Shown: one piece after another, positions 1 through 64,000 of the stretch
Layout: each line of letters starts with the position of its first letter
Numbering within the stretch: the first letter of the stretch is position 1
Source of the DNA: Sulfuricurvum sp.
GTDB lineage: Bacteria; Campylobacterota; Campylobacteria; Campylobacterales; Sulfurimonadaceae
DNA: 64,000 bases
NCBI GenBank assembly: GCA_030692765.1
Contig: JAUYUB010000006.1
Location: 1-64,000, forward strand
Direction: 5' to 3'
The notes under the pieces: model-generated
What the model was told of the DNA's origin: nothing
Databases searched by the model: none
The model's input: the letters and a program-made list of their open reading frames with translations, nothing else
Position numbers and translations under genes: made by a program

Positions 1-1
1 C

Positions 2-349
2 TACACCTATCGTAATAAAGTGTTTAAAAAATAAAACTTTACCCTTAACTCACCAGATCTTAAAATGGCGGGTGAAGCAAAAGTAAACTATAAAGAAGAT
101 TCCATACAGGGAACTCTCACACTCAAAAGCGATCTTGGATCACAGCTGGGACGTGTTCCTATGGTGGGTTACATACTCTTCGGTAATGACGGCTCTGTGA
201 GTACAACGGTAAAGCTAAAAGGCAAACTAAGTGATCCTGTCGTAGAAACATCGATTGCCAAGGAGATCATCACCGCACCGTTTAACATCCTAAAACGGAC
301 AGTCACCTATCCATTTTTATGGATGATGAATGATGAGAAGAAGAAATAG
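2..349 (+). pseudogene. C-terminal end of AsmA/YhdP-like envelope protein, interrupted by an in-frame stop
   Basis: The last ~100 residues match the C-terminal style of large AsmA-like/YhdP (DUF3971-type) proteins: NFTLNSPDLKMAGEAKVNY, then a conserved GYILFGNDGSVSTTVKLKG stretch and a final hydrophobic APFNILKRTVTYPF segment. Such proteins bridge inner and outer membrane and help move phospholipid. Reading the same frame to the left edge gives the plausible peptide YTYRNKVFKK, then TAA at 32-34, then the conserved part. A single T to A change (TTA to TAA) would explain this. The ATG at 65 lies inside the domain and is unlikely to be a genuine start. The rest of the gene is outside the window, so a sequencing error cannot be excluded. 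Confidence 0.5.
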
Positions 350-353
350 CAGG

Positions 354-1550
354 TTATTCGTTACGTAACACCGTTAATGGGTCTACATCTGCCGCTCTTT
401 TTGCCGGATACCATGCAGAAAGCAAGACAATACCAAATGCGCCGATGATGATGGAAAAGAAGTCAATAACCGTCAGATCAAGCGGTAGTGTTGACGTAGG
501 ATACACATCCGCAGGAAGTGAGATAATATCGAAACTTCCAAGAATCCATATCCCAAAGAATCCTAACAATGAGCCTGTCAAAATCCCTAACGTCCCGATA
601 ATAACCCCTAAAATCAAAAATACACGCTTAATCTCTTGTTTAGAAGCCCCAAGAGATAGAAGCAGTGCGATTTCGCTGCGACGGTTCATCACAGTCATTA
701 GTAGAGACGAAATAATATTAATAGCCGCAATAAGAATAATCAGCATTAACACGATAAAAAGAGAGGTTTTTTCCATCTGTAATGCGGCAAAGAAATTTCC
801 GTTGTCTTCCCACCATCCACGAATGGAAACAGAATCGGGCAACACTGCTGCAACTTTAGTTATATCCTCTTCTGGAACTCTTGAGTGAACATGAATACCG
901 TCATAGACACCTTCTGGAAGTGCTAACACTTTTTGCAATGACTCCAGGGTACTGTATGAATATCCTTTATCATACGCACTTAATCCTGAATCAAAAATAG
1001 CCACAGCTTTAAAACGTTTCATTTTTGGAGACATGGCAATTCCGCCCGGTTCCAGTTGCGTAAAGATATAGGTGAGTTTATCTTCGCTCTTCAGCGAATA
1101 CTCTTCCATTAGTCCCTTCCCAACCATTACCTCAAATCCCTTAGGAATATGCTTTTCAAGCCCTTTTGCCACAATCTCATTTACTTTTGCTTCACGCTTG
1201 AAATCAACCCCAAAAAGATATCCACCCTCAAGAAGTGTATCGTATCGGCATAGAACAGAAGAACTGATATAAGGGCTAAAAGCGAGATCCGGAAATTTTT
1301 GTTCCAATTTTTGAAGGAGTGATGTATCAACAGCCCCAAAAAATTTAGGCTGTATGGTGAGCGGATAATTCATAACGGTGAGTTTCTTCTTAAACTCATT
1401 GTCAAATCCATTCATCAATGCCATAGCAATGATAAGGACCATAACCCCAAGTGCGATTCCGCTAAACGCTAAAAGAGCCGAGATAAAGATAAAGGGCTGT
1501 TCTTTGTCAAAACGTAAAAAACGTTTGGTCAGGTAGCGGACGATGCTCAA
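354..1550 (-). CDS. Lipoprotein-releasing ABC transporter permease, LolC/LolE family
   Basis: A 398-residue inner-membrane permease. It has one N-terminal membrane segment (about residues 22-48), a ~210-residue periplasmic domain, and three C-terminal membrane segments (about 265-292, 310-335 and 360-385): the FtsX/LolCE fold. The family extracts mature lipoproteins from the inner membrane and passes them to LolA, and a lolA gene lies just beyond secA. Many Campylobacterota carry a single permease for this role, so C versus E is left open. The start is a TTG whose last bases overlap the secA stop (TTGA), so translation is probably coupled to secA. The C-terminal [15 protein letters not shown] motif is typical of the family. 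Confidence 0.85.
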
Positions 1551-4114
1551 GAGGCAAATGCCCCTTTTTTAGGTCCCGATTTACCGCAGCAGTTTTTATA
1601 TTTCAGTCCACTTCCACAAGGGCAATCATCATTACGTGCAATTTTTGAACTTTCAAGTTCACTGTTTGTATGATTGAGGGACATTTGCAACTCTTCTTGA
1701 CGCTTTTGCACTTCCATTTGTTTTGCGAGTGCCTGTGCCTCTTCTTCTACGTTTTCAACTTTAAACTGAATAATATGGAGAGTTTTAATCGTATCGTATT
1801 TAATCGCACCTACAAGCTCAGTAAAGAGATTATAGCTCTCTTTTTTATACTCAACCAATGGATCTTTTTGATTGTACGCACGTAAACGAATCCCTGTTTT
1901 CATACTGTCCATTTGATAGAGGTGTTCACGCCATGCTGTATCAAGTGTTTTAAGATAGATTTCACGCTCTATATTGGAACGTGTTGAGGGATCGATCACG
2001 GACATTTTTGCATCGTATTGTTCTTTTAACACAGCAATTGAGCGATCTAAAAGAGCACTATAAGTTTTTTCTGTATAAAGCTCTGTATCCAATACGCTGT
2101 TTAGCTCTTCTTGGAATATCAAGACCAACTTATCCAAATTAACCTCTTCGGATGAAACTCCCTCAAAAATTCCGCTAAGAGCAAGTGTACGAGCAACATA
2201 CTCTTGGCGGATCGTGTCTATTTTAGTCGCAACATCATATGCAGGATCCAGAAGTTCACCACGGAACTTATAAACAATTTTACGCTGTTCATTGGCAACA
2301 TCATCGTATTCAACAATGTGTTTACGTCCTTCAAAGTGCATGTTTTCGACTTTTTTCTGCGCTTTTTCGACAGCACGCGTCACCATAGATGATTCTATAT
2401 ACTCACCGTCTTCAACTCCTAAGCGCTCCATGATTGATTTGATCTTGTCCGAACCAAAAATACGCAATAGATTGTCTTCAAGACTCAAATAAAACTGTGT
2501 CGTTCCAGGATCACCCTGACGGCCTGAACGTCCACGCAGCTGATTATCAATACGACGATTTTCGTGCCGTTCTGTCCCCAGAATATACAAGCCGCCCAAT
2601 TCTTTGATCTCATCACTTACTTTGATATCGACACCGCGCCCAGCCATATTCGTAGCGATCGTAATTGCACCCTTGGCGCCTGCATTTTTAATAATTTCAC
2701 CCTCTTGCGTATGATTTTTAGCATTCAATACGGTATGAGGAATTTTTTGCTCTTTGATCAGGAGGTGCAGTTTTTCAGATTTTTCAATCGATGCGGTACC
2801 GATAAGAACCGGCTGACCTTTGGCATGCAATTCTTTTATCTTCTCAATAACAGCAGAAAATTTTTCACTTTCAGTCTTATAAATAAGGTCATTCAGATCT
2901 TTACGAATAACAGGAACATTCGTAGGAATAGAGATAACATCCAAATTATAAATTTGAGAAAATTCGGCTGCTTCTGTTTGTGCCGTACCCGTCATTCCTC
3001 CGATTTTTTTATACATTCTAAAATAATTTTGGAAGGTAATATCAGCAAGCGTTTGCGTCTCTTCTTTGATAATGACGCCCTCTTTTGCTTCGAGCGCTTG
3101 GTGCAGTCCTTCTGAAAAACGGCGTCCCTCAGAGAGGCGTCCGGTAAACTCATCAACGATAACCACTTGATCGTCTTGCATTACATAGTCAACGTCTGCT
3201 TCGAACAAATAGTTTGCCTTGAGTGCTTGATCCAAATGGTGAGAAAGAGAAGAATTTTCAATGCTGTAGAGATTGTCCACCCCAAAAAGTTCCTCTGCCT
3301 TGATAATTCCCTCTTCGGTAGTCAAAATAAGACGATCTTTTTCATCGACCGTAAAATGCTCATCGCGAACCAATGCTTTGGCGACCAAGTCGGCACGGGT
3401 GTAGTTTTCCAATGCACGGTTTGTAGGTCCTGAAATGATCAACGGAGTACGTGCTTCATCAATCAAAATCGAATCCACCTCATCAACGATAACAAAAGCA
3501 TGATCACGCTGAACCATATGCTCTTTTGAATAGGTCATATTGTCACGCAGATAATCAAATCCAAATTCGTTGTTCGTTCCATAGGTAATATGGGCACTGT
3601 ATTGAAGGCGCTTATTGGCAGGGTTATATTCCCCTTCTCCTAATATTCCTGTCTCAAAACCTAAAAATGCATAAAGCGCTGACATCTGCATTCCGTCACG
3701 AGAGGCAAGGTAATCATTGACCGTAACTACGTGAACCCCTTTACCGCTCATCGCATTGAGAATAACTGCAAGCGTTGCAACAAGGGTTTTCCCCTCACCT
3801 GTCTTCATCTCAGCGATTCGACCGTCATGCAGTACCATACCACCGATGAGCTGGACATCAAAATGGCGCATACCTAATACACGCTTGCTTGCTTCGCGGG
3901 TAATGGCGAAAGAGTCAACCAGGACACTGTCCAATGTTTGGGTTCCATTTTGTACGGATTCTTTTAAAAGAGCAAACGCGTTTTGGAGTGACGCATCATC
4001 TAAATTTGCAAAGTGTGCTTCACGCGCATTGATTTGCTCGACACGTGAAAGATATTTTTTAACTTCACGATCGTTTTTTGTGCCAAAGAGTTTTCCCATA
4101 AATGATTGGAGCAT
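1547..4114 (-). CDS. secA: Preprotein translocase ATPase SecA
   Basis: An 855-residue SecA motor that drives Sec-dependent export through SecYEG. The Walker A motif MKTGEGKT lies at residues 103-110, followed by the [16 protein letters not shown] motor motif, GGMTGTA, and the [10 protein letters not shown] and [11 protein letters not shown] helicase motifs. The extreme C terminus carries the zinc-binding SEC-C motif (CPCGSG...CC). Length and order are normal for the family. The start ATG at 4114 has a GAAGG ribosome-binding site 6 nt upstream. It is transcribed divergently from lolA and overlaps the downstream lolC/E gene by 4 bp, forming an export/lipoprotein-trafficking pair. Confidence 0.98.
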
Positions 4115-4230
4115 TGATTGCCTTCATAAGTTCTGTATCTAAAAAGTCGCTGATTTTAACACAGGTATACTATTGTTTTGGTTAATGGGTATGATGGTAC
4201 AATTCTTTATCTATTACAACAAGGAAATTT

Positions 4231-4746
4231 GTGCGCTTTTTACCCTTATTCTCTTTATTAACCCTCACCCTGTTTGCTTCTCCACAAGACATCAACTCCT
4301 TTAATTCTTCTTTTGAGCAACGTATTGTCGATGAACATGGCAAAGTGATCGTTTACCGCGGTGAGCTGTGGGCGAGTAAACCTCAAAACGCACTGTGGTC
4401 CTATCAAAAACCGATCCAAAAAAGCGTTTATATCAGCGGTAAACGTTTGGTGATCCTCGAACCGCAGCTCGAGCAGGCAACTGTGCGTTCACTGGGAGAT
4501 GAAATCGACTTTTTAGAGATTATCAAAAAAGCCAAAAAAATCGATAACGATCACTACAAAGCCACTGTAAATGGGCAAACCTATACCATCATATTTAAAA
4601 ATGATTTACTCAGCATGATTCAATACACCGATGGCTACGACAACAAGGTCACCATACAGTTTTTAAAACCTGCCCAAAACTTAGCTATTCCTTCAAGCCG
4701 TTTTCAGCCCTCTATTCCTGCCGGATATGATGTCATAAAGAATTAA
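4231..4746 (+). CDS. lolA: Outer-membrane lipoprotein carrier protein LolA
   Basis: A 171-residue periplasmic chaperone that carries lipoproteins released by LolCDE to the outer membrane. Residues 1-17 form a signal peptide ending near LFA-SPQ. The mature part shows the LolA pattern: SFEQRIVDE, then GELWASKPQNALWSYQKP (family: membrane-derived lipoproteins fill this unclosed barrel). The start is GTG at 4231, preceded by AAGGA about 6 nt upstream. It stands divergent from secA-lolC/E, so the window holds both the export motor and the lipoprotein shuttle. Confidence 0.9.
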   Translation: MRFLPLFSLLTLTLFASPQDINSFNSSFEQRIVDEHGKVIVYRGELWASKPQNALWSYQKPIQKSVYISGKRLVILEPQLEQATVRSLGDEIDFLEIIKKAKKIDNDHYKATVNGQTYTIIFKNDLLSMIQYTDGYDNKVTIQFLKPAQNLAIPSSRFQPSIPAGYDVIKN

Positions 4747-4812
4747 AATACGGTAATAATATACTTAAGTTATTACTTGCTATATTACAGAAACTATAAT
4801 CAAGGATAAAAA

Positions 4813-5220
4813 ATGCAAGAACGTCGAGATTTTTTAAAAACATCATTGGTAGCTTCAGCAGGACTTGTGGCCGCTACTGTTTTGCCGGCATCTGCTGCCG
4901 AAAATTCAAAAGCAAATATTTTTGCCTATACTAAGGAGCATCAAGGACGATGGGAAGGTAAGGCTGGAAGTCATGCACCTATTGTTACTATAGAGGGCAA
5001 TAAGGTTACCGTGGAAACAAAACATGGTATGTCTGAAGCGCACTACATTGTCAAACATTCACTTCTTGATGGCAACGGTAATGTTTTAGGAGAGCAAATC
5101 TTTTTTCCACGCGATGCAAAAGCCATTTCAACGTATGAGATTGAAGGTAAATATACGGAGTTATATGCGATGAGCTTTTGTAACATCCATGATTTATGGG
5201 TTACTAAATTTAGTAAATAA
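4813..5220 (+). CDS. Tat-exported superoxide reductase (desulfoferrodoxin/neelaredoxin-type)
   Basis: A 135-residue protein with a twin-arginine signal (ERRDFLKTS, hydrophobic core, cleavage near ASA at 26-29). The mature part has the five usual ligands of a mononuclear superoxide-reductase iron centre: His54, His71, His77, Cys123 and His126 (SFCNIHDLW). It lacks the N-terminal rubredoxin-like Cys4 domain, so it is class II-like. The Glu-Lys pair that usually precedes the first His is Gly-Ser here, so its proton-donor chemistry may differ. Tat export implies folding with iron in the cytoplasm and action in the periplasm, detoxifying superoxide. AAGGA lies about 5 nt before the ATG. It appears monocistronic, with a hairpin after the stop. 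Confidence 0.8.
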   Translation: MQERRDFLKTSLVASAGLVAATVLPASAAENSKANIFAYTKEHQGRWEGKAGSHAPIVTIEGNKVTVETKHGMSEAHYIVKHSLLDGNGNVLGEQIFFPRDAKAISTYEIEGKYTELYAMSFCNIHDLWVTKFSK

Positions 5221-5229
5221 AAATCTAAG

Positions 5230-5256
5230 AGAGGCTGAGCATTGTACCTAGCCTCT
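5230..5256. terminator. Possible terminator hairpin between convergent genes
   Basis: AGAGGCT at 5230-5236 pairs perfectly with AGCCTCT at 5250-5256 across a 13-nt loop, between the stop codons of the superoxide reductase gene and the convergent ygiQ-like gene. No clean T-run follows on either strand, so the terminator call is tentative. Confidence 0.4.
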
Positions 5257-5270
5257 TGCCCTATTCTCTT

Positions 5271-7013
5271 CTAACTCCCAAATCCGCTTTTAAAATTGTC
5301 TTTTTGGACAACAATCTGTTTTTGCTTTTCCTTACGGGCGGTATCTTTTTCTACGAAGATCTTTTGTCTCGTTTTTGGATCCATTTCAGTGTAATACATC
5401 ACTGCGGAATAGGTACCCGGCGTCGGTGTAAATACTTGTGCTTGTTCAGGATTCATTTTGAGCTCATCACTTGTAAAGCGTTTAAGGTCATGCATGTCTT
5501 TTTCAGTACATCCAGGATGGGCTGCGATGAGATAATAGGTCAAAAACTGCTTTTTTCCCTCTTCTCGGTTGAGCTGATCGTAAAGCTTTTTAAAATCAAC
5601 GAGTGTTTGTTTCCCCGGTTTGTTCATCAGATGCAATACATGATCCGACGTATGTTCGGGTGCTACTTTCATCTGTCCTGAGATATGGTGTTTTACCATC
5701 TCTTTGAGATATTCATACCCTTGCTTCTTATCCTCATTGATCAGGTCATAACGTACCCCTGATGCTACAAATGCTTTTTTGATTCCCCGCACTTCACGTA
5801 GACGACGCAAAAGATTAATAACACGCGTATGATCGACTTTCATCGATTTACATAAATGGGTATCATCCACACAGCGCTGGTGGGCACAGGTGCCATGTTT
5901 GAGCTTTTTGTTGCACTCATAGCCATACATGTTTGCCGTGGGACCTCCGACATCGCTGATAATGCCTTTAAAATCCTTATATTCGGTAAATTGTGTTGCC
6001 TCTTTAATAATTGACTCTTCACTGCGGGTACGGATCGTGCGCCCTTGATGCACCCCGATGGCGCAGAAATTACACTCTCCCCAGCACCCCTGATGGGTCA
6101 TAATGGAAAATTTGATCGTCTCCAAACACTTCACTGTCCCTTGCGGTTGGTGATACGGATGCAATTCGCGGGTAAATGGAAGCGCTGATACGGCATCCAT
6201 CTCGTTCTCATCGAGATAATCGGCAGGAGGGTTTTGGATACTGTAACGACCATCCACCTCTTGACACAATCCTTCGGCTGAGATTGGATCGTTATTGTCA
6301 TAAAATGCATCAAACAAATCGATGTATTTTTCTTTGTCTTCCAAACACTCTTTGTGCGATGGCAGTGTCAGATAATCTTTGCGAGGCTCTTTGGAGATGT
6401 AACACACACCGCGTATATTATGAGGTGATTCTCCTCTCTCCAGCGCCTTTGGCAAAGCGATAATCGCACCCTCACCCATCCCGTAGATCAAATAATCGGC
6501 TTTGGCATCAAAGAGGATGGGTTTACGCAGTTTGTTCGTCCAGTAGTCATAATGGGTCACACGGCGCAGACTTGCTTCTATCCCGCCCAAAACGATAGGA
6601 ACCGTATTTTTAAAATATTGACGGATAAGATTGGTATAGACCAGCGTCGCACGGTCGGGACGTTTGTTGTTGACACCTCCCGGTGTGTAATCATCGCTAT
6701 TACGGAATTTCTTGGTTGCGGTATAGTTGGAGACCATCGAATCGACACTTCCGCCGCTCACGCCCCAAAACAAACGAGGCTCACCCAGACGTTTGATATC
6801 CACATCACTCGTAACATCAGGCTGACCGATGATACCTACACGATACCCCTCACGCTCTAAAATCCGCCCGACCGCCGCTATCCCGATAAAAGGGGAATCA
6901 ATATACGCATCGCCATTGATAAGGATCACGTCGCATTGATCCCAGCCGCGTGCATCCATTTCAGCACGGGTAGTAGGTAAAAATTTAAAAGTTTCGGAAG
7001 GGTTTGTTTTCAT
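5271..7013 (-). CDS. YgiQ-family radical SAM protein
   Basis: A 580-residue cytosolic protein with a B12-binding-like N-terminal part and a radical SAM core. The iron-sulfur ligands are Cys310, Cys314 and Cys317 (CWGECNFC, the CxxxCxxC pattern), followed by the family's GVHQGRTIRTRS. The family substrate is unknown. The C-terminal VFTPTPGTYSAVMYYTEMDP segment is strongly conserved in YgiQ proteins. A second Cys cluster (CNKK...CAHQRC...HLCKS, about residues 370-390) may bind another metal centre. It is a single gene between convergent and same-strand neighbours. Confidence 0.9.
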   Translation of the reverse strand: MKTNPSETFKFLPTTRAEMDARGWDQCDVILINGDAYIDSPFIGIAAVGRILEREGYRVGIIGQPDVTSDVDIKRLGEPRLFWGVSGGSVDSMVSNYTATKKFRNSDDYTPGGVNNKRPDRATLVYTNLIRQYFKNTVPIVLGGIEASLRRVTHYDYWTNKLRKPILFDAKADYLIYGMGEGAIIALPKALERGESPHNIRGVCYISKEPRKDYLTLPSHKECLEDKEKYIDLFDAFYDNNDPISAEGLCQEVDGRYSIQNPPADYLDENEMDAVSALPFTRELHPYHQPQGTVKCLETIKFSIMTHQGCWGECNFCAIGVHQGRTIRTRSEESIIKEATQFTEYKDFKGIISDVGGPTANMYGYECNKKLKHGTCAHQRCVDDTHLCKSMKVDHTRVINLLRRLREVRGIKKAFVASGVRYDLINEDKKQGYEYLKEMVKHHISGQMKVAPEHTSDHVLHLMNKPGKQTLVDFKKLYDQLNREEGKKQFLTYYLIAAHPGCTEKDMHDLKRFTSDELKMNPEQAQVFTPTPGTYSAVMYYTEMDPKTRQKIFVEKDTARKEKQKQIVVQKDNFKSGFGS

Positions 7014-7071
7014 GTGCGCATTGTACGGTTAAGTCTCTTACAGCTTTCGTAAGATTTAGAGGTAAAAAAAC

Positions 7072-8331
7072 TTACAATAATCCGATCAATGCTACTAACA
7101 AGACAGGAGGCGTTATCACTAATCCTACTTTCATATACTCGCCCCATCCGATTTTGACCCCTTTTTGCGCCAAAACATGGAGCCACAACAAGGTTGCGAG
7201 TGAACCGATCGGTGTCATTTTAGGCCCCAAGTTACATCCGATAATATTGGCATAGGCTAATGCAATGTTGCCAGCGTCTGCAATCGCAATGTCCATGATC
7301 ATAATTGTGGGCATGTTATTCATCACGGAGCTAAGAATCGCAGAGAGAAAGCCCGTTCCGATAACAGCATAAACATTTCCCATACTTTGTAACTGCGTAA
7401 TCACTTGGGCGAGATACGTTGTCAATCCACCGTTTTTAAGCCCGTACACAACAACATACAGCCCGATACTAAACCACACTACCTGCCATGGTGCGGCTTT
7501 AATCGTCATAATGGGTTTTGTAGCCTTGAAATAAGTAGCAATAGATAGAAATACAAGTGCACCGCCCAAAGCAAATACCGAGATTGGAAGATGATACGCA
7601 TCACCGATAAAATACCCTACCATTAACAGACCCAAGAACCACCAGCTGAGACGGAACATCGTCATGTTTTTAATCGCTGATTCAGGAGATGAAAGTTGGG
7701 AAATATCGATATGCTTTGGAATATCTTTGCGAAAATAGATCCACAATACGCCTATCGAAGCGATGATACTCAACAGATTCGGTAAGAACATCATTTTAGC
7801 GTATTCCCAAAAGCCGATCTGAAAATACCCTGCCGTAACAATATTGGTCAGATTTGAAATAACCAGCGGATTAGAAGCACTGTCTCCGATAAATCCCCCC
7901 GCCATCAAGAAGGCGAACATAGAGAGCGGTTTTAACTTCAAATATTTCATTTTTGCCAATACGATAGGGGTGAGGATTAATGCGGCACCGTCATTGGCAA
8001 AAAACGCCGCTACCAATGCTCCGAGAATCAGAATATAGACAAACATTAAATGTCCGTTACCTCCCGAAAGACGTGCCATCTTCAATGCCGCCCACTCAAA
8101 GAATCCGATCTCATCAAGTACCATCGAAAGAAGGATTATCCCGATAAAGGCCAAGGTTGCATCCCACACGATGGAGGTGACAGTGATGACATCAGCAAAA
8201 CTCACCACTCCCAATGCCAGTGCGACAAGTGCACCAGCAACTGCCGTCGTACCGATTTTCAACCCTCTAGGCTGCCATATTACTAAAACAAGTGTTGCCA
8301 AAAACACCCCGACTGCCAATGCCATCATCAT
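7072..8331 (-). CDS. arsB: ArsB/NhaD-family arsenite efflux permease
   Basis: A 419-residue polytopic inner-membrane protein with roughly 10-12 membrane segments. The ion-transporter-superfamily motifs AFFANDGAALILTP and NIIGCNLGPKMTPIGSLATLLWL are typical of ArsB. It exports arsenite using the proton motive force. NhaD-type antiporters are relatives, but the divergent arsI-arsR-arsC cluster and the shared ArsR-type operator favour arsenite. Its start at 8331 is about 34 bp from that operator, so it is probably repressed by the same ArsR. Confidence 0.88.
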   Translation of the reverse strand: MMMALAVGVFLATLVLVIWQPRGLKIGTTAVAGALVALALGVVSFADVITVTSIVWDATLAFIGIILLSMVLDEIGFFEWAALKMARLSGGNGHLMFVYILILGALVAAFFANDGAALILTPIVLAKMKYLKLKPLSMFAFLMAGGFIGDSASNPLVISNLTNIVTAGYFQIGFWEYAKMMFLPNLLSIIASIGVLWIYFRKDIPKHIDISQLSSPESAIKNMTMFRLSWWFLGLLMVGYFIGDAYHLPISVFALGGALVFLSIATYFKATKPIMTIKAAPWQVVWFSIGLYVVVYGLKNGGLTTYLAQVITQLQSMGNVYAVIGTGFLSAILSSVMNNMPTIMIMDIAIADAGNIALAYANIIGCNLGPKMTPIGSLATLLWLHVLAQKGVKIGWGEYMKVGLVITPPVLLVALIGLL

Positions 8332-8364
8332 TCTCCAAGACTTAATTGGGGGAATTGTATCATA

Positions 8365-8384
8365 ATATCAATATATCTTGATAT
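8365..8384. promoter_or_regulatory. Probable ArsR operator in the arsB-arsI divergent promoter region
   Basis: A perfect inverted repeat, ATATCAA-N6-TTGATAT, sits midway between the divergent arsB and arsI starts. The ATCAA-N6-TTGAT core is the well-known recognition pattern of arsenic-responsive ArsR repressors. Its position suits control of both transcripts, with the ArsR encoded two genes away. Confidence 0.8.
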
Positions 8385-8427
8385 ATTATTTTTATTTCGT
8401 TACACTTTCATAAATCAAGGAGTCATC

Positions 8428-8886
8428 ATGAAACGTTTACATTTACACATCAGTGTCAAAGACCTCGAAAAAAACCGTCAGTTTTATACTACCCTCTTTG
8501 GCAGTGAGCCAACCAAAGTAAAAGAAGATTACCTGCAGTGGCTTTTGGATGATCCCTATATCAATTTTGCCATATCAAGTGGCCGTGATAAGATCGGTCT
8601 TAACCATCTTGGTATCCAAGTCGACAGCGATGAAGCGCTGGAAGTGATCGAACAGCGTCTCATTGATGGCAACATCGCAGGCGAAAAACAAGAAGAGGCG
8701 CAGTGCTGTTATGCATCCAGTAAAAAATACTGGGTCGAAGATCCTCAGAACATCATCTGGGAAAACTACCATACGATGGAACAAATCGAAGTCTTTGGCG
8801 GGGATGAATTTACCGGCGGAACAGGATGCTGTCAGCCATCGTTTTCAAAAGACGGAAAATGGTCTACGGGCGGAAGTTGTAGCTAA
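8428..8886 (+). CDS. arsI: ArsI/CadI-family glyoxalase-fold metalloenzyme
   Basis: A 152-residue vicinal-oxygen-chelate (glyoxalase/dioxygenase fold) protein. Family knowledge: ArsI is an Fe(II) dioxygenase that splits the C-As bond of trivalent organoarsenicals, and CadI homologues are cadmium-induced. Visible features are HLHISVKDLEKN at the N terminus, HLGIQV at about residue 60, vicinal Cys93-Cys94 (the As-binding pair in ArsI), EDPQNIIWENYH with the metal-ligand Glu112, and a further Cys134-Cys135 and Cys151 at the C terminus. The start has AAGGAG 6-7 nt upstream. It is the first gene of arsI-arsR-arsC. Confidence 0.85.
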   Translation: MKRLHLHISVKDLEKNRQFYTTLFGSEPTKVKEDYLQWLLDDPYINFAISSGRDKIGLNHLGIQVDSDEALEVIEQRLIDGNIAGEKQEEAQCCYASSKKYWVEDPQNIIWENYHTMEQIEVFGGDEFTGGTGCCQPSFSKDGKWSTGGSCS

Positions 8887-8890
8887 CGCA

Positions 8891-9208
8891 ATGGATGTTT
8901 TTTTAGAAACCGTATCGGCACTCAATGACGAAACCCGTGTACGACTACTGTCCTTTTTAAACCTTCATGGACCTTTGTGTGTCTGTGATATGCAAGAGAG
9001 TTTCGGGATGATTCAGTCACGCCTCTCACGTCATCTCAAAATACTCAAAGAGGCAGGATTTTTACGTGTGGAGCGTCAAGGGACATGGGCCTATTATTCG
9101 ATACGCTCACCGCTTGATCGTTTTCGCCTCCAAGCATTAGAGGAAATATCCTCATTGGGAATTGATCTTCCCCCACTCATCAAACAAACAGGAGAATGTA
9201 AACTATGA
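8891..9208 (+). CDS. arsR: ArsR-family arsenic-responsive repressor
   Basis: A 105-residue winged-helix repressor. The PLCVCDM motif (Cys30 and Cys32) in the recognition-region helix is the classical As(III)/Sb(III) sensing site. The QSRLSRHLKILKEAGFLRVERQGTWAYYSI stretch is the helix-turn-helix plus wing. The ATG at 8891 is 4 nt after the arsI stop; longer in-frame versions would read through arsI and are rejected. It very likely binds the ATCAA-N6-TTGAT repeat at 8365-8384. It overlaps arsC by 4 bp (ATGA). Confidence 0.9.
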   Translation: MDVFLETVSALNDETRVRLLSFLNLHGPLCVCDMQESFGMIQSRLSRHLKILKEAGFLRVERQGTWAYYSIRSPLDRFRLQALEEISSLGIDLPPLIKQTGECKL

Positions 9209-9609
9209 AAAATGTATTGATCCTCTGCACAGGTAACAGCTGCCGATCGATCATGGCCGAAGCGCTTATCAATGCCAAAATGGGTGATTGTGTCTTTGCA
9301 CAAAGTTCGGGAGTTAAAGCAAGCGGTAAAGTGAATCCGAATGCACAAGCTCTATTGGAAGCAAAAGGGTACTGGAGAGACGAATACCACTCCAAAGTGA
9401 TTGATACCGTTATCGATACCCCTTTTGATCTTGTCATCACCGTCTGCGATCATGCCCATGAGACGTGCCCGATGTTTCCTAAAGCTGTCAAAACTATCCA
9501 TGTCGCATTTGAAGACCCTAGTGGAAAAGAAGTCGAAGAATATGCTAGAACCCTTGATCTTATTGAAAAAAACCTATTACTGATCATTCAACAAGAACTT
9601 TGTAGCTAA
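9205..9609 (+). CDS. arsC: Arsenate reductase, thioredoxin-coupled LMW-phosphatase type
   Basis: A 134-residue protein of the pI258-type ArsC family. The P-loop CTGNSCRS supplies Cys8 and Cys13, and the redox pair Cys81/Cys88 lies in CDHAHETC, equivalent to Cys10, Cys15, Cys82 and Cys89 of the Staphylococcus enzyme. It reduces arsenate to arsenite with thioredoxin, and ArsB then exports the product. Its start overlaps the arsR stop. Confidence 0.92.
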   Translation: MKNVLILCTGNSCRSIMAEALINAKMGDCVFAQSSGVKASGKVNPNAQALLEAKGYWRDEYHSKVIDTVIDTPFDLVITVCDHAHETCPMFPKAVKTIHVAFEDPSGKEVEEYARTLDLIEKNLLLIIQQELCS

Positions 9610-9660
9610 TTTATAGGAAAATACTCTACTATAACTTATAATTAAGTCTAAAGAGTTTCC

Positions 9661-10626
9661 ATGTCCATTTCCTCCGTATTTTCAAATCTCTCACATGATC
9701 AACGCAAAATCGCCTTGGTTATTATCCTCAATATTTTTATTGTCATTGTCGAAAGCACCGTCGGCGTCATCAGCGGCTCCCTTGCCTTGCTCTCGGACGC
9801 GTGGCATAACCTCAGTGATGTTCTCGCTCTCATCGTAACGGCTATTGCCCTGGGTCTTGGAACGCGCGCCGCTACTTCCACCATGACTTACGGCTATGTA
9901 CGCAGTGAGATGATGGCGACGTTTATCAATGCGAGCTTCTTATCGCTTTTGATGATATGGGTCTCTGTCGAGGCAGTGGATCGGCTACTCCATCCCATGC
10001 CCGTTGATGGATGGCTGACCATGATAACAGCAGGAGTCGCGCTGGTTGTAAATACTGTAAGTGCCGTAATACTAGGTGGACATGCTCATGCTCATATTCA
10101 TGAACACGGTGAAAACGACGATGCACACCATCACCACGATCTCAATGTCCGTGCCGCATTTTGGCATATGGCAAGTGACGCGGTGCTCTCTCTCGCGGTT
10201 GTACTGGGCGGTGGTGCTATGATTTTGTGGGGAATACCGTGGATCGATTCTGTTTTATCACTCATCTTTGCGGCAGTGATTTTAATCGCCAGTGCAAAAC
10301 TTATCTCTCAATCATTTTCAAGCTTGATGGATCGTTCCAATCCAGTAATGGTAGCTAAACTAACAAATGTTCTAAACAATCATCCCATGGTGATTCAAAC
10401 CCATGATATTCACCTCATCCGACCTTCCAGTAAAGAACGCTATTTTTCTGCTCATATCGTATTAAATGAAGCACTTACGCTTGGTGAGATTGAAACCATC
10501 ATCGAACACTTACGCCATGACCTCTCACATGCCGGAGCAACGCATGTTTTACTGCAACCTGAAACCTCAAAATACGCACACAGCGATGAACAGTGTGATG
10601 GACATATCCATCCTCATACGCACTAA
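9661..10626 (+). CDS. Cation diffusion facilitator (CzcD/ZitB-like) metal exporter
   Basis: A 321-residue inner-membrane antiporter with six membrane segments. The two metal-site motifs are visible: SDAWHNLSD in the second segment and HMASDAVLS in the fifth. A His-rich cytoplasmic loop (about residues 140-160, HAHAHIHEHGEN...HHHHD) and a His-rich C terminus suggest zinc or a similar divalent metal. It lies 51 bp after arsC on the same strand, so it may be part of the metal-resistance locus or independently expressed. The metal is inferred from the family. Confidence 0.9.
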   Translation: MSISSVFSNLSHDQRKIALVIILNIFIVIVESTVGVISGSLALLSDAWHNLSDVLALIVTAIALGLGTRAATSTMTYGYVRSEMMATFINASFLSLLMIWVSVEAVDRLLHPMPVDGWLTMITAGVALVVNTVSAVILGGHAHAHIHEHGENDDAHHHHDLNVRAAFWHMASDAVLSLAVVLGGGAMILWGIPWIDSVLSLIFAAVILIASAKLISQSFSSLMDRSNPVMVAKLTNVLNNHPMVIQTHDIHLIRPSSKERYFSAHIVLNEALTLGEIETIIEHLRHDLSHAGATHVLLQPETSKYAHSDEQCDGHIHPHTH

Positions 10627-10637
10627 AATATTAAAGA

Positions 10638-12503
10638 CTACAGCTTGTTGACGATTGATTTAATCTCACTGATAAGTTCTTGCTGTCGGGCATAAAGATA
10701 TTCAATCAAAAAGCTCTCATACGGCTCTTCCAAATCAAGAAGGACCACTACTTTCGTATATTCACCCTCATCCTTGATAAACTCGATATTTCCTGTTACT
10801 ATCATACTCACCACACCATCTTCCGAACGCTTTGAGGGGAGATGAAACTGCAAAGTAACCAGGGTTCCTATCGGAGGGATACCTCTTGAATTATTTACTC
10901 TACAGGCTATGGATTTGATGGAAATATCCAATATAGACGCTGAAATAATACTTTTCAGGGCATTCATCGTTAGGTGCATTCGATGATCGCTTTGAATACG
11001 AATATGTTGCCGACTGTTTGCAGAGACCTTTAAAGGTAAAAAGTTACGGAAAACTGCTATTTTTCTCCCAATGTCTACAATCTTAATCTCACCTACAATG
11101 TCAAATGGGAGATTCGTGGCTTGAATAACGATACTTTTTTCAACCTGCATCGCATACCCTTGGATTTTTTCAATGGCCACATACACCATACCATCGGAAA
11201 TTTTAATAATTTGCGCTATGGTATTGATACGTATCCCTTTGTAAAAATTAAGCAACTTCACTTGTGACTTTGATAAAAATAACTTTTCTAAGTAATGTAA
11301 TGCCTGATCTTTACTATCCAGTGATTTATCATCAAAAGAGACTTCATGATACACCAGATGAGACAAATCACTCGCAATCAGTTCTCTTTGATTGATATGG
11401 TCGATGATATTAATCGCTTTGTTTAATTCCAGTTTAGACATATCAATAACAAAAGAGTCCAGGATAGGAGTCGCTCCGTTCACCGAAATTTGGGCAGCTA
11501 CATTTTCATGCAGCCGTTCCAGACTTTTTTTGAGTTCATCCAGGGAAACCCCTTCATCAATGATGGTGAAAACATCTTTGTGCCAAAGCGCAATATTGGC
11601 CATAGCATTAAAATGTTTTTTGGCCATATCAAAAATTTGTATGCATATCTCATTGTAGACGTCTTCGCCGAATTCTTCAATCACTTTCTCTTCATTTTCT
11701 ATCATGATGATAATCACAGGAATCGGTTCGCTCTCTTGCTTATGCACCACAAAAGCATCTTTTAGAATCTCAATAAAATTAATCCGATTCAGAAAGAGTT
11801 TTTCTGATTTTTTAAATGCTCCCCCTATGGGACTCATCTCTACTAATACTTCATTATCACTGATTTTATGTGCATCCACCAAAAATGATTCAGTGATTTT
11901 TCTATGATTGATCAATTCACGTATTTCAGGAGTCGAAATCTGTTTTAAAAACTGGGCAGTATCAGAATCATCAAATGCATTGAGTGCTGAAAGACCATAA
12001 AACTCTTTGAACGCATCATTTGCAAATGTCCCTTTGTTCCCGCGATAAATCCAATACATATGCGACGTATGATCCACAACCTGTTTATAGTTTAAAGATA
12101 CCAACGACTCATTGTGTTTTTTAATAACATTGGGCAAAGTAGAAAGCATCATGGTGACAAATTCTTGCTCATTGGAAATGTATTTTCCCACATACCCCGC
12201 TCTAAAATGCAATGCCTCTTTATACAACGAAATATCTACGTCATCGGAGAGCAGAAAGGTTTCAAGACGCTGTATTTGACCCGCCAATGCATGTATAGCC
12301 AATGTGGATATATTTGCTAAAGAACCGTTAACGATAAGAATATGACACGACAAAGCTTCCGATGTTATCTCAGAAAAGTCAATGCGACGCATGGAGCGAA
12401 AATACTCTAATCCTGTAGTACAAATAAAACGGCTATTCTCTTCATCACCAATAACCAACAGGTCAAAAAATTTGGTATATTTACTGATCTTCTCCATTGG
12501 CAT
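10638..12503 (-). CDS. PilZ-domain protein with PAS-like and degenerate GGDEF regions
   Basis: A 621-residue cytoplasmic protein. Residues ~1-130 resemble a receiver-like fold without obvious acidic phospho-site residues. Residues ~150-200 look like a PAS domain (YWIYRGNKGTFANDAFKEFYGLSA spans it in part). Residues ~230-350 resemble a GGDEF domain whose catalytic loop reads WHKDVF, so it should not make c-di-GMP. The C terminus is a PilZ domain with the RxxxR motif (RQHIR, about residue 500) and a weakened second motif DISIKSI in which the usual Gly is Ile/Ser. It probably acts as a c-di-GMP receptor or scaffold. It converges on the CDF gene with an 11-bp gap. Confidence 0.65.
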   Translation of the reverse strand: MPMEKISKYTKFFDLLVIGDEENSRFICTTGLEYFRSMRRIDFSEITSEALSCHILIVNGSLANISTLAIHALAGQIQRLETFLLSDDVDISLYKEALHFRAGYVGKYISNEQEFVTMMLSTLPNVIKKHNESLVSLNYKQVVDHTSHMYWIYRGNKGTFANDAFKEFYGLSALNAFDDSDTAQFLKQISTPEIRELINHRKITESFLVDAHKISDNEVLVEMSPIGGAFKKSEKLFLNRINFIEILKDAFVVHKQESEPIPVIIIMIENEEKVIEEFGEDVYNEICIQIFDMAKKHFNAMANIALWHKDVFTIIDEGVSLDELKKSLERLHENVAAQISVNGATPILDSFVIDMSKLELNKAINIIDHINQRELIASDLSHLVYHEVSFDDKSLDSKDQALHYLEKLFLSKSQVKLLNFYKGIRINTIAQIIKISDGMVYVAIEKIQGYAMQVEKSIVIQATNLPFDIVGEIKIVDIGRKIAVFRNFLPLKVSANSRQHIRIQSDHRMHLTMNALKSIISASILDISIKSIACRVNNSRGIPPIGTLVTLQFHLPSKRSEDGVVSMIVTGNIEFIKDEGEYTKVVVLLDLEEPYESFLIEYLYARQQELISEIKSIVNKL

Positions 12504-12586
12504 ACAAAAACTCTTTAGTGTAAAATAATTGCTTTATTGTAGCGTGTTCTAAAGAGTCTAGTGCAAAATATTGATTAAAATGCGCA

Positions 12587-12592
12587 TATAAT
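12587..12592 (+). promoter_or_regulatory. Probable -10 element for gltX operon
   Basis: A perfect TATAAT lies 42 bp before the gltX ATG in an AT-rich spacer, with no strong -35 hexamer. Campylobacterota sigma-70 promoters often lack a recognisable -35. Confidence 0.45.
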
Positions 12593-12634
12593 GAGCATTA
12601 GGGTAAAATTTCAAAAATATTTATAGGAATTTTA

Positions 12635-13933
12635 ATGCTTCGCTTTGCCCCAAGCCCGACAGGAGATATGCACATTGGCAATCTTCGGGTCGCTTTATTT
12701 AATCATATTATGTCTAAAAAACGAAATGAACCCCTGCTAGTACGCATCGAGGATACCGATAAAGAACGTAACATCGAGGGAAAAGAGAATGAAATCTTAG
12801 AACTCTTGGCTCTTTTTGGCATTGAACACGAAGAACACCAGCTTCAAAGCAATAATTTAAAATTTCATCGTGCTATGGCGCTTCAGCTATTACACGATAA
12901 AAAAGCGTTTAGCTGTTTTTGTACGCCCGAAACACTCGAAGCAAAACGCGATGCTGCCAAAGAAGCTAAACAAGCCTATCGTTATGACGGCACTTGTGAA
13001 AACCTTCATGCCGAAGAAGTGATCGACAATATGGCCCCATTTACCATTCGGATCAAAAAGCCTTCCCACAGTATCAGCGTACAGGATATTATCAAAGGAG
13101 AGTCTTCCTTTGCCCCTGATGACATTGATAGTTTTATCATCATGCGTACCGACAAGTACCCAACCTACAATTTTGCCTGTGCCGTAGATGATATGCTCAG
13201 CGATGTTTCCCTCATTATCCGTGGAGAAGATCATTTTAGCAATACCCCCAAACAGATCGCCATCCATCAAGCACTCGGGTACGACAAAAAAATCGAGTAT
13301 GCCCACTTACCGATCATTCTCAACAATGAGGGTAAAAAGATGTCCAAACGTGATGATGCCTCCAGTGTCAAATGGCTTCTTGAAGAGGGCTTTATACCCG
13401 AAGCCATTATGAATTATTTGATTTTAATCGGCAACAAAACACCCAACGAGATTTTTACCCTTAAAAATGCCATTACCTGGTTTGATTTGGGCACCATTTC
13501 AAAATCACCTGCCCATTTTGACATCGACAAGCTCAAGTTTATCAATCGTGAACATCTTAAAATGATGGACCCAAAAGAGCTTTCACGCTACGTCGGATTT
13601 GCGGATGAAGAAATTGGACGATTGGCGAAACTCTTTTTGGATGAAGCACCAACTCTCAAAGAACTCCGTACTAAAATCAGTGCCATTTTTTCTCCTAAAA
13701 TCGTTCCGGACGAGTACAAAGAAGGGTTTGATATTTTACGCGACTTGACGCTCAAAGCACCTCATTATGACGATTATGAATCGTATAAAGCCTATTTAAT
13801 CCAACACAGCGGACTTAAGGGAAAAAATCTCTTTAAACCGTTGCGTATTCTTATCGGCGGCTGCGAACACGGCCCTGAGATGGGTGATCTGTATGAGCAT
13901 TTAAAAAATTATTTGAAAGAGGTAGTAAAATGA
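12635..13933 (+). CDS. gltX: Glutamyl-tRNA synthetase
   Basis: A 432-residue class I aminoacyl-tRNA synthetase that charges tRNA-Glu (and possibly tRNA-Gln, for later amidation). The HIGH motif appears as PSPTGDMHIGN at residues 6-16 and KMSKR at about residue 234. Campylobacterota commonly have two GltX paralogues of different specificity. This sequence alone does not show which one this is, though the tRNA-Gln gene in the window makes the question relevant. The ATG has TAGGAA about 5 nt upstream. It overlaps the yggT start by 4 bp. Confidence 0.93.
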   Translation: MLRFAPSPTGDMHIGNLRVALFNHIMSKKRNEPLLVRIEDTDKERNIEGKENEILELLALFGIEHEEHQLQSNNLKFHRAMALQLLHDKKAFSCFCTPETLEAKRDAAKEAKQAYRYDGTCENLHAEEVIDNMAPFTIRIKKPSHSISVQDIIKGESSFAPDDIDSFIIMRTDKYPTYNFACAVDDMLSDVSLIIRGEDHFSNTPKQIAIHQALGYDKKIEYAHLPIILNNEGKKMSKRDDASSVKWLLEEGFIPEAIMNYLILIGNKTPNEIFTLKNAITWFDLGTISKSPAHFDIDKLKFINREHLKMMDPKELSRYVGFADEEIGRLAKLFLDEAPTLKELRTKISAIFSPKIVPDEYKEGFDILRDLTLKAPHYDDYESYKAYLIQHSGLKGKNLFKPLRILIGGCEHGPEMGDLYEHLKNYLKEVVK

Positions 13934-14223
13934 ACCCGATTGATGGAATTGTAAGCGGCATTGGCGGCATCGTACACTCACTGATGAGCGTATACATTTG
14001 GATCGTTATCATAGGCGCTCTTTTGACCTGGGTACGTCCTGACCCTTATAACCCGATCGTACAGATCATTTATCGTTTGACAGAGCCTGCTTACCGTTTG
14101 GTACGACGCGTGATGCCTACCGTTTTCAACGGATTGGATCTTGCCCCTTTGATCATCATCATCCTGCTTCAAGTTATCGATGTTATATTGGTCAATCTCA
14201 TAAATGCGGTGGTTTTAGGGTGA
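13930..14223 (+). CDS. YggT-family membrane protein
   Basis: A 97-residue integral membrane protein with two hydrophobic segments (about 13-35 and 68-95), separated by the conserved VRPDPYNPIVQIIYRLTEPAYRLVRRVMP region that defines YggT. YggT proteins are linked to osmotic shock tolerance and cell division or envelope organisation. It is translationally coupled on both sides (ATGA with gltX, GTGA with the transglycosylase). Confidence 0.88.
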   Translation: MNPIDGIVSGIGGIVHSLMSVYIWIVIIGALLTWVRPDPYNPIVQIIYRLTEPAYRLVRRVMPTVFNGLDLAPLIIIILLQVIDVILVNLINAVVLG

Positions 14224-15857
14224 AACGTTCTTTACTTTTAACCCTACTGATTGTATCTGCCAGTTGGGGAATCACGCTGGCAGAGATCAATGACAAACCC
14301 GCTTCACGACAAAAGAACTTCTTGATTTGGCAGTTTTTGCATCAGGACATCAATTCATCGCAAGCCAATGATGCATTCTACCAAGTCGAATACGTCAATG
14401 AAAGATTTCTTTTTGATTATGCATCAAAAACCAATGAAGCAGAGATTAAATACACCGTAAATTGTATGAAAGAGCCCGCCTGTAATCTTCCCCTGATTCC
14501 TGAAGATGACTGTCTGATGCTTGGCTTAACCCCCGCAAAAGCTGCGGCACTCAAAAATGAAGAGCGTGAAACGATTGCCACGCGATTAAATAATAAATTC
14601 GGAAATACGCAGTGGCTGCGTACTATGAATCAAGACAGTTTTTACACTGCTTTGGACAATCTAAAAAATGAGACTACTTTATTTCGCCTGGCCGGGCCAA
14701 ACTATCGCTATGAACATTTTAACCATACGTTAACGCCTGAAGTCCTTATTGCCTTGTCCGCTTTGGATTCATTTGCTACCATTGTCCATTTGACCGTCAG
14801 TGAACCAAAAATGGGCCAGTTACAACTATCACTCTCCGATCTTACAGGCGGAAGATTTGATCCTCAGACCCATTTCTTTTTAGCAATGAATTCAATCAAA
14901 TACGGCAAACTCGGCATTGCCCTCGATCATCTCAAAGAGGCTAAGTCACGTTTTTATGCCCCGATTGACAAGGACAAAGCTCTGTTTTGGCTCTATCAGA
15001 TCACCAAAGATCAAGAATATCTCAAAGAGCTCTCCCAAAGTCTGGACATCAACATGTATGTCCTCTATGCCCGTGAACTTCTCAATTTGCCGACAGAAAA
15101 CTATTTCACCTCTTTACCAACGACGGATCGCACCGACAGTGTCAAAGGGATCGATCCGTTTGAATGGAGAAGTTTTTCCAATGAGATCATGAATTCGAAA
15201 CCAGAAACGATTAGCAACCTCATCGACCGCAGTGATGGCAATGAATCCATGGCGATTCAGGGATACGTGCTGGAACGCACCTATGAACCGTATATCCATA
15301 ATTTCACGATGGCGTACGACCAATACATGACGAACATCAGTAATGACAAAAAAGCACTTTTGTATGCACTCATGCGTCAAGAAACTCGATTTATTCCCGG
15401 GCTTATCTCACGATCATTTGCTTTGGGACTTATGCAGATCATGCCGTTTAACGTGGATACCATCAGTAAAGTCCATCCACTCAAACCAACAACCTATTTT
15501 GATATGCTAAAGCCTGAACTTAGTATCGCTTATGCCATTTCGCATCTTAAACATTTAGAAGACAGACTCTACAACCCTACCCTCATTGCGTATGGCTACA
15601 ATGCAGGTCTTGGTTCTACTAAACGCCTCTTGACAGAAGGTGGACGCTTTTTACCGGGAACGTATGAGCCATTTTTAAGTATGGAGCTCATGGGAAATGA
15701 TGAGAACAGAGAATATGGCAAACGAGTGCTTGCCAACTATGTCATCTATAAAAAGATTTTGGGAGAAGAAGTGAAAATCACTTCCCTTTTTGATAATTTA
15801 GTACAACCGAGCCAGTCTGATTATTTTCGAGCTCAAGCGCTAAAGTTCCCTCACTAA
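14220..15857 (+). CDS. Periplasmic soluble lytic transglycosylase (SLT family)
   Basis: A 545-residue protein with a signal peptide (residues 1-21), a long helical N-terminal region, and a C-terminal SLT catalytic domain at about 375-510. The catalytic Glu lies in LMRQETRF (about residue 385), followed by SFALGLMQIMP and the YNAG motif (IAYGYNAGLG). It cleaves peptidoglycan glycan strands to 1,6-anhydro products. The start is GTG, overlapping the yggT stop (GTGA). Its 3' end overlaps the convergent lipoprotein gene by about 80 bp. Confidence 0.88.
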   Translation: MKRSLLLTLLIVSASWGITLAEINDKPASRQKNFLIWQFLHQDINSSQANDAFYQVEYVNERFLFDYASKTNEAEIKYTVNCMKEPACNLPLIPEDDCLMLGLTPAKAAALKNEERETIATRLNNKFGNTQWLRTMNQDSFYTALDNLKNETTLFRLAGPNYRYEHFNHTLTPEVLIALSALDSFATIVHLTVSEPKMGQLQLSLSDLTGGRFDPQTHFFLAMNSIKYGKLGIALDHLKEAKSRFYAPIDKDKALFWLYQITKDQEYLKELSQSLDINMYVLYARELLNLPTENYFTSLPTTDRTDSVKGIDPFEWRSFSNEIMNSKPETISNLIDRSDGNESMAIQGYVLERTYEPYIHNFTMAYDQYMTNISNDKKALLYALMRQETRFIPGLISRSFALGLMQIMPFNVDTISKVHPLKPTTYFDMLKPELSIAYAISHLKHLEDRLYNPTLIAYGYNAGLGSTKRLLTEGGRFLPGTYEPFLSMELMGNDENREYGKRVLANYVIYKKILGEEVKITSLFDNLVQPSQSDYFRAQALKFPH

Positions 15858-16269
15858 AATTTTTATACTTTACCAGATAAAATCGGTTCCATGTATTGCG
15901 AACCGGTATAAGATTTCGTCGAAGATCTTTTTCAGCTAATTCTTCTATTTCTAAAGGCTCTTTGCCGTTGAGTGTCAAATGGTAGCCGATATCCTTAAAG
16001 TCCCGTTTTTTAACACTTCGCATATCGTTTTCAAAATAAATAGCCGCTATAAAAGATTCTCCATCTTTATATTGTTCAGGATACACAGGGTTCAAATAAA
16101 TAGCAGAGACAATCGCCTTGGTTTCTAAAGAGAGGATAATACTTCCCGTTCGTAACTGCTCAACGGAACGCTCATGCGCTTTATCCATCGTAAAAAGATC
16201 AAATGCCCCTTTATCAGCGCATCCGCTCAAGCTTAAAAGTGCAATAAGTCCAAGCAACGAAAATCGCAT
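15778..16269 (-). CDS. Putative lipoprotein of unknown function
   Basis: A 163-residue protein with a lipoprotein signal: MRFSLLGLIALLSLSGC puts the lipidated Cys at position 17. The mature part has no motif I can name; it is mixed alpha/beta with a conserved-looking HLTLNGKEPLEIEEL. Its coding 3' end overlaps the convergent transglycosylase gene by ~80 bp, which is unusual but possible. Function unknown; envelope location inferred from the lipobox. Confidence 0.65.
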   Translation of the reverse strand: MRFSLLGLIALLSLSGCADKGAFDLFTMDKAHERSVEQLRTGSIILSLETKAIVSAIYLNPVYPEQYKDGESFIAAIYFENDMRSVKKRDFKDIGYHLTLNGKEPLEIEELAEKDLRRNLIPVRNTWNRFYLVKYKNFSEGTLALELENNQTGSVVLNYQKGK

Positions 16270-16422
16270 AAGTATCCTTTAGTTAATTCATATTCACTAT
16301 CTTAACGAAATTTCAATGATAGTTGACTTGAAGGCCAAAAAGTATAAAAAGGGTAGTAGAGAGTCATTAAGCAAAACTCAATACAATTACATAACTGATT
16401 ACACAATATTCAAGGAACCATC

Positions 16423-16767
16423 ATCAAACCCTCATACACCGATAGAAAAACAATACCAAAAAGAAATTATCCAAATCCTCCTCAGAACTTTGCGCGTAAA
16501 GCACCGCCAAAAAAAGAGAACGCAGAAACTCTCCAAGTCAATGAAATCAAAATGATGTTTATAAATTGGTTTAAATCCAGCAATGCAGCCAAAGGGCATA
16601 TTATGACCAAGGCAGATGTTATCAAAGCCATTTTGAAAAAATTGGATCCAAAACAAGACAAATTTTTTACAAGAGCGATGGATGATCTGACCAACGAGGG
16701 AATCTTCGAAGTACAAACCGATGGAGTGACATTGGCATTAACCCAAAAAGGGGCTGATCTACTTTAA
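16423..16767 (+). CDS. Small conserved-looking protein, start uncertain (possible ATC start)
   Basis: The C-terminal 71 residues, from ATG 16552, form a soluble domain with a winged-helix-like look (MTKADVIKAILKKLD...RAMDDLTNEGIFEV...LALTQKGADLL). The same frame stays open upstream to the stop at 16396 and reads like real protein (KRNYPNPPQNFARKAPPKKEN) but contains no ATG, GTG or TTG. An AAGGA at 16412-16416 lies 6 nt before ATC 16423 and 3 nt before ATC 16420. Either the product starts at 16552, where I see no good ribosome-binding site, or it starts at a rare ATC and has about 114 residues. Function unknown. Confidence 0.5.
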   Translation: MKPSYTDRKTIPKRNYPNPPQNFARKAPPKKENAETLQVNEIKMMFINWFKSSNAAKGHIMTKADVIKAILKKLDPKQDKFFTRAMDDLTNEGIFEVQTDGVTLALTQKGADLL

Positions 16768-16862
16768 AGAGCATCTTTTTTCTCTTTTCAACAGCTTCTA
16801 AAAACTTATATCTCCAAGATGCGTTATATGTTATACTACAATAAATCACAGATTGGAACTTC

Positions 16863-17273
16863 ATGAGTTTTGACATCTTAAATCGGGTCAGTGTACTCGT
16901 AAAAAAAACGTATTATACTTTTGACCGATTTAATGTCGATGCGACGTTTGCATTGCTATATCATGAAAAACCGGTAAATGTCATCGAGTTGTCCAAATAC
17001 ATCAGAATCACCGATCAAATCATACCGTTGGATGACAACCACTATTTTATTATTTTTTCCTTTACGTCACAGGAAAATGCCTACAAAGCATCACAAAATA
17101 TTTTATCCGATCTTGACCAATTTTTAAACAACCAAACCAGCTGCATTGCACTGGATACTTTTGACACCACAAAAACGCCCAATGCAGTTTTAATCCGTTT
17201 GAAGCAGATCCTTGCCGAAACCCGAAAAAGCTCCTATATCCGGGTCGAAACCGAAGAGATACTCGATCAGTAG
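16863..17273 (+). CDS. Hypothetical protein
   Basis: A 136-residue cytoplasmic protein I cannot assign. No signal peptide or membrane segment. The alternation of strands and helices (NHYFIIFSFTSQENAYKASQNIL, then a long C-terminal helix) is loosely reminiscent of a nucleotide-cyclase/GGDEF half-fold, but no catalytic motif is present. It lies between two small genes on the same strand. Confidence 0.6.
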   Translation: MSFDILNRVSVLVKKTYYTFDRFNVDATFALLYHEKPVNVIELSKYIRITDQIIPLDDNHYFIIFSFTSQENAYKASQNILSDLDQFLNNQTSCIALDTFDTTKTPNAVLIRLKQILAETRKSSYIRVETEEILDQ

Positions 17274-17361
17274 ACATTTCTCTCTTCGCTTTTGTTTATG
17301 AGTATTGTGCAGCAAAGTAAAAATAGAGTAAAATTTCATGAAAATATTAAAGGATCATATG

Positions 17362-17640
17362 ATGGCATGGGCAACCGCACGACATATATTAGTAGCTACC
17401 CAAGAGGAGTGTAATACACTAAAGGGAGCAATCGAGAACGGTGAATCATTCGAAAGTACTGCTGCTGAGCACTCAAAATGTCCTTCAGGGCGTAAAGGCG
17501 GAGATCTGGGTAAGTTCAGTCCTGGCCAAATGGTTCCTGAATTTGATAAAGCAGTATTCAATGGTGATGTAGGTGTTTTATACGGTCCTATCAAAACACA
17601 ATTTGGTTATCACTTGCTCGAAGTAACTGCAAGAGGCTAA
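17362..17640 (+). CDS. Parvulin-type peptidyl-prolyl isomerase (PpiC-like)
   Basis: A 92-residue single-domain parvulin, the same size as E. coli PpiC. It shows the family pattern ARHILV, then HSKCPSGRKGGDLGKFSPGQMVPEFDKAVF, then GPIKTQFGYHLLEV. It catalyses cis/trans isomerisation of Xaa-Pro bonds; without a signal peptide it should be cytosolic. I chose the second ATG of an ATGATG pair (17362) because AGGA at 17351-17354 is then 7 nt away; 17359 and the longer 17338 start are less likely. Confidence 0.9.
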   Translation: MAWATARHILVATQEECNTLKGAIENGESFESTAAEHSKCPSGRKGGDLGKFSPGQMVPEFDKAVFNGDVGVLYGPIKTQFGYHLLEVTARG

Positions 17641-17663
17641 GTGTTTAATTAATGATTAAACAC
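17641..17663 (+). promoter_or_regulatory. Perfect 9-bp inverted repeat with the next gene's ATG in its loop
   Basis: GTGTTTAAT (17641-17649) and ATTAAACAC (17655-17663) are exact reverse complements separated by TAATG. The start codon of the symporter gene (17652-17654) sits in that loop. It begins directly after the parvulin stop codon. It may act as an mRNA hairpin controlling start access, or as an operator. See findings. Confidence 0.5.
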
Positions 17664-18566
17664 ATCAACTCCCTCTTCCCTCTATGGGCTATTGTTTTTT
17701 CAGCAATGGCTTATTTTTTTCCCGTATTATTTACTTCGTTTTCAGCCCTTATTACCTATTTGCTGATGGGCATTATGCTTTTCATGGGGATGACTCTCAC
17801 CAGCCATGATTTTCTACGAGTTATTAAAACTCCCAAACTCATTTCAGTGGGTCTAATTCTTCAATTTTCAGTCATGCCATTATCTGCATTGCTCATATCA
17901 AAACTCTTTGGTTTAAGTGATCAGCTCACCATCGGTATGGTATTGGTTGGCTCGGTTTCAGGCGGTACCGCTTCCAATGTTATCACTTATATGGCTCGTG
18001 GTGATGTAGCGCTTTCCATCACTATGACCACGGTTTCAACACTGCTTAGTGTCATTGCAACACCTATACTTACCTATATGTATGTTGGGCAAAGTTTGGA
18101 TGTACCTGTACTGGATATGTTGATAAGTATATTAAAAATTGTCCTTCTTCCTGTATTTTTAGGTACCGTATTAAATCGCTTCTTTCATCACACAATTCAG
18201 CGAAATGAAGCTTATCTCGCAACTGCTTCGATGATCTCTATTCTAATCATCATTGCCATAGTGGTATCCCTCAATCATGACAATATGAAAGACATTGGGC
18301 CAGTAGTGATGTGTGCGGTAATACTGCACAATACTATAGGACTTTTCAGTGGATATACAATCACTGCCCTATTGGGATATGATGAAAAAATCCGTCGTAC
18401 CGTTGCCATCGAAGTCGGAATGCAAAACTCTGGGCTCGCCGTAGCGCTGGCGCTCAAATATTTCTCACCCCTAAGCGCATTACCGGGAGCGCTGTTTAGT
18501 ATCTGGCACAATATATCAGGTGCAATCTTGGCTAGTTATTGGAGTCATAAAACATCAAAAGTTTGA
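17652..18566 (+). CDS. Bile acid:sodium symporter (BASS) family transporter
   Basis: A 304-residue inner-membrane carrier with about ten hydrophobic segments. Family signatures are visible: LMGIMLFMGMTL, then VGSVSGGTASNVITYMARGDVALS, and the C-terminal EVGMQNSGLAVALALKYF. BASS proteins move organic anions with sodium; the bacterial substrates are mostly unknown (pantoate and pyruvate are among those reported for relatives). No neighbour points to a substrate. It starts 11 nt after the parvulin stop, inside the loop of an inverted repeat. Confidence 0.88.
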   Translation: MIKHINSLFPLWAIVFSAMAYFFPVLFTSFSALITYLLMGIMLFMGMTLTSHDFLRVIKTPKLISVGLILQFSVMPLSALLISKLFGLSDQLTIGMVLVGSVSGGTASNVITYMARGDVALSITMTTVSTLLSVIATPILTYMYVGQSLDVPVLDMLISILKIVLLPVFLGTVLNRFFHHTIQRNEAYLATASMISILIIIAIVVSLNHDNMKDIGPVVMCAVILHNTIGLFSGYTITALLGYDEKIRRTVAIEVGMQNSGLAVALALKYFSPLSALPGALFSIWHNISGAILASYWSHKTSKV

Positions 18567-18590
18567 TAGAATGATAAAAAAGGAAAATAG

Positions 18591-19292
18591 ATGAAAAAAA
18601 CTCTACTGACATTGCTTGCAACAGCATCTATTCTTATAGCAAACGATGCGCTCATCACTGAACTAAGAGCCCTTAGCATCATCCAAGACAATCAAATCAA
18701 TATACTCAAGGTCAAAGATGAGGGAAGCATCTACCTAGTCAAAGGGGAACCAACCAATCCACCACCCGGCCAGCCAAAAAATCCTTTTGATTTTTACGTT
18801 ACCAAAGATAAAAAAATCCTCATAATGGGTAACGCGATCTATACCGATACGAAAGAAAAAGTTTCTTTTCCAATCGATAAAAACATACTAACAGGCAAAG
18901 AAGCATTCAGTTATGGGACAGGAAGTAAGGTCTTGTATGCGTTCACCGATCCAGAATGTCCCTACTGTAAAGATTTTGAAAGAAAAATGGAAACGCTCAA
19001 GGACAAATACACCTTCAAAATATTTCTATACCCGTTGCCATTTCATACCCAAGCAATACCTATGAGCAAATGGATACTCAACGGTAAAGACGCCAATCAA
19101 ATGGGACAGCGGCTAGTAGCCATTGCAAATGGTTCAACCGAGTATAAAAACCTGATACTAAGTGCCGATGAAGAAAAACAGTTGACTCAAACCATAGAGC
19201 AACAAAAGTCAGTGGCTCGTGATGCCCAAATAAGAGCTACCCCGACCATTTTAGACAGTAATTTTAAGACAGTAAATTGGCAAGCTCTTTAA
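18591..19292 (+). CDS. DsbC/DsbG-like periplasmic thiol:disulfide protein
   Basis: A 233-residue secreted protein: signal peptide at 1-18, an N-terminal region (about 20-95) resembling a DsbC dimerisation part, and a thioredoxin fold from about 105. The active-site motif CPYC lies at about residues 122-125 (TDPECPYCKDFE), and a cis-Pro loop ATPTI is near residue 217. It probably isomerises or reduces disulfides in exported proteins. The ATG has AAAGGA about 8 nt upstream. Confidence 0.8.
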   Translation: MKKTLLTLLATASILIANDALITELRALSIIQDNQINILKVKDEGSIYLVKGEPTNPPPGQPKNPFDFYVTKDKKILIMGNAIYTDTKEKVSFPIDKNILTGKEAFSYGTGSKVLYAFTDPECPYCKDFERKMETLKDKYTFKIFLYPLPFHTQAIPMSKWILNGKDANQMGQRLVAIANGSTEYKNLILSADEEKQLTQTIEQQKSVARDAQIRATPTILDSNFKTVNWQAL

Positions 19293-19375
19293 CCCACATA
19301 AATTTATAACCACATTTAATATTAGTTTTGGTTATATTATTTTAGAATATACAGATGTACTTTAAAAGGAACTCT

Positions 19376-20461
19376 ATGTATCCTAGATCACTTCTTTCTT
19401 TTTTACTCATCTGTACGACTGTTTATTCGCAATCATTGGATTCTCTGAGCGTACAACAAAATGAGACCCAGTCCGGTGAACTAAGCTGGTTCACAACACA
19501 CATGGACGATCTGGAACAGCATTTATCCAAAAAAGTAAGTATTGTTTCTTCTAATCTTGACCGTTTGATATGTGACGAAAATGACAAAAATACCACTGAT
19601 GAAAACGATAACAGAAAAGCTCCCTCTGATGAGAGAAAAGAAACCTTCTTACTCTCCACTGGATTTAATGACTTTTTCAAAGATGAAACCTATTTGGATG
19701 TCACCAATCGCAGTTATGTAAAAATTCATGGCGGATATGAGTACAACGAACGAGGCAAGTCTGCTCTTTTCAACGGTGTAACCGCTCGATTAAGACTACC
19801 TAAAACCCAAAAACAATTACAACTATTCATAGGACGAGATGAAGATGGGATCATGAGTCTTAACAATGTAAGACATGAAGATAGTGGTATTGGATTGAAA
19901 TACTACATGAATTCTCTATATAAAGGTTTGTTTTCACGTGCATCGATCGGTATCTCGGGTATAGACAACCCTTATATTAAAACCAATATCGAATACCCTC
20001 TTTATTTTGAAAATTGGCTCGTCAGACCTGTCCAAACTTTCAAATACTCCGCAAGAGATAAATTCGATGAATGGACAGACCTTTATTTTGATCGTAAAAT
20101 ATCCCATACAGAAATGATACGGTTACTGTTGGAACGCTCAACAAACAGTGAGATTAAAGGGATGCATTATCTGTCACAGCTCTCCTATTTAAACGCATAC
20201 CGTGATGATGTCAGCTTAAACTATTACGTTGGTATGAACGGACGGACAAAAGACCTGGGAAGCTTCTATGACAACAATACCACCCACCTTCAAAAGGGAA
20301 TTTATGAGTACACAGTGGGGGTCACATGGCGTCATCGTTTATGGAAAGATTATGTCTTTTACCAAATCGATCCGCAAATATCCTATCATGAACAATACAA
20401 ATATAAACCCAATCATATTATTCGTGTTGGAGTGGAAATTTATTTTGGAAACAACAAGTAG
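19376..20461 (+). CDS. Putative outer-membrane beta-barrel-like protein
   Basis: A 361-residue secreted protein with a signal peptide (MYPRSLLSFLLICTTVYSQ). A charged linker follows (about residues 45-90, rich in Asp, Glu, Lys and Asn), then a C-terminal part with alternating aromatic/polar strands ending in VGVEIYFGNNK. That suggests a barrel of around 12 strands. I do not recognise a named family. The ATG at 19376 has AAAAGGA 5 nt upstream; the in-frame ATG at 19355 lacks one. It converges on the diguanylate cyclase gene with a 6-bp gap. Confidence 0.65.
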   Translation: MYPRSLLSFLLICTTVYSQSLDSLSVQQNETQSGELSWFTTHMDDLEQHLSKKVSIVSSNLDRLICDENDKNTTDENDNRKAPSDERKETFLLSTGFNDFFKDETYLDVTNRSYVKIHGGYEYNERGKSALFNGVTARLRLPKTQKQLQLFIGRDEDGIMSLNNVRHEDSGIGLKYYMNSLYKGLFSRASIGISGIDNPYIKTNIEYPLYFENWLVRPVQTFKYSARDKFDEWTDLYFDRKISHTEMIRLLLERSTNSEIKGMHYLSQLSYLNAYRDDVSLNYYVGMNGRTKDLGSFYDNNTTHLQKGIYEYTVGVTWRHRLWKDYVFYQIDPQISYHEQYKYKPNHIIRVGVEIYFGNNK

Positions 20462-20467
20462 AACGGC

Positions 20468-21574
20468 TTATTTTTCTTGTACTTGATTACGTCCTAATTC
20501 TTTTGCCTTGTACAACGCGTTATCAGCACGCTTTAAAATTGAGGATAAGGTGTCATCATCATAGTGCTGTTGAGTGATTCCTACACTGATCGAAAAAGAA
20601 AAATTTGTTTGCGGAGTATGGATAACCAATGCATTTGTCTTTTCAATCATTCGCTGAGCACGTACACGAACATCTTTGAGTGATGTTTCTGGTAATAATA
20701 CAATAAATTCTTCCCCTCCATAACGTCCCAATAAATCAACTTTACGACTGTATCGCATCAAGAGTTTGGAAAATATCTGCAAAACTTCATCACCTACACC
20801 ATGACCATGGGTATCATTTATATTTTTAAAATAATCAATATCAATCATCATCACACCAAATGGGCGATCATACCGCTTGGCACGTTTAAATTCTATTTCC
20901 GCATTGGTGAAAAATGCACGGCGATTTGGCAATCCCGTAAGAGGATCTGTGTTCGCAAGAATACGAAGTTTTTTTTGCATCTCCTGGTGACTGTAGACAA
21001 AATAATAAAACAGTCCAAATATGCTGCTGGATATCAAAATAATATTAATAGTAAAAAATACGACACTGAGTTCATGGGATACTATTGGAACATAAATACC
21101 TAAACTCTCAATATTGCGATCCATAATGCCACTGATGATAAGCAACGCAATATAGGCAATGAACCATCGAACAGTAATCGATTTTTTAAGAAAAGTGAAT
21201 CCTCCCAATATCGTCAAAATTGACCACAAAACGACACCACCGGTTGCGACAACGCCACCCAATGAAATTTGGCACATAATCGGCAGTAATAGGCTAATCC
21301 AAAGTTGAATGTTTTGAGAAATGTTGTAATTTTTTGAATAATACAAATAAATAAAATTAACGGCTGTTATAAACGCATATCCAAACGGAATCAACGATTG
21401 ATAGACAAGACCTGACATGACGGATATAGTTCCCCAGACAATCCCTCCAAAAGACATAAAAAGACCGAGATAAATTAAAAAACTGTGTGCAAGTTTTTCC
21501 TCATCCGTAGACTCAGGCGTGTCTGCAATCATTGATAAATTGTTTAATATGACTTTGACTGATAAATTAATCAT
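20468..21574 (-). CDS. Membrane-anchored diguanylate cyclase (GGDEF)
   Basis: A 368-residue protein: six or so hydrophobic segments in residues ~30-200 form a membrane sensor region, followed by a GGDEF domain (about 205-365). The catalytic motif is intact (YGGEEF, about residue 285), and the substrate and magnesium residues DIDYFKNINDTHGHGVGDE are present, so it should make c-di-GMP. An RxxD inhibitory site is not obvious where it is usually found. The membrane part resembles MASE-type sensors, without a certain match. Confidence 0.85.
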   Translation of the reverse strand: MINLSVKVILNNLSMIADTPESTDEEKLAHSFLIYLGLFMSFGGIVWGTISVMSGLVYQSLIPFGYAFITAVNFIYLYYSKNYNISQNIQLWISLLLPIMCQISLGGVVATGGVVLWSILTILGGFTFLKKSITVRWFIAYIALLIISGIMDRNIESLGIYVPIVSHELSVVFFTINIILISSSIFGLFYYFVYSHQEMQKKLRILANTDPLTGLPNRRAFFTNAEIEFKRAKRYDRPFGVMMIDIDYFKNINDTHGHGVGDEVLQIFSKLLMRYSRKVDLLGRYGGEEFIVLLPETSLKDVRVRAQRMIEKTNALVIHTPQTNFSFSISVGITQQHYDDDTLSSILKRADNALYKAKELGRNQVQEK

Positions 21575-21733
21575 TGTACACTTACCTTATATAAACGAAC
21601 ACGAGGAAAACATCATGGTAATAAAAATAAATGTGACTAAAAGTTTATTCATAACTAATATAGTATCACAAAAACAAATAATATAGTATTTATAACTTTT
21701 AAAATTTCCCTAAGATATGGTAAAATCATACTT

Positions 21734-22603
21734 ATGTACTTACAATTCTTAATTTTACTTTCTCTTTTTTTCGCAACCGCCCAATGCGATATCCTCAAGC
21801 AAACCTATACATTCAAAGAGCCGACAATATACTCTTCAGATCTCATAAGCGGATGTTCCAAACGTTTTGAGATTTTACAGATACCCGATGGCAAAAGCAC
21901 TTATCGGATAAATGCACAGATTATTGCCAAAACCTATGAACTTAACGGATGCCATATTGATCTTGAAAAAGTCCGCTATGTCAATTTCACAAAAGAATCT
22001 ACACTGGATGTTTCCCCTTTAAAACAACAGCTCGTGGATGTGTTCATCTCTGCATACCCTACCATGAATATTCAAACATTAAACATCTTCCCTCGAGGTT
22101 TTATCGAATCCATTCCCAAAAATGCCAAAGCTGTATTTGATCGCGACATTACAGATAAAAATGATGGAATATTTTACATACTAGATAATAGCGGTGTACG
22201 GCGTTATTTTGACTTTTCTCTCGAAGCGTCCCTGTCTGTACTGCACAGCAGTCAAAACATTAATCGTAATGATGTTCTTACCTCCACAAATTCATCTCTA
22301 AAAGTAATCCCATTTACACAGTTTCGTGGTAAACCTATTAGCAGTTTAAACAACGACAGACAGCGTTTTCGACGTACACTGCGCGAAAATACCCCTATTG
22401 TCGATCGTCATCTCGAACCTCTTCCCATTGTCCTTAAAGGATCAAAGGTAAGTGTACAAGTGCAAAATGGACTAGTAATCGTTGAGTTTATCGCCACTGC
22501 CACGCAAGAAGGGGCACTGTATGATATTATTACGATTGAGAAAAGCGATAAAAAAAGAGCAAAAGCAAAAATAATCGGAGAAAATCGGGTGGAACTGCAA
22601 TGA
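21734..22603 (+). CDS. flgA: Flagellar P-ring assembly chaperone FlgA
   Basis: A 289-residue periplasmic chaperone for the flagellar P-ring protein FlgI. It has a signal peptide (residues 1-17), an N-terminal region with Cys19/Cys40/Cys75, and a C-terminal SAF-type domain (LVLKG-like VLKGSKVSVQVQNGLVIVEF, then TATQEGALYDIITIEKS). The final residues KAKIIGENRVELQ are the usual FlgA ending. It starts a long same-strand run and overlaps ubiX by 4 bp, although it is not otherwise next to flagellar genes. Confidence 0.88.
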   Translation: MYLQFLILLSLFFATAQCDILKQTYTFKEPTIYSSDLISGCSKRFEILQIPDGKSTYRINAQIIAKTYELNGCHIDLEKVRYVNFTKESTLDVSPLKQQLVDVFISAYPTMNIQTLNIFPRGFIESIPKNAKAVFDRDITDKNDGIFYILDNSGVRRYFDFSLEASLSVLHSSQNINRNDVLTSTNSSLKVIPFTQFRGKPISSLNNDRQRFRRTLRENTPIVDRHLEPLPIVLKGSKVSVQVQNGLVIVEFIATATQEGALYDIITIEKSDKKRAKAKIIGENRVELQ

Positions 22604-23127
22604 AAGTGGTCGTCGGTATCAGCGGAGCCAGCGGTGCAAGTTTGGGTTTAAAATTTGCAAAAGCTCTGCCTGCGCAGATACAAAAGCATCTTATTGTCTC
22701 AAATCATGCACAGATTGTCCTCGATAAAGAAGAAAATACAACTCTCCACACCAACGATCAAATCTGGGCATCTGTTGCCTCAGGTTCATACGGTGCGGAT
22801 GCGATGATAATCGTTCCGTGTAGTATGAATACCCTTGCGAAAATTGCCTGTGGGATTGCCGATAATCTGATAACACGCGCGGCAAGTGTCATGATCAAAG
22901 AGCGACGAACACTCGTCTTAGCTCCTCGTGAGATCCCTTTTTCACCTATCGCTTTGGAAAATATGCACAAGCTCTCGATGATGGGCGTTATTATCGCTCC
23001 TCCTGTACTTGCTTATTACTCAGGACAAGAGAGTCTCGATGAGATGGAAAACTTTATGATTGGAAAATGGTGCGATTTGATGGGTATACAAAACGATCTC
23101 TATAAACGGTGGAGTGATAATGCATAA
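22600..23127 (+). CDS. ubiX: Flavin prenyltransferase UbiX
   Basis: A 175-residue flavoprotein that joins FMN and dimethylallyl phosphate to make prenylated FMN for UbiD-type decarboxylases. The SGASGASLGLKF loop and the C-terminal RRTLVLAPREIPFSPIALENM motif are hallmarks. In Campylobacterota it serves quinone biosynthesis (the futalosine menaquinone route uses a UbiD-like decarboxylase). It overlaps flgA and coaD. Confidence 0.92.
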   Translation: MKVVVGISGASGASLGLKFAKALPAQIQKHLIVSNHAQIVLDKEENTTLHTNDQIWASVASGSYGADAMIIVPCSMNTLAKIACGIADNLITRAASVMIKERRTLVLAPREIPFSPIALENMHKLSMMGVIIAPPVLAYYSGQESLDEMENFMIGKWCDLMGIQNDLYKRWSDNA

Positions 23128-23611
23128 GGTAGCCCTTTATCCCGGTACTTTTGATCCTATTACCAATGGACATTTTGATATCATCGAACGGGCACTGAAG
23201 CTTTTTGATGAAGTTGTTGTGGCCGTTGCCGATTCAACTGACAAACATCCTAGATTCGAGCTTAGCGAACGTATTAAAATGGTCGAACTTGCGGTCAAAG
23301 ACCTAGAGCGCATACGCGTTGTCGGATTTGACAATCTCACCGTTGAACTTGCCAAATCACTCAATTCGACCGTCCTCATACGTGGACTTCGCGCTGTAAG
23401 CGATTTTGAATTTGAACTGCAATTAGGATATTTAAATAATTCATTAGATCCTGAGATTGAAACGGTCTATTTGATGCCAAAGCTCAAGCATGCCTTTATC
23501 AGTTCATCCATTGTTCGAAATCTTTTAAAATTCAACGGAAAAACAGAGCACTTACTGCCAGCCTCTGTCCAAAATGTTATTTGGAGTATGAAATCATGTA
23601 CGTTACCATAG
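23120..23611 (+). CDS. coaD: Phosphopantetheine adenylyltransferase CoaD
   Basis: A 163-residue enzyme of coenzyme A synthesis; it adenylates 4'-phosphopantetheine. TFDPITNGH (residues 8-16) is the class nucleotidyltransferase motif, with LIRGLRAVSDFEFE and SSSIVRNL further on. I prefer the ATG at 23120 to the GTG at 23114 because it begins MHKVALYPG like the family. It overlaps the ubiX end by 8 bp and tmk by 16 bp. Confidence 0.94.
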   Translation: MHKVALYPGTFDPITNGHFDIIERALKLFDEVVVAVADSTDKHPRFELSERIKMVELAVKDLERIRVVGFDNLTVELAKSLNSTVLIRGLRAVSDFEFELQLGYLNNSLDPEIETVYLMPKLKHAFISSSIVRNLLKFNGKTEHLLPASVQNVIWSMKSCTLP

Positions 23612-24177
23612 AGGGGATTGATACTGCTGGTAAAAGCACCCAAATAGATGCTTTGCGTCAACTGTTCTCCGATGCTGTTTTTACCAAAGAACCGGGCGGT
23701 ACTCATGTTGGGCAAACCATACGGTCTATGATCCTCAACGGTGAATTGACCAATAAACATGCAGAGATGTTCATGTTCTTAGCCGATCGTGCAGAACATA
23801 CCCAACAAATTATCGTACCCAATCTCAACTCGCTTATCATATCCGATCGCTCATGCGTATCGGGAGTTGCCTATGCAACAGTGCAAGATGTATGTGATAT
23901 CAATACTCTGGTACAACTTAATCGTTTGGCCACTGACAATCATCTTCCACAACATGTTTTTATTTTGAAGCTTACCCCCGAAGTACTCACCTATCGATTA
24001 TCCCAAAAAGAGCACGATGCAATCGAATCTCGAGGGATTGAATATCTCCTGTCCATACAAGATGCCCTTATAGAATCAGCACATGCATTAGGGATTCAAA
24101 CCCATGTAATCGATGCGTCACAATCTATTGATACTATTACAACCGAGATTGCAAATCTCATCAAAGGAGCCTTATGA
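23596..24177 (+). CDS. tmk: Thymidylate kinase
   Basis: A 193-residue kinase that makes dTDP from dTMP. It has a P-loop (EGIDTAGKST) near the N terminus, the TKEPGGT motif and the DRSCVSGVAYA substrate motif. The ATG at 23596 (MYVTIEGID) is preferred over the upstream in-frame TTG, because it aligns with the usual start. It overlaps coaD by 16 bp and hisS by 4 bp. Confidence 0.93.
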   Translation: MYVTIEGIDTAGKSTQIDALRQLFSDAVFTKEPGGTHVGQTIRSMILNGELTNKHAEMFMFLADRAEHTQQIIVPNLNSLIISDRSCVSGVAYATVQDVCDINTLVQLNRLATDNHLPQHVFILKLTPEVLTYRLSQKEHDAIESRGIEYLLSIQDALIESAHALGIQTHVIDASQSIDTITTEIANLIKGAL

Positions 24178-25385
24178 TTCAATCACTACGCGGGATGAAT
24201 GATATCCTCTCAAACGACTATGAACGTTTTACCTATTTTATAGACACCGCGACAGCCATTGCTAAACGGTATGGATTTCATTATGTTGAGACCCCGTTAC
24301 TCGAAGAGACGGCTTTATTCAAACGTTCCGTCGGAGAGAGCAGTGACATTGTCGGCAAAGAGATGTACCAGTTCACTGACAAAGGGGATAATGATGTATG
24401 TTTGCGTCCTGAGGGAACAGCGGGAGTAGTACGTGCCTTTATCCAACAAAAACTCGATAAAAAAGGGGGAATTCACCGCTTTTATTATCACGGTGCGATG
24501 TTCCGCTACGAGCGTCCGCAAAAGGGTCGCTTGAGAGAATTCCATCAATTTGGCGTTGAAAGCTTCGGAGTGGATTCAGTATACGAAGATGCCCTTATGA
24601 TTATGATGGTGGCAGATATTCTCAAAACTTTAGGAATTGGCTACCGTTTACAGTTAAACTCCTTGGGTGATCAAAACTGTATGCCCGCCTATCGCGAAAA
24701 TCTGGTCTCTTTTATCGAATCGTGTGGCGAAAATATATGCGAAGACTGCCAACGACGCAAAGCCACCAATCCCATCCGTGTTTTGGATTGTAAAAACGAA
24801 AAATGCCAGCATCTCTACGCCAATGCACCTAAGCTCATCAATCAGCTGTGCAATGGATGTCAGAGCGATTTTGACACATTGAAAACTATTTTGGATGATC
24901 ATAATATTGCGTATGAAATCGATACGAATCTGGTACGCGGATTGGATTATTATTCCAAAACGGCTTTTGAATTTGTAAGCGACAACATCGGTTCACAAAG
25001 TGCCATTGCAGGTGGAGGACGATACGATCGCCTTATCGAATTTTTAGATGGAAAGCCGACCCCTGCTGTAGGATTTGCCATTGGAATTGAGCGTCTTATG
25101 GAACTCATCGTTATGCCCGAACCTGCTCGAAACGGCTATTATTTTGGAGCGATGGAGCTAGAGTCTTTGCCTATTATTCTGAAATGTGCCGAAAAATTTC
25201 GCCAAACTCATACTGCTGTAGTCGAATATGAGCCAAAAAATCTAAAGAATCACCTCAAGGGTGCCGATCGTATTAATGCACGTTACTGCGCAGTAATCGG
25301 GGAAAACGAAAGAAACAGCAATTCTATATGGATTAAAGATTTAGTTGAGCAAAAAGAGACTATTATCTCATTAGATTCAATCTAA
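24174..25385 (+). CDS. hisS: Histidyl-tRNA synthetase
   Basis: A 403-residue class II aminoacyl-tRNA synthetase. Motif 2 reads FRYERPQKGRLREFHQFGVESFG; the histidine-specific loop LVRGLDYYSKTAFEF and motif 3 GFAIGIERL are present. A Cys pair cluster (CEDCQRR, NEKCQ, CNGC) in the insertion domain is a known feature of this subgroup. It starts with ATGA overlap on tmk. Confidence 0.95.
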   Translation: MIQSLRGMNDILSNDYERFTYFIDTATAIAKRYGFHYVETPLLEETALFKRSVGESSDIVGKEMYQFTDKGDNDVCLRPEGTAGVVRAFIQQKLDKKGGIHRFYYHGAMFRYERPQKGRLREFHQFGVESFGVDSVYEDALMIMMVADILKTLGIGYRLQLNSLGDQNCMPAYRENLVSFIESCGENICEDCQRRKATNPIRVLDCKNEKCQHLYANAPKLINQLCNGCQSDFDTLKTILDDHNIAYEIDTNLVRGLDYYSKTAFEFVSDNIGSQSAIAGGGRYDRLIEFLDGKPTPAVGFAIGIERLMELIVMPEPARNGYYFGAMELESLPIILKCAEKFRQTHTAVVEYEPKNLKNHLKGADRINARYCAVIGENERNSNSIWIKDLVEQKETIISLDSI

Positions 25386-25396
25386 GGGGTTTAAAA

Positions 25397-27148
25397 ATGT
25401 TGGAAATAATAGGAAAACTCGAAACGGTCGAACATTTTTTCATCAAAGGTATCAGCGAAATTTTTGAATTAGGCTTTTTGATTATCCCTATTTTACTTCT
25501 CATGCTGTTTGTGTATGACCGTTATGTACAGCGCAAGCATCAGCTTCTGGTTCATTATCCGATCATTGGGCGCATGCGCTATGTGTTTGAAGCTCTTCGT
25601 GAACCAATGCGCCAATATTTTGCCAACGAAGCATTTTATGATTCACGCGATAAAATCGATTGGGTTTATAAAGCCGCTAAAAATATTCCCAACTTTATGT
25701 CTTTTTCACTCACCCAGCCATTTAATGGTTCTCGCTTTATTGTCAAACACTCTTCTCATGTTTTGAATGAATCCGAAGTTAATCAAGACCTTGGGATAAC
25801 ATTTGGACCAACCCGCACTAAACCTTTTAAATCTAAAACGCCCATTATTCGATCAGCCATGAGCGATGGTGCCTTAAGCCCTGAGGGAATACGTGCCTTT
25901 GCTATGGGAGCTACAATGGGCCATTTTCCAGTCAATACAGGAGAGGGAGGATTGACCTCTAATTTTTTCTATACCCATCGTCCTGATACAAAAAATATGA
26001 AATACCTTGAAACAGTAAGTGGGACATGGTTTGCCGAATTGGCGTTCAAGCTGGCTGCCTTTTTCTTTAACCGCGGCGTTGCGATCAAAATCTATCGTCG
26101 TATTTTATTGCACAGTAAAACTGAAAATACTTTTTTATACGATCCGGTATCGCATCTTCTTTTCCGTATCAATTGGGATGCCCCATTGAGTGCATTTCCA
26201 CAAGAAGTCCCATCCGATATGCCGGATATCGTTTTTCAAATCGGCTCAGGGCTATATGGGGTTCGCGATAAAGAGGGCAAATTTGATTTTGACCGCTACG
26301 CGAAAGTGATCCGTTTTTGCCGCATGACCGAAATCAAAATCGCACAAGGCGCAAAGCAAACTGGCGGTAAACTTGCTGCGGAAAAAGTATCTGATGATAT
26401 AGCTTACTACCGCGGCGTTGAAGCTCATAAAAATCTTATCTCTCCTAATCGTTTCCCGTTTGCTTCCAATGATGAAGATCTCTTGGATTTCATCGCAAAA
26501 CTTCAAGATATTTCACTAAAACCCGTCGGTATGAAAATCGTCATCTCCGATGATGCCAATGTACGATCACTTGCTGAGACCATGTCTGATCGTAAACGTG
26601 CACAAAAAAGCAATCCGGATTTTATCACCGTCGATAGTGGTGATGGAGGAAGTGCCACTGCCCCGTTAGAACTAATGGGTGCCGTAGGTTTAACAACCCT
26701 CAATGCACTGTATATCCTTGATACAGTAATGAAAGATTATGGCTTACGTGATGATCTAAAACTCATCGCAAGCGGAAAGATTTTGACCCCTGATGATGTT
26801 GTCATCACCCTCTGTATGGGTGCAGATGCTGTTGGTATTGCTCGCGGATTTATGATGAGTGCGGGCTGTATTCGTGCCCGTATGTGTGCAGGTACAGGCT
26901 CTCACCACTGCCCAGTTGGTCTTGCAACACAAAATCCGGTCTTACGTGCATCCTATTTGGTTCTTCGCAAAGCAGGTGAAATCGCTAACTATCATAACAA
27001 CCTTCTCAAAGGTATCAAAAATATGCTTGCTGTTATGGGAATACAGAATATCACTGACTTAGGACGCAACAATCTTACGTTTAAAAACGAAAACGGAGAA
27101 ATATATTTTGACGTTAACATCTATTTCCACCAAAAATTCCACCACTAA
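25397..27148 (+). CDS. FMN-binding glutamate synthase-family protein (GltB central-domain-like)
   Basis: A 583-residue protein with one N-terminal membrane anchor (about residues 22-42), followed by a glutamate-synthase-type TIM barrel. Family motifs include NTGEGGL, ITVDSGDGGSATAP and the Cys-rich CAGTGSHHCPVGLATQNP region. It lacks the N-terminal glutaminase domain of GltB, so it cannot use glutamine as in classical GOGAT. Its electron donor and substrate are not known from sequence. It lies in the hisS-speA run and probably shares their transcript. Confidence 0.85.
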   Translation: MLEIIGKLETVEHFFIKGISEIFELGFLIIPILLLMLFVYDRYVQRKHQLLVHYPIIGRMRYVFEALREPMRQYFANEAFYDSRDKIDWVYKAAKNIPNFMSFSLTQPFNGSRFIVKHSSHVLNESEVNQDLGITFGPTRTKPFKSKTPIIRSAMSDGALSPEGIRAFAMGATMGHFPVNTGEGGLTSNFFYTHRPDTKNMKYLETVSGTWFAELAFKLAAFFFNRGVAIKIYRRILLHSKTENTFLYDPVSHLLFRINWDAPLSAFPQEVPSDMPDIVFQIGSGLYGVRDKEGKFDFDRYAKVIRFCRMTEIKIAQGAKQTGGKLAAEKVSDDIAYYRGVEAHKNLISPNRFPFASNDEDLLDFIAKLQDISLKPVGMKIVISDDANVRSLAETMSDRKRAQKSNPDFITVDSGDGGSATAPLELMGAVGLTTLNALYILDTVMKDYGLRDDLKLIASGKILTPDDVVITLCMGADAVGIARGFMMSAGCIRARMCAGTGSHHCPVGLATQNPVLRASYLVLRKAGEIANYHNNLLKGIKNMLAVMGIQNITDLGRNNLTFKNENGEIYFDVNIYFHQKFHH

Positions 27149-27157
27149 AGGTCATTA

Positions 27158-28987
27158 ATGCAAAATTACGGTATCGATATCTGGGGTGAAAACAACTTTA
27201 TGATTGATCAAGGCAAAGTCAAAGTCAATTATAAAAGTTCACCGTCGCTTATAGAGATCACACAAAGAATACGAAAAACAAATCTGAGCGGTCCATTGAT
27301 TTTGCGATTTCCGCATCTCATTGAAAAACAGATCAATCTTTTGTATTCAAACTTTCAACGCGCCATCTTTGAAAATGACTACACCGGAAAATTTCGTGCC
27401 GTATTCCCTCTCAAAGTCAACCAATTTCCAGAAGCCGTCGATGCTATCGTAGAACTTGGTGAAAAACACGCTTACGGCTTAGAAGCGGGTTCAAAAGCAG
27501 AGCTTGCTATCGCAATGGCAAAGACACCAATCGGATCACCTATCACAGTCAATGGGTTCAAAGACGAAGAGATGGTTACTTTGAGCTTTATGGCAGCACA
27601 AATGGGTCATGATATTACGATTACGATCGAAGGGCTTGGTGAGCTTGAATGGATTATTGACGTAGCAAAATCGTGCGGTTTAAAAGTTCCTAATATTGGA
27701 TTTAGGGTTCGGTTGCAAAGTGAAGGAAGCGGTATTTGGGCTAAAAGCAGTGGTTTAAGTGCAAAATTTGGACTAACCTCTACCGAGCTTATCGAAGCGA
27801 TCGGAATGCTCCAAGAACATAATATGGTACAGCATTTCAGTATGATCCATTTTCACGTTGGCTCTCAAATGCAGGATATTTCGACGCTCAAGCGTGTCTT
27901 GCGTGAGTCGGGAAATATCTATGCTGAACTCAAAAAAATGGGTGCGACCAATCTCAATGCCATCAATATCGGTGGAGGATTAGCAGTTGAATATTCTCAG
28001 CACAGTTCAACACGTTTACGCAACTATACCCTTGAAGAGTTCTCTAACAGCGTTGTTTTCTTGCTGCGCGAGATCATGAATGCCAAAGGCGTTGAGCATC
28101 CCGATATTTATACTGAATCCGGACGTTTTATCGTAGCATCGCACTCTGTCCTCATCGCTCCGGTGCTTGAACTGTTTTCACATGATTATCAACTCAAATC
28201 ATTGAAGCTAAAAGACGAGAACCCTCCCCTTATCGAAGAATTACGTGAACTCAATTCTCTCCTTACGCCACGCACATGCATCGAGTACATGCACGATGCC
28301 CTTGACCATATGGAATCATTATTAACCCTCTTTAACCTAGGGCACATAGATTTGCAGGACCGATCCAATGCAGAGATCTTGGTACATCAGATTATTAAAA
28401 AATCACTCTACCTTTCTCAAGACAACCCTATGCCTGAAATTGAGCGATTACAGGTGAAGATGCAAGAGCGTTATTTGATCAACAGCTCAATTTTTCAAAG
28501 TATTCCGGACTACTGGGGCTTGCAGCAGCAGTTTCCGATAATGCCGCTTGATAAACTTGATATTCCTGCAATTCGTGCTGCCAGTCTTTGGGATATAACC
28601 TGTGACAGCGATGGAGAAATTCGATTTAAACCTGATACACCACTGTATCTGCATGATATCGATTTGGATGAAGAAGATTATTTTCTTGCTTTCTTTAACG
28701 TAGGCGCTTATCAAGAAACACTGGGGATGAACCATAACCTCTTCACCCATCCAAGCGAATGTACGATCTTGATTAATGATACCGGATATGAAATAGAAAA
28801 CTTTACCGAATCTGACAATGTCCTCAATATTCTAGAAGATATTGGCTATGACGCTTCTAAACTTCTAACTAACCTTAAAAATAAATTGGCCACAAGTGAG
28901 TTTATTACAGAAGAAGAAAAAACAGATACACTACAAAAGCTAGAAATGTACCTCTATCAAAATGGGTACTTAAGAACAACTCGATAA
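27158..28987 (+). CDS. speA: Biosynthetic arginine decarboxylase SpeA
   Basis: A 609-residue PLP-dependent decarboxylase that makes agmatine for polyamine or spermidine synthesis. The PLP lysine lies in FPLKVNQ (about residue 86). HFHVGSQ, NIGGGLAVEY and the C-terminal region ECTILINDTGYEIENF are family markers. Size and layout match the meso type of Campylobacterota. It has AAAGG 7 nt before ATG and is followed 8 nt later by cysE. Confidence 0.93.
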   Translation: MQNYGIDIWGENNFMIDQGKVKVNYKSSPSLIEITQRIRKTNLSGPLILRFPHLIEKQINLLYSNFQRAIFENDYTGKFRAVFPLKVNQFPEAVDAIVELGEKHAYGLEAGSKAELAIAMAKTPIGSPITVNGFKDEEMVTLSFMAAQMGHDITITIEGLGELEWIIDVAKSCGLKVPNIGFRVRLQSEGSGIWAKSSGLSAKFGLTSTELIEAIGMLQEHNMVQHFSMIHFHVGSQMQDISTLKRVLRESGNIYAELKKMGATNLNAINIGGGLAVEYSQHSSTRLRNYTLEEFSNSVVFLLREIMNAKGVEHPDIYTESGRFIVASHSVLIAPVLELFSHDYQLKSLKLKDENPPLIEELRELNSLLTPRTCIEYMHDALDHMESLLTLFNLGHIDLQDRSNAEILVHQIIKKSLYLSQDNPMPEIERLQVKMQERYLINSSIFQSIPDYWGLQQQFPIMPLDKLDIPAIRAASLWDITCDSDGEIRFKPDTPLYLHDIDLDEEDYFLAFFNVGAYQETLGMNHNLFTHPSECTILINDTGYEIENFTESDNVLNILEDIGYDASKLLTNLKNKLATSEFITEEEKTDTLQKLEMYLYQNGYLRTTR

Positions 28988-28995
28988 GGGATAAT

Positions 28996-29697
28996 ATGGG
29001 ACTTTTTTCAGAAATTGCCGAAGATTTTTCAAATGTATACAAAAATGATCCCGCTATCAGTTCTCCTGTAGAGTTTCTCTTTAACTATCCAGGGGTTTGG
29101 GCTCTTTTTTGGTACCGAATTGCCAATCGTCTTTATCGTAATAATTTTAAAGCAATCTCTCGTATGATGATGGGGATTAGTCAAATTTTAACAAACATAG
29201 ACATTCATCCGGGTGCAACGATCGGAAATCGGGTTTTTATTGACCATGGTATGGGTGTTGTCATCGGGCAAACGGCTATCATTGAAGATGATGTATTGAT
29301 CTATCAGGGTGTGACGCTGGGGGGGGTAAGTTTAATCGCAGGCAAACGTCATCCTACGATCAAACGCGGTGCCGTTATCGGTGCGGGAGCCAAGATTTTG
29401 GGAAACATCACGATTGGTGAAAACTCAAAAGTAGGTGCCAATTCCGTTGTAGTACGTAATGTTCCCGAAAACAGTACTGCTATCGGTATTCCTGCACATG
29501 TCATACAAAAAGGACGCGATAAAGATCCGTTCAGTCACAATAAACTGCCCGATATCAATAAAGAGATGTTTGAATACCTTCTCAAACGTGTCGCGGTTCT
29601 GGAACATATATTGGTTCAGGATAATACTGAGATTCTTGAGCAAGATCTACAGCTTGAAGATATTTATGAATCCTTTATCAGGGCTATGAAAAATTAA
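28996..29697 (+). CDS. cysE: Serine O-acetyltransferase
   Basis: A 233-residue enzyme for the first step of cysteine synthesis (serine plus acetyl-CoA to O-acetylserine). It has a short helical N domain and the left-handed beta-helix hexapeptide part (IHPGATIGNRVFIDHG, GVTLGG, GAKILGNITIG). The conserved active-site His is in FIDHGMGVVIG. The C-terminal tail is longer than in some homologues and is helical. It follows speA closely. Confidence 0.93.
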   Translation: MGLFSEIAEDFSNVYKNDPAISSPVEFLFNYPGVWALFWYRIANRLYRNNFKAISRMMMGISQILTNIDIHPGATIGNRVFIDHGMGVVIGQTAIIEDDVLIYQGVTLGGVSLIAGKRHPTIKRGAVIGAGAKILGNITIGENSKVGANSVVVRNVPENSTAIGIPAHVIQKGRDKDPFSHNKLPDINKEMFEYLLKRVAVLEHILVQDNTEILEQDLQLEDIYESFIRAMKN

Positions 29698-29711
29698 GCG
29701 TTAGGTACTCA

Positions 29712-31055
29712 ATGAAACATTCTATGTTGAAAGTTACGTTTAGAATAATCTTTTTTTCTTCGTTGCTTTTACAGGCGAGTGTCGTAACTACCAATCAACT
29801 CCATTCTAGCAACTTTCAAACTACCCTTGCCACCCTTGCCTCAGACACATCCGATAATAACAAATTTTGGTATTGGCTCAATCTAGCACGTCTTCAGCAG
29901 GCGAATGGGGATTTTACAACGTCAATTCAATCCTTTGAAAAAGCCTATGTGATTTTAGATGAATACGAGGACAGAGCGACGATCAGTCTGCGTAATATTG
30001 GCTCGTTTCTTGGCTCATCCCTCATGAGTAAGGGAAGTGAATCCTATTATGGAAAAGGATATGAACGAACCCTGATGCATACCCTTAACGCTCTTAATTA
30101 TCTGATGCTCAATAATTTCGAAGGTGCCGCAGTTGAAATGCGCAGGATGGAACAACGCCAAGAATTTTGGCTAAAAGAGAGTGAAGAAAAAATCAAAGAA
30201 GCCTCTGAAGAAAAAGAAAAAGCACGCCGCCAAGGTAATGATACCACGCATATTCCTGCTAACTATTCATTAGCCGCTATGCTGGAAGACCCAGATGTAA
30301 AAGCCCTCACTAATAATTATCAAGACCCGTTTTCATACACACTTGGCAGTATTATTATGGATATTTCAGGTCAATCCGCTGCATCTGGAAATTTCGGAGA
30401 AATTAGTTTAAAAAGAGCCCTAGCCCTCAATCCAGATGTTTCAAAAGCGTTTGCCACTCTTCCTAATTCTCCCTCCATCCAAAATAACAAAATGGACGTA
30501 ACCATTATTTTTCTCACGGGAGAAGCCCCTGCCCTGAAAATTGAAAAAATCCGTTTTCCTATTTTACATGGTGCTGTATACTCAAGTATTGATTTGCCAT
30601 CCTATACATCCCCATCAAATGACACAAGTAATGTAACAATACTAACCGATAAACTGAAATTGCAACCCCCGAGACTTCTAAAAAGTGATCTTATGGCCTA
30701 TAAAACACTTAAAGATGAACTACCGGGAGAGCTCGCAAAATCAGTCGTTCGTGCCACGACCAAGGCCATCGCCGCGAAGCAGGCTTCTGACCATTTTGGA
30801 AATTTAGGGGGACTTGTGGCATCATTAGTATTCGATGTTGGAAGCAGCTATGCGGATTCCGGATTCAGGAACTGGGAGATGATGCCTAACTCAGGCTACA
30901 TTGCCAAATTTGAGGCCATTAAAAAGTCAACCGTCAACATAAAACTCAATAACACGCAGGAGTCATTTGTGCTTCCATCGGATAAAAAAGGGACCATTGT
31001 TCTCATCACCTATTTAACTCCCGACAATATAAGGATTGATCATGTCTCTTACTAA
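29712..31055 (+). CDS. COG3014-type periplasmic protein with TPR-like N-terminal region
   Basis: A 447-residue secreted protein with a signal peptide (residues ~1-24). Residues ~50-170 are TPR-like helices (FWYWLNLARLQQANGDFTTSIQSFEKAY), followed by a coiled-coil stretch rich in Glu and Lys (about 160-185) and a conserved C-terminal domain. It resembles the COG3014 group of unknown function, which is often next to LpoB. Its 3' end overlaps the lpoB-like gene by 14 bp, supporting a shared role at the cell envelope. Confidence 0.7.
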   Translation: MKHSMLKVTFRIIFFSSLLLQASVVTTNQLHSSNFQTTLATLASDTSDNNKFWYWLNLARLQQANGDFTTSIQSFEKAYVILDEYEDRATISLRNIGSFLGSSLMSKGSESYYGKGYERTLMHTLNALNYLMLNNFEGAAVEMRRMEQRQEFWLKESEEKIKEASEEKEKARRQGNDTTHIPANYSLAAMLEDPDVKALTNNYQDPFSYTLGSIIMDISGQSAASGNFGEISLKRALALNPDVSKAFATLPNSPSIQNNKMDVTIIFLTGEAPALKIEKIRFPILHGAVYSSIDLPSYTSPSNDTSNVTILTDKLKLQPPRLLKSDLMAYKTLKDELPGELAKSVVRATTKAIAAKQASDHFGNLGGLVASLVFDVGSSYADSGFRNWEMMPNSGYIAKFEAIKKSTVNIKLNNTQESFVLPSDKKGTIVLITYLTPDNIRIDHVSY

Positions 31056-31635
31056 AAATACAATTATCACAGTAGGCATAAGCACACTGTTGCTTGCTTT
31101 CTTAACTGGATGCTCATCAAAAGATGTCAAATACGGCGATGTAAAAGCGGTAGAAACCGTTACTGCAGATTTTGGCTCAACTGATCTTCAATCAACTGCG
31201 GAAAGTTTAACCCAGTCACTTTTAGAATCACGCTACATTGCAAAAGCACAGCAACCACCAAAAGTACGTTTACGTGCCGTTAATAACCTAACCTACGAGC
31301 ATATCGATACCAAATCCATCACCGATAAAATCCGTATCAAGCTTTTAAAATCCGGGCAAGTGCGTTTCTTGGCAGATGTCGCCAATCTCAACCAAGTCAA
31401 AGATGAACGTGAACTCACCGCGTCAGCTACCGCCAACAAAGAAAACAAAGCAATGGCAGATTCAGATTACATCATAACAGGCAATGTACGATCCATTAAA
31501 AAAGCAAATGACGATGTTAAAGATGTTTATTATAATGTTTCACTGGAGTTGGTCAATCCGCAATCAGGTGAAATAATGTGGGCGGATGAAAAAGAGATTC
31601 GAAAAGTGACTTCAAAATCGTCAGTAGGATGGTAA
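31042..31635 (+). CDS. LpoB-like penicillin-binding-protein activator lipoprotein
   Basis: A 197-residue lipoprotein: the lipobox LAFLTGC puts the lipidated Cys at about residue 23. The mature fold matches LpoB-type activators (RLRAVNNLTYEHIDTKSITDKIRIKLLKSGQVRF, and the ending VNPQSGEIMWADEKEIRK). In E. coli the LpoB lipoprotein activates PBP1b from the outer membrane. The ATG at 31042 is chosen since AAGGA ends 6 nt upstream; the track-like TTG six bases earlier is not needed. It sits between a COG3014 gene and a glycine-zipper gene. Confidence 0.8.
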   Translation: MSLTKNTIITVGISTLLLAFLTGCSSKDVKYGDVKAVETVTADFGSTDLQSTAESLTQSLLESRYIAKAQQPPKVRLRAVNNLTYEHIDTKSITDKIRIKLLKSGQVRFLADVANLNQVKDERELTASATANKENKAMADSDYIITGNVRSIKKANDDVKDVYYNVSLELVNPQSGEIMWADEKEIRKVTSKSSVGW

Positions 31636-31640
31636 AGCTT

Positions 31641-32042
31641 ATGAAACGTTCACTCTTATTAACTTTAATGCTATGCGCAGCTGTTCCTCTTGCCTATGCC
31701 CAGTCACCTTCGAGTGTCATTATCGATGGTGTCGAATATATTCCTGTTCAAAATACCCAACAAGAGAACTACCCTATTCCTCCAAGTTCTCTGGGTGGTT
31801 CGCAAGACTGCTGGTATGAACAAGTGGCCATCACCAATTCAACTGCAGAAGAATTACCAAACGTTGGTAGTGCTATTGTTGGCGGTATTATCGGAGGAGT
31901 GATTGGTCATCAATTTGGAAGAGGTAGTGGAAAAACAGCGGCTACAATCGGAGGTGCAGCACTGGGGACTGCATTGGGATCAGCCCCGCAGACACAACCG
32001 CAAAGATATCAAACCGTACTAAAGTGCAATACGGCTCGCTAG
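31641..32042 (+). CDS. Glycine-zipper envelope protein (17-kDa surface-antigen-like)
   Basis: A 133-residue exported protein with a cleavable signal peptide (MKRSLLLTLMLCAAVPLAYAQ). A glycine-zipper stretch at about residues 75-115 (GSAIVGGIIGGVIGHQFGRG, then GGAALGTALG) is typical of the Rick_17kDa_Anti/OmpA-like membrane-inserting helices. Two Cys residues, one before the zipper and one near the C terminus, could pair. The start at 31641 gives a clean signal peptide; the ATG at 31629 inside the lpoB-like end does not. The trio with the two upstream genes looks like one envelope operon. Confidence 0.75.
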   Translation: MKRSLLLTLMLCAAVPLAYAQSPSSVIIDGVEYIPVQNTQQENYPIPPSSLGGSQDCWYEQVAITNSTAEELPNVGSAIVGGIIGGVIGHQFGRGSGKTAATIGGAALGTALGSAPQTQPQRYQTVLKCNTAR

Positions 32043-32048
32043 AAGAGC

Positions 32049-33089
32049 TTAGTGTTCCTTCGTGGGATCTATAATCTCGATCACATCCAATCCAAATCCA
32101 TTGAGTGCAGCAAATTCCGTATTTTTATTATCTGCAAGTAAACGCATGTGACGAACACCCAGTATTTTTAAAATCTGCGCACCTATCCCATACTCTTTCA
32201 TATTTCCTTGAGCGTGCTTTGGCTTATTGATAAAAAGCAATACCCCGCTATTTTGTTTAAGATAATTAATTGAGTCAATCAGCTGGATATAGCGACTTTG
32301 ATTCAACAATAGATCTATATCAGGTATGACATTATGAACACGTACATTGGATGTTTCCCCTGCTTTATAAAAAACGATTGCCGTGTGCTCATCACCTTGA
32401 TGGTCTTCAAATAGATATTTTTTCACATTGACACCAAAGAACTCTATTTCTTCTTCTGCTGTGGCTTTCACCAATATCTCATTGGCAAGACGATATTCAA
32501 CAATATCAGAGATGTAAACCGTTTTTAACTCATGTTTCAGTGCAAAAATGTCCAAATCATCACGACGCGCCATTGAACCGTCTTCTTTCATAATCTCACA
32601 GATTACGGCAGATTCAGCAAGACCTGCCAATCGGCATAGATCAACCGATCCCTCTGTGTGGCCGATACGAACCAGAGTACCACCCTCTTTTGCGATCAAC
32701 GGAAAAATATGCCCCGGCATTACTAGCTCAGCTGGCTGGCTGATCGGATTACCCAAAATCTTGATCGTCATGTCACGTTCTGCTGTCGAAATGCCTGTTG
32801 TTGCAGCCGTAGCATCTACGGAGACCGTGAAGGCTGTTTCATGCATAGACGAGTTAGATTTCACCATTGGCTCCAAATTGAGTCTCTTGGCAATAGTAGG
32901 GTTAATCGCTACGCATATCAAACCCTTGGCATGCGTAGCCATAAAGTTTACATGATCCGGAGTTGAAAAAACAGACGCATAAACAAGATCGCCTTCGTTC
33001 TCGCGGTCTTCATCATCAACCATAATGACCATGCGCCCTTTTTTAAATTCTTCAATAGCATCTAAAACACGTTTCATTGCAGACATCAT
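32049..33089 (-). CDS. ribB: RibBA-type protein: 3,4-dihydroxy-2-butanone-4-phosphate synthase with degenerate GTP cyclohydrolase II domain
   Basis: A 346-residue bifunctional-looking riboflavin enzyme. Residues ~1-200 are an intact DHBP synthase (VDDEDRENEGDLVYA, then IGHTEGSVDLCRLAG). Residues ~205-346 align with GTP cyclohydrolase II but lack the zinc-binding cysteine cluster and the catalytic motif, so that half is probably inactive in this reaction. Degenerate RibA halves are known in Campylobacterota, where a separate ribA supplies the activity. No FMN riboswitch is visible upstream. It converges on the glycine-zipper gene. Confidence 0.9.
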   Translation of the reverse strand: MMSAMKRVLDAIEEFKKGRMVIMVDDEDRENEGDLVYASVFSTPDHVNFMATHAKGLICVAINPTIAKRLNLEPMVKSNSSMHETAFTVSVDATAATTGISTAERDMTIKILGNPISQPAELVMPGHIFPLIAKEGGTLVRIGHTEGSVDLCRLAGLAESAVICEIMKEDGSMARRDDLDIFALKHELKTVYISDIVEYRLANEILVKATAEEEIEFFGVNVKKYLFEDHQGDEHTAIVFYKAGETSNVRVHNVIPDIDLLLNQSRYIQLIDSINYLKQNSGVLLFINKPKHAQGNMKEYGIGAQILKILGVRHMRLLADNKNTEFAALNGFGLDVIEIIDPTKEH

Positions 33090-33196
33090 AATCTCTTTAA
33101 TCTAGTATATATTTAACGATAATTATAGTCTAATAGGGTTAAAAAGCTCTCACATTCCAATTTAATCACTTTTTTTCAATAATATGCCTAAAACTC

Positions 33197-33225
33197 TTGA
33201 CAATTTTTGCAAAAGAATCTATAAT
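33197..33225 (+). promoter_or_regulatory. Consensus sigma-70 promoter for the tRNA cluster
   Basis: TTGACA at 33197-33202 and TATAAT at 33220-33225 are separated by exactly 17 bp, a perfect match to the consensus. It lies 25 bp before the tRNA-Gln gene and should drive the three-tRNA transcript strongly. Confidence 0.9.
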
Positions 33226-33250
33226 TTCGGCCTCTTAAAAGAGAACCCAT

Positions 33251-33325
33251 TGGGGTATAGGCAAATGGTATGCCAACAGTTTTTGGTACTGTAGATTGGA
33301 GGTTCGAGTCCTCCTACCCCATCCA
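33251..33325 (+). tRNA. tRNA-Gln (TTG anticodon)
   Basis: A 75-nt cloverleaf. The acceptor stem TGGGGTA pairs with TACCCCA, the anticodon arm is ACAGT-TTTTGGT-ACTGT with anticodon TTG, and the T arm is GGAGG-TTCGAGT-CCTCC. CCA is encoded at 33323-33325. It is the first gene after the consensus promoter. Confidence 0.95.
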
Positions 33326-33327
33326 CA

Positions 33328-33414
<87 letters not shown>

Positions 33415-33455
33415 TCTAGACTTACAACTTCTACCCTATAAACATAAAACTTAAC

Positions 33456-33542
<87 letters not shown>

Positions 33543-33797
33543 CCCTCCCTACTCTCATTAATTAATCATACCAACATCAGAACAAGCACTCATCAACTCA
33601 CGACTACCAAAATGATCCATATGCAATTGTTAAGCTGATTGTAGGATGTCTCATACACTGTTTTTACTGCTCAAAAAACTTGTAAAATTGATAGACCAGC
33701 GGTTAGAAAGCTATAATAAAAGATGATAATTTAACCTCTATTTTCCATTATATCAATTTCCGTTGTTACAAAATAATGAAAGCATAGTGTTTCCATT
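33543..33797. other. Non-coding stretch between tRNA cluster and Pho-type promoter
   Basis: No open frame of note, no strong hairpin and no RNA family recognised. The stretch is AT-rich and marks the boundary between the tRNA cluster and the phosphate island. A TATAAT-like hexamer (TATAAT at 33713-33718, in GCTATAATAAAAG) is present without a -35. Confidence 0.4.
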
Positions 33798-33842
33798 TTG
33801 TAGTCAAACTGTAATATACATGTAATATTCATTAACTATGAT
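33798..33842 (+). promoter_or_regulatory. Putative Pho box array and promoter for the first TonB-dependent receptor
   Basis: Heptamers TTGTAGT (33798), CTGTAAT (33809), ATGTAAT (33820) and a weak ATTAACT (33831) recur every 11 bp with 4-bp AT-rich spacers. The 18-bp CTGTAAT-N4-ATGTAAT unit ends exactly 10 bp before TATGAT (33837-33842), a good -10. This is the PhoB-activated promoter layout, where the Pho box replaces the -35 element. The binding protein itself is inferred. Confidence 0.7.
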
Positions 33843-33892
33843 TCACCAGCAAAGTGCCTGAAGCATTAGCGAAATATAATCAAGGGTTAAAA

Positions 33893-36070
33893 ATGAAAAC
33901 GATAAGTGTAATCGCTGCTTCTGTAATTATTACAGCACAGCTAGTGGCCGCAGATACTACATCTGAATCAACAGAACTTGGTTCTATGTCTATTATCAGT
34001 CATGATGACTCATTAGCAAACAGTATAATCACTGCAAAATCTCTTCAGCAAATATCACCGATGACGGATGTTTTGAATACAATTAACCACCTCCCTGGTG
34101 TTAACGTTCAACAAGCTGATGCATTTGGTATGGATGACTGGCAGACTCAAGTCACAATGCGTGGTTTTGCTACTGACCAAATTGGATTTACAATCGATGG
34201 TGTTCCAAATGGTCAAACAAATTACGGCGGCGGCGCAAAACCAGACCGTTTTACAGAGATTGAAAATCTTGAGTCTGTAAGTGTTTCTCAAGGTTCAGCG
34301 GATATCTCTTCAACTTCCAACCAGTCTCTTGGCGGAACAATTATGTATAGCTCTGGTATGCCGGCTGACGAAGAGGGAATGAAGTTTGCACGTACTCAGG
34401 GTAGTAACAATATGGAACGTACTTTTGTAAGATACGATACAGGTAAATTCAACGAGGGACATACTTCTGCTTATGCAAGTTATTCTGACACTTTCTCGAA
34501 CCGATGGATTGGCACAGGTTCAAACGGTAAGTTCGAAAGAACACACGTTGAGGGTAAAATCAAACATGTATGGGATGAAAATATAATTTCTTTCAGTGCA
34601 TCATACAATGATCGTTACGAAAACGATTATGATACTGTTACACTAGAACGCTTCCATACCAATCCAACAACAGATGGATTAACATGGTTCTGGACAGGTG
34701 ATCCAGCGAAAGATACAAATTTTGCTGAAACATGGGCTGGACTTCGTCAAGATACTATGCTTCACACAAATCTTGATCTTACGCTTCCTGCAGATGTTCG
34801 TTTAATCGCTGTTCCATATTATCATCACCAAACGGGTGAGGGTCACTGGATGCCACCATATATTGTTTTGAAAAAAGATGACTCTTTGACAGGTGCATTT
34901 GATTCAAAACAATATGTAGATCCAGCAACAGGTGAGTATACCGCTTCACACAGATCAAGTATCTATAATAATGATCGTTTTGGTACTACATTACGTCTAG
35001 AAAAAGAGATTGAAAACCATTCTCTTGCAGTTGGTATGTGGCATGAGTTTCAAGATCGTGACAACTCTCGTGAATGGTATGAGATACTTAATGAAGCAAC
35101 AAGTTGGGATTGGAACACTAAACCATACTGGCTACAATTTGACAATACATATAAAACTACAACGAATATGGGTTACATAGAAGATAAAATGAGTTTTCTC
35201 GGAGATTCATTGAGTGTAAATGTTGGTCTTAAAATGCATCTTGTCGATACAACATTAATAAATAACTTTGACAACTCTCAATTTTCACAAACGAGTAAGT
35301 CTGGGCTATTACCTCAAATTGGTGCTGTGTACAAAATCAACAATGCTAACCAAGTTTTTGCAAGTTTTTCACAAAACTTTAGTGCAAAACCTGACTATCT
35401 TCTTGGTGAATCTGTAAAAGACCCTAGTTTAAAAGCTGAAACAGCAGATAACTTCGATATTGGATACCGTTTCAATGGAAATAAACTAGCTGCAACTGCA
35501 ACAGTTTATATGAATAAATTTAAGGACCGTATCGGTTCAAGAGAACTTTCTGCAGATGAAGCAGCAGATATCTATTTCACAGAAGCTACTTCGGCTTATT
35601 TCAATATCGGCGGTATTAACTCTTATGGTCTAGAGCTTGGAGCAACATACCAGTTAACTGATAGAATTAGCGTATACGGTTCATATACTTACAATCAATC
35701 TGAGTATTCTGAAAGTAATCCTACTGAGGGAATCGTCGATGGTAACAAAGTTATTGCACAACCTGAAAATATGGGCGCAATTGATATTACCTACAAACAT
35801 AATGGTTATTTACTTGGTCTAAACGGTAAATATACTGGTCAGCGTTACAGTAAACTTGACAATAGTGAGCAAGCACCTGACTATACACTATGGAATCTTG
35901 TTGCAGGTTATAGTAAAGGCGTAAAAAGCGACTTCATTAAATCTGTAAATGCACAAGTTAACGTATTCAATCTGTTTGATGAAAGATTCCTTGCGGGTGT
36001 TTTCAATCCAGGTCTTTACTCCCTTGGCGCATCACGTAATGTAACATTCACATTTGGTGCTAGTTTTTAA
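33893..36070 (+). CDS. TonB-dependent outer-membrane receptor
   Basis: A 725-residue receptor: signal peptide at 1-20, a plug domain (about 35-160) with the sequence LNTINHLPGVNVQQADAFG, a VTMRGF motif and an IDGVPNG motif, then a 22-strand-type barrel ending in Phe (FTFGASF). It imports a substrate through the outer membrane using TonB energy. The ATG at 33893 has AAGGG 7 nt upstream and yields a clean signal peptide; the in-frame start at 33854 does not. A Pho-box-like promoter precedes it and phosphatase genes follow, so a phosphorylated or phosphate-related ligand is the best guess. A hairpin follows the stop. Confidence 0.85.
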   Translation: MKTISVIAASVIITAQLVAADTTSESTELGSMSIISHDDSLANSIITAKSLQQISPMTDVLNTINHLPGVNVQQADAFGMDDWQTQVTMRGFATDQIGFTIDGVPNGQTNYGGGAKPDRFTEIENLESVSVSQGSADISSTSNQSLGGTIMYSSGMPADEEGMKFARTQGSNNMERTFVRYDTGKFNEGHTSAYASYSDTFSNRWIGTGSNGKFERTHVEGKIKHVWDENIISFSASYNDRYENDYDTVTLERFHTNPTTDGLTWFWTGDPAKDTNFAETWAGLRQDTMLHTNLDLTLPADVRLIAVPYYHHQTGEGHWMPPYIVLKKDDSLTGAFDSKQYVDPATGEYTASHRSSIYNNDRFGTTLRLEKEIENHSLAVGMWHEFQDRDNSREWYEILNEATSWDWNTKPYWLQFDNTYKTTTNMGYIEDKMSFLGDSLSVNVGLKMHLVDTTLINNFDNSQFSQTSKSGLLPQIGAVYKINNANQVFASFSQNFSAKPDYLLGESVKDPSLKAETADNFDIGYRFNGNKLAATATVYMNKFKDRIGSRELSADEAADIYFTEATSAYFNIGGINSYGLELGATYQLTDRISVYGSYTYNQSEYSESNPTEGIVDGNKVIAQPENMGAIDITYKHNGYLLGLNGKYTGQRYSKLDNSEQAPDYTLWNLVAGYSKGVKSDFIKSVNAQVNVFNLFDERFLAGVFNPGLYSLGASRNVTFTFGASF

Positions 36071-36086
36071 GTAAATGCTATTTATA

Positions 36087-36101
36087 GAGGGCTCTGCCCT
36101 C
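36087..36101 (+). terminator. Stable hairpin after the receptor gene
   Basis: GAGGGC-TCT-GCCCTC is a perfect 6-bp GC-rich stem with a 3-nt loop, 16 nt after the stop codon. No T-run follows, so it may stabilise or attenuate the mRNA rather than terminate it. Confidence 0.4.
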
Positions 36102-36215
36102 GCATATCATAAAGTTGAGAGATATTTTGACTTTACTAGTATAGATTTCATTTTATCAATATTAGTAAATTCATGAAAATTATTTACATGAGTTTTAGCA
36201 AAAAAAGGAGAACTA

Positions 36216-37313
36216 ATGGTTCGATCTATCTTCATTGTTTCTATTCTATATACAGCGATTTTTGCAAGTGACAAACCGCTTCAAGTGATTGCTTTTGGTT
36301 CGTGCGCAAATCAGAATGAAGCACAACCAGCTTGGAAGGCGATTTCAAAACATAAGCCTGATTTAGTGATAATGCTTGGAGACAACGTTTACGCAGACTC
36401 TGATACTGAATGGATAGAACAAGCAAATGCAGGTAAACATACCCCAGCTTTGGAAGCAAAGGTCAAAAAACATATACAAGCACAGTATGACAAACTTGCT
36501 GCAAAAGAAGAATTTGCAAAACTTCGTCTATCAACTCCATTTGTCGCAACATGGGATGACCATGATTTTGGGAAAGATGACATAGGAAAAACATTTCCGT
36601 TCAAGGACATCTCCAAGGATATTTTTCTTGATTTTTGGAACGAGCCAAAGAATTCATTAAGACGAAACCAAGAAGATGGCATATACGCAAGTTACTACTA
36701 TGGTGAAGAAGGAAAGCGAGTACAGGTTATCATGTTAGACTCACGTTATATGAGAGATTCTCAATATAAAGTAAATGCTGAAGATCAAAAATTGAGAGAT
36801 AAATCTAATACTGGACCGTATCTTGCAGATGCTAATCTCAATGCGCGTATGCTTGGTGATACACAATGGAAGTGGCTAGAAGAAGAACTTTCAAAACCTG
36901 CAGATCTTCGTATTATAGGCTGTTCAATACAATTCCTCTCTGATTTTACAGGTTGGGAGAGTTGGTCGAATTTTCCAAAAGAGAGAGAACGTCTTATTAA
37001 ACTTATCGGACAAAAAAAAGCTGAGCATGTAATTTTTATAAGTGGGGATACACATTGGTCTGAATTTAGCAAGGTTGATGAAAATTTACCATATCCTTTA
37101 TGGGACTTGACATCAAGCGGAATTAATATGGAGTGGCGCGAGATTTCACCTAATCGTTATCGTGTCAAAAAGCCGTATTATGGTTCTAATTTTGGACTTA
37201 TACTTATAGATTGGGAGAATGAGCCGGCTGTTAAGCTGCAAATTAGGGATGATAAAAACAATCTGGTTATGGAGGAAAAAATTAAGCTGAATAGTTTAAG
37301 CTTTCAGCACTAA
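36216..37313 (+). CDS. PhoD-like alkaline phosphatase/phosphodiesterase
   Basis: A 365-residue exported metallophosphatase of the PhoD superfamily. Signal peptide at 1-17. Metal-site motifs: FGSCANQ, LGDNVYAD, WDDHDFGKDD and the later ISGDTHWSE, which together give the binuclear metal centre. PhoD enzymes cut phosphate monoesters and diesters outside the cytoplasm. This version is shorter than Bacillus PhoD and has no long N domain. It lies between two TonB-dependent receptors in the same direction. AAAGGAG precedes the ATG; no Pho-box array was found directly upstream. Confidence 0.85.
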   Translation: MVRSIFIVSILYTAIFASDKPLQVIAFGSCANQNEAQPAWKAISKHKPDLVIMLGDNVYADSDTEWIEQANAGKHTPALEAKVKKHIQAQYDKLAAKEEFAKLRLSTPFVATWDDHDFGKDDIGKTFPFKDISKDIFLDFWNEPKNSLRRNQEDGIYASYYYGEEGKRVQVIMLDSRYMRDSQYKVNAEDQKLRDKSNTGPYLADANLNARMLGDTQWKWLEEELSKPADLRIIGCSIQFLSDFTGWESWSNFPKERERLIKLIGQKKAEHVIFISGDTHWSEFSKVDENLPYPLWDLTSSGINMEWREISPNRYRVKKPYYGSNFGLILIDWENEPAVKLQIRDDKNNLVMEEKIKLNSLSFQH

Positions 37314-37333
37314 TTCTTTAATTGGATAACTAA

Positions 37334-39031
37334 ATGGAAAAAATTCTTTTGTTGGCTGCTGCAGCTATTTTATCTGCACAAACATATACTCTTAAACCAA
37401 TCAATATCACGGATAATCAAAATACTATTTTGTCAGATACTCACGAGGTACTTAAGGCTAAAGTTCAACTGCAAGAAAGTGCCCCAGGTCTTTATAATCC
37501 AATCATAAATGGTCTTCAGGGGGATAAAGTCAGTATAACGATTGATGGCTTGCGTTTTAGTAATGCTATTTGGCGTTCGGGTCCCAATCAGTACTTTTCA
37601 TGGATTCCCCAAGAATTTGTTTTAAATAACGAAATACTGCCAACTTCCGATGCCATAGGATCAACCATTAACGCCCAATTGGGGATTTCTGAGAATAGTG
37701 TCTCATATAACTTTGATCAATATAATACGGGCAATACAGCTCTTGTAAAAATGGATTACGGTGAAGTAAAAGCGGGCCTAAAATATCAGAACACTGGGAA
37801 TTACAATGCCATAGAGCAAAGTGATTATAATCAGAATGCGATCTATCTTGAACACTCAGCTAAAAATCACTCTTCAAAACTGCTTTACAGTGTAAGTAAA
37901 GATATTGACAGACCTGATAAGCTCATTAAAAAGGTACCTTACACCTGGGATATTCAAGAGTACTTTTTACTCAAGCACAACTACTCTGTTAGCGATTCGG
38001 ACTCTCTTGAGATGAGTTTTCAAAGATTTAATGAAAAAATTGACGATAATGGTGAAAAATATAACTCCAATAACAATATGTACGGTCTTAAATATAACCA
38101 TATTTTCACAGATGAGCTGAATTTAATTTTTTCTAATTATTACGAAGATATGTCCCATAAAGAAAGCGATTATAGTTATAACACATTAAGTACGGGTTTT
38201 GAATACCGGCATGGCTTTGAGGATTTCTCGGTATATTCCCGCTATATATTAGCCAATGCCAATGCCCACTGGGATAATAATAAACGTGATTTTTTAAGTA
38301 ATGCACTCAGTCTTGAACTCTATGAGGACATTTGGTACACACGTTATGATTATGGGTATAAATTTCCTTCAATTCAAACTATAGCATATCCAGAAACAAC
38401 CGGAAAAGGGTATGACCTTCCAAACACTCATCTTGAACAAGAAATAAGCCATACCTTCACACTCGGTACTAGAGATTACTACTCTACAAATGTCTCTTAT
38501 GACCTTTCGATTTACTATCTTTATATGGAAAACCTCATCGATAGAATACGCCTAGATTATCAGATTGCCGGGGAAGATGTTTATCAAATAAAAAATGTTG
38601 ACAATGGATTTACATACGGTGCTAATATCGAAACAAATTTTCAGTTTTTTGATGTAAAAAATTATTTTTCATTGCAGTATGCTAACGGAAAGACAAGTAA
38701 AGACTACATTTCAAAACTAACCCCCTTAAAGCTTTTTTATAAAACAGAATATAAAGATTTATATCTCAAATGGGAGTATGCGCCAAAAAGCTATCAACTT
38801 GCAAAAAGTGATCTGGCGGATGTTCGTATTGAAGATCCTCGATACAATCAGTATCATAACGTCGGCTACAATCTTTTTAGTCTTGGCATGAAGCACACTA
38901 TTAATCGCTCTAATAGCATTACGGTTAATTTTAACAATATCTTTAACAATAATGGAAGAGTATTGGGATCCTCAATTGATGTACCAGAGCAAAGTTTTAG
39001 TGTAAAATATAAATACTCACTGGCAATTTAA
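37334..39031 (+). CDS. Second, smaller TonB-dependent receptor-like outer-membrane protein
   Basis: A 565-residue protein: short signal peptide (MEKILLLAAAAILSAQ), a reduced plug (LYNPIINGLQGDKVSITIDGLRF, then an IGSTINAQLG-like loop), and a barrel rich in YxxF/YxY strands ending VKYKYSLAI. Clearly smaller than the usual 650-800 residues, with fewer extracellular loop insertions. It starts 20 nt after the phoD-like stop, so the two are probably co-expressed. It may be specialised for the product of the neighbouring phosphatase. Confidence 0.75.
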   Translation: MEKILLLAAAAILSAQTYTLKPINITDNQNTILSDTHEVLKAKVQLQESAPGLYNPIINGLQGDKVSITIDGLRFSNAIWRSGPNQYFSWIPQEFVLNNEILPTSDAIGSTINAQLGISENSVSYNFDQYNTGNTALVKMDYGEVKAGLKYQNTGNYNAIEQSDYNQNAIYLEHSAKNHSSKLLYSVSKDIDRPDKLIKKVPYTWDIQEYFLLKHNYSVSDSDSLEMSFQRFNEKIDDNGEKYNSNNNMYGLKYNHIFTDELNLIFSNYYEDMSHKESDYSYNTLSTGFEYRHGFEDFSVYSRYILANANAHWDNNKRDFLSNALSLELYEDIWYTRYDYGYKFPSIQTIAYPETTGKGYDLPNTHLEQEISHTFTLGTRDYYSTNVSYDLSIYYLYMENLIDRIRLDYQIAGEDVYQIKNVDNGFTYGANIETNFQFFDVKNYFSLQYANGKTSKDYISKLTPLKLFYKTEYKDLYLKWEYAPKSYQLAKSDLADVRIEDPRYNQYHNVGYNLFSLGMKHTINRSNSITVNFNNIFNNNGRVLGSSIDVPEQSFSVKYKYSLAI

Positions 39032-39051
39032 TCGACTTGATTTGGTACATA

Positions 39052-39085
39052 CTGTAATGGTTAGGTAATTTCAAATCGTTACTAT
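39052..39085 (+). promoter_or_regulatory. Putative Pho box and promoter for the phoX-like gene
   Basis: CTGTAAT (39052-39058) and AGGTAAT (39063-39069) lie 11 bp apart. The 18-bp unit ends 10 bp before TACTAT (39080-39085), a -10-like hexamer. It is the same layout as upstream of the first receptor and of the propeller-phosphoesterase gene. Confidence 0.65.
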
Positions 39086-39118
39086 TTCCCATGATAAAGC
39101 AATCAAAGGAAAACCAAA

Positions 39119-41257
39119 ATGCTTAAAAAAGAGCTTGATCTCGGATACGATGAGTGCAACACCTCAAGCAACGAAAGTTTTGAAAACGTATTGGCTGATC
39201 GTCTCAGCCGGCGAGATGTAATGAAAATTGGAGCCTGTTTCATTGGGGCTTCACTTTTCGGTTCCTTTGGGGCGCAACTCAATGCCGATGATTCATCTAC
39301 CTCCACTTCAGTTCCTGCTGCAGCGGTATTACTAGGTTTTAATGCCGTACCAAAAAGTCTTGCGGATACGGTAAGTGTTCCAGCAGGATATACTTCTAAA
39401 GTGATTTTTGCTACCGGTGATCCAATCAAGATGGGAGTAAGTACCTATAAAAATAATGGTACTGATAGTCGAGATTTTGAGAATCGTAGTGGTGATTATC
39501 ATGACGGTATGATCTATTTTGGTCTCAAAAATGATAACAGCGGATACGATGCGACCAACTCAAAAAATGGCCTTTTATGTATGAATCATGAATACATCAA
39601 CCAAAATTATATCCACACCACAGCAGAAGTTGCAGCTATCGATAAGACAGCACGTGTTACAGCGCAAGTTGACAAAGAGATCGCATTGCATGGTGTTACA
39701 ATCGTTAAGGTAACGGATAGCGGCTCAGGATTTGGTATTGACAAATCATCAAGCTACAATCGACGTATTACTGGTGATACCCCAATAGCTCTCAATGGCC
39801 CTGCACGTGGAAACGTGCTACTACAAACATCCTATTCAACCAACGGGACCATGACACGCGGTACACTTAACAACTGTGCCGTGGGTTCAACACCATGGGG
39901 AACGTTCCTTACATGTGAAGAGAACTGGTCGGGCTATTTTAAAGGTGATACTCGAACCGGAAAAGAAGCAATTGCGATGAGCCGCTACGGTATCAAAAGC
40001 ACCAGCCACTTTGGATGGGAAAGTGTATATCCACAATTTAGCGCAAGTATTACCGGTGCTGATGCAACCGCTGATTACCGTAATGTTGCTAATACACAAG
40101 GATATGTCGTTGAAATCGATCCATTCAGTCCAACATCTACTTCGATTAAACGCACTGCAATGGGACGTTTTGCGCACGAAACAGCCTCTTTGGGTAAATT
40201 AACGGTTGGGAAACCAGTGGTATTTTATATGGGCGATGATGCTAAAGGTGAATACATCTATAAATTTGTATCGAATCAGAACTGGGATGCAGCAGATGCA
40301 AACGGTGGGTTGAGCGCAGGGAATAAATATCTCGATGCAGGGACACTATACGCCGCAAAATTTAATGCTGATGGTACAGGGCAATGGCTAAAACTTGCTA
40401 TTACTGAACCCGCAATCTCAACATATACTACTTATCCATTTGTTGATGCGGCTGATGTAGCGGTTCATACTCGTATTGCTGCCGATGTAGTCGGTGCGAC
40501 TAAAATGGACCGTCCAGAATGGTGTGACGTTCACCCAACAACCGGTGAAGTATACATGACGCTTACTAATAACTCTGACCGTGGCAAAAGTGGTAAATAT
40601 GGACCTGACGCAGCTAATCCACGTTATTATACAGATACCTGCGAAACAACGGCAACAAACAAAGGAAATGTCAACGGACACATCATCCGCTGGAAAGAGA
40701 CAGGGGAGGAAGGAACGGCTACAACCTTTATGTGGGATATCTATCTCTTCGGTGCACAATCAGATGCCAATGGTACCAATATTAATATCTCAGGTCTAAC
40801 CGATGATAATGATTTCTCTTGTCCTGATGGATTATGCTTTAGCGAAGTGACCAAAGGGTTGATGTGGATTCAAACGGATGATGGAGCCTATACTGATGTA
40901 ACGAACTGTATGATGCTCGCAGCTGTTCCTGGAAATGTTGGAGATGGAGCTGGCTATAGTGTAGCCAATACGGCAGTTCCGACTAATGGAAATGCGGATC
41001 AGACCATTGCAACTTTTGTCGGTAAAGATGCTACGGCTTCAACGCTTAAACGCTTCCTTGTTGGACCAAAAAATTGTGAGCTTACTGGAATAGCAGAAAC
41101 ACCGGATGGTAAAACTATCTTCGTAAATATTCAACATCCAGGAGAAGAGGGGACTGCTTCAACTTTAACCAGTAACTGGCCTGATGGTGGAACATCACGT
41201 CCACGTTCTGCTACTGTGGTTATCACTAAAAATGACGGCGGGATCGTAGGCTATTAA
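39119..41257 (+). CDS. phoX: PhoX-family phosphatase (DUF839), Tat-exported
   Basis: A 712-residue PhoX-type alkaline phosphatase. The N terminus carries a long n-region and a Tat motif (LSRRDVMKIGACFIGASLFGSFG, about residues 35-55 as a region). The PhoX pattern of NHEYIN-like CMNHEYIN, GRFAHETA, TCEENWSGYF and the ending FVNIQHPGEEG is present. PhoX needs calcium and iron and hydrolyses phosphomonoesters; Tat export fits a pre-loaded metal cofactor. A Pho-box-like promoter lies directly upstream. Confidence 0.88.
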   Translation: MLKKELDLGYDECNTSSNESFENVLADRLSRRDVMKIGACFIGASLFGSFGAQLNADDSSTSTSVPAAAVLLGFNAVPKSLADTVSVPAGYTSKVIFATGDPIKMGVSTYKNNGTDSRDFENRSGDYHDGMIYFGLKNDNSGYDATNSKNGLLCMNHEYINQNYIHTTAEVAAIDKTARVTAQVDKEIALHGVTIVKVTDSGSGFGIDKSSSYNRRITGDTPIALNGPARGNVLLQTSYSTNGTMTRGTLNNCAVGSTPWGTFLTCEENWSGYFKGDTRTGKEAIAMSRYGIKSTSHFGWESVYPQFSASITGADATADYRNVANTQGYVVEIDPFSPTSTSIKRTAMGRFAHETASLGKLTVGKPVVFYMGDDAKGEYIYKFVSNQNWDAADANGGLSAGNKYLDAGTLYAAKFNADGTGQWLKLAITEPAISTYTTYPFVDAADVAVHTRIAADVVGATKMDRPEWCDVHPTTGEVYMTLTNNSDRGKSGKYGPDAANPRYYTDTCETTATNKGNVNGHIIRWKETGEEGTATTFMWDIYLFGAQSDANGTNINISGLTDDNDFSCPDGLCFSEVTKGLMWIQTDDGAYTDVTNCMMLAAVPGNVGDGAGYSVANTAVPTNGNADQTIATFVGKDATASTLKRFLVGPKNCELTGIAETPDGKTIFVNIQHPGEEGTASTLTSNWPDGGTSRPRSATVVITKNDGGIVGY

Positions 41258-41344
41258 TAAGCAGCAGACAAAAAGTTAGAGCTTAGTCACTCTTACTTAC
41301 ATTCCTGCTTCCAAATTCAAATCTTCTTTACCGCCTGCCCTAGT

Positions 41345-41400
41345 TTGTAACTGTTTTGTAATATTATCGTATCACTTTGGTAATTATAGTAAGGGATAAT
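41345..41400 (+). promoter_or_regulatory. Putative Pho box array and promoter for the propeller-phosphoesterase gene
   Basis: Four units with the conserved G at 41347, 41358, 41369 and 41380 (TTGTAAC, TTGTAAT, TCGTATC, TGGTAAT) recur every 11 bp. The last ends at 41384, exactly 10 bp before GATAAT (41395-41400), a strong -10. This is the clearest of the three arrays in the island. Confidence 0.75.
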
Positions 41401-41419
41401 ACTGTACAAGGGGTCAATT

Positions 41420-44119
41420 ATGAAAATCTTTTTACTATTATTTATCACTTTTCGTTTATTTGCTTTAGAGTCTTTACCAACAGGTTTCAATATCACGCCC
41501 AAAGCTTCTCAAAGCGCAGATTTTAGAGTTTTTAATCCAGATTTAATACACAGACCAAATTATTTGGCAGGTCAAGCAGTTAGTATTAAACTTTCTCCTG
41601 ATAAAAAAACCTTACTAATCTTAACAAGCGGATTCAACAGAACACATAACAGTGATGGTACTTTAGATATAAATGCATCCAATGAGTATGTATTTATATA
41701 TGATGTATCCAAACAAGTGCCTATAAAAAAACAAGTTATTCAGTTGGCAAATACTTTTTATGGAATTGCATGGGCACCAAAACAAGATGCTTTTTATGTC
41801 TCCGGTGGAGTTGACGATAAGATTTACCATTTTAGCATGCATGGTGGTCAATATCAAAAAACCGCTGAGATAGCTTTGCAACACAAAGTAGGACTAGGTA
41901 TAGATGTAAAACCTATGGCGAGTGAAATTGCGATTAGCTCTGATGGCTCTTTATTGGCAGTATCAAATATGGAAAATGATTCCATTACTTTAATAGATAA
42001 AAGTAAATTTAAAATACTTGACGAAATTGATTTAAGACCCGGTAAAAATAACTCTAGATTGCATGGTGTAGCTGGCGGAGAATTTCCATTTGGAGTTGTA
42101 TTTGCAGATAAAAAAATATATGTAGCAAGCATGCGAGATTATGAGTTAATAGTATTAACCTATAAAGACAATAAATTAAAAATAAATAAACGTATTAAAG
42201 TTGGAAGTCAGCCTACGCGAATTTTATTTGATAAAAAGCATCATGAACTTTATGTTGCAAATAGCAGAAGTGACAGTATCAGTATTATAGATACTAAAAA
42301 CGACACTGTAAAAGGAAGTTTTTTCACAACTGCTCCTACAAATATCTTTAATAAATACCACTTAAAAGGTGGCAATCCAAATGCTATGAGATTAAAAGAT
42401 GATGTATTGTATGTGAGCAACGGAGGTCTAAATGCTATCTCCCTCGTTAATATAATACATCAAAAAGATACGACTACTGGAGAAGTTATTGGGCTTTTGC
42501 CAACTGGATGGTATCCAAATGATTTAGAAATAAAAGATAATTATCTCTATATAGTAAATGGAAAAGGTTTATCAGGCAGTAATATTGGAAATTGCAGAAA
42601 TAATGTATCAACAGATGCTAACGCATCCTTCGAGTGTGCTAGCCATAATCTTCATACTTTAAAGACTAAAAAAGCAGGATTTTTGACTATGAAAATTCCA
42701 GATCGAGAGGAATTAAAAAAGTTAACATTCCAAGTTGCTAAAAACAACAATTTTTTTCAGCAAAATGAAAAAGATGAGATGATGAAATTTTTGCAAAATA
42801 AGATTAAACATGTTGTATATGTTGTAAAAGAAAACAGAACATATGATCAAATTTTAGGTGATTTAGAACATGGAAACGGAGATGCTAATTTAACGCTTTT
42901 TCCTAAAACAATAACACCTAATCATCATAAACTCGCAAAAGAGTTTGTTACTTTAGATAATTTTTTAGACAGCGGGACTGCAAGTAATGATGGCTGGGTT
43001 TGGAGTACATCAGGGCATACAACAGAGTATACTGAAAAAAATATTGCAATTAACTACGCACATCGTGGTCTGAGTTATGATAACGAGGGACAAAACAGAA
43101 ATATTCCTTTAGCTCATGCTGATATTAAAGAGCGACAAACATTTGATTCTAGAGTACCTGATGATGATGATCTTTTACCAGGTACCAGAGATGTGGCATC
43201 TGTAGACGGTGATGATGATGCACCGGCTGAGGGTTATTTGTGGGATAAAGCTTTGAAAGCTGGTCTTGAAGTCAGAAATTATGGGTTCTATTGTGATGAA
43301 GAACGTTATTTTTTAGATAAAAATGACTCCGCATATGTAGTGCCTTCCGAATATCCGTTTGAAAATAAATTAGTGCAATCGTATCCTAATAAAAAAGCTT
43401 TGCTAGGTATTACTGATCCCTATTTTCATGCCTATGATCCTGGATATCCTGATTTTTGGAGATATAAAGAGTTTAAAAGAGAATTTAATGAGTATGTAAA
43501 GAATCAACGTCTTCCAAATTTACTTTTGGTCCGATTACCAAATGATCATTTTGGTTTATTCAAAACAGCTTTAGCAGAGGTAAATACTCCTTTAAAGCAG
43601 ATGGCGGACAATGATTATGCTTTAGGTCTATTAGTTCAGGATATCGCGAACAGCCCTTTTAAAGATTCAACACTTATTTTTGTAATAGAAGATGATGCTC
43701 AAGATGGTGCTGACCATGTAAATTCACATAGAAGTATTTGTTTGGTCGCTGGTCCTTATGTGAAAAAAAATGTTGTTATTTCTAAGCGTTACACTACGGT
43801 AAATGTTTTAAAAACAATAGAAGATATTTTAAATATTGAACCCATGGGACTTAATGATGCGTTGAGTGAAAGTATGAGTGACCTTTTTGATCAAAATGCA
43901 ACAGAATTTGTCTATAAGGCTGTCGTTCCAAATATTCTATACAAAACAGAATTGAAATTGCCAAAAGTTTCAATACCACATAATCTTGATGAAATAAAAG
44001 TTGATCACGATAGTGCGTATTGGGATAGAGCTATGGATGGTCAAAACTTTGAAAGTGAAGATAACCTTGATAGCGTAAAGTTTAACAAAGCTCTTTGGAA
44101 AGGACTAAAGAATGAATAG
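41420..44119 (+). CDS. Beta-propeller/phosphoesterase fusion protein
   Basis: An 899-residue secreted protein. Signal peptide at 1-15. Residues ~50-420 are a YVTN/YncE-like beta-propeller (repeated IDTKNDTVKG and LYVANSRSDSISI-type blades). Residues ~460-800 are a phosphoesterase of the AcpA/PLC family (ENRTYDQILGDL, the DSGTASNDGW region, and DDAQDGADHVNSHRS with metal-ligand Asp and His). It probably hydrolyses phosphoesters in the periplasm or at the outer membrane. Codon wobble is visibly AT-richer than in the neighbouring housekeeping genes. Pho-box promoter upstream. Confidence 0.8.
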   Translation: MKIFLLLFITFRLFALESLPTGFNITPKASQSADFRVFNPDLIHRPNYLAGQAVSIKLSPDKKTLLILTSGFNRTHNSDGTLDINASNEYVFIYDVSKQVPIKKQVIQLANTFYGIAWAPKQDAFYVSGGVDDKIYHFSMHGGQYQKTAEIALQHKVGLGIDVKPMASEIAISSDGSLLAVSNMENDSITLIDKSKFKILDEIDLRPGKNNSRLHGVAGGEFPFGVVFADKKIYVASMRDYELIVLTYKDNKLKINKRIKVGSQPTRILFDKKHHELYVANSRSDSISIIDTKNDTVKGSFFTTAPTNIFNKYHLKGGNPNAMRLKDDVLYVSNGGLNAISLVNIIHQKDTTTGEVIGLLPTGWYPNDLEIKDNYLYIVNGKGLSGSNIGNCRNNVSTDANASFECASHNLHTLKTKKAGFLTMKIPDREELKKLTFQVAKNNNFFQQNEKDEMMKFLQNKIKHVVYVVKENRTYDQILGDLEHGNGDANLTLFPKTITPNHHKLAKEFVTLDNFLDSGTASNDGWVWSTSGHTTEYTEKNIAINYAHRGLSYDNEGQNRNIPLAHADIKERQTFDSRVPDDDDLLPGTRDVASVDGDDDAPAEGYLWDKALKAGLEVRNYGFYCDEERYFLDKNDSAYVVPSEYPFENKLVQSYPNKKALLGITDPYFHAYDPGYPDFWRYKEFKREFNEYVKNQRLPNLLLVRLPNDHFGLFKTALAEVNTPLKQMADNDYALGLLVQDIANSPFKDSTLIFVIEDDAQDGADHVNSHRSICLVAGPYVKKNVVISKRYTTVNVLKTIEDILNIEPMGLNDALSESMSDLFDQNATEFVYKAVVPNILYKTELKLPKVSIPHNLDEIKVDHDSAYWDRAMDGQNFESEDNLDSVKFNKALWKGLKNE

Positions 44120-44181
44120 TTTTTAAAAGTTAATTCGGATGAGTTACGTCGGTATCAAAACAACATTTAAAAGGAAACATC

Positions 44182-44607
44182 ATGGAACAGTATAAAGATT
44201 TTTTGGACATAGCCATCTTCGCAATTTTGGGGATGATGAGCATTATCACCATTGGGGTTGGGATCGAGAGAACCCTATTTTATAAGAGCGTAGCAGTGGA
44301 AGAGTATACCCACCAAAAAGAGTTGGAATTAGCGTTAGGAAATAACCTTACCATTATCTCTACCATTGCCTCTAATGCACCCTATATTGGATTATTAGGG
44401 ACGGTTTTTGGGATTATTCTCACCTTTTACACCATTGGAAGCAATGGGATGGCAGACAGTAATGCCATTATGATGGGATTAGCCTTGGCGCTTAAAGCGA
44501 CTGCATTTGGATTGGTCGTCGCTATCCCTGCTATTGTCTTTCATAACTATTTGGTGCGTAAAATGGAGGTGTTGATGATGCAGTTGGAGATACATCATGG
44601 CAATTAA
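44182..44607 (+). CDS. exbB: ExbB-family TonB-system proton channel protein
   Basis: A 141-residue three-membrane-segment protein (about 12-32, 62-82 and 103-125). The family motif APYIGLLGTVFGIILTFYTIG and the later LALALKATAFGLVVAIPA are present. With ExbD it uses the proton gradient to energise TonB. It has AAAAGGA before the ATG and overlaps exbD by 11 bp. The position right after the receptor/phosphatase genes suggests a private set for this island. Confidence 0.9.
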   Translation: MEQYKDFLDIAIFAILGMMSIITIGVGIERTLFYKSVAVEEYTHQKELELALGNNLTIISTIASNAPYIGLLGTVFGIILTFYTIGSNGMADSNAIMMGLALALKATAFGLVVAIPAIVFHNYLVRKMEVLMMQLEIHHGN

Positions 44608-44974
44608 AAAAATCGAAGCGATCAATGTTATCCCCTTTATCGACATCATGTTGGTGTTGTTGGCGATTGTGTTGACCACGGCGACGTTTATTGCCAAAGG
44701 GTCGATCAAAGTCGATTTGCCCAATGCCTCAGCTCTCGCCGCAAAAGTAGACAAACCGCGTGAGATCACCATCACAGCGGATAAAAAGCTCTATCTTGAT
44801 GGGAAAATGACTGATACGAGCTCTCTCGTGGCACAGTTGGGGAAAACGCCCAAAGAGACGACCATTATTATCAATGGCGATGCTAAAGTTGAGTATAACT
44901 ATTTTGTTACGACCATCGATACTCTCACACAAGCGGGGTATGTCCACCTCTCTCTTACCACGAAGCGAAACTAA
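44597..44974 (+). CDS. exbD: ExbD-family TonB-system protein
   Basis: A 125-residue protein with one N-terminal membrane helix (about 11-30) carrying the essential Asp (VIPFIDIMLVLLAIVL) and a periplasmic domain. It forms the stator with ExbB. It overlaps exbB and is followed 3 nt later by tonB. Confidence 0.92.
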   Translation: MAIKKIEAINVIPFIDIMLVLLAIVLTTATFIAKGSIKVDLPNASALAAKVDKPREITITADKKLYLDGKMTDTSSLVAQLGKTPKETTIIINGDAKVEYNYFVTTIDTLTQAGYVHLSLTTKRN

Positions 44975-44977
44975 ACG

Positions 44978-45649
44978 ATGCTTAAAAAAAGTCTTGCCCT
45001 CTCTGCAGTGTTGCATCTCATGGTAGTAATAGCAGTTGTTTTTAGGATGGATTCCACTCCACCTCTCCTAAAATCTAAACCCGTTGTGGTGACGATGGCG
45101 GCATTACCTCAACCACCTCAACCACCTCAACTTCCTCAAAAAGTGACACCCTCTAAACCACCCCCTCCACAAGCGGTGATGCCCCAAAAAGTTTCCACAC
45201 CAACACCGATGGTAGCACCGGTTGCGACCAAGCCAGCTTTGGTTAAAGAAGAAACTCGCTCTCCCATCACCCCCACGCCTGTGGAAACACCTGTTGCTAA
45301 ACCCATCGAGACAATTTCTCCTCCAGCCCCAAAAAAACAGGCTCAAGCGGATACGTCGTCAATCAAAAACCAGTATTTAGGGTATCTGGTTCAAACCATT
45401 CAAGCACATAAAGCTTATCCGAATAAAGCAAAACGCTTGGGGCAGACGGGAACTGTTGAAGTAACTTTTACAGTTATGGCAGATGGAACAATTGCTAATA
45501 TAAGAGTCAAACAGACCTCTAGTTTTGGACTGTTGGATAAAGCGGCAGCAGATATTTTTACTTTGCTTGCAAAAGTACGCCCGATTCCAAAAGAACTAGG
45601 AAAAGAGAGTTGGGAGTTTACATTACCGATCAATTATCAGCTAACTTAA
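44978..45649 (+). CDS. tonB: TonB energy transducer
   Basis: A 223-residue protein: N-terminal membrane anchor (about 8-25), a Pro-rich spacer (about 38-125, dominated by PPQ, PPP and KP pairs) that spans the periplasm, and a C-terminal TonB domain (about 135-223: AHKAYPNKAKRLGQTGTVEVTFTVMADG, with the late strand WEFTLPINYQLT). It contacts the TonB boxes of receptors and completes the exbB-exbD-tonB set of this island. Confidence 0.9.
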   Translation: MLKKSLALSAVLHLMVVIAVVFRMDSTPPLLKSKPVVVTMAALPQPPQPPQLPQKVTPSKPPPPQAVMPQKVSTPTPMVAPVATKPALVKEETRSPITPTPVETPVAKPIETISPPAPKKQAQADTSSIKNQYLGYLVQTIQAHKAYPNKAKRLGQTGTVEVTFTVMADGTIANIRVKQTSSFGLLDKAAADIFTLLAKVRPIPKELGKESWEFTLPINYQLT

Positions 45650-45754
45650 TAAACAAAGAAGTAACCGATTAAGTACAACTTCGCTATATCTATCTAATCT
45701 GTGGACCAATAAATGCTTTAAATTATCAATGAAGTAATTCAAGATACAGGAAGT

Positions 45755-45853
45755 ATGAATATGAATACAATGGATATGATAATGTTAATTATTGCTGGGA
45801 TGGGATTGTTCTTTGCAGTAAATGCCAATAGACCAAGAGGAAGTAAATCCTAG
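45755..45853 (+). CDS. Small putative membrane protein (32 aa)
   Basis: A 32-residue frame, MNMNTMDMIMLIIAGMGLFFAVNANRPRGSKS in content, with an AGGAAG ribosome-binding site 4-5 nt upstream. One hydrophobic helix (about residues 7-23) is followed by a basic tail. It ends 5 bp before the end of the convergent metallophosphoesterase gene. Small single-helix proteins of this kind are often missed in annotation. It is unrecognised, and the TonB genes upstream are its only same-strand neighbours. Confidence 0.5.
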   Translation: MNMNTMDMIMLIIAGMGLFFAVNANRPRGSKS

Positions 45854-45858
45854 CATTA

Positions 45859-46833
45859 TCATGACCACGAAATGCAGGTGATCTCTGCTTGCGAGCCAAG
45901 ACGCATCGGAGGACCCCAAAATCCGATTCCGCTGTTGACATAAATATGGCGATTGGAATCCAGAGGATACAGCCCTTTTATGTAGGGTTGTGCCAATCGG
46001 ACGAGATATTCAAACGGCCAGATTTGTCCTCCGTGAGTATGACCGCTGAGGATCAAAGCGGGGGTAAACCCTTCCAGATACTCTGTATATTTTGGCTGAT
46101 GGGCTAAAAGCAGTGTAGGTACATCGCTTGGGATGTCTTGCATTGCTTGTCTGATATCAGGTAAATGTGATCCAAATCGGTATCCAAAAAGATCATATAC
46201 ACCAGCGATGTAGAAATCCTCAAGCTTAACCCAGCTGTTTTCCAACACATGGATATCCAATGTTTTTAGATGGGCAATGGTTTCATCCAGCGAATGAAAA
46301 TATTCGTGATTTCCAACAATATAATACGTTCCATACCGACTTTTCAGATGACGCAGTTCATCAATTGCGTCTTTGATAACATTGACATGTGCATCGGACA
46401 AATCTCCCGTTATGACAATAATATCTGCATTGAGATCATTGATCATCTGAACGCTTTTGCTAACAAACTCTCGGTCAATAAGTCCTCCGATGTGCATGTC
46501 ACTGATTTGAGCGATCGTGTAGGACTTGCCGTTAAAGCGGTTTTGTTTAACATCGACATACTTAACCACAGGATCCTTGGCGCCTTCTAGGGTAGCAGCC
46601 CCGATATAGGCACTTCCAAGAGCTAAAAATCCGATGTCGCTAGTGCGTTTAAAAAAATACCGTTTTTCCTCACTAAAGGGGGTGTAATGCTGTAAAAGAT
46701 GAAGCACTTCATACAAAATCGTCCCAATAAAAAGGACAAATCCTACGCCAATCCCCAGTGAAAGTAAAAAATAGAGATATTTGCGGACTGAGGGTATAAC
46801 GGCTTGCGAGATAGCCGATGATAACGAATACAT
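45859..46833 (-). CDS. Membrane-anchored metallophosphoesterase (calcineurin-like), N terminus displaced by a frameshift
   Basis: A 324-residue reading frame of a YkuE/YaeI-type metallophosphoesterase. Membrane segments lie at about 18-42; the metal motifs are AQISDMHIGG, ITGDLSDAH, GNHEY and SGHTHGGQIW. Related enzymes act on lipid or nucleotide phosphates. Residues 1-~17 (MYSLSSAISQAVIPSVR) are not protein-like, whereas the +1 shifted frame upstream continues smoothly into it. The full product should be about 368 residues with the frame change near 46783. See the separate fragment and finding. Confidence 0.75.
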   Translation of the reverse strand: MYSLSSAISQAVIPSVRKYLYFLLSLGIGVGFVLFIGTILYEVLHLLQHYTPFSEEKRYFFKRTSDIGFLALGSAYIGAATLEGAKDPVVKYVDVKQNRFNGKSYTIAQISDMHIGGLIDREFVSKSVQMINDLNADIIVITGDLSDAHVNVIKDAIDELRHLKSRYGTYYIVGNHEYFHSLDETIAHLKTLDIHVLENSWVKLEDFYIAGVYDLFGYRFGSHLPDIRQAMQDIPSDVPTLLLAHQPKYTEYLEGFTPALILSGHTHGGQIWPFEYLVRLAQPYIKGLYPLDSNRHIYVNSGIGFWGPPMRLGSQAEITCISWS

Positions 46834-46966
46834 TCAAAATCAATAGATATTTTAAAACTTTTTTTGTTCGAATACTGACATGCAGACGGGAGATAACACG
46901 AGTATAAGCCAAATAGTGAACCATAGCAAAAAAAATGGTGATGATAAAAGGAAAAAAGCTTTTCAT
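46709..46966 (-). pseudogene. Displaced N-terminal part of the metallophosphoesterase
   Basis: The first ~61 residues (MKSFFPFIITIFFAMVHYLA, then a basic helix and ILNVFVIIGYLASRYTLSP) are the usual membrane N terminus of this metallophosphoesterase family. The reading switches naturally into the adjoining +1 frame near 46783 (SP then KYLYFLLSLG). The remaining ~24 residues of this frame up to its stop at 46709 are out-of-frame. One extra base in this copy, a programmed shift, or a sequencing error would explain it. Confidence 0.6.
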
Positions 46967-46985
46967 TCCGTTTTTCCGTGATCTC

Positions 46986-49058
46986 TTATTTTGCGAGGGG
47001 AAGGATAATCACAAATAAAGCACCGCTTTGTGTATTTGAGACCTCTATTGTCCCTTTCATCTTATTATTGATAATCACATAGGACATATACAGGCCTATT
47101 CCTGTCCCTTTGCCTTCCTCTTTAGTAGTGAAATAAGGTTCAAATATTCGGTTGATTACCTCTTTAGGAATTCCTCCGCCATTATCTTCTATCATGATTT
47201 TGGCATTATCATTATCTGACTCTGTATGAATCGTTATTTTTCCCTCTTTTTGTTCATGTTCTTGTAATGCATCTTTGGCATTATTGATCAAATTGACAAT
47301 CACCTGCTTCAATTCACTTTCTATTCCAAAAACCATAGGTGAATTCATCGAAGGAATAATCGTACAATCAATATTATGTGTTTTTAATGTACTTGAGAGG
47401 AGTTTGACCGACTCTGCAATCACAGTATTAAGCTCAAATCGAACAGCTTTTTGATTTGGATTCACAAAGTTCCGAAAATCATCAATTGTCTTTGACATGT
47501 ATTGAATCTGTTCCATAGACTCATTTGTCATCTTGGCGATATATCCGGCATCCATATCTCCATACTCATAGGCATCTCCCAAGTCCTGTATCTTCAGCCC
47601 AAGAAGATTTAATGGCTGTCTCCATTGATGTGCGATGTTTTCGATCATCTCACCCATTGCAGCCAATTTTGACTGTTGAAACATCACAGCCTTTTGATGT
47701 TCAATCTCAATTTGTGAAATATCAAGTTTTTCTTCAAGATCCTGTTTGATAGCATTAGCCCGCTGTATATCCTCAAAAAACTTTTTCTTGTTTCGGTAAT
47801 CGATAAAAAACATCAATAATGCCAAAACAAAAAGATAACTGACCAGAGGCAGGATAAAATAACCGCTGGAAAGGTAAATATGTTTGCTAACAGCAGCAAG
47901 AGTGATAAGCGTATAAATAAATGAAACTGTAAAAAAGAGGATGATAACAGAGAGGTATTTTTTTCGTATCATCAATATCATCAAAAGCAGTGCAATTCCA
48001 AAAGAGAGAAATAGGTTCAACAGCTGATATATAGATGGCTGAACCCCAAGATCATCATTAAAAAAATTCTCTACGAATGTTGCATTAGCAAAAATACCCG
48101 GACGGATGGTTCCATCACTCGCAGTATGCCAGCTGTCTAATCCAGAAGCAGTCGTACCGATAAATACAAATTTACCTTGTAGTTTTTTTACATCATACTG
48201 CCCGCTTAACAGATCAACAGCTGAAACAGTCTGATACCATTGTTTAGGATAAAATCGAATCATCACTTCGCTTTTTTCATCCACATAAAAATGATGATTC
48301 GCTGCTTCTACCCTGATGCCTCCTAAGAATCTATTCGAATCTTTTAAAATAACATTGTAACCTACCGATGCGATAGCGGCCATCCCCAAAATAGGGATCG
48401 ATTGTTTATCGTATACTAGGATCAGAGGCAATCGTCTTAAAATCCCATCCTTGTCAGAAGAAGCATGAATATGCCCTATTCCACCGACATTTTCTTGGAT
48501 TATGGGTAAATTACACACCAAATTCGGTGTTGTGTAAAATTGTCCGTTTAAGACCCCATTCTTGACAACATCCGAAGATTTAATTGTGCATTTAGTGTTA
48601 CTTGATACAGTCAGATTGGATAATACCGGTAAAACTATATGATTGTTTTGTATTGTCTTTGCAAGCATCCGATCATTATCCATCAATCCCTCAGGAAGCC
48701 CGTTTATTGAAAATGGAACGTGAAAAAAGTCTCGATAAAACCGATCAAGCGTATGTGGAGAAGTACGATCTGGTTCTGAGAAAAGAATATCTGCAACTGT
48801 AGCGGCAGGCTTTCCTTCAGCAATTTTATTGATAAGCTCTGATGTAATCACTCTAGGCCATGGCCATTGACCGAATGCATGCAGGCTCTTCTCGTCGATT
48901 TCTATTATCACCGTAGAATGGGATTGTGGAGGGTTTGACGATGTTAAAAAATCGTATAATTTATAATCAAGAGAAGGAAGGAGAGTGCTGCTCCACCATC
49001 CAAGGTAGAACAGTGACGTCGCAAAAAAAGAGAGGAATATGAAAACTTTTGATCTCAT
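46986..49058 (-). CDS. CHASE2-domain sensor histidine kinase
   Basis: A ~690-residue membrane kinase. An N-terminal segment, then an extracytoplasmic CHASE2 domain (about 40-340: IIEIDEKSLHAFGQWPWPR, GKFVFIGTTASGLDSW), three membrane segments, a coiled coil, HisKA with the phospho-His in ENIAHQWRQPLN, and a full HATPase domain (NLINNAKDAL, DNGGG, GTGIGLYMS). The ATG at 49058 follows a GTG at 49061 that directly abuts the OmpA stop. It is the last gene of the FecR-OmpA-kinase operon; no cognate regulator is adjacent downstream. Confidence 0.85.
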   Translation of the reverse strand: MRSKVFIFLSFFATSLFYLGWWSSTLLPSLDYKLYDFLTSSNPPQSHSTVIIEIDEKSLHAFGQWPWPRVITSELINKIAEGKPAATVADILFSEPDRTSPHTLDRFYRDFFHVPFSINGLPEGLMDNDRMLAKTIQNNHIVLPVLSNLTVSSNTKCTIKSSDVVKNGVLNGQFYTTPNLVCNLPIIQENVGGIGHIHASSDKDGILRRLPLILVYDKQSIPILGMAAIASVGYNVILKDSNRFLGGIRVEAANHHFYVDEKSEVMIRFYPKQWYQTVSAVDLLSGQYDVKKLQGKFVFIGTTASGLDSWHTASDGTIRPGIFANATFVENFFNDDLGVQPSIYQLLNLFLSFGIALLLMILMIRKKYLSVIILFFTVSFIYTLITLAAVSKHIYLSSGYFILPLVSYLFVLALLMFFIDYRNKKKFFEDIQRANAIKQDLEEKLDISQIEIEHQKAVMFQQSKLAAMGEMIENIAHQWRQPLNLLGLKIQDLGDAYEYGDMDAGYIAKMTNESMEQIQYMSKTIDDFRNFVNPNQKAVRFELNTVIAESVKLLSSTLKTHNIDCTIIPSMNSPMVFGIESELKQVIVNLINNAKDALQEHEQKEGKITIHTESDNDNAKIMIEDNGGGIPKEVINRIFEPYFTTKEEGKGTGIGLYMSYVIINNKMKGTIEVSNTQSGALFVIILPLAK

Positions 49059-49061
49059 CAC

Positions 49062-49661
49062 TTACCGAACAATGACTTCTACTCTGCGGTTTTTTGGTTC
49101 TGATACGCCGTCTTCAGTAACAATTATCGGATCATTTTCTCCAGACGATGTGACACTGAGGTGCTCCATTGTGACATGTTGCTCTGCTAAAAACGATTTT
49201 ACCGCATTCGCACGTTCTAATGCCAATTCATAGTTTTTGTCCGCTGCACCTGCTCTATCAGAATGACCGATGATATCTATAGCAACCGGCTGTTCACGAG
49301 AGACAATCAATTGCATTAATGCATCTACTTGATCTTTGGACGACTGCGTTAAATCTGCAGTACCCTGCTCAAAATAAAACAGAGTACTCACTGGCTTGGA
49401 GGGAAGTGCATTTAGTGTATCTTTATACTTTTCTAAAATCGCTGCTTCATCCCCTTTTTCTACAGAAAGAGGTTTTTCACTCTTAGCGACTAGTTTTGTA
49501 AGATAATACGGTTCCTCAATACTTACTTTTCCTGCATCTGTTGTCACATCGACCGCACTCTTTGTAAGATTGTTATCAAGTAATATAACTGTTGTCTTAG
49601 GATTTGAAGCTAAAAAAGGGAGAAGTAAAATAACCCCTACAGAAATTAAAAACGGTTCCAC
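49062..49661 (-). CDS. OmpA-family peptidoglycan-binding protein
   Basis: A 199-residue protein with an N-terminal hydrophobic helix (about 4-20) and an OmpA C-terminal domain (about 85-199: FYFEQGTADLTQSSKDQ, IIGHSDRAGAADKNYELALERANAVK, NRRVEVIV) that binds peptidoglycan. GTG start with GGAG 6-7 nt upstream, immediately after the fecR-domain gene. It probably anchors or positions a sensory complex with the CHASE2 kinase. Confidence 0.85.
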   Translation of the reverse strand: MEPFLISVGVILLLPFLASNPKTTVILLDNNLTKSAVDVTTDAGKVSIEEPYYLTKLVAKSEKPLSVEKGDEAAILEKYKDTLNALPSKPVSTLFYFEQGTADLTQSSKDQVDALMQLIVSREQPVAIDIIGHSDRAGAADKNYELALERANAVKSFLAEQHVTMEHLSVTSSGENDPIIVTEDGVSEPKNRRVEVIVR

Positions 49662-50090
49662 TTACTCCACCTCTACTACAAATTTTGTACCACGAATTCC
49701 TATTAACCCTTGAGGAACTCTAAAAGCTACTTTTTTAGGAGCCAATTTTCCTATTTTACCCGATTCAAATGCTGCTGTCCCCTTTTGAAGACTCAAATCC
49801 AAATTGTATTCACTTGTATAAGGCTTATAAAGGTAATCATCAACACGTAACATGCTCTTTGGCCCAACAGACACCGTAGTACCATCGTTAAATGATAATC
49901 CGACACTGCTGTTTACACTCGTCTGAAGGATATCTTTTGTATAAAGCTCCTCCCCTTTTACAGCAGTCACATAAGCGTTATTCCGCTTTACAAAAACTTC
50001 CCCTTGGGTATTTTTAATAATACCTATGGGCTCTCCGGCAAACGCAACAGTCATAAAACTAAAGGCTGCTATTAGAAAATTAATTTTCAT
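49662..50090 (-). CDS. FecR-domain periplasmic protein
   Basis: A 142-residue exported protein: signal peptide at 1-18 and one FecR domain (GEVFVKRNNAYVTAVKGEELYTKDILQTSVNSSVGLSFNDGTTVSVGP spans its core, shown by the pattern of Gly/Asp turns). The end FRVPQGLIGIRGTKFVVEV is a hallmark. FecR domains frequently accompany CHASE2 proteins, which suggests that the three genes form one extracellular-signal module. Confidence 0.85.
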   Translation of the reverse strand: MKINFLIAAFSFMTVAFAGEPIGIIKNTQGEVFVKRNNAYVTAVKGEELYTKDILQTSVNSSVGLSFNDGTTVSVGPKSMLRVDDYLYKPYTSEYNLDLSLQKGTAAFESGKIGKLAPKKVAFRVPQGLIGIRGTKFVVEVE

Positions 50091-50184
50091 ATTAACTTCT
50101 CCTTCTTAACATAGAATTATTAATACTATCATTTATTACTTTAAATTCCAGGGTTTTTATGTCGAATACACTATTCTTAAGCTA

Positions 50185-51816
50185 TTAACCGTTTTTTTGA
50201 ATAACACGATTACGACCGCTCTCTTTTGCTTCATAGAGGGCGACATCAGCGGCTTGATAAAGGACTTCAACATCAATATCGTCAGCCGCTGCACAAATAA
50301 GACCGATTGAGGCCGTTACCACATCGGCTGCAGGATTTTTATGGTGCTCGATTCCAAGAGATTGAATATCAGCACGAACCTTATCGGCGAAGATCAGAGC
50401 ATGCTGGGTATCTTCCGGTAGAAAGAACATCGCAAATTCCTCACCTCCCATCCGAAATGCAAAATCCGATGCCCGCTTGCATGCGCTCATAAGGACGCTT
50501 CCTATTTTAATGAGTACATCATCACCGCTTTGATGACCATAGGTATCATTGTACTCTTTGAATTTGTCCACATCCAAAATCATAAATGCGATCATTTGCC
50601 CATTTCTTTTCGCTTTTTGAATCTCAAGCGGGAGTGTTTGGGTTAAATGGCGTCGATTGAAAAGGTTCGTCATGGGATCACGGATGGAGAGTTCTTCTAT
50701 CCTTTTTTTGTCGGTAATATCGGTTCGGATGGCACGGTATCCGATAATCTCATCGTCGCCATCATATTTCGGGCTAATATTGACATCGACCCAGTAGCCG
50801 CTACCGTCTTTGTGGCGATTGAGAATTTCTCCATGCCATTTATTCCCGGACTGTATTGTCTTCCATAGATCTTCATACAGTTCTTTTGCCATACTGGGAT
50901 GGCGTACAATACTGTGAGGACGGCCTAACAACTCATCTTTTGTGTACCCAGAGATTCTCTCGAATGCTTTACTGACATAGGTTATTTTTCCATTCATCTC
51001 TGTTTCAGAAGTGATAACATGTTCATCCACCGTATCGATGTAGGATTGGAGCTCATCTTGCTGGCTGACAAGTTTCATCACGTTGATAACTTTGGCATTA
51101 AACTGTTCTTTTGAAAATGGGGTGCGTAAGATATCATTGACCCCGTTTTTAATAAAAGAAGAATACACCATTTCATTGTCGCTTGAGGTCATTCCAAAAA
51201 GGATTACGTCTTTATTAAGACGATTTTTCCGTATCCCTATATCTTGTCGAATTTGTTTAACAAATTCGCTTCCATTGATGTCTGCTCGTTCATTATTGAT
51301 TGTAACAATGGCTATCTTTTCATTTCCACGCAGCATTTCAAGACATTGTGCCGGATTATCAACAACAATTGGGGTACACAAAAGCTGTTCAAAATACATT
51401 GTAAGAAGTTTTTGCATAACGCGGTTGCTCTCGAGGATCAGCACCTTTTTGTTTTTAAAAAATATTAACTCTTCAGCCAGAGCAACCGCACGATTTATCT
51501 CTTCAATACTGTCTTTGAATAAGTAATCAACAATCGGGAGTTGCAGCATCTTTTTACGCAGCTCATCATTCATCGATGCGGTCATGATAATAGTCGGGAT
51601 TTTTTTTCTGATTGCCAGTTTAACGGCATCTCCATGCTCGCAGTCAGGAAGCATCAAATCAACAATGGCGGCAAAAAAGGACTCTTTTTCAAGTATCTCT
51701 TCCGCCTGAGTATACGATGAGGCTGTCACACAACTGAACATATGTCCCAGTTCAGCTCGGTACTTGAGCGCATTTAACACCGTAAGGCTATCATCAACTA
51801 AAAGTAGCTTTTTCAA
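50185..51816 (-). CDS. Two-receiver PAS-GGDEF diguanylate cyclase response regulator
   Basis: A 543-residue protein. Receiver 1 (about 1-120) has the phospho-Asp in VDLMLPD and acidic pair DD at 8-9, so it is phosphorylatable. Receiver 2 (about 125-250) has NNERAD in place of the Asp loop and is probably inactive. A PAS domain (about 260-375) and a GGDEF domain (about 380-540) with an intact MGGEEF motif follow. It makes c-di-GMP on a signal. It lies 94 bp from the FecR gene on the same strand, and the CHASE2 kinase downstream is a possible partner. Confidence 0.87.
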   Translation of the reverse strand: MKKLLLVDDSLTVLNALKYRAELGHMFSCVTASSYTQAEEILEKESFFAAIVDLMLPDCEHGDAVKLAIRKKIPTIIMTASMNDELRKKMLQLPIVDYLFKDSIEEINRAVALAEELIFFKNKKVLILESNRVMQKLLTMYFEQLLCTPIVVDNPAQCLEMLRGNEKIAIVTINNERADINGSEFVKQIRQDIGIRKNRLNKDVILFGMTSSDNEMVYSSFIKNGVNDILRTPFSKEQFNAKVINVMKLVSQQDELQSYIDTVDEHVITSETEMNGKITYVSKAFERISGYTKDELLGRPHSIVRHPSMAKELYEDLWKTIQSGNKWHGEILNRHKDGSGYWVDVNISPKYDGDDEIIGYRAIRTDITDKKRIEELSIRDPMTNLFNRRHLTQTLPLEIQKAKRNGQMIAFMILDVDKFKEYNDTYGHQSGDDVLIKIGSVLMSACKRASDFAFRMGGEEFAMFFLPEDTQHALIFADKVRADIQSLGIEHHKNPAADVVTASIGLICAAADDIDVEVLYQAADVALYEAKESGRNRVIQKNG

Positions 51817-52016
51817 TTTTTTCCCTAATTTTCAATATAAAAGTACTAAATTCTACATTAAATATTACCATAAAAAGGTTATGACTGTTTATTTTTTAGA
51901 CGAATGCACCATCCTTGCCATAGGCACCCGTTGATTCAAAGCTAACGAAATCCATTTTAAGCACGATAAAATACTCAAAAAAATTTCAAAACCGTATTCT
52001 GTTTGGGGAAAGTTGT

Positions 52017-52022
52017 TATAAT
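52017..52022 (+). promoter_or_regulatory. Probable -10 element for the mobB-fbp-metG run
   Basis: A perfect TATAAT lies 43 bp before the mobB TTG start, in a gap that otherwise holds no recognisable feature. No strong -35 is seen. Confidence 0.45.
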
Positions 52023-52065
52023 GTTGTTTATCATTCGATTATGAAAATAACAATTGAGGCTATTT

Positions 52066-52572
52066 TTGAAAAAACGTTTAGCAGTAGCATTTACAGGCCC
52101 TTCCAACAGTGGCAAAACAACGCTCATTCTTAAAGTAGCACGAAAGATGATTCATGAACTTGGATTGAAGGTCGCTATCATCAAAAATGACCCCAAAGAC
52201 AAAGCTACCTTAGATGTTCCCGGTAAAGACAGCTACAAGTTTAGTGACACAGGGGCCGAAGTAATTGTTACGTCTCCTACGCGTACGACCTACTTTTCCA
52301 AACGCCATAAAGAGCTCGATGAAATGATCGATATGTTTGGTGAATTTGATATCCTTTTGGTTGAAGGGCTCAAAAATTTACCGTTACCTCGTATCAGTAT
52401 CTTTCGCAACTCCATAGATGAGGACTACTTTCCATTTATGAATGCCTTGGCAATCGATCATACCATTACTATCACGAACTACCCTCTTCCCACCTCCGTT
52501 GATGTACTCGACCTCAATAATACGGATATGGTAATAGACTGGATTTTAACACACGCAAAGGTCATTGAATGA
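52066..52572 (+). CDS. mobB: MobB-like molybdopterin guanine dinucleotide synthesis protein
   Basis: A 168-residue P-loop protein ([11 protein letters not shown] near the N terminus, then [22 protein letters not shown] and [17 protein letters not shown]), typical of MobB, which binds GTP in molybdenum-cofactor maturation. Start TTG 52066 is preferred: GAGG lies 6 nt upstream and the protein begins [11 protein letters not shown]. The longer in-frame TTG at 52054 lacks this. Overlaps fbp by 4 bp (ATGA). Confidence 0.87.
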
Positions 52573-53411
52573 AACAAATTTTAGAAGCGATTGAGCGAAG
52601 TGCCATTCGTATTAAACACGCTATCGACGTCAAAGATATCGGTTATTCCCAAGAGCAGAACAGTTCGGGTGAAACACAGCTGCAGCTTGACATCCAAAGC
52701 GACCTCATCATCGAGGAAGAACTAAGTGCTGTGATCAGTGTTCACACGATTGCCAGTGAAGAAAAAGAGCTGCCGATGCTTCTCAATGAAGCGGGACAGT
52801 ACTTCATCGCTTTTGATCCACTTGACGGCTCATCTCTTGTAGACGTGAACTTGAGTGTCGGATCGATTTTCGGTATCTATGAGGGTGCATTTACAGGCAG
52901 TAAGCTCGTTGCCTCTTGTTATGTCGTTTATGGACCTCGTGTTGAACTTGTATTTGCACACAATGGAAAAGTAAAGCTTTATCTGCTGCAAGCAGGTGAG
53001 TTTGAATACGTAAAAGAGATTCATTTGAATGAGAAAGGCAAGATCATGGCTCCGGGTGGGACTCAGCAGTTTTGGGCACCGTATCATAAAGCGATGATCG
53101 ATTCTTTTTTTGCAACCGGCTATCGTCTGCGTTATTCGGGAGGGATGGTTCCTGATTTGCATCAGATTCTCCTCAAAGGGGGCGGATTGTTCAGCTATCC
53201 GGGTGCATCAGATAAACCTGAGGGAAAACTGCGCCAACTTTTTGAAGTTTTTCCATTTGCGCTGATTTTTGAAATGGCTGGCGGTCAGGCGATTGACGGT
53301 AAAAACAGAGTCTTGGATAAAGTAACCGCTCACGTCCATGATACAAGCCCTTGTTTCTTTGGTTCTCAACATGAGGTTTCCATTGTAGCGGATGTTTATG
53401 GCCGAAACTAA
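52569..53411 (+). CDS. fbp: Fructose-1,6-bisphosphatase class I
   Basis: A 280-residue enzyme of gluconeogenesis (and of Calvin-type cycles where present). The metal-site motifs ASEEKELP and [23 protein letters not shown] are clear, as is [14 protein letters not shown] near the end. It is slightly shorter than the usual 330 residues, in line with Campylobacterota homologues. It overlaps the downstream small gene. Confidence 0.92.
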
Positions 53412-53592
53412 CAATCCCTACGATGCCAAACTGGAGGAAGCCAAAACAGCCCTCCAAGAGTGTCAAGCGTCCAAGTCACTCGAAAGCTGTCTAAATTGCC
53501 CATCTCTGATTGGGTGCCCTATTCGTACCGCGTATGTCCGTACCGTGTATGAAAGTATGTCCAAGGGTGAAACCGGCGGATTTGATTTTTAA
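53398..53592 (+). CDS. Conserved-type small Cys protein (64 aa)
   Basis: A 64-residue cytoplasmic protein with five Cys-region residues ([35 protein letters not shown]), consistent with a small metal- or cluster-binding motif, and the ending GETGGFDF. I do not know its function. Start at 53398 overlaps the fbp end; the nearby ATG at 53392 is equally possible. Co-transcribed with fbp and metG, 19 nt before metG. Confidence 0.7.
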
Positions 53593-53611
53593 TATCTTAG
53601 AGGAATAAAAC

Positions 53612-55558
53612 ATGAAAAACTATATCACTACTCCCATTTATTACGTTAACGGTGAAGCTCATATCGGACATGCCTATACCACTTTTATCGCTGATACTCT
53701 CGCACGACACTCACGCTTGCAGGGCAATGAAACCTATTTTCTAACAGGGACCGATGAACACGGTCAAAAGATCGAAGAAGCGGCAAAAAAGCTGGGTAAA
53801 CCTACCCAAGAATTTGCAGATGAGATCAGTGCTAGTTTCAGAAATCTATGGAGTGAGTTTGATATTAGCAACGACCAGTTTATTCGGACAACCGATGCCA
53901 AGCATAAAGTCGGAGTTCAAGCCGCTTTTGAAAAAATGATGGCAAAAGGTGATATCTACAAAGATTTTTATGAGGGGAACTACTGCGTCAGCTGCGAAAC
54001 CTTTTTCCCTGAATCCCAGCTCATGGAAGGCGGATGCTGCCCTGATTGCGGACGTGCAACTACCATCGTCAAAGAAGAGAGCTATTTCTTCCGTCTCTCA
54101 AAATACGAAAAACCTCTTATGGAGTATTATGAAGCCCACAACGACTTCATCCTTCCAAAATCACGCCGTAATGAAGTCATGAGCTTTGTAAGGGGGGGGC
54201 TCAACGACCTCTCCGTTACCCGTACCAGCTTTAGCTGGGGAGTTCCTGTCCCTGCATCTCTCAATGATGACAAACACGTCATGTACGTTTGGCTCGATGC
54301 GCTTATGAACTACGTAACAGCACTTGGATACGGAGATGATGAAGCCAATATGGGATTCTGGCCTGCCAATACCCAGCTGGTCGGAAAAGACATCTTACGT
54401 TTTCATGCGATTTATTGGCCTGCATTCTTGATGAGTCTTGATCTTCCACTGCCTAAACGTATTGGTGCACACGGATGGTGGACACGTGATGGTGAGAAGA
54501 TGTCAAAATCAAAGGGTAATGTCGTTGATCCTAGAGAAGTGTCACAACACTATGGTGCTGAAAATTTGCGTTATTTTATGATGCGTGAAGTCCCTTTCGG
54601 GCAGGACGGTGATTTCTCTCAACGCGCCCTCATCGACCGCATGAACTCCGATTTGAGCAATGATCTTGGAAATCTTCTTAATCGTGTCATCGGAATGTCT
54701 GAGAAATACTCTGATTTTCTCATCGATAGCGTCGATGTTCTCAAATACCACTCGAAAGAAATCGATGATGCTCATGCAATTTTAGGGGGCTTGGAAAACT
54801 ATCTCAACGATCTGCAACTGCACCGCTATCTCGAAGAGCTTTGGAAAGTATTTACCATCGGTAATAAAGCAATCGAAGAACATGCTCCATGGGTTAAAAT
54901 CAAAGAGGGACGTACAGATGAAGCGCTTGCTACCGTAGCATTGGTTGCAAACTTACTTGCAAAAGCATCGGTAATGCTCAACTCAATCATGCCAAAAACA
55001 ACGGCAACCATCGCCGATGCCCTCGGATTTGAGATCAACACTCAAAGCTATCAGTCATTGATTCTGAACAAAGAGCTCTTAAAAGCTTTTACGATCAAGA
55101 AAATCCCTCCTCTCTTCCCAAGAGTCGAAGAACCATTGATGCCCGAAGCACCAAAAGCAATGATAGAAGAAGCGCCTGTCGCCGCACCGTCCAAGAGCGA
55201 AGATAAGAAAGTAACGACTGTCCCAGAAGATGGTCTCATTACTATCGATCAGTTTTTTCAAACCGCCATCAAAATCGGCACCGTTTTAGAAGCCGAAGAG
55301 GTGCCGAAAAGTTCAAAACTTTTGAAACTCAAAGTCGATTTAGGGGAAGAATCCCCTCGTCAAATCGTAGCCGGTATCCGCGAGTACTACAGTGCCCAAT
55401 CACTCGTAGGGACTCAAGTGTGTGTTGTCGCTAACCTAAAACCGGCCAAACTTATGGGTATGCTGTCTGAGGGGATGATACTCGCCGCCAAAGATGAAGA
55501 GGGGCTTTGCCTGATCCGCCCTGAAAAATCCCGTAAAAGCGGATGTTCGGTGGGATGA
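53612..55558 (+). CDS. metG: Methionyl-tRNA synthetase
   Basis: A 648-residue class I synthetase. HIGH motif reads HIGHAY near the N terminus; a zinc knuckle (CVSCETFFPESQL, then CCPDCG) lies at about 125-150; KMSKS motif at about residue 300. A C-terminal Trbp111-like tRNA-binding domain (about 550-648, IDQFFQTAIKIGTVLEAEEVPKS) follows a Pro/Glu-rich linker. GAGGAA is 5-6 nt before ATG. It overlaps the next gene (ATGA). Confidence 0.95.
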   Translation: MKNYITTPIYYVNGEAHIGHAYTTFIADTLARHSRLQGNETYFLTGTDEHGQKIEEAAKKLGKPTQEFADEISASFRNLWSEFDISNDQFIRTTDAKHKVGVQAAFEKMMAKGDIYKDFYEGNYCVSCETFFPESQLMEGGCCPDCGRATTIVKEESYFFRLSKYEKPLMEYYEAHNDFILPKSRRNEVMSFVRGGLNDLSVTRTSFSWGVPVPASLNDDKHVMYVWLDALMNYVTALGYGDDEANMGFWPANTQLVGKDILRFHAIYWPAFLMSLDLPLPKRIGAHGWWTRDGEKMSKSKGNVVDPREVSQHYGAENLRYFMMREVPFGQDGDFSQRALIDRMNSDLSNDLGNLLNRVIGMSEKYSDFLIDSVDVLKYHSKEIDDAHAILGGLENYLNDLQLHRYLEELWKVFTIGNKAIEEHAPWVKIKEGRTDEALATVALVANLLAKASVMLNSIMPKTTATIADALGFEINTQSYQSLILNKELLKAFTIKKIPPLFPRVEEPLMPEAPKAMIEEAPVAAPSKSEDKKVTTVPEDGLITIDQFFQTAIKIGTVLEAEEVPKSSKLLKLKVDLGEESPRQIVAGIREYYSAQSLVGTQVCVVANLKPAKLMGMLSEGMILAAKDEEGLCLIRPEKSRKSGCSVG

Positions 55559-56559
55559 GACTCGAAAACATCCTCGCGCTAACCAAAGGGACGCTGTACA
55601 GTGATCCCAATGTCACGCTCTTTGAAAACCTCGCTTTTGAGGCTTCCAAAGTAAAACGAGGCTCTCTCTATGTCGCTTACGTAGCTGATGATATTCAAGA
55701 GGCACTCGCCAATGGTGCCTATGGAGTTCTCTTTGATAAGCCCACACAAATGGGTGATAAAGAAGTTGCCTGGATCAAAGTTGAATCGCTTGACGAAGCA
55801 CTCAAACGCTTGTTGCGTTTTTACTTACTTGAAAAAGAACTGCTGGTTTATGCATGTGATCCTATCACGCTGCATTTAGCCTCAGCAGTCTCTACACCTG
55901 CAAACTTCTGCTATGTAGAGGGAACGATGGCACAAGTGTGGGAAAAGCTTTATCCATTGGAAAAAAGATCCGTTGTATTGTATTCTCAAGCCCTCACCGA
56001 TCCTGAAATATTTATTGAAACATCTCAGCTTATCCGTGCACAAGAAAGTACCATTACCATTGTTGAACAAACTCTTTTTGAAACCTCCTTTATCCACAAT
56101 GACACTTTCTATGAGCGCCAAATGCTCTCACCTTTTTTCATCCCATATTTAGAACATCTACTCTTTTTCTTTACCTTTATGCGTATACAATTTCAACTCA
56201 AAAGCTTTGGGAAGATGGGTCATTTTATCCCGGTATTTACGAATTCTAGACTTGAGATAAAAGAGTTTGGAAGCAGTGAACGCGTTGTTATTTTTGAGCC
56301 ATTTCTAGAGCTCATTGATGAGCAAAGAGATTTTTTACACACGCAAGCCTCTTGGGCGAAATTGCTCTATTTCGTACCCGACACTATGCGTTCAAGTATC
56401 ACGATTGGAATGGATAATATTATATTCTACCGATATCCTGAAGAGATACTGACACTCTTGCAAACCAACGACTTTCATTTTGCACTCGTGGCAGGGGCCG
56501 ATAAAAGCATCCTAAACCCTACCCGCTCCTCCATGACACAGCTAGGATTTGATTTTTAG
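55555..56559 (+). CDS. Protein with Mur-ligase-like N-terminal domain, no ATPase core
   Basis: A 334-residue protein. Residues ~1-90 resemble the N-terminal UDP-binding domain of MurE/MurF (FEASKVKRGSLYVAYV, ANGAYGVLFD). The expected P-loop GTNGKT and the central ligase domain are missing; the rest is unrecognised, with several aromatic-rich helices (YLEHLLFFFTFMRIQF). It therefore probably binds a peptidoglycan precursor or similar nucleotide sugar but does not ligate. ATGA overlap with metG. It converges with the ygjP-like gene with a 4-bp overlap. Confidence 0.55.
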   Translation: MRLENILALTKGTLYSDPNVTLFENLAFEASKVKRGSLYVAYVADDIQEALANGAYGVLFDKPTQMGDKEVAWIKVESLDEALKRLLRFYLLEKELLVYACDPITLHLASAVSTPANFCYVEGTMAQVWEKLYPLEKRSVVLYSQALTDPEIFIETSQLIRAQESTITIVEQTLFETSFIHNDTFYERQMLSPFFIPYLEHLLFFFTFMRIQFQLKSFGKMGHFIPVFTNSRLEIKEFGSSERVVIFEPFLELIDEQRDFLHTQASWAKLLYFVPDTMRSSITIGMDNIIFYRYPEEILTLLQTNDFHFALVAGADKSILNPTRSSMTQLGFDF

Positions 56560-57194
56560 TGCATCCGAATCGATTTAAGTTCCTGTCGTAAAAGTTTTTC
56601 ATCCGCCAAAATAGTCCGTACCAAGTCATGAAAAGCTTTTGAATGATTCATGTGATGCATGTGTGCCAATTCATGCACGATGATATAATCCACATGCCGA
56701 TACGATAATTGCATCATCATCACGTTAAACGTCAATACCCCGTTGGAATCACAGCTTCCCCATCGGCGACGCAAGTTTTTATACCGTATCTCGCTTGGCT
56801 GCAAATTCATCTTTTGTGCGTAATGACGAATGCGTGAGGGAAGCGTTAGAAGTGACTCATTATGATAAAAGCGAGTGTAATATTTTTTTAAATCGGTATT
56901 CTTTCTACTTTTTTCAAGCGATTGTTGCAATTGCGGCAGTTGTTTTACAGGGACTACTTCCCCTCGAAACCAAATCGTTTCTCCTAAACTGTGTGTAGGA
57001 GTGGCATGCTCAAGAATCATCAATCTTGCATTAATCCAATCGGACCTTTCAATAAGTAAACGACGTACACGCTGTTCATCTTTGAGCGGTGTTCGCACCC
57101 TCACCTCACCCTCTTTTGTCAATGAGATGTAGGTATTACGATTGGCAGGAACATGAATATGCAAAAAAGAGGAATGCAGCGGATCAAACGGCAT
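56556..57194 (-). CDS. YgjP-like (DUF45) zinc metallopeptidase
   Basis: A 212-residue soluble protein. The zinc site [19 protein letters not shown] contains the HExxH-like core with a downstream third ligand, preceded by [21 protein letters not shown], the DUF45/SprT-like signature. Family substrates are unknown. It overlaps queC by 11 bp on the same strand. Confidence 0.8.
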
Positions 57195-57852
57195 ACGCTA
57201 TAGGGTCCTTTTGTCCTGCCAGTTCAAACCCGCGTAAACGCAAGCGACAGCTGTCACATACACCGCATGCCTTGTCCTCGCTCTTGTAACAGCTCCATGT
57301 TAACTCTAACGGAACATGGAGCTTATACGCTTCTTGAACAATCTGTGATTTTTGCATATGGACCAGAGGCATTTCGATACGGATGCGGGTCGTCTCTTTT
57401 GTCCCCAGATTCGCTGCTTCTTGAAACGATTGAATAAATGCATCACGGCAATCCGGATAACCGCTGCTGTCTTCCTCAACAACACCGATAGCGATAACCT
57501 CACATCCCTCTTTCTCGGCGATGGCAGTAGCAATGCTCAAAAATATTCCGTTGCGAAAAGGGACATAAGTGATCGGAACACCCGGTTCGATTCCCTCTGT
57601 CGGTACATCAATGGAATGATCAGTCAGAGCTGAAGCACCGATGGTTTTAAAAAAGTCCAAATCAATCTCATAGCGTTCTTTTGTCCCTAAGGCATCGGTG
57701 ATCTTGCAAAATGACTCCAGCTCTTTAGAAACCGTACGCTGACCATAGTTAAAATGCAGTGCAACGATCTCATATCCACGCGAGTGCATAATATAGGCAA
57801 CCAGCGTCGAGTCCATTCCTCCGCTCATAATGCACAATGCTTTTTTATTCAT
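57184..57852 (-). CDS. queC: 7-cyano-7-deazaguanine synthase QueC
   Basis: A 222-residue ATP-dependent enzyme making preQ0, the precursor of queuosine. The N-type ATP-pyrophosphatase motif [12 protein letters not shown] is at residues 10-21 and the zinc-binding Cys motif ([18 protein letters not shown]) near the C terminus. No preQ1 riboswitch was seen in the short upstream spacer. It overlaps the ygjP-like gene. Confidence 0.93.
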
Positions 57853-57947
57853 CTATAACCCTTTGATGAAATTATAGCAAGCTTGATCCCTTTACCCTCA
57901 TTAAGCCACTTATACTCACTTCAAAATAACATGATAGAATTGCGCTT

Positions 57948-58214
57948 ATGAAACTAAGAGTCATACTATCAATACTTTTGCTTATCACAACAACATTTGC
58001 ATCTATCCATGAAGTAGAGCATATTACACATGCAGATGATACACCATGTTTTGTATGTCTGATAGGCGATAACTTATCATGTGGCGATGCCATTGAAAAA
58101 GTGAAAGAGGTTGAAACATTCAACTTTGAAAAGATAGTACAAAATACTCAAATCATAAAACTGCATGTAGAAGAAACTTCTAACCAAACCCGCGCACCGC
58201 CTGCTGTATCCTAA
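57948..58214 (+). CDS. Small secreted His/Cys protein
   Basis: An 88-residue exported protein: signal peptide at 1-19 (MKLRVILSILLLITTTFAS), then HEVEHITHADDTPCFVCLIGDNLSC with clustered His and Cys, which could bind a metal. Proteins of this style occur beside outer-membrane transporters for zinc or other metals in Campylobacterota. It stands 63 bp upstream of an outer-membrane protein gene on the same strand; a short leader of about 10-20 nt seems likely from the AT-rich -10-like TAGAAT. Function is inferred only. Confidence 0.6.
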   Translation: MKLRVILSILLLITTTFASIHEVEHITHADDTPCFVCLIGDNLSCGDAIEKVKEVETFNFEKIVQNTQIIKLHVEETSNQTRAPPAVS

Positions 58215-58276
58215 ACTCAAAAAATAAAACAAAAAACTTTACAAAAATAAAAAATATTATACATTAGGATATAAAA

Positions 58277-59296
58277 ATGCAAAAAAATTCACTCAATACA
58301 TTAACACTCATCTCTCTCTTGGCATCAGCGACGGCAACATCAACATGGGCTTGTAACGGTTCGCATGTTTTAGGTATTGGAGGCACACACACAGCCACTG
58401 GTTACACTGTATCGGCAAACACTATGGAAAAAGGAGGCTTTTATCTAGGTCTAAATGCTGAAACAATACGTAATAAAAGCCTCTCAGATTCAACTATACT
58501 AGCGGCTTTAAACAGTGGATCAGAGCATCTACACGCTATTGATTCTGTTAACTCATACGCTCTAACGGCCTCTTATGGGATAACAGATGATTTGACATTC
58601 AACTTACAACTTCCTTATGTCTCTCGTAAAGGGATTCGTGCTGGTGAAGTTAATGGTGGTGTAGCTGAAGTTCACCCTCATGATGACATTAAAGAGTTAG
58701 GTGATGCTTCAGCTCTTTTGCAATACAAAGTATATGATGATAAGTTCAAAGTTGCTCTTTTAGCAGGGATTAAAGCACCTACTGGAAAGGATAATGTCAT
58801 ATTTGAAGGTGAAGTACTAGAAGCCGATTTACAATCAGGTACTGGTTCATGGGATCTTTTCGCTGGTGTAGCTTTTACAAAAGACTATGAAAATTTTTCA
58901 CTTCACTCCGACTTACTCTATAAATCGAATAATAAAGGTGTAGGAAATAGTGAACTTGGAGATATTTTCACCTATAATGCAGCATTGTCCTATACCTTAG
59001 TAGATCATAAACCTCATGATTCTCTTACTGGATCAAAAGAAGAGAATCATTATGGATACTCTGTAGATACTTTTATTGAACTTAATGGTGAAAGAGCAGA
59101 TAAAGACCGTTTCAATAATTCAATAGCGAATAATACGGGACATCATATCGTCTTTGCAACGACTGGCTTACAAGTCACTACGGAAGATAATTACGCACTC
59201 ACTTTCGCTGTTTCAGTACCAGTGTATCAAAATATGCTTGGTGTACAAAATGAAGTAAGCTATAAAGCGATGATTGGTATTGGGAAAAGCTTTTAA
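58277..59296 (+). CDS. Putative outer-membrane transport protein (MetA-like/phenol-degradation-type barrel)
   Basis: A 339-residue exported barrel-type protein: signal peptide at 1-26 (ends TWACNG), then repeating amphipathic strands (DDLTFNLQLPYVSRKG, VALLAGIKAPTGK, FSLHSDLLYKSNN) and a C-terminal strand ending in Phe (AMIGIGKSF). Resembles the Phenol_MetA_deg/transporter group. The His-rich segment VAEVHPHDDIKELGD and the upstream His/Cys gene suggest a metal link. The substrate is unknown. Confidence 0.65.
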   Translation: MQKNSLNTLTLISLLASATATSTWACNGSHVLGIGGTHTATGYTVSANTMEKGGFYLGLNAETIRNKSLSDSTILAALNSGSEHLHAIDSVNSYALTASYGITDDLTFNLQLPYVSRKGIRAGEVNGGVAEVHPHDDIKELGDASALLQYKVYDDKFKVALLAGIKAPTGKDNVIFEGEVLEADLQSGTGSWDLFAGVAFTKDYENFSLHSDLLYKSNNKGVGNSELGDIFTYNAALSYTLVDHKPHDSLTGSKEENHYGYSVDTFIELNGERADKDRFNNSIANNTGHHIVFATTGLQVTTEDNYALTFAVSVPVYQNMLGVQNEVSYKAMIGIGKSF

Positions 59297-59309
59297 TAAC
59301 AATGATGAA

Positions 59310-59333
59310 ATCATGCTACAATTGTGGCATGAT
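59310..59333 (+). promoter_or_regulatory. 24-bp near-perfect palindrome spanning the ybeY start
   Basis: ATCATGC at 59310-59316 and GCATGAT at 59327-59333 are reverse complements, and the centre ACAATTGT is also palindromic; only one pair is a T-G mismatch. The second ATG of ybeY (59329) lies in the right arm. It could be an operator or an mRNA hairpin hiding the start codon. Confidence 0.5.
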
Positions 59334-59748
59334 AGATTTAGACAACCGAACCGAAAAAAACTATGATTTTGAGACCATAAAAGCGATTGCGACATCGCTA
59401 TCACCTCTTGAAGTCGAGTTAATCCTCACCCATAATGATGAGATAGCACAGATAAACAGGGAATTTCGCGGAATAGACAAACCTACCGATGTCCTGAGTT
59501 TCCCAAACGATCCGTTCCCTGGTGCACCGTTGGGGACGATTGTTATAAGCGTTGATAAGGTCTCAGAAATCGCAACCCAGCTAGGGCACAGCGAAAACGA
59601 TGAACTCACCTTGCTTTTTATCCATGGAATGCTTCACCTACTGGGGATGGATCATGAAGTAGATCAGGGTGAAATGCGTGTGCAAGAAGAGCTTCTTGTA
59701 CGGAAATATTCTCTTCCTCTAAGCCTTATTGTACGGACCAAAGAGTGA
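59329..59748 (+). CDS. ybeY: Endoribonuclease YbeY
   Basis: A 139-residue rRNA-maturation and quality-control nuclease. The zinc site HGMLHLLGMDHE (H-x3-H-x5-H) and the preceding FRGIDKPTDVLSFPND are diagnostic. The ATG at 59329 (MIDLDNRT) matches the usual N terminus; an upstream in-frame ATG at 59302 would add nine non-family residues. Its 3' end overlaps the convergent mrdA by 23 bp. Confidence 0.9.
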   Translation: MIDLDNRTEKNYDFETIKAIATSLSPLEVELILTHNDEIAQINREFRGIDKPTDVLSFPNDPFPGAPLGTIVISVDKVSEIATQLGHSENDELTLLFIHGMLHLLGMDHEVDQGEMRVQEELLVRKYSLPLSLIVRTKE

Positions 59749-61558
59749 GATTTGAATCTTTTGGCGGAGCTAATTTTATATAGCCCAGTTCTTGTAACTT
59801 ATTATAAATTCCCGATACGATTCCACCCGTTGCTTCACCACCATGTCCCCCATGCTCAACCAGAACTGTGACAACAAACTGCGGACTATCTGCAGGTCCA
59901 TACGTCGTAAACCACGCGTGAGAACGTTTTAAGTACTCCATACTGTATTCACTTTGACGATTTTTGACGCTTTGACCAATCCCTGTTGTTTGTGCAGTAC
60001 CCGTTTTACCCGCAATTGGGAATCGTGTAAATACATACGCTTTTGCCGTTCCCCTAGGATCATTACAGACATCGCGCATTGCACGTTGTACGATTGGTAA
60101 CTTTTGCTTCTCCAGTTTTGTTAAGACGTCATGGCCTTTGGGATTGTAAACTTTAGCACCTATTTTATAAGCTAAATGAGGAACCGGTAATGTCCCCGTA
60201 GCCATTAATGCCGTATATTGTGCAATTTGCATAGGCGTTGCCAAAAAATCACCCTGACCGATTGCAGTATTAAGAGTTTCCCCACGATACCATGGCTGTT
60301 TAAACTTCTCTTTTTTCCATTTACGACTGGGAACAGTCCCTATGAATTCGTTAGGTAAATCTATGTTAGTTTTTCTTCCAAGTCCCATTCGATTCAATCC
60401 AGCGGCCATACGTTCTATTCCTATATTCAAGCTTCCCTTGTAAAAATAATCATCACAACTTTGGGCAATTGCTTTTTCAACACTGACCCCACTGCCATGT
60501 CCTGTTTTACGCCAACATCGAAAAGATCGGTTCCCAAGTCGAAACGAGCCTGTACAATGAACATGTGAGCCTTCATTTAGAATGCCAGAAGAGACATAAA
60601 GAAGCCCTAATCCCGTCTTGATCGTTGAACCTGGAGGATACAAACCATTTACAAGCTTATTAGTAAAAGGGGCATCCACGCTGTTAATCAAATAACTCCA
60701 CTGCTGTGAACTTATTCCCTCAACAAAAGCATTTAAATCATACTCAGGATAGCTTCCCGCAGCATAAATGGCCCCTTTAGTATCCATAACAACTATTGCG
60801 CCGACCTTCTGCTCAAAAATGGTGTCAATGTAACTTTGCAATCGCATGTCGATATTAAGAACCAAGGTACGATTTTCTTTGGTGGTACTTCTGCTGATCT
60901 CTTCTATCTCAACATTGTGCGCATTTACTTTGATACGACGTTCACCCGCAACACCCTGAAGATAGCCGTTATAGTATTTTTCAATCCCGCTTTTCCCGAC
61001 ATGGCCTAAAAGTTTTAAGATAGGCTCTTTTTCAACCTCTTTTTGATTTGCTTTGGCGACATAACCAATAATATGAGAAGCCGAATTTCCATAGGGATAA
61101 AGACGTTTTGGAGAAGGAGATATTTTAATCGTTTCCCGTAAATTCATCAATGAATACAAAGGCATCATCGTCTCATGAGGAACAAAATCAACCACATCGA
61201 TGTAACTGTGATTGTAATAAGAATCTTGTTGTTTATAGGTCTTCAAAATCTTTATTGCATCTAAGGTGGGAATCATTGATAATAAATAGCCCACTTCTTG
61301 GTCTAAAAGAGTGGTATCTTTCCCCTTTGTCAGATGAGGAGCAAACGCTATTTTAAAGCCCAATTCATTGATTGCTATGGGCTCAAGATTTCGGTCAAGT
61401 ATTTCACCCCGAACCGGTGCCGAAAACTCTGTTTTTATACTATTATTTTGTGCCAGTATCTCATAATGTTCATTGGATTGAATGGCGAGATGATACACGC
61501 GTACGACGAGTGATATCCAGATCACTGAAAAAATTGCTAATAAAATTTTAAACTTCAT
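59726..61558 (-). CDS. mrdA: Penicillin-binding protein 2 (MrdA/PBP2)
   Basis: A 610-residue transpeptidase for cell elongation. One N-terminal anchor (about 5-22), a dimerisation domain (about 45-210) and the catalytic domain. The active-site motifs are SxxK in GSTIKTG (about residue 310), SxN-like SCD (IAQSCDDYFY), and KTG in AGKTGTAQT (about residue 516). It crosslinks peptidoglycan in the elongasome with RodA. ATGA overlap with the upstream small membrane protein gene. Confidence 0.95.
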   Translation of the reverse strand: MKFKILLAIFSVIWISLVVRVYHLAIQSNEHYEILAQNNSIKTEFSAPVRGEILDRNLEPIAINELGFKIAFAPHLTKGKDTTLLDQEVGYLLSMIPTLDAIKILKTYKQQDSYYNHSYIDVVDFVPHETMMPLYSLMNLRETIKISPSPKRLYPYGNSASHIIGYVAKANQKEVEKEPILKLLGHVGKSGIEKYYNGYLQGVAGERRIKVNAHNVEIEEISRSTTKENRTLVLNIDMRLQSYIDTIFEQKVGAIVVMDTKGAIYAAGSYPEYDLNAFVEGISSQQWSYLINSVDAPFTNKLVNGLYPPGSTIKTGLGLLYVSSGILNEGSHVHCTGSFRLGNRSFRCWRKTGHGSGVSVEKAIAQSCDDYFYKGSLNIGIERMAAGLNRMGLGRKTNIDLPNEFIGTVPSRKWKKEKFKQPWYRGETLNTAIGQGDFLATPMQIAQYTALMATGTLPVPHLAYKIGAKVYNPKGHDVLTKLEKQKLPIVQRAMRDVCNDPRGTAKAYVFTRFPIAGKTGTAQTTGIGQSVKNRQSEYSMEYLKRSHAWFTTYGPADSPQFVVTVLVEHGGHGGEATGGIVSGIYNKLQELGYIKLAPPKDSNLTLWSVQ

Positions 61559-62010
61559 CCGAAAATCGCAATCAGCGCAAATTCAATCGCCATGTAAAAA
61601 ATAACGTGCCAATCCATACTAGGCAACGGCAAGATCAATACACTGTTTGCCATCCCTAAAAAAAAAGAAAACCCAAAATAGGAGAATAACACAAATATCG
61701 CTTTGATACCCATCTGTGATTGGACTGTCTGTTCGAGCTTAGGCATTACATACTGGCATATGAGTGTAAAATAGACAATGGAAGAAGCAAACCAGTAGCC
61801 TTTTTCAGCTTCAAACATTAACAACATAATGGAAGCTACAATAACCGAAAAAAGGTCATACCGTCGTAATGCTTTATAATAAAAGAATCCTATAACTGCC
61901 AACATTGGTGGGAAAATAAGATAAATACTGCTGAGCGCGATGTAGATGCCAAATAAGGCGATCCACAAAAGATCGCTTAGAGAGTTTTTATAAGCGATAC
62001 TTCGTTGCAT
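61555..62010 (-). CDS. Small membrane protein in the MreD position
   Basis: A 151-residue protein with about four membrane segments (about 13-32, 34-52, 60-78 and 97-120 onward). It has no catalytic motif. Position directly before mrdA, with ATGA overlap, matches MreD-like proteins that recruit the elongation machinery, but the sequence is too divergent to be sure. The start at 62010 overlaps the acetyltransferase gene by 34 bp; a later TTG would remove the overlap. Confidence 0.55.
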   Translation of the reverse strand: MQRSIAYKNSLSDLLWIALFGIYIALSSIYLIFPPMLAVIGFFYYKALRRYDLFSVIVASIMLLMFEAEKGYWFASSIVYFTLICQYVMPKLEQTVQSQMGIKAIFVLFSYFGFSFFLGMANSVLILPLPSMDWHVIFYMAIEFALIAIFG

Positions 62011-62438
62011 ACAGGAAAAAGTTTACATTTAATACAATCAGCCCAAATTTTATGCTCGGGAATACTCTCTTTTGGAATTTCGATGAATCCTAATCTCTCA
62101 AAGAAATGCTTCTGGTACGTCAATGCCAATACTTCTTTAAGCCCCAACAGCAAGCCTTCTTGACATACTCTATTTACTAATTCACTCCCAATATTTTTTC
62201 CTCTGTAATCACTGTCAATAATCATTGATCGTATTTCTGCAAGATTAGGAGAATGGATATGCAAAGCACAAAATCCTACCAATTTATCCCCATCCATTGC
62301 AAGTGTATAAGATCGTATATTTGTTGCTATCTCATCATCCGTACGTGGCAGAATAACGCCGCTCTCAATCTCAGGGGCAACCAATAATTGCATCTGAGGA
62401 ATATCGACCAGTGTTGGTTTCTTATACTCAATCTTCAT
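61977..62438 (-). CDS. ArgA-like short GNAT N-acetyltransferase
   Basis: A 153-residue GNAT protein. The acetyl-CoA motif RGKNIGSELVNRV and KHFFERLGF lie in the usual places. The C-terminal Cys motif WADCIKCKLFPVC is typical of short N-acetylglutamate synthases that lack the amino-acid-kinase domain. It probably starts arginine synthesis by acetylating glutamate; this is inferred. The ATG at 62438 (MKIEYKK) has GGAG 4 nt upstream; a longer start at 62450 overlaps engB. Confidence 0.72.
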   Translation of the reverse strand: MKIEYKKPTLVDIPQMQLLVAPEIESGVILPRTDDEIATNIRSYTLAMDGDKLVGFCALHIHSPNLAEIRSMIIDSDYRGKNIGSELVNRVCQEGLLLGLKEVLALTYQKHFFERLGFIEIPKESIPEHKIWADCIKCKLFPVCNEVSLIKTL

Positions 62439-63048
62439 GCTGCTCCACATGGGTCAATAATTCATAAATTTTGGCAACCACTGCGTCCACACCGCGCTTT
62501 TTTGTGTTCGACACCATCAAAGCGTCCGGGAACTGAAGCTTGAGTTCATTGAGCTCTTTTTGATTCAATTTGTCAATTTTCGTAAAGACATTGAGAATAA
62601 ACTGGTCTTTACGGCATATTTGTTCCAAATACTCAGAGACCGAATGGTCTAGCTCCAAGTCAGGATGACGCGCATCGATCAGATGGACAAAAATACGTAG
62701 CTGCTGGCGCTGTGTAATAAAATCCGTTAGGTTACTCTCCCAATCCGTTTTCAGTGACTTAGCGACTTTTGCGTATCCAAATCCGGGAAGATCGACCAGC
62801 TTTGCTTCGAACTTCGTCCCCGTATCACGATCCATAAACTCCACATTAAAATAATTAATCAATCTTGTCTTACCCGGCGTAGAGGAAACTTTTGCCAATG
62901 ATTTTCGCTGAGTAAGGGTATTGAGAATCGAGCTTTTACCCGTATTGGAACGTGCCATAAAAGCTACTTCGTTTTGCAGCGGGTTCTCGGGAGAGAGGCG
63001 AATATGAGGAGCCGATGTCATAAAAACTGAATTAATAATTTCGATCAT
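62428..63048 (-). CDS. engB: Ribosome-biogenesis GTPase EngB (YihA/YsxC)
   Basis: A 206-residue GTPase. The G1 motif ARSNTGKSSILN, G3 DLPGFG and G4 TKIDKL are in the expected order. It helps assemble the large ribosomal subunit and is usually essential. Overlaps lptA and the acetyltransferase gene by a few bases, so all are likely translationally coupled. Confidence 0.93.
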   Translation of the reverse strand: MIEIINSVFMTSAPHIRLSPENPLQNEVAFMARSNTGKSSILNTLTQRKSLAKVSSTPGKTRLINYFNVEFMDRDTGTKFEAKLVDLPGFGYAKVAKSLKTDWESNLTDFITQRQQLRIFVHLIDARHPDLELDHSVSEYLEQICRKDQFILNVFTKIDKLNQKELNELKLQFPDALMVSNTKKRGVDAVVAKIYELLTHVEQHED

Positions 63049-63533
63049 TTCGACGTCCCTTTTTTAGTTTCATTGGCATCTTGAAGCGTAAAAACCATCA
63101 TTACCGGCTCATTATTCGCACTGTCAGCGCTTGCGTGTCCATGAATCGTATTAACAATAACTTTATCCCCTTTTACACGGCGAAAATCGTCTAAACGGAG
63201 TAAATCGACTTTTGTATAAAACTGGTACTCTTTCTCATTTGGCAAGTAGACCGCTCGCTGAGACTTTCCTCGGTACTTCTCTTTTAATTCCGTAACTATG
63301 TAAAAAGAGACATCTCCTTCAGCCACTATTTTGGTAGGTTTGCGGTTGCTGTCGGTATAAATCGTCACTTTTGAAGCATTCAACTCATCTAAGCCTTTGG
63401 TCACAACAACCTTACCTGTAAAAATAGAAACGCCCTTAGACTGGTCGGCTCTAAAATTTTCAGAGAGTACTTTAAGTTCTTCGCCATAAAGGCCAAAGAG
63501 GAAAAGTAAAGAGATAAAAATAATTATTTTCAT
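63045..63533 (-). CDS. lptA: Lipopolysaccharide-transport periplasmic protein LptA
   Basis: A 162-residue OstA-domain protein with a signal peptide (MKIIIFISLLFLFGLYG, cleavage near residue 17). The beta-jellyroll pattern (FRADQSKGVSIFTGKVVVTKG, KPTKIVAEGDVSF) is that of LptA, which bridges the inner-membrane LptBFGC complex to outer-membrane LptD. It is 15 bp after lptC and overlaps engB by 4 bp. Confidence 0.88.
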   Translation of the reverse strand: MKIIIFISLLFLFGLYGEELKVLSENFRADQSKGVSIFTGKVVVTKGLDELNASKVTIYTDSNRKPTKIVAEGDVSFYIVTELKEKYRGKSQRAVYLPNEKEYQFYTKVDLLRLDDFRRVKGDKVIVNTIHGHASADSANNEPVMMVFTLQDANETKKGTSK

Positions 63534-63548
63534 GGTTTAGTCTTTATA

Positions 63549-64000
63549 TTAATCTAATTGATAGCTTCCCGAAACTGCATTCGCGCTTACCGTATGACTT
63601 TTTGTATTTAACTGCAGTTGTGTACCGTTTACTCTATTACTGTTTTGCGTTATCACAAAACTTCCACGTGTAGAAACCAACGAATTAACCGTATCGTATT
63701 GTCCCTCATCGGAGCGAAACTGGAGTCCGTCCTCACGCACATAGTGAACATTCCCCTCTAACGAAATGATGTTGTCTTTATAAAGAACTTCGTTTGCGCT
63801 GATCGATTCAAAAAGGTCTTTGGAATTATTGCTGAATTTTGCTGATGAAACCTCATAGCGATCTTCAAAACGTTTTCCATGGTTACCTTCGAAAAAACGA
63901 TCGATCCCCGCACTGCTGATTTCATAAATAACAAACGATTCTAACTCAAATTCAGGAACTTCTTCTTTCGTCTCTTCTTTGAACATGGTAGGTTTAAAAT
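63549..64000 (-). CDS. lptC: LptC-like lipopolysaccharide-transport protein, 5' end outside window
   Basis: The frame stays open to the right edge (FKPTMFKEE), so the apparent ATG at 63986 is probably internal and the N-terminal membrane anchor lies beyond the window. The visible part has the LptC/OstA pattern (EVLYKDNIISLEGNVHYVREDGLQFRSDEGQYD, then NSLVSTRGSFVITQNSNRVNG) up to the stop. It receives lipopolysaccharide from LptBFG and passes it to LptA, which is encoded next. Confidence 0.75.
   Translation of the reverse strand, partial: FKPTMFKEETKEEVPEFELESFVIYEISSAGIDRFFEGNHGKRFEDRYEVSSAKFSNNSKDLFESISANEVLYKDNIISLEGNVHYVREDGLQFRSDEGQYDTVNSLVSTRGSFVITQNSNRVNGTQLQLNTKSHTVSANAVSGSYQLD

Follow-up and report, generated by a model that had tools for sequence, protein, structure and literature searches.

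A four-unit Pho-type array before a propeller-phosphoesterase gene is a probable PhoB-activated promoter in Sulfuricurvum

Results

Genes of the phosphate island

In the window, that is, the whole stretch of 64,000 nucleotides analysed here, the forward strand carries an open reading frame for a protein of 899 aa at 41420-44119. Pfam assigned a lactonase-type propeller (PF10282; 37.7 bits, cut-off 21.7) and the Phosphoesterase family (PF04185; 33.5 bits, cut-off 23) to this protein. An N-terminal propeller joined to PF04185 is the composition of a YncE/alkaline phosphatase fusion, and the annotated relatives carry the label 'bifunctional YncE family protein/alkaline phosphatase family protein'. 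One of this kind, in a Paraburkholderia plasmid record, has the same architecture, with 36.9% identity over 98% of the query. The genes exbB (PF01618; 44182-44607), exbD (PF02472; 44597-44974) and tonB (PF03544; 44978-45649) follow on the same strand, the first of them 62 bp downstream, and probably belong to the same operon. No terminator-like site was found on the + strand between 41200 and 44300. Because the genes lie at most 62 bp apart and no terminator was found there, an array in front of the first gene probably also drives a TonB energiser that serves the receptors of the island, and the probable operon would comprise the propeller-phosphoesterase gene, exbB, exbD and tonB.

The genes around the array include phoX, phoD and a TonB-dependent receptor, as identified by Pfam. 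The phoX gene occupies 39119-41257. A two-unit box precedes it at 39051-39085 on the + strand (G at 39054 and 39065, TACTAT 15 bp from the last G), and this box is borderline by score alone (p = 0.065). The TonB-dependent receptor is preceded by a sister array on the + strand at 33786-33842, with the units GTTTC, GTAGT, GTAAT and GTAAT (G at 33789, 33800, 33811 and 33822); its last G lies 15 bp before TATGAT. This hexamer lies at 33837-33842. Because the array runs up to it, the listed GTG start of the receptor at 33854 is probably wrong; the likely start is ATG 33893, which follows AAGGGTT and opens a signal-peptide-like sequence. The island therefore appears to have three Pho-type promoters, one for the TonB receptor, phoD and a barrel protein, one for phoX, and one for the propeller-phosphoesterase. 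Just before the phosphate island (33340-33540), a stretch of about 80 bp occurs in two nearly identical copies, which by eye resemble duplicated tRNA-Met genes.

No full-length match to the propeller-phosphoesterase was found in the 40 other genomes of the genus or in 297 other sampled genomes of the order; the other matches in the genus were propeller fragments of about 66 residues. The array consequently has no phylogenetic footprint of its own. Apart from these fragments, matches to the propeller-phosphoesterase and to the TonB receptor came from just one of the 41 genus genomes, that of the host. A relative with 70% identity occurs in a Sulfurimonas MAG, and neither before it nor before its upstream TonB-receptor gene was an array evident by inspection and matrix scan. 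Inspection of the DNA directly upstream of the Anaeromyxobacter and alphaproteobacterial relatives gave no clear array.

Structure of the array

From 41344, the sequence reads TTTGTAACTGT TTTGTAATATT ATCGTATCACT TTGGTAATTAT AGTAAGG GATAAT, and positions 41340-41422 are ctaGTTTGTAACTGTTTTGTAATATTATCGTATCACTTTGGTAATTATAGTAAGGGATAATACTGTACAAGGGGTCAATTATG. A reading made from the sequence only had described four heptamers with a conserved G at 41347, 41358, 41369 and 41380, the last of them ending 10 bp before GATAAT. These G's are present in GTA cores with spacings of 11, 11 and 11 bp, and the last heptamer, TGGTAAT at 41378-41384, does end 10 bp short of GATAAT at 41395-41400. The distance from the G of unit 4 to this hexamer is 15 bp.

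All four units lie on the + strand, and each was scored with a pstS/phoU matrix and an olsF matrix, which are described below. Unit 1 (TTTGTAACTGT, 41344-41354) scored 6.4 and 5.4, respectively. Unit 2 (TTTGTAATATT, 41355-41365) is the strongest, with 9.6 and 8.2. Unit 3 (ATCGTATCACT, 41366-41376) is degenerate, with 1.9 and -0.1; its core is GTAT instead of GTAA and thus lacks the A that is almost always present as the fourth base. Unit 4 (TTGGTAATTAT, 41377-41387), the promoter-proximal one, scored 5.8 and 7.0. Thus at least two direct-repeat units of 11 bp, with seven conserved and four variable bases, are present, as in the E. coli PHO box of phoA, phoB and pstS (PMC4415409), and one of the units is degenerate.

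The GATAAT hexamer lacks the usual first T. Among distances of 10-21 bp, the best -10 score falls at 15 bp. No consensus-like sigma-70 -35 element paired with GATAAT was found on the + strand, and the box stands in the place of the -35 at the fixed distance from the -10. In E. coli, phoA and phoB show the same distance of 15 bp between the G of the last unit and the -10, which is TATAGT at phoA and CATAAT at phoB. If transcription starts at 41407, the predicted leader has only about 13 nt and is shorter than that of olsF or phoX. AAGGGG at 41408-41413 is a probable ribosome-binding site by inspection.

Pho boxes of pstS, phoU, olsF and phoX in the genus

The gap between pstS and phoU in 30 genomes of the genus contained two divergent two-unit boxes of the form TTGTAAYC N5 GTTAYC. 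The phoU loci covered 30 of the 41 genomes with phoU and the olsF loci 30 of the 39 with olsF, and the counts given here are not independent because all genomes belong to one genus. An end of the phoU box at a later GTA with TATTAT was dropped, as the genus alignment gave two conserved units ending in TACAAT.

The host olsF (ornithine lipid synthase) matched NCBIfam NF052615 with an E value of 2.6e-224, and orthologues were found in 39/41 genomes of the genus. Exactly four strict units were present in 30/30 olsF loci. A search of 68 genus loci, 561,900 bases with both strands counted, gave 30 strict four-unit chains; all of them belonged to olsF, and all had a hexamer at 15 bp. At one olsF locus (L101) the array was found once a mis-set start was left aside, and its four-unit promoter is intact. 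The olsF gene of this locus, in one genome of the genus, contains an internal TGA. The array in the window is like the olsF promoter in having four 11-bp units and a -10 hexamer 15 bp from the last G. It differs in that the weak unit of olsF is the fourth (GAAA) and that of the array is the third, and in that the olsF leader is longer.

Two strict units were found in 7/7 phoX loci, which are the eight matches minus a fragment (L132). One phoX locus (L131) has no hexamer at 15 bp, and its score does not beat shuffles. At L133 (genome C23:76989-79106) there is another copy of phoX, with 69% identity to that of the window; its box has two units, and TACTAT follows at 15 bp. Because the pstS and phoU rows had first been picked partly by their -10, their counts were redone without using the -10 for the choice of array. 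TANNNT occurred 15 bp from the last unit G in 30/30 olsF, 6/7 phoX, 29/30 phoU and 24/30 pstS loci. Five pstS loci have the hexamer at 16 bp, and the host's own pstS row is of that kind. The fixed 15 bp fits the remark in PMC10294691 that the spacing between the PhoB site and the core promoter is likely important.

Signal of the array against background

The exact pattern of four GTA at 11-bp spacing occurs in one place in the 2,148,185-base genome, namely the array at 41347. The number expected from base composition is about 0.4 per genome by a hand estimate. With one mismatch allowed, 16 places were found genome-wide against 25 for the reversed control pattern, and longer patterns with the -10 showed no excess over reversed controls genome-wide (17 vs 21; 55 vs 96). 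Genome-wide consensus counting was therefore dropped as regulon evidence, and bare-pattern counts were used for finding candidates only. The bare GTA pattern is weak evidence for the array.

The first matrix described single units and was built from 56 two-unit pstS/phoU sites that came from 29 further genomes of the genus. Both rows of the host's own genome (L032) and one mis-picked pstS row (L036) were omitted, and one locus (L056) had no pstS row. On both strands of the 64 kb, this matrix ranked the array first at two, three and four units, with scores of 16.0, 17.9 and 23.7. These scores were reached by 14.5%, 1.5% and 0% of 200 dinucleotide shuffles, respectively, so a pair of units alone would be non-significant, and the four-unit score stood against a shuffle maximum of 16.1 (0/200). 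The units thus match the lineage's own Pho box. At four units, second place in the window went to the sister array of the TonB receptor, which belongs to the same island. The second matrix was built from the olsF arrays of 29 other genomes (116 units, 78 distinct), again with the host's own genome omitted. It ranked the array first at four units, with 20.5 against a null maximum of 14.9 (0/200 simulated sequences); at three units the TonB-receptor array came first and the array at 41344 second. These results show that weights learned elsewhere place the four-unit array well beyond chance.

Other candidate sites were also observed. A three-unit GTA array at L013 (genome C17:6881-6923), whose last G is 15 bp from TATAAT, stands before a gspG-like type II secretion cluster, suggesting phosphate-controlled secretion; this array fell short of the threshold for two-unit scores. 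At L023 (genome C12:63770), Pho-type boxes lie at about 1510-1571 and 2359-2416. The genes behind them, labelled by inspection, are a small phosphatase-like gene and an adjoining second TonB-system-like gene. By inspection, the one-mismatch matches at C12:172059 and C12:176052 have as their surroundings a tRNA and the start region of a cell-wall gene.

Discussion

The sequence-only reading placed a Pho-type array before the propeller-phosphoesterase gene. This is borne out by the first rank under both matrices, the fitting Pfam domains and the right position. We believe, with a probability of roughly 85%, that the array is a PhoB-activated promoter of the Pho regulon. As judged from its layout, it resembles a known switch, and relatives have the same layout before other phosphate genes. 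A literature search found no description of a Pho box for this lineage, and most subscription journals were outside its coverage. The PhosR box of Campylobacter jejuni probably consists of GTTTC-type repeats. The host is comparable to that species, in which the PhoB-like two-component system PhosS/PhosR controls pst and phoX (PMC3197622).

We infer binding, occupancy, cooperativity, start site, operon, secretion and induction of the array by phosphate starvation as follows. At low phosphate, phosphorylated PhoB would bind the 11-bp units head-to-tail on one face of the DNA. Two dimers would probably fill the array cooperatively, because three of the units are fair to good and only unit 3 is poor. 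The proximal unit, in the place of the -35, would then bring sigma-70 RNA polymerase to GATAAT, and transcription would start near 41407. The transcript would encode the predicted secreted propeller-phosphoesterase and the ExbB-ExbD-TonB energiser.

Four copies had been taken to imply two PhoB-dimer sites and hence strong cooperative control. The first part stands as the natural reading of four half-sites. PhoB occupies direct repeats of 11 nt in a head-to-tail manner (PMC4415409), and together with the conserved four-unit layout of olsF this gives room for two dimers. The word 'strong' does not follow, because each unit of the array scores lower than either unit (11.0 and 12.2) of the pstS-facing box of the host, and the four units together (23.7) come to nearly the same total as these two (23.2), although the first matrix favours pstS in this comparison since it was trained on pstS/phoU relatives. 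An array of more but weaker units would point to a switch with higher cooperativity that possibly acts later, and not to one of greater strength.

It is possible, though we consider it doubtful, that the array is a PhoB promoter in which just units 1-2 and 4, or just the proximal pair, count. Unit 3 would then be a chance GTA in AT-rich DNA, and a single dimer might act. The low scores of unit 3 under both matrices point in this direction, as does the failure of its GTATC core under the strict unit definition, by which only units 1-2 of the array chain together; phoX and phoU, moreover, have two units in the genus. Nevertheless, the register is held through unit 3. E. coli pstS also has more than two units in a run, with a weak middle one (TTACA), and the degenerate fourth unit of olsF is retained in the genus.

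Is PhoB the regulator? The host encodes both PhoB and PhoR, in a phoU-phoB-phoR cluster divergent from the adjoining pstS. Its gene names were taken from the translations, with PhoU identified by Pfam and PhoB by NCBIfam. The best NCBIfam match of the host PhoB is TIGR02154 (PhoB), with 201.5 bits, below the equivalog cut-off of 296.2. It shares 86/224 aligned residues with E. coli PhoB. The residues R201, T194, V197 and R219, which make base contacts in the PhoB-DNA structure (PMC3973317), are all conserved in the host protein. In contrast, N196, A198 and N200 of the host replace D, H and R of E. coli. The core of the box is TGTAA(T/C) in the host and TGTCA in E. coli, and the three substitutions could go with this change of core. 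The acidic patch of E. coli PhoB (E177 and E191), which faces sigma (PMC3973317), is also missing in the host, and for this reason the contact between PhoB and RNA polymerase may differ.

Another response regulator of the OmpR/PhoB family, which would also use direct repeats of about 11 bp and respond to a signal other than phosphate, is an unlikely occupant of the array. Such a reading draws on the tandem-repeat mode that the family has in common (PMC3973317) and on the sub-equivalog match of the host PhoB. It is opposed by the unit weights, as those learned from pstS/phoU and those learned from olsF both single out the array, and by the context of phoX, phoD and phosphoesterase genes, with phoB adjoining phoU. 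That the GTA spacing arose by chance in AT-rich intergenic DNA with no regulator is very improbable. In its favour, the bare pattern is no more frequent than the reversed controls. Against it, no null sequence reached the array in 200 for either of the two separately trained matrices, the TonB-receptor array of the same island ranks directly behind it, and the -10 lies at exactly the conserved distance.

A PhoB-activated promoter would tie the phosphatase and TonB gene set to the phosphate-starvation regulator of the host. The lineage also gains a usable Pho-box definition, TTGTAAYC N5 GTTAYC, with 15 bp between the last G and the -10 in most cases. The promoters of pstS, phoU and phoX have two units; olsF has four, as do the presumably acquired promoters of the TonB receptor and the propeller-phosphoesterase. 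The distance to the -10 is 15 bp in most of them. We tentatively propose, as an idea that may well be wrong, that the number of PhoB units is a selected setting of each promoter, that four weaker units give a steeper and later response, and that acquired genes are wired by a host array. The later and steeper switch is proposed because PMC6194859 links PhoB affinity to timing in E. coli. Since each promoter keeps its own unit number throughout the genus, the relation between half-site count and timing becomes testable. If the proposal is true, horizontally gained genes would be wired in through acquisition of the host's own array, and membrane-lipid replacement and the acquired scavenging island would be switched on only in deep starvation.
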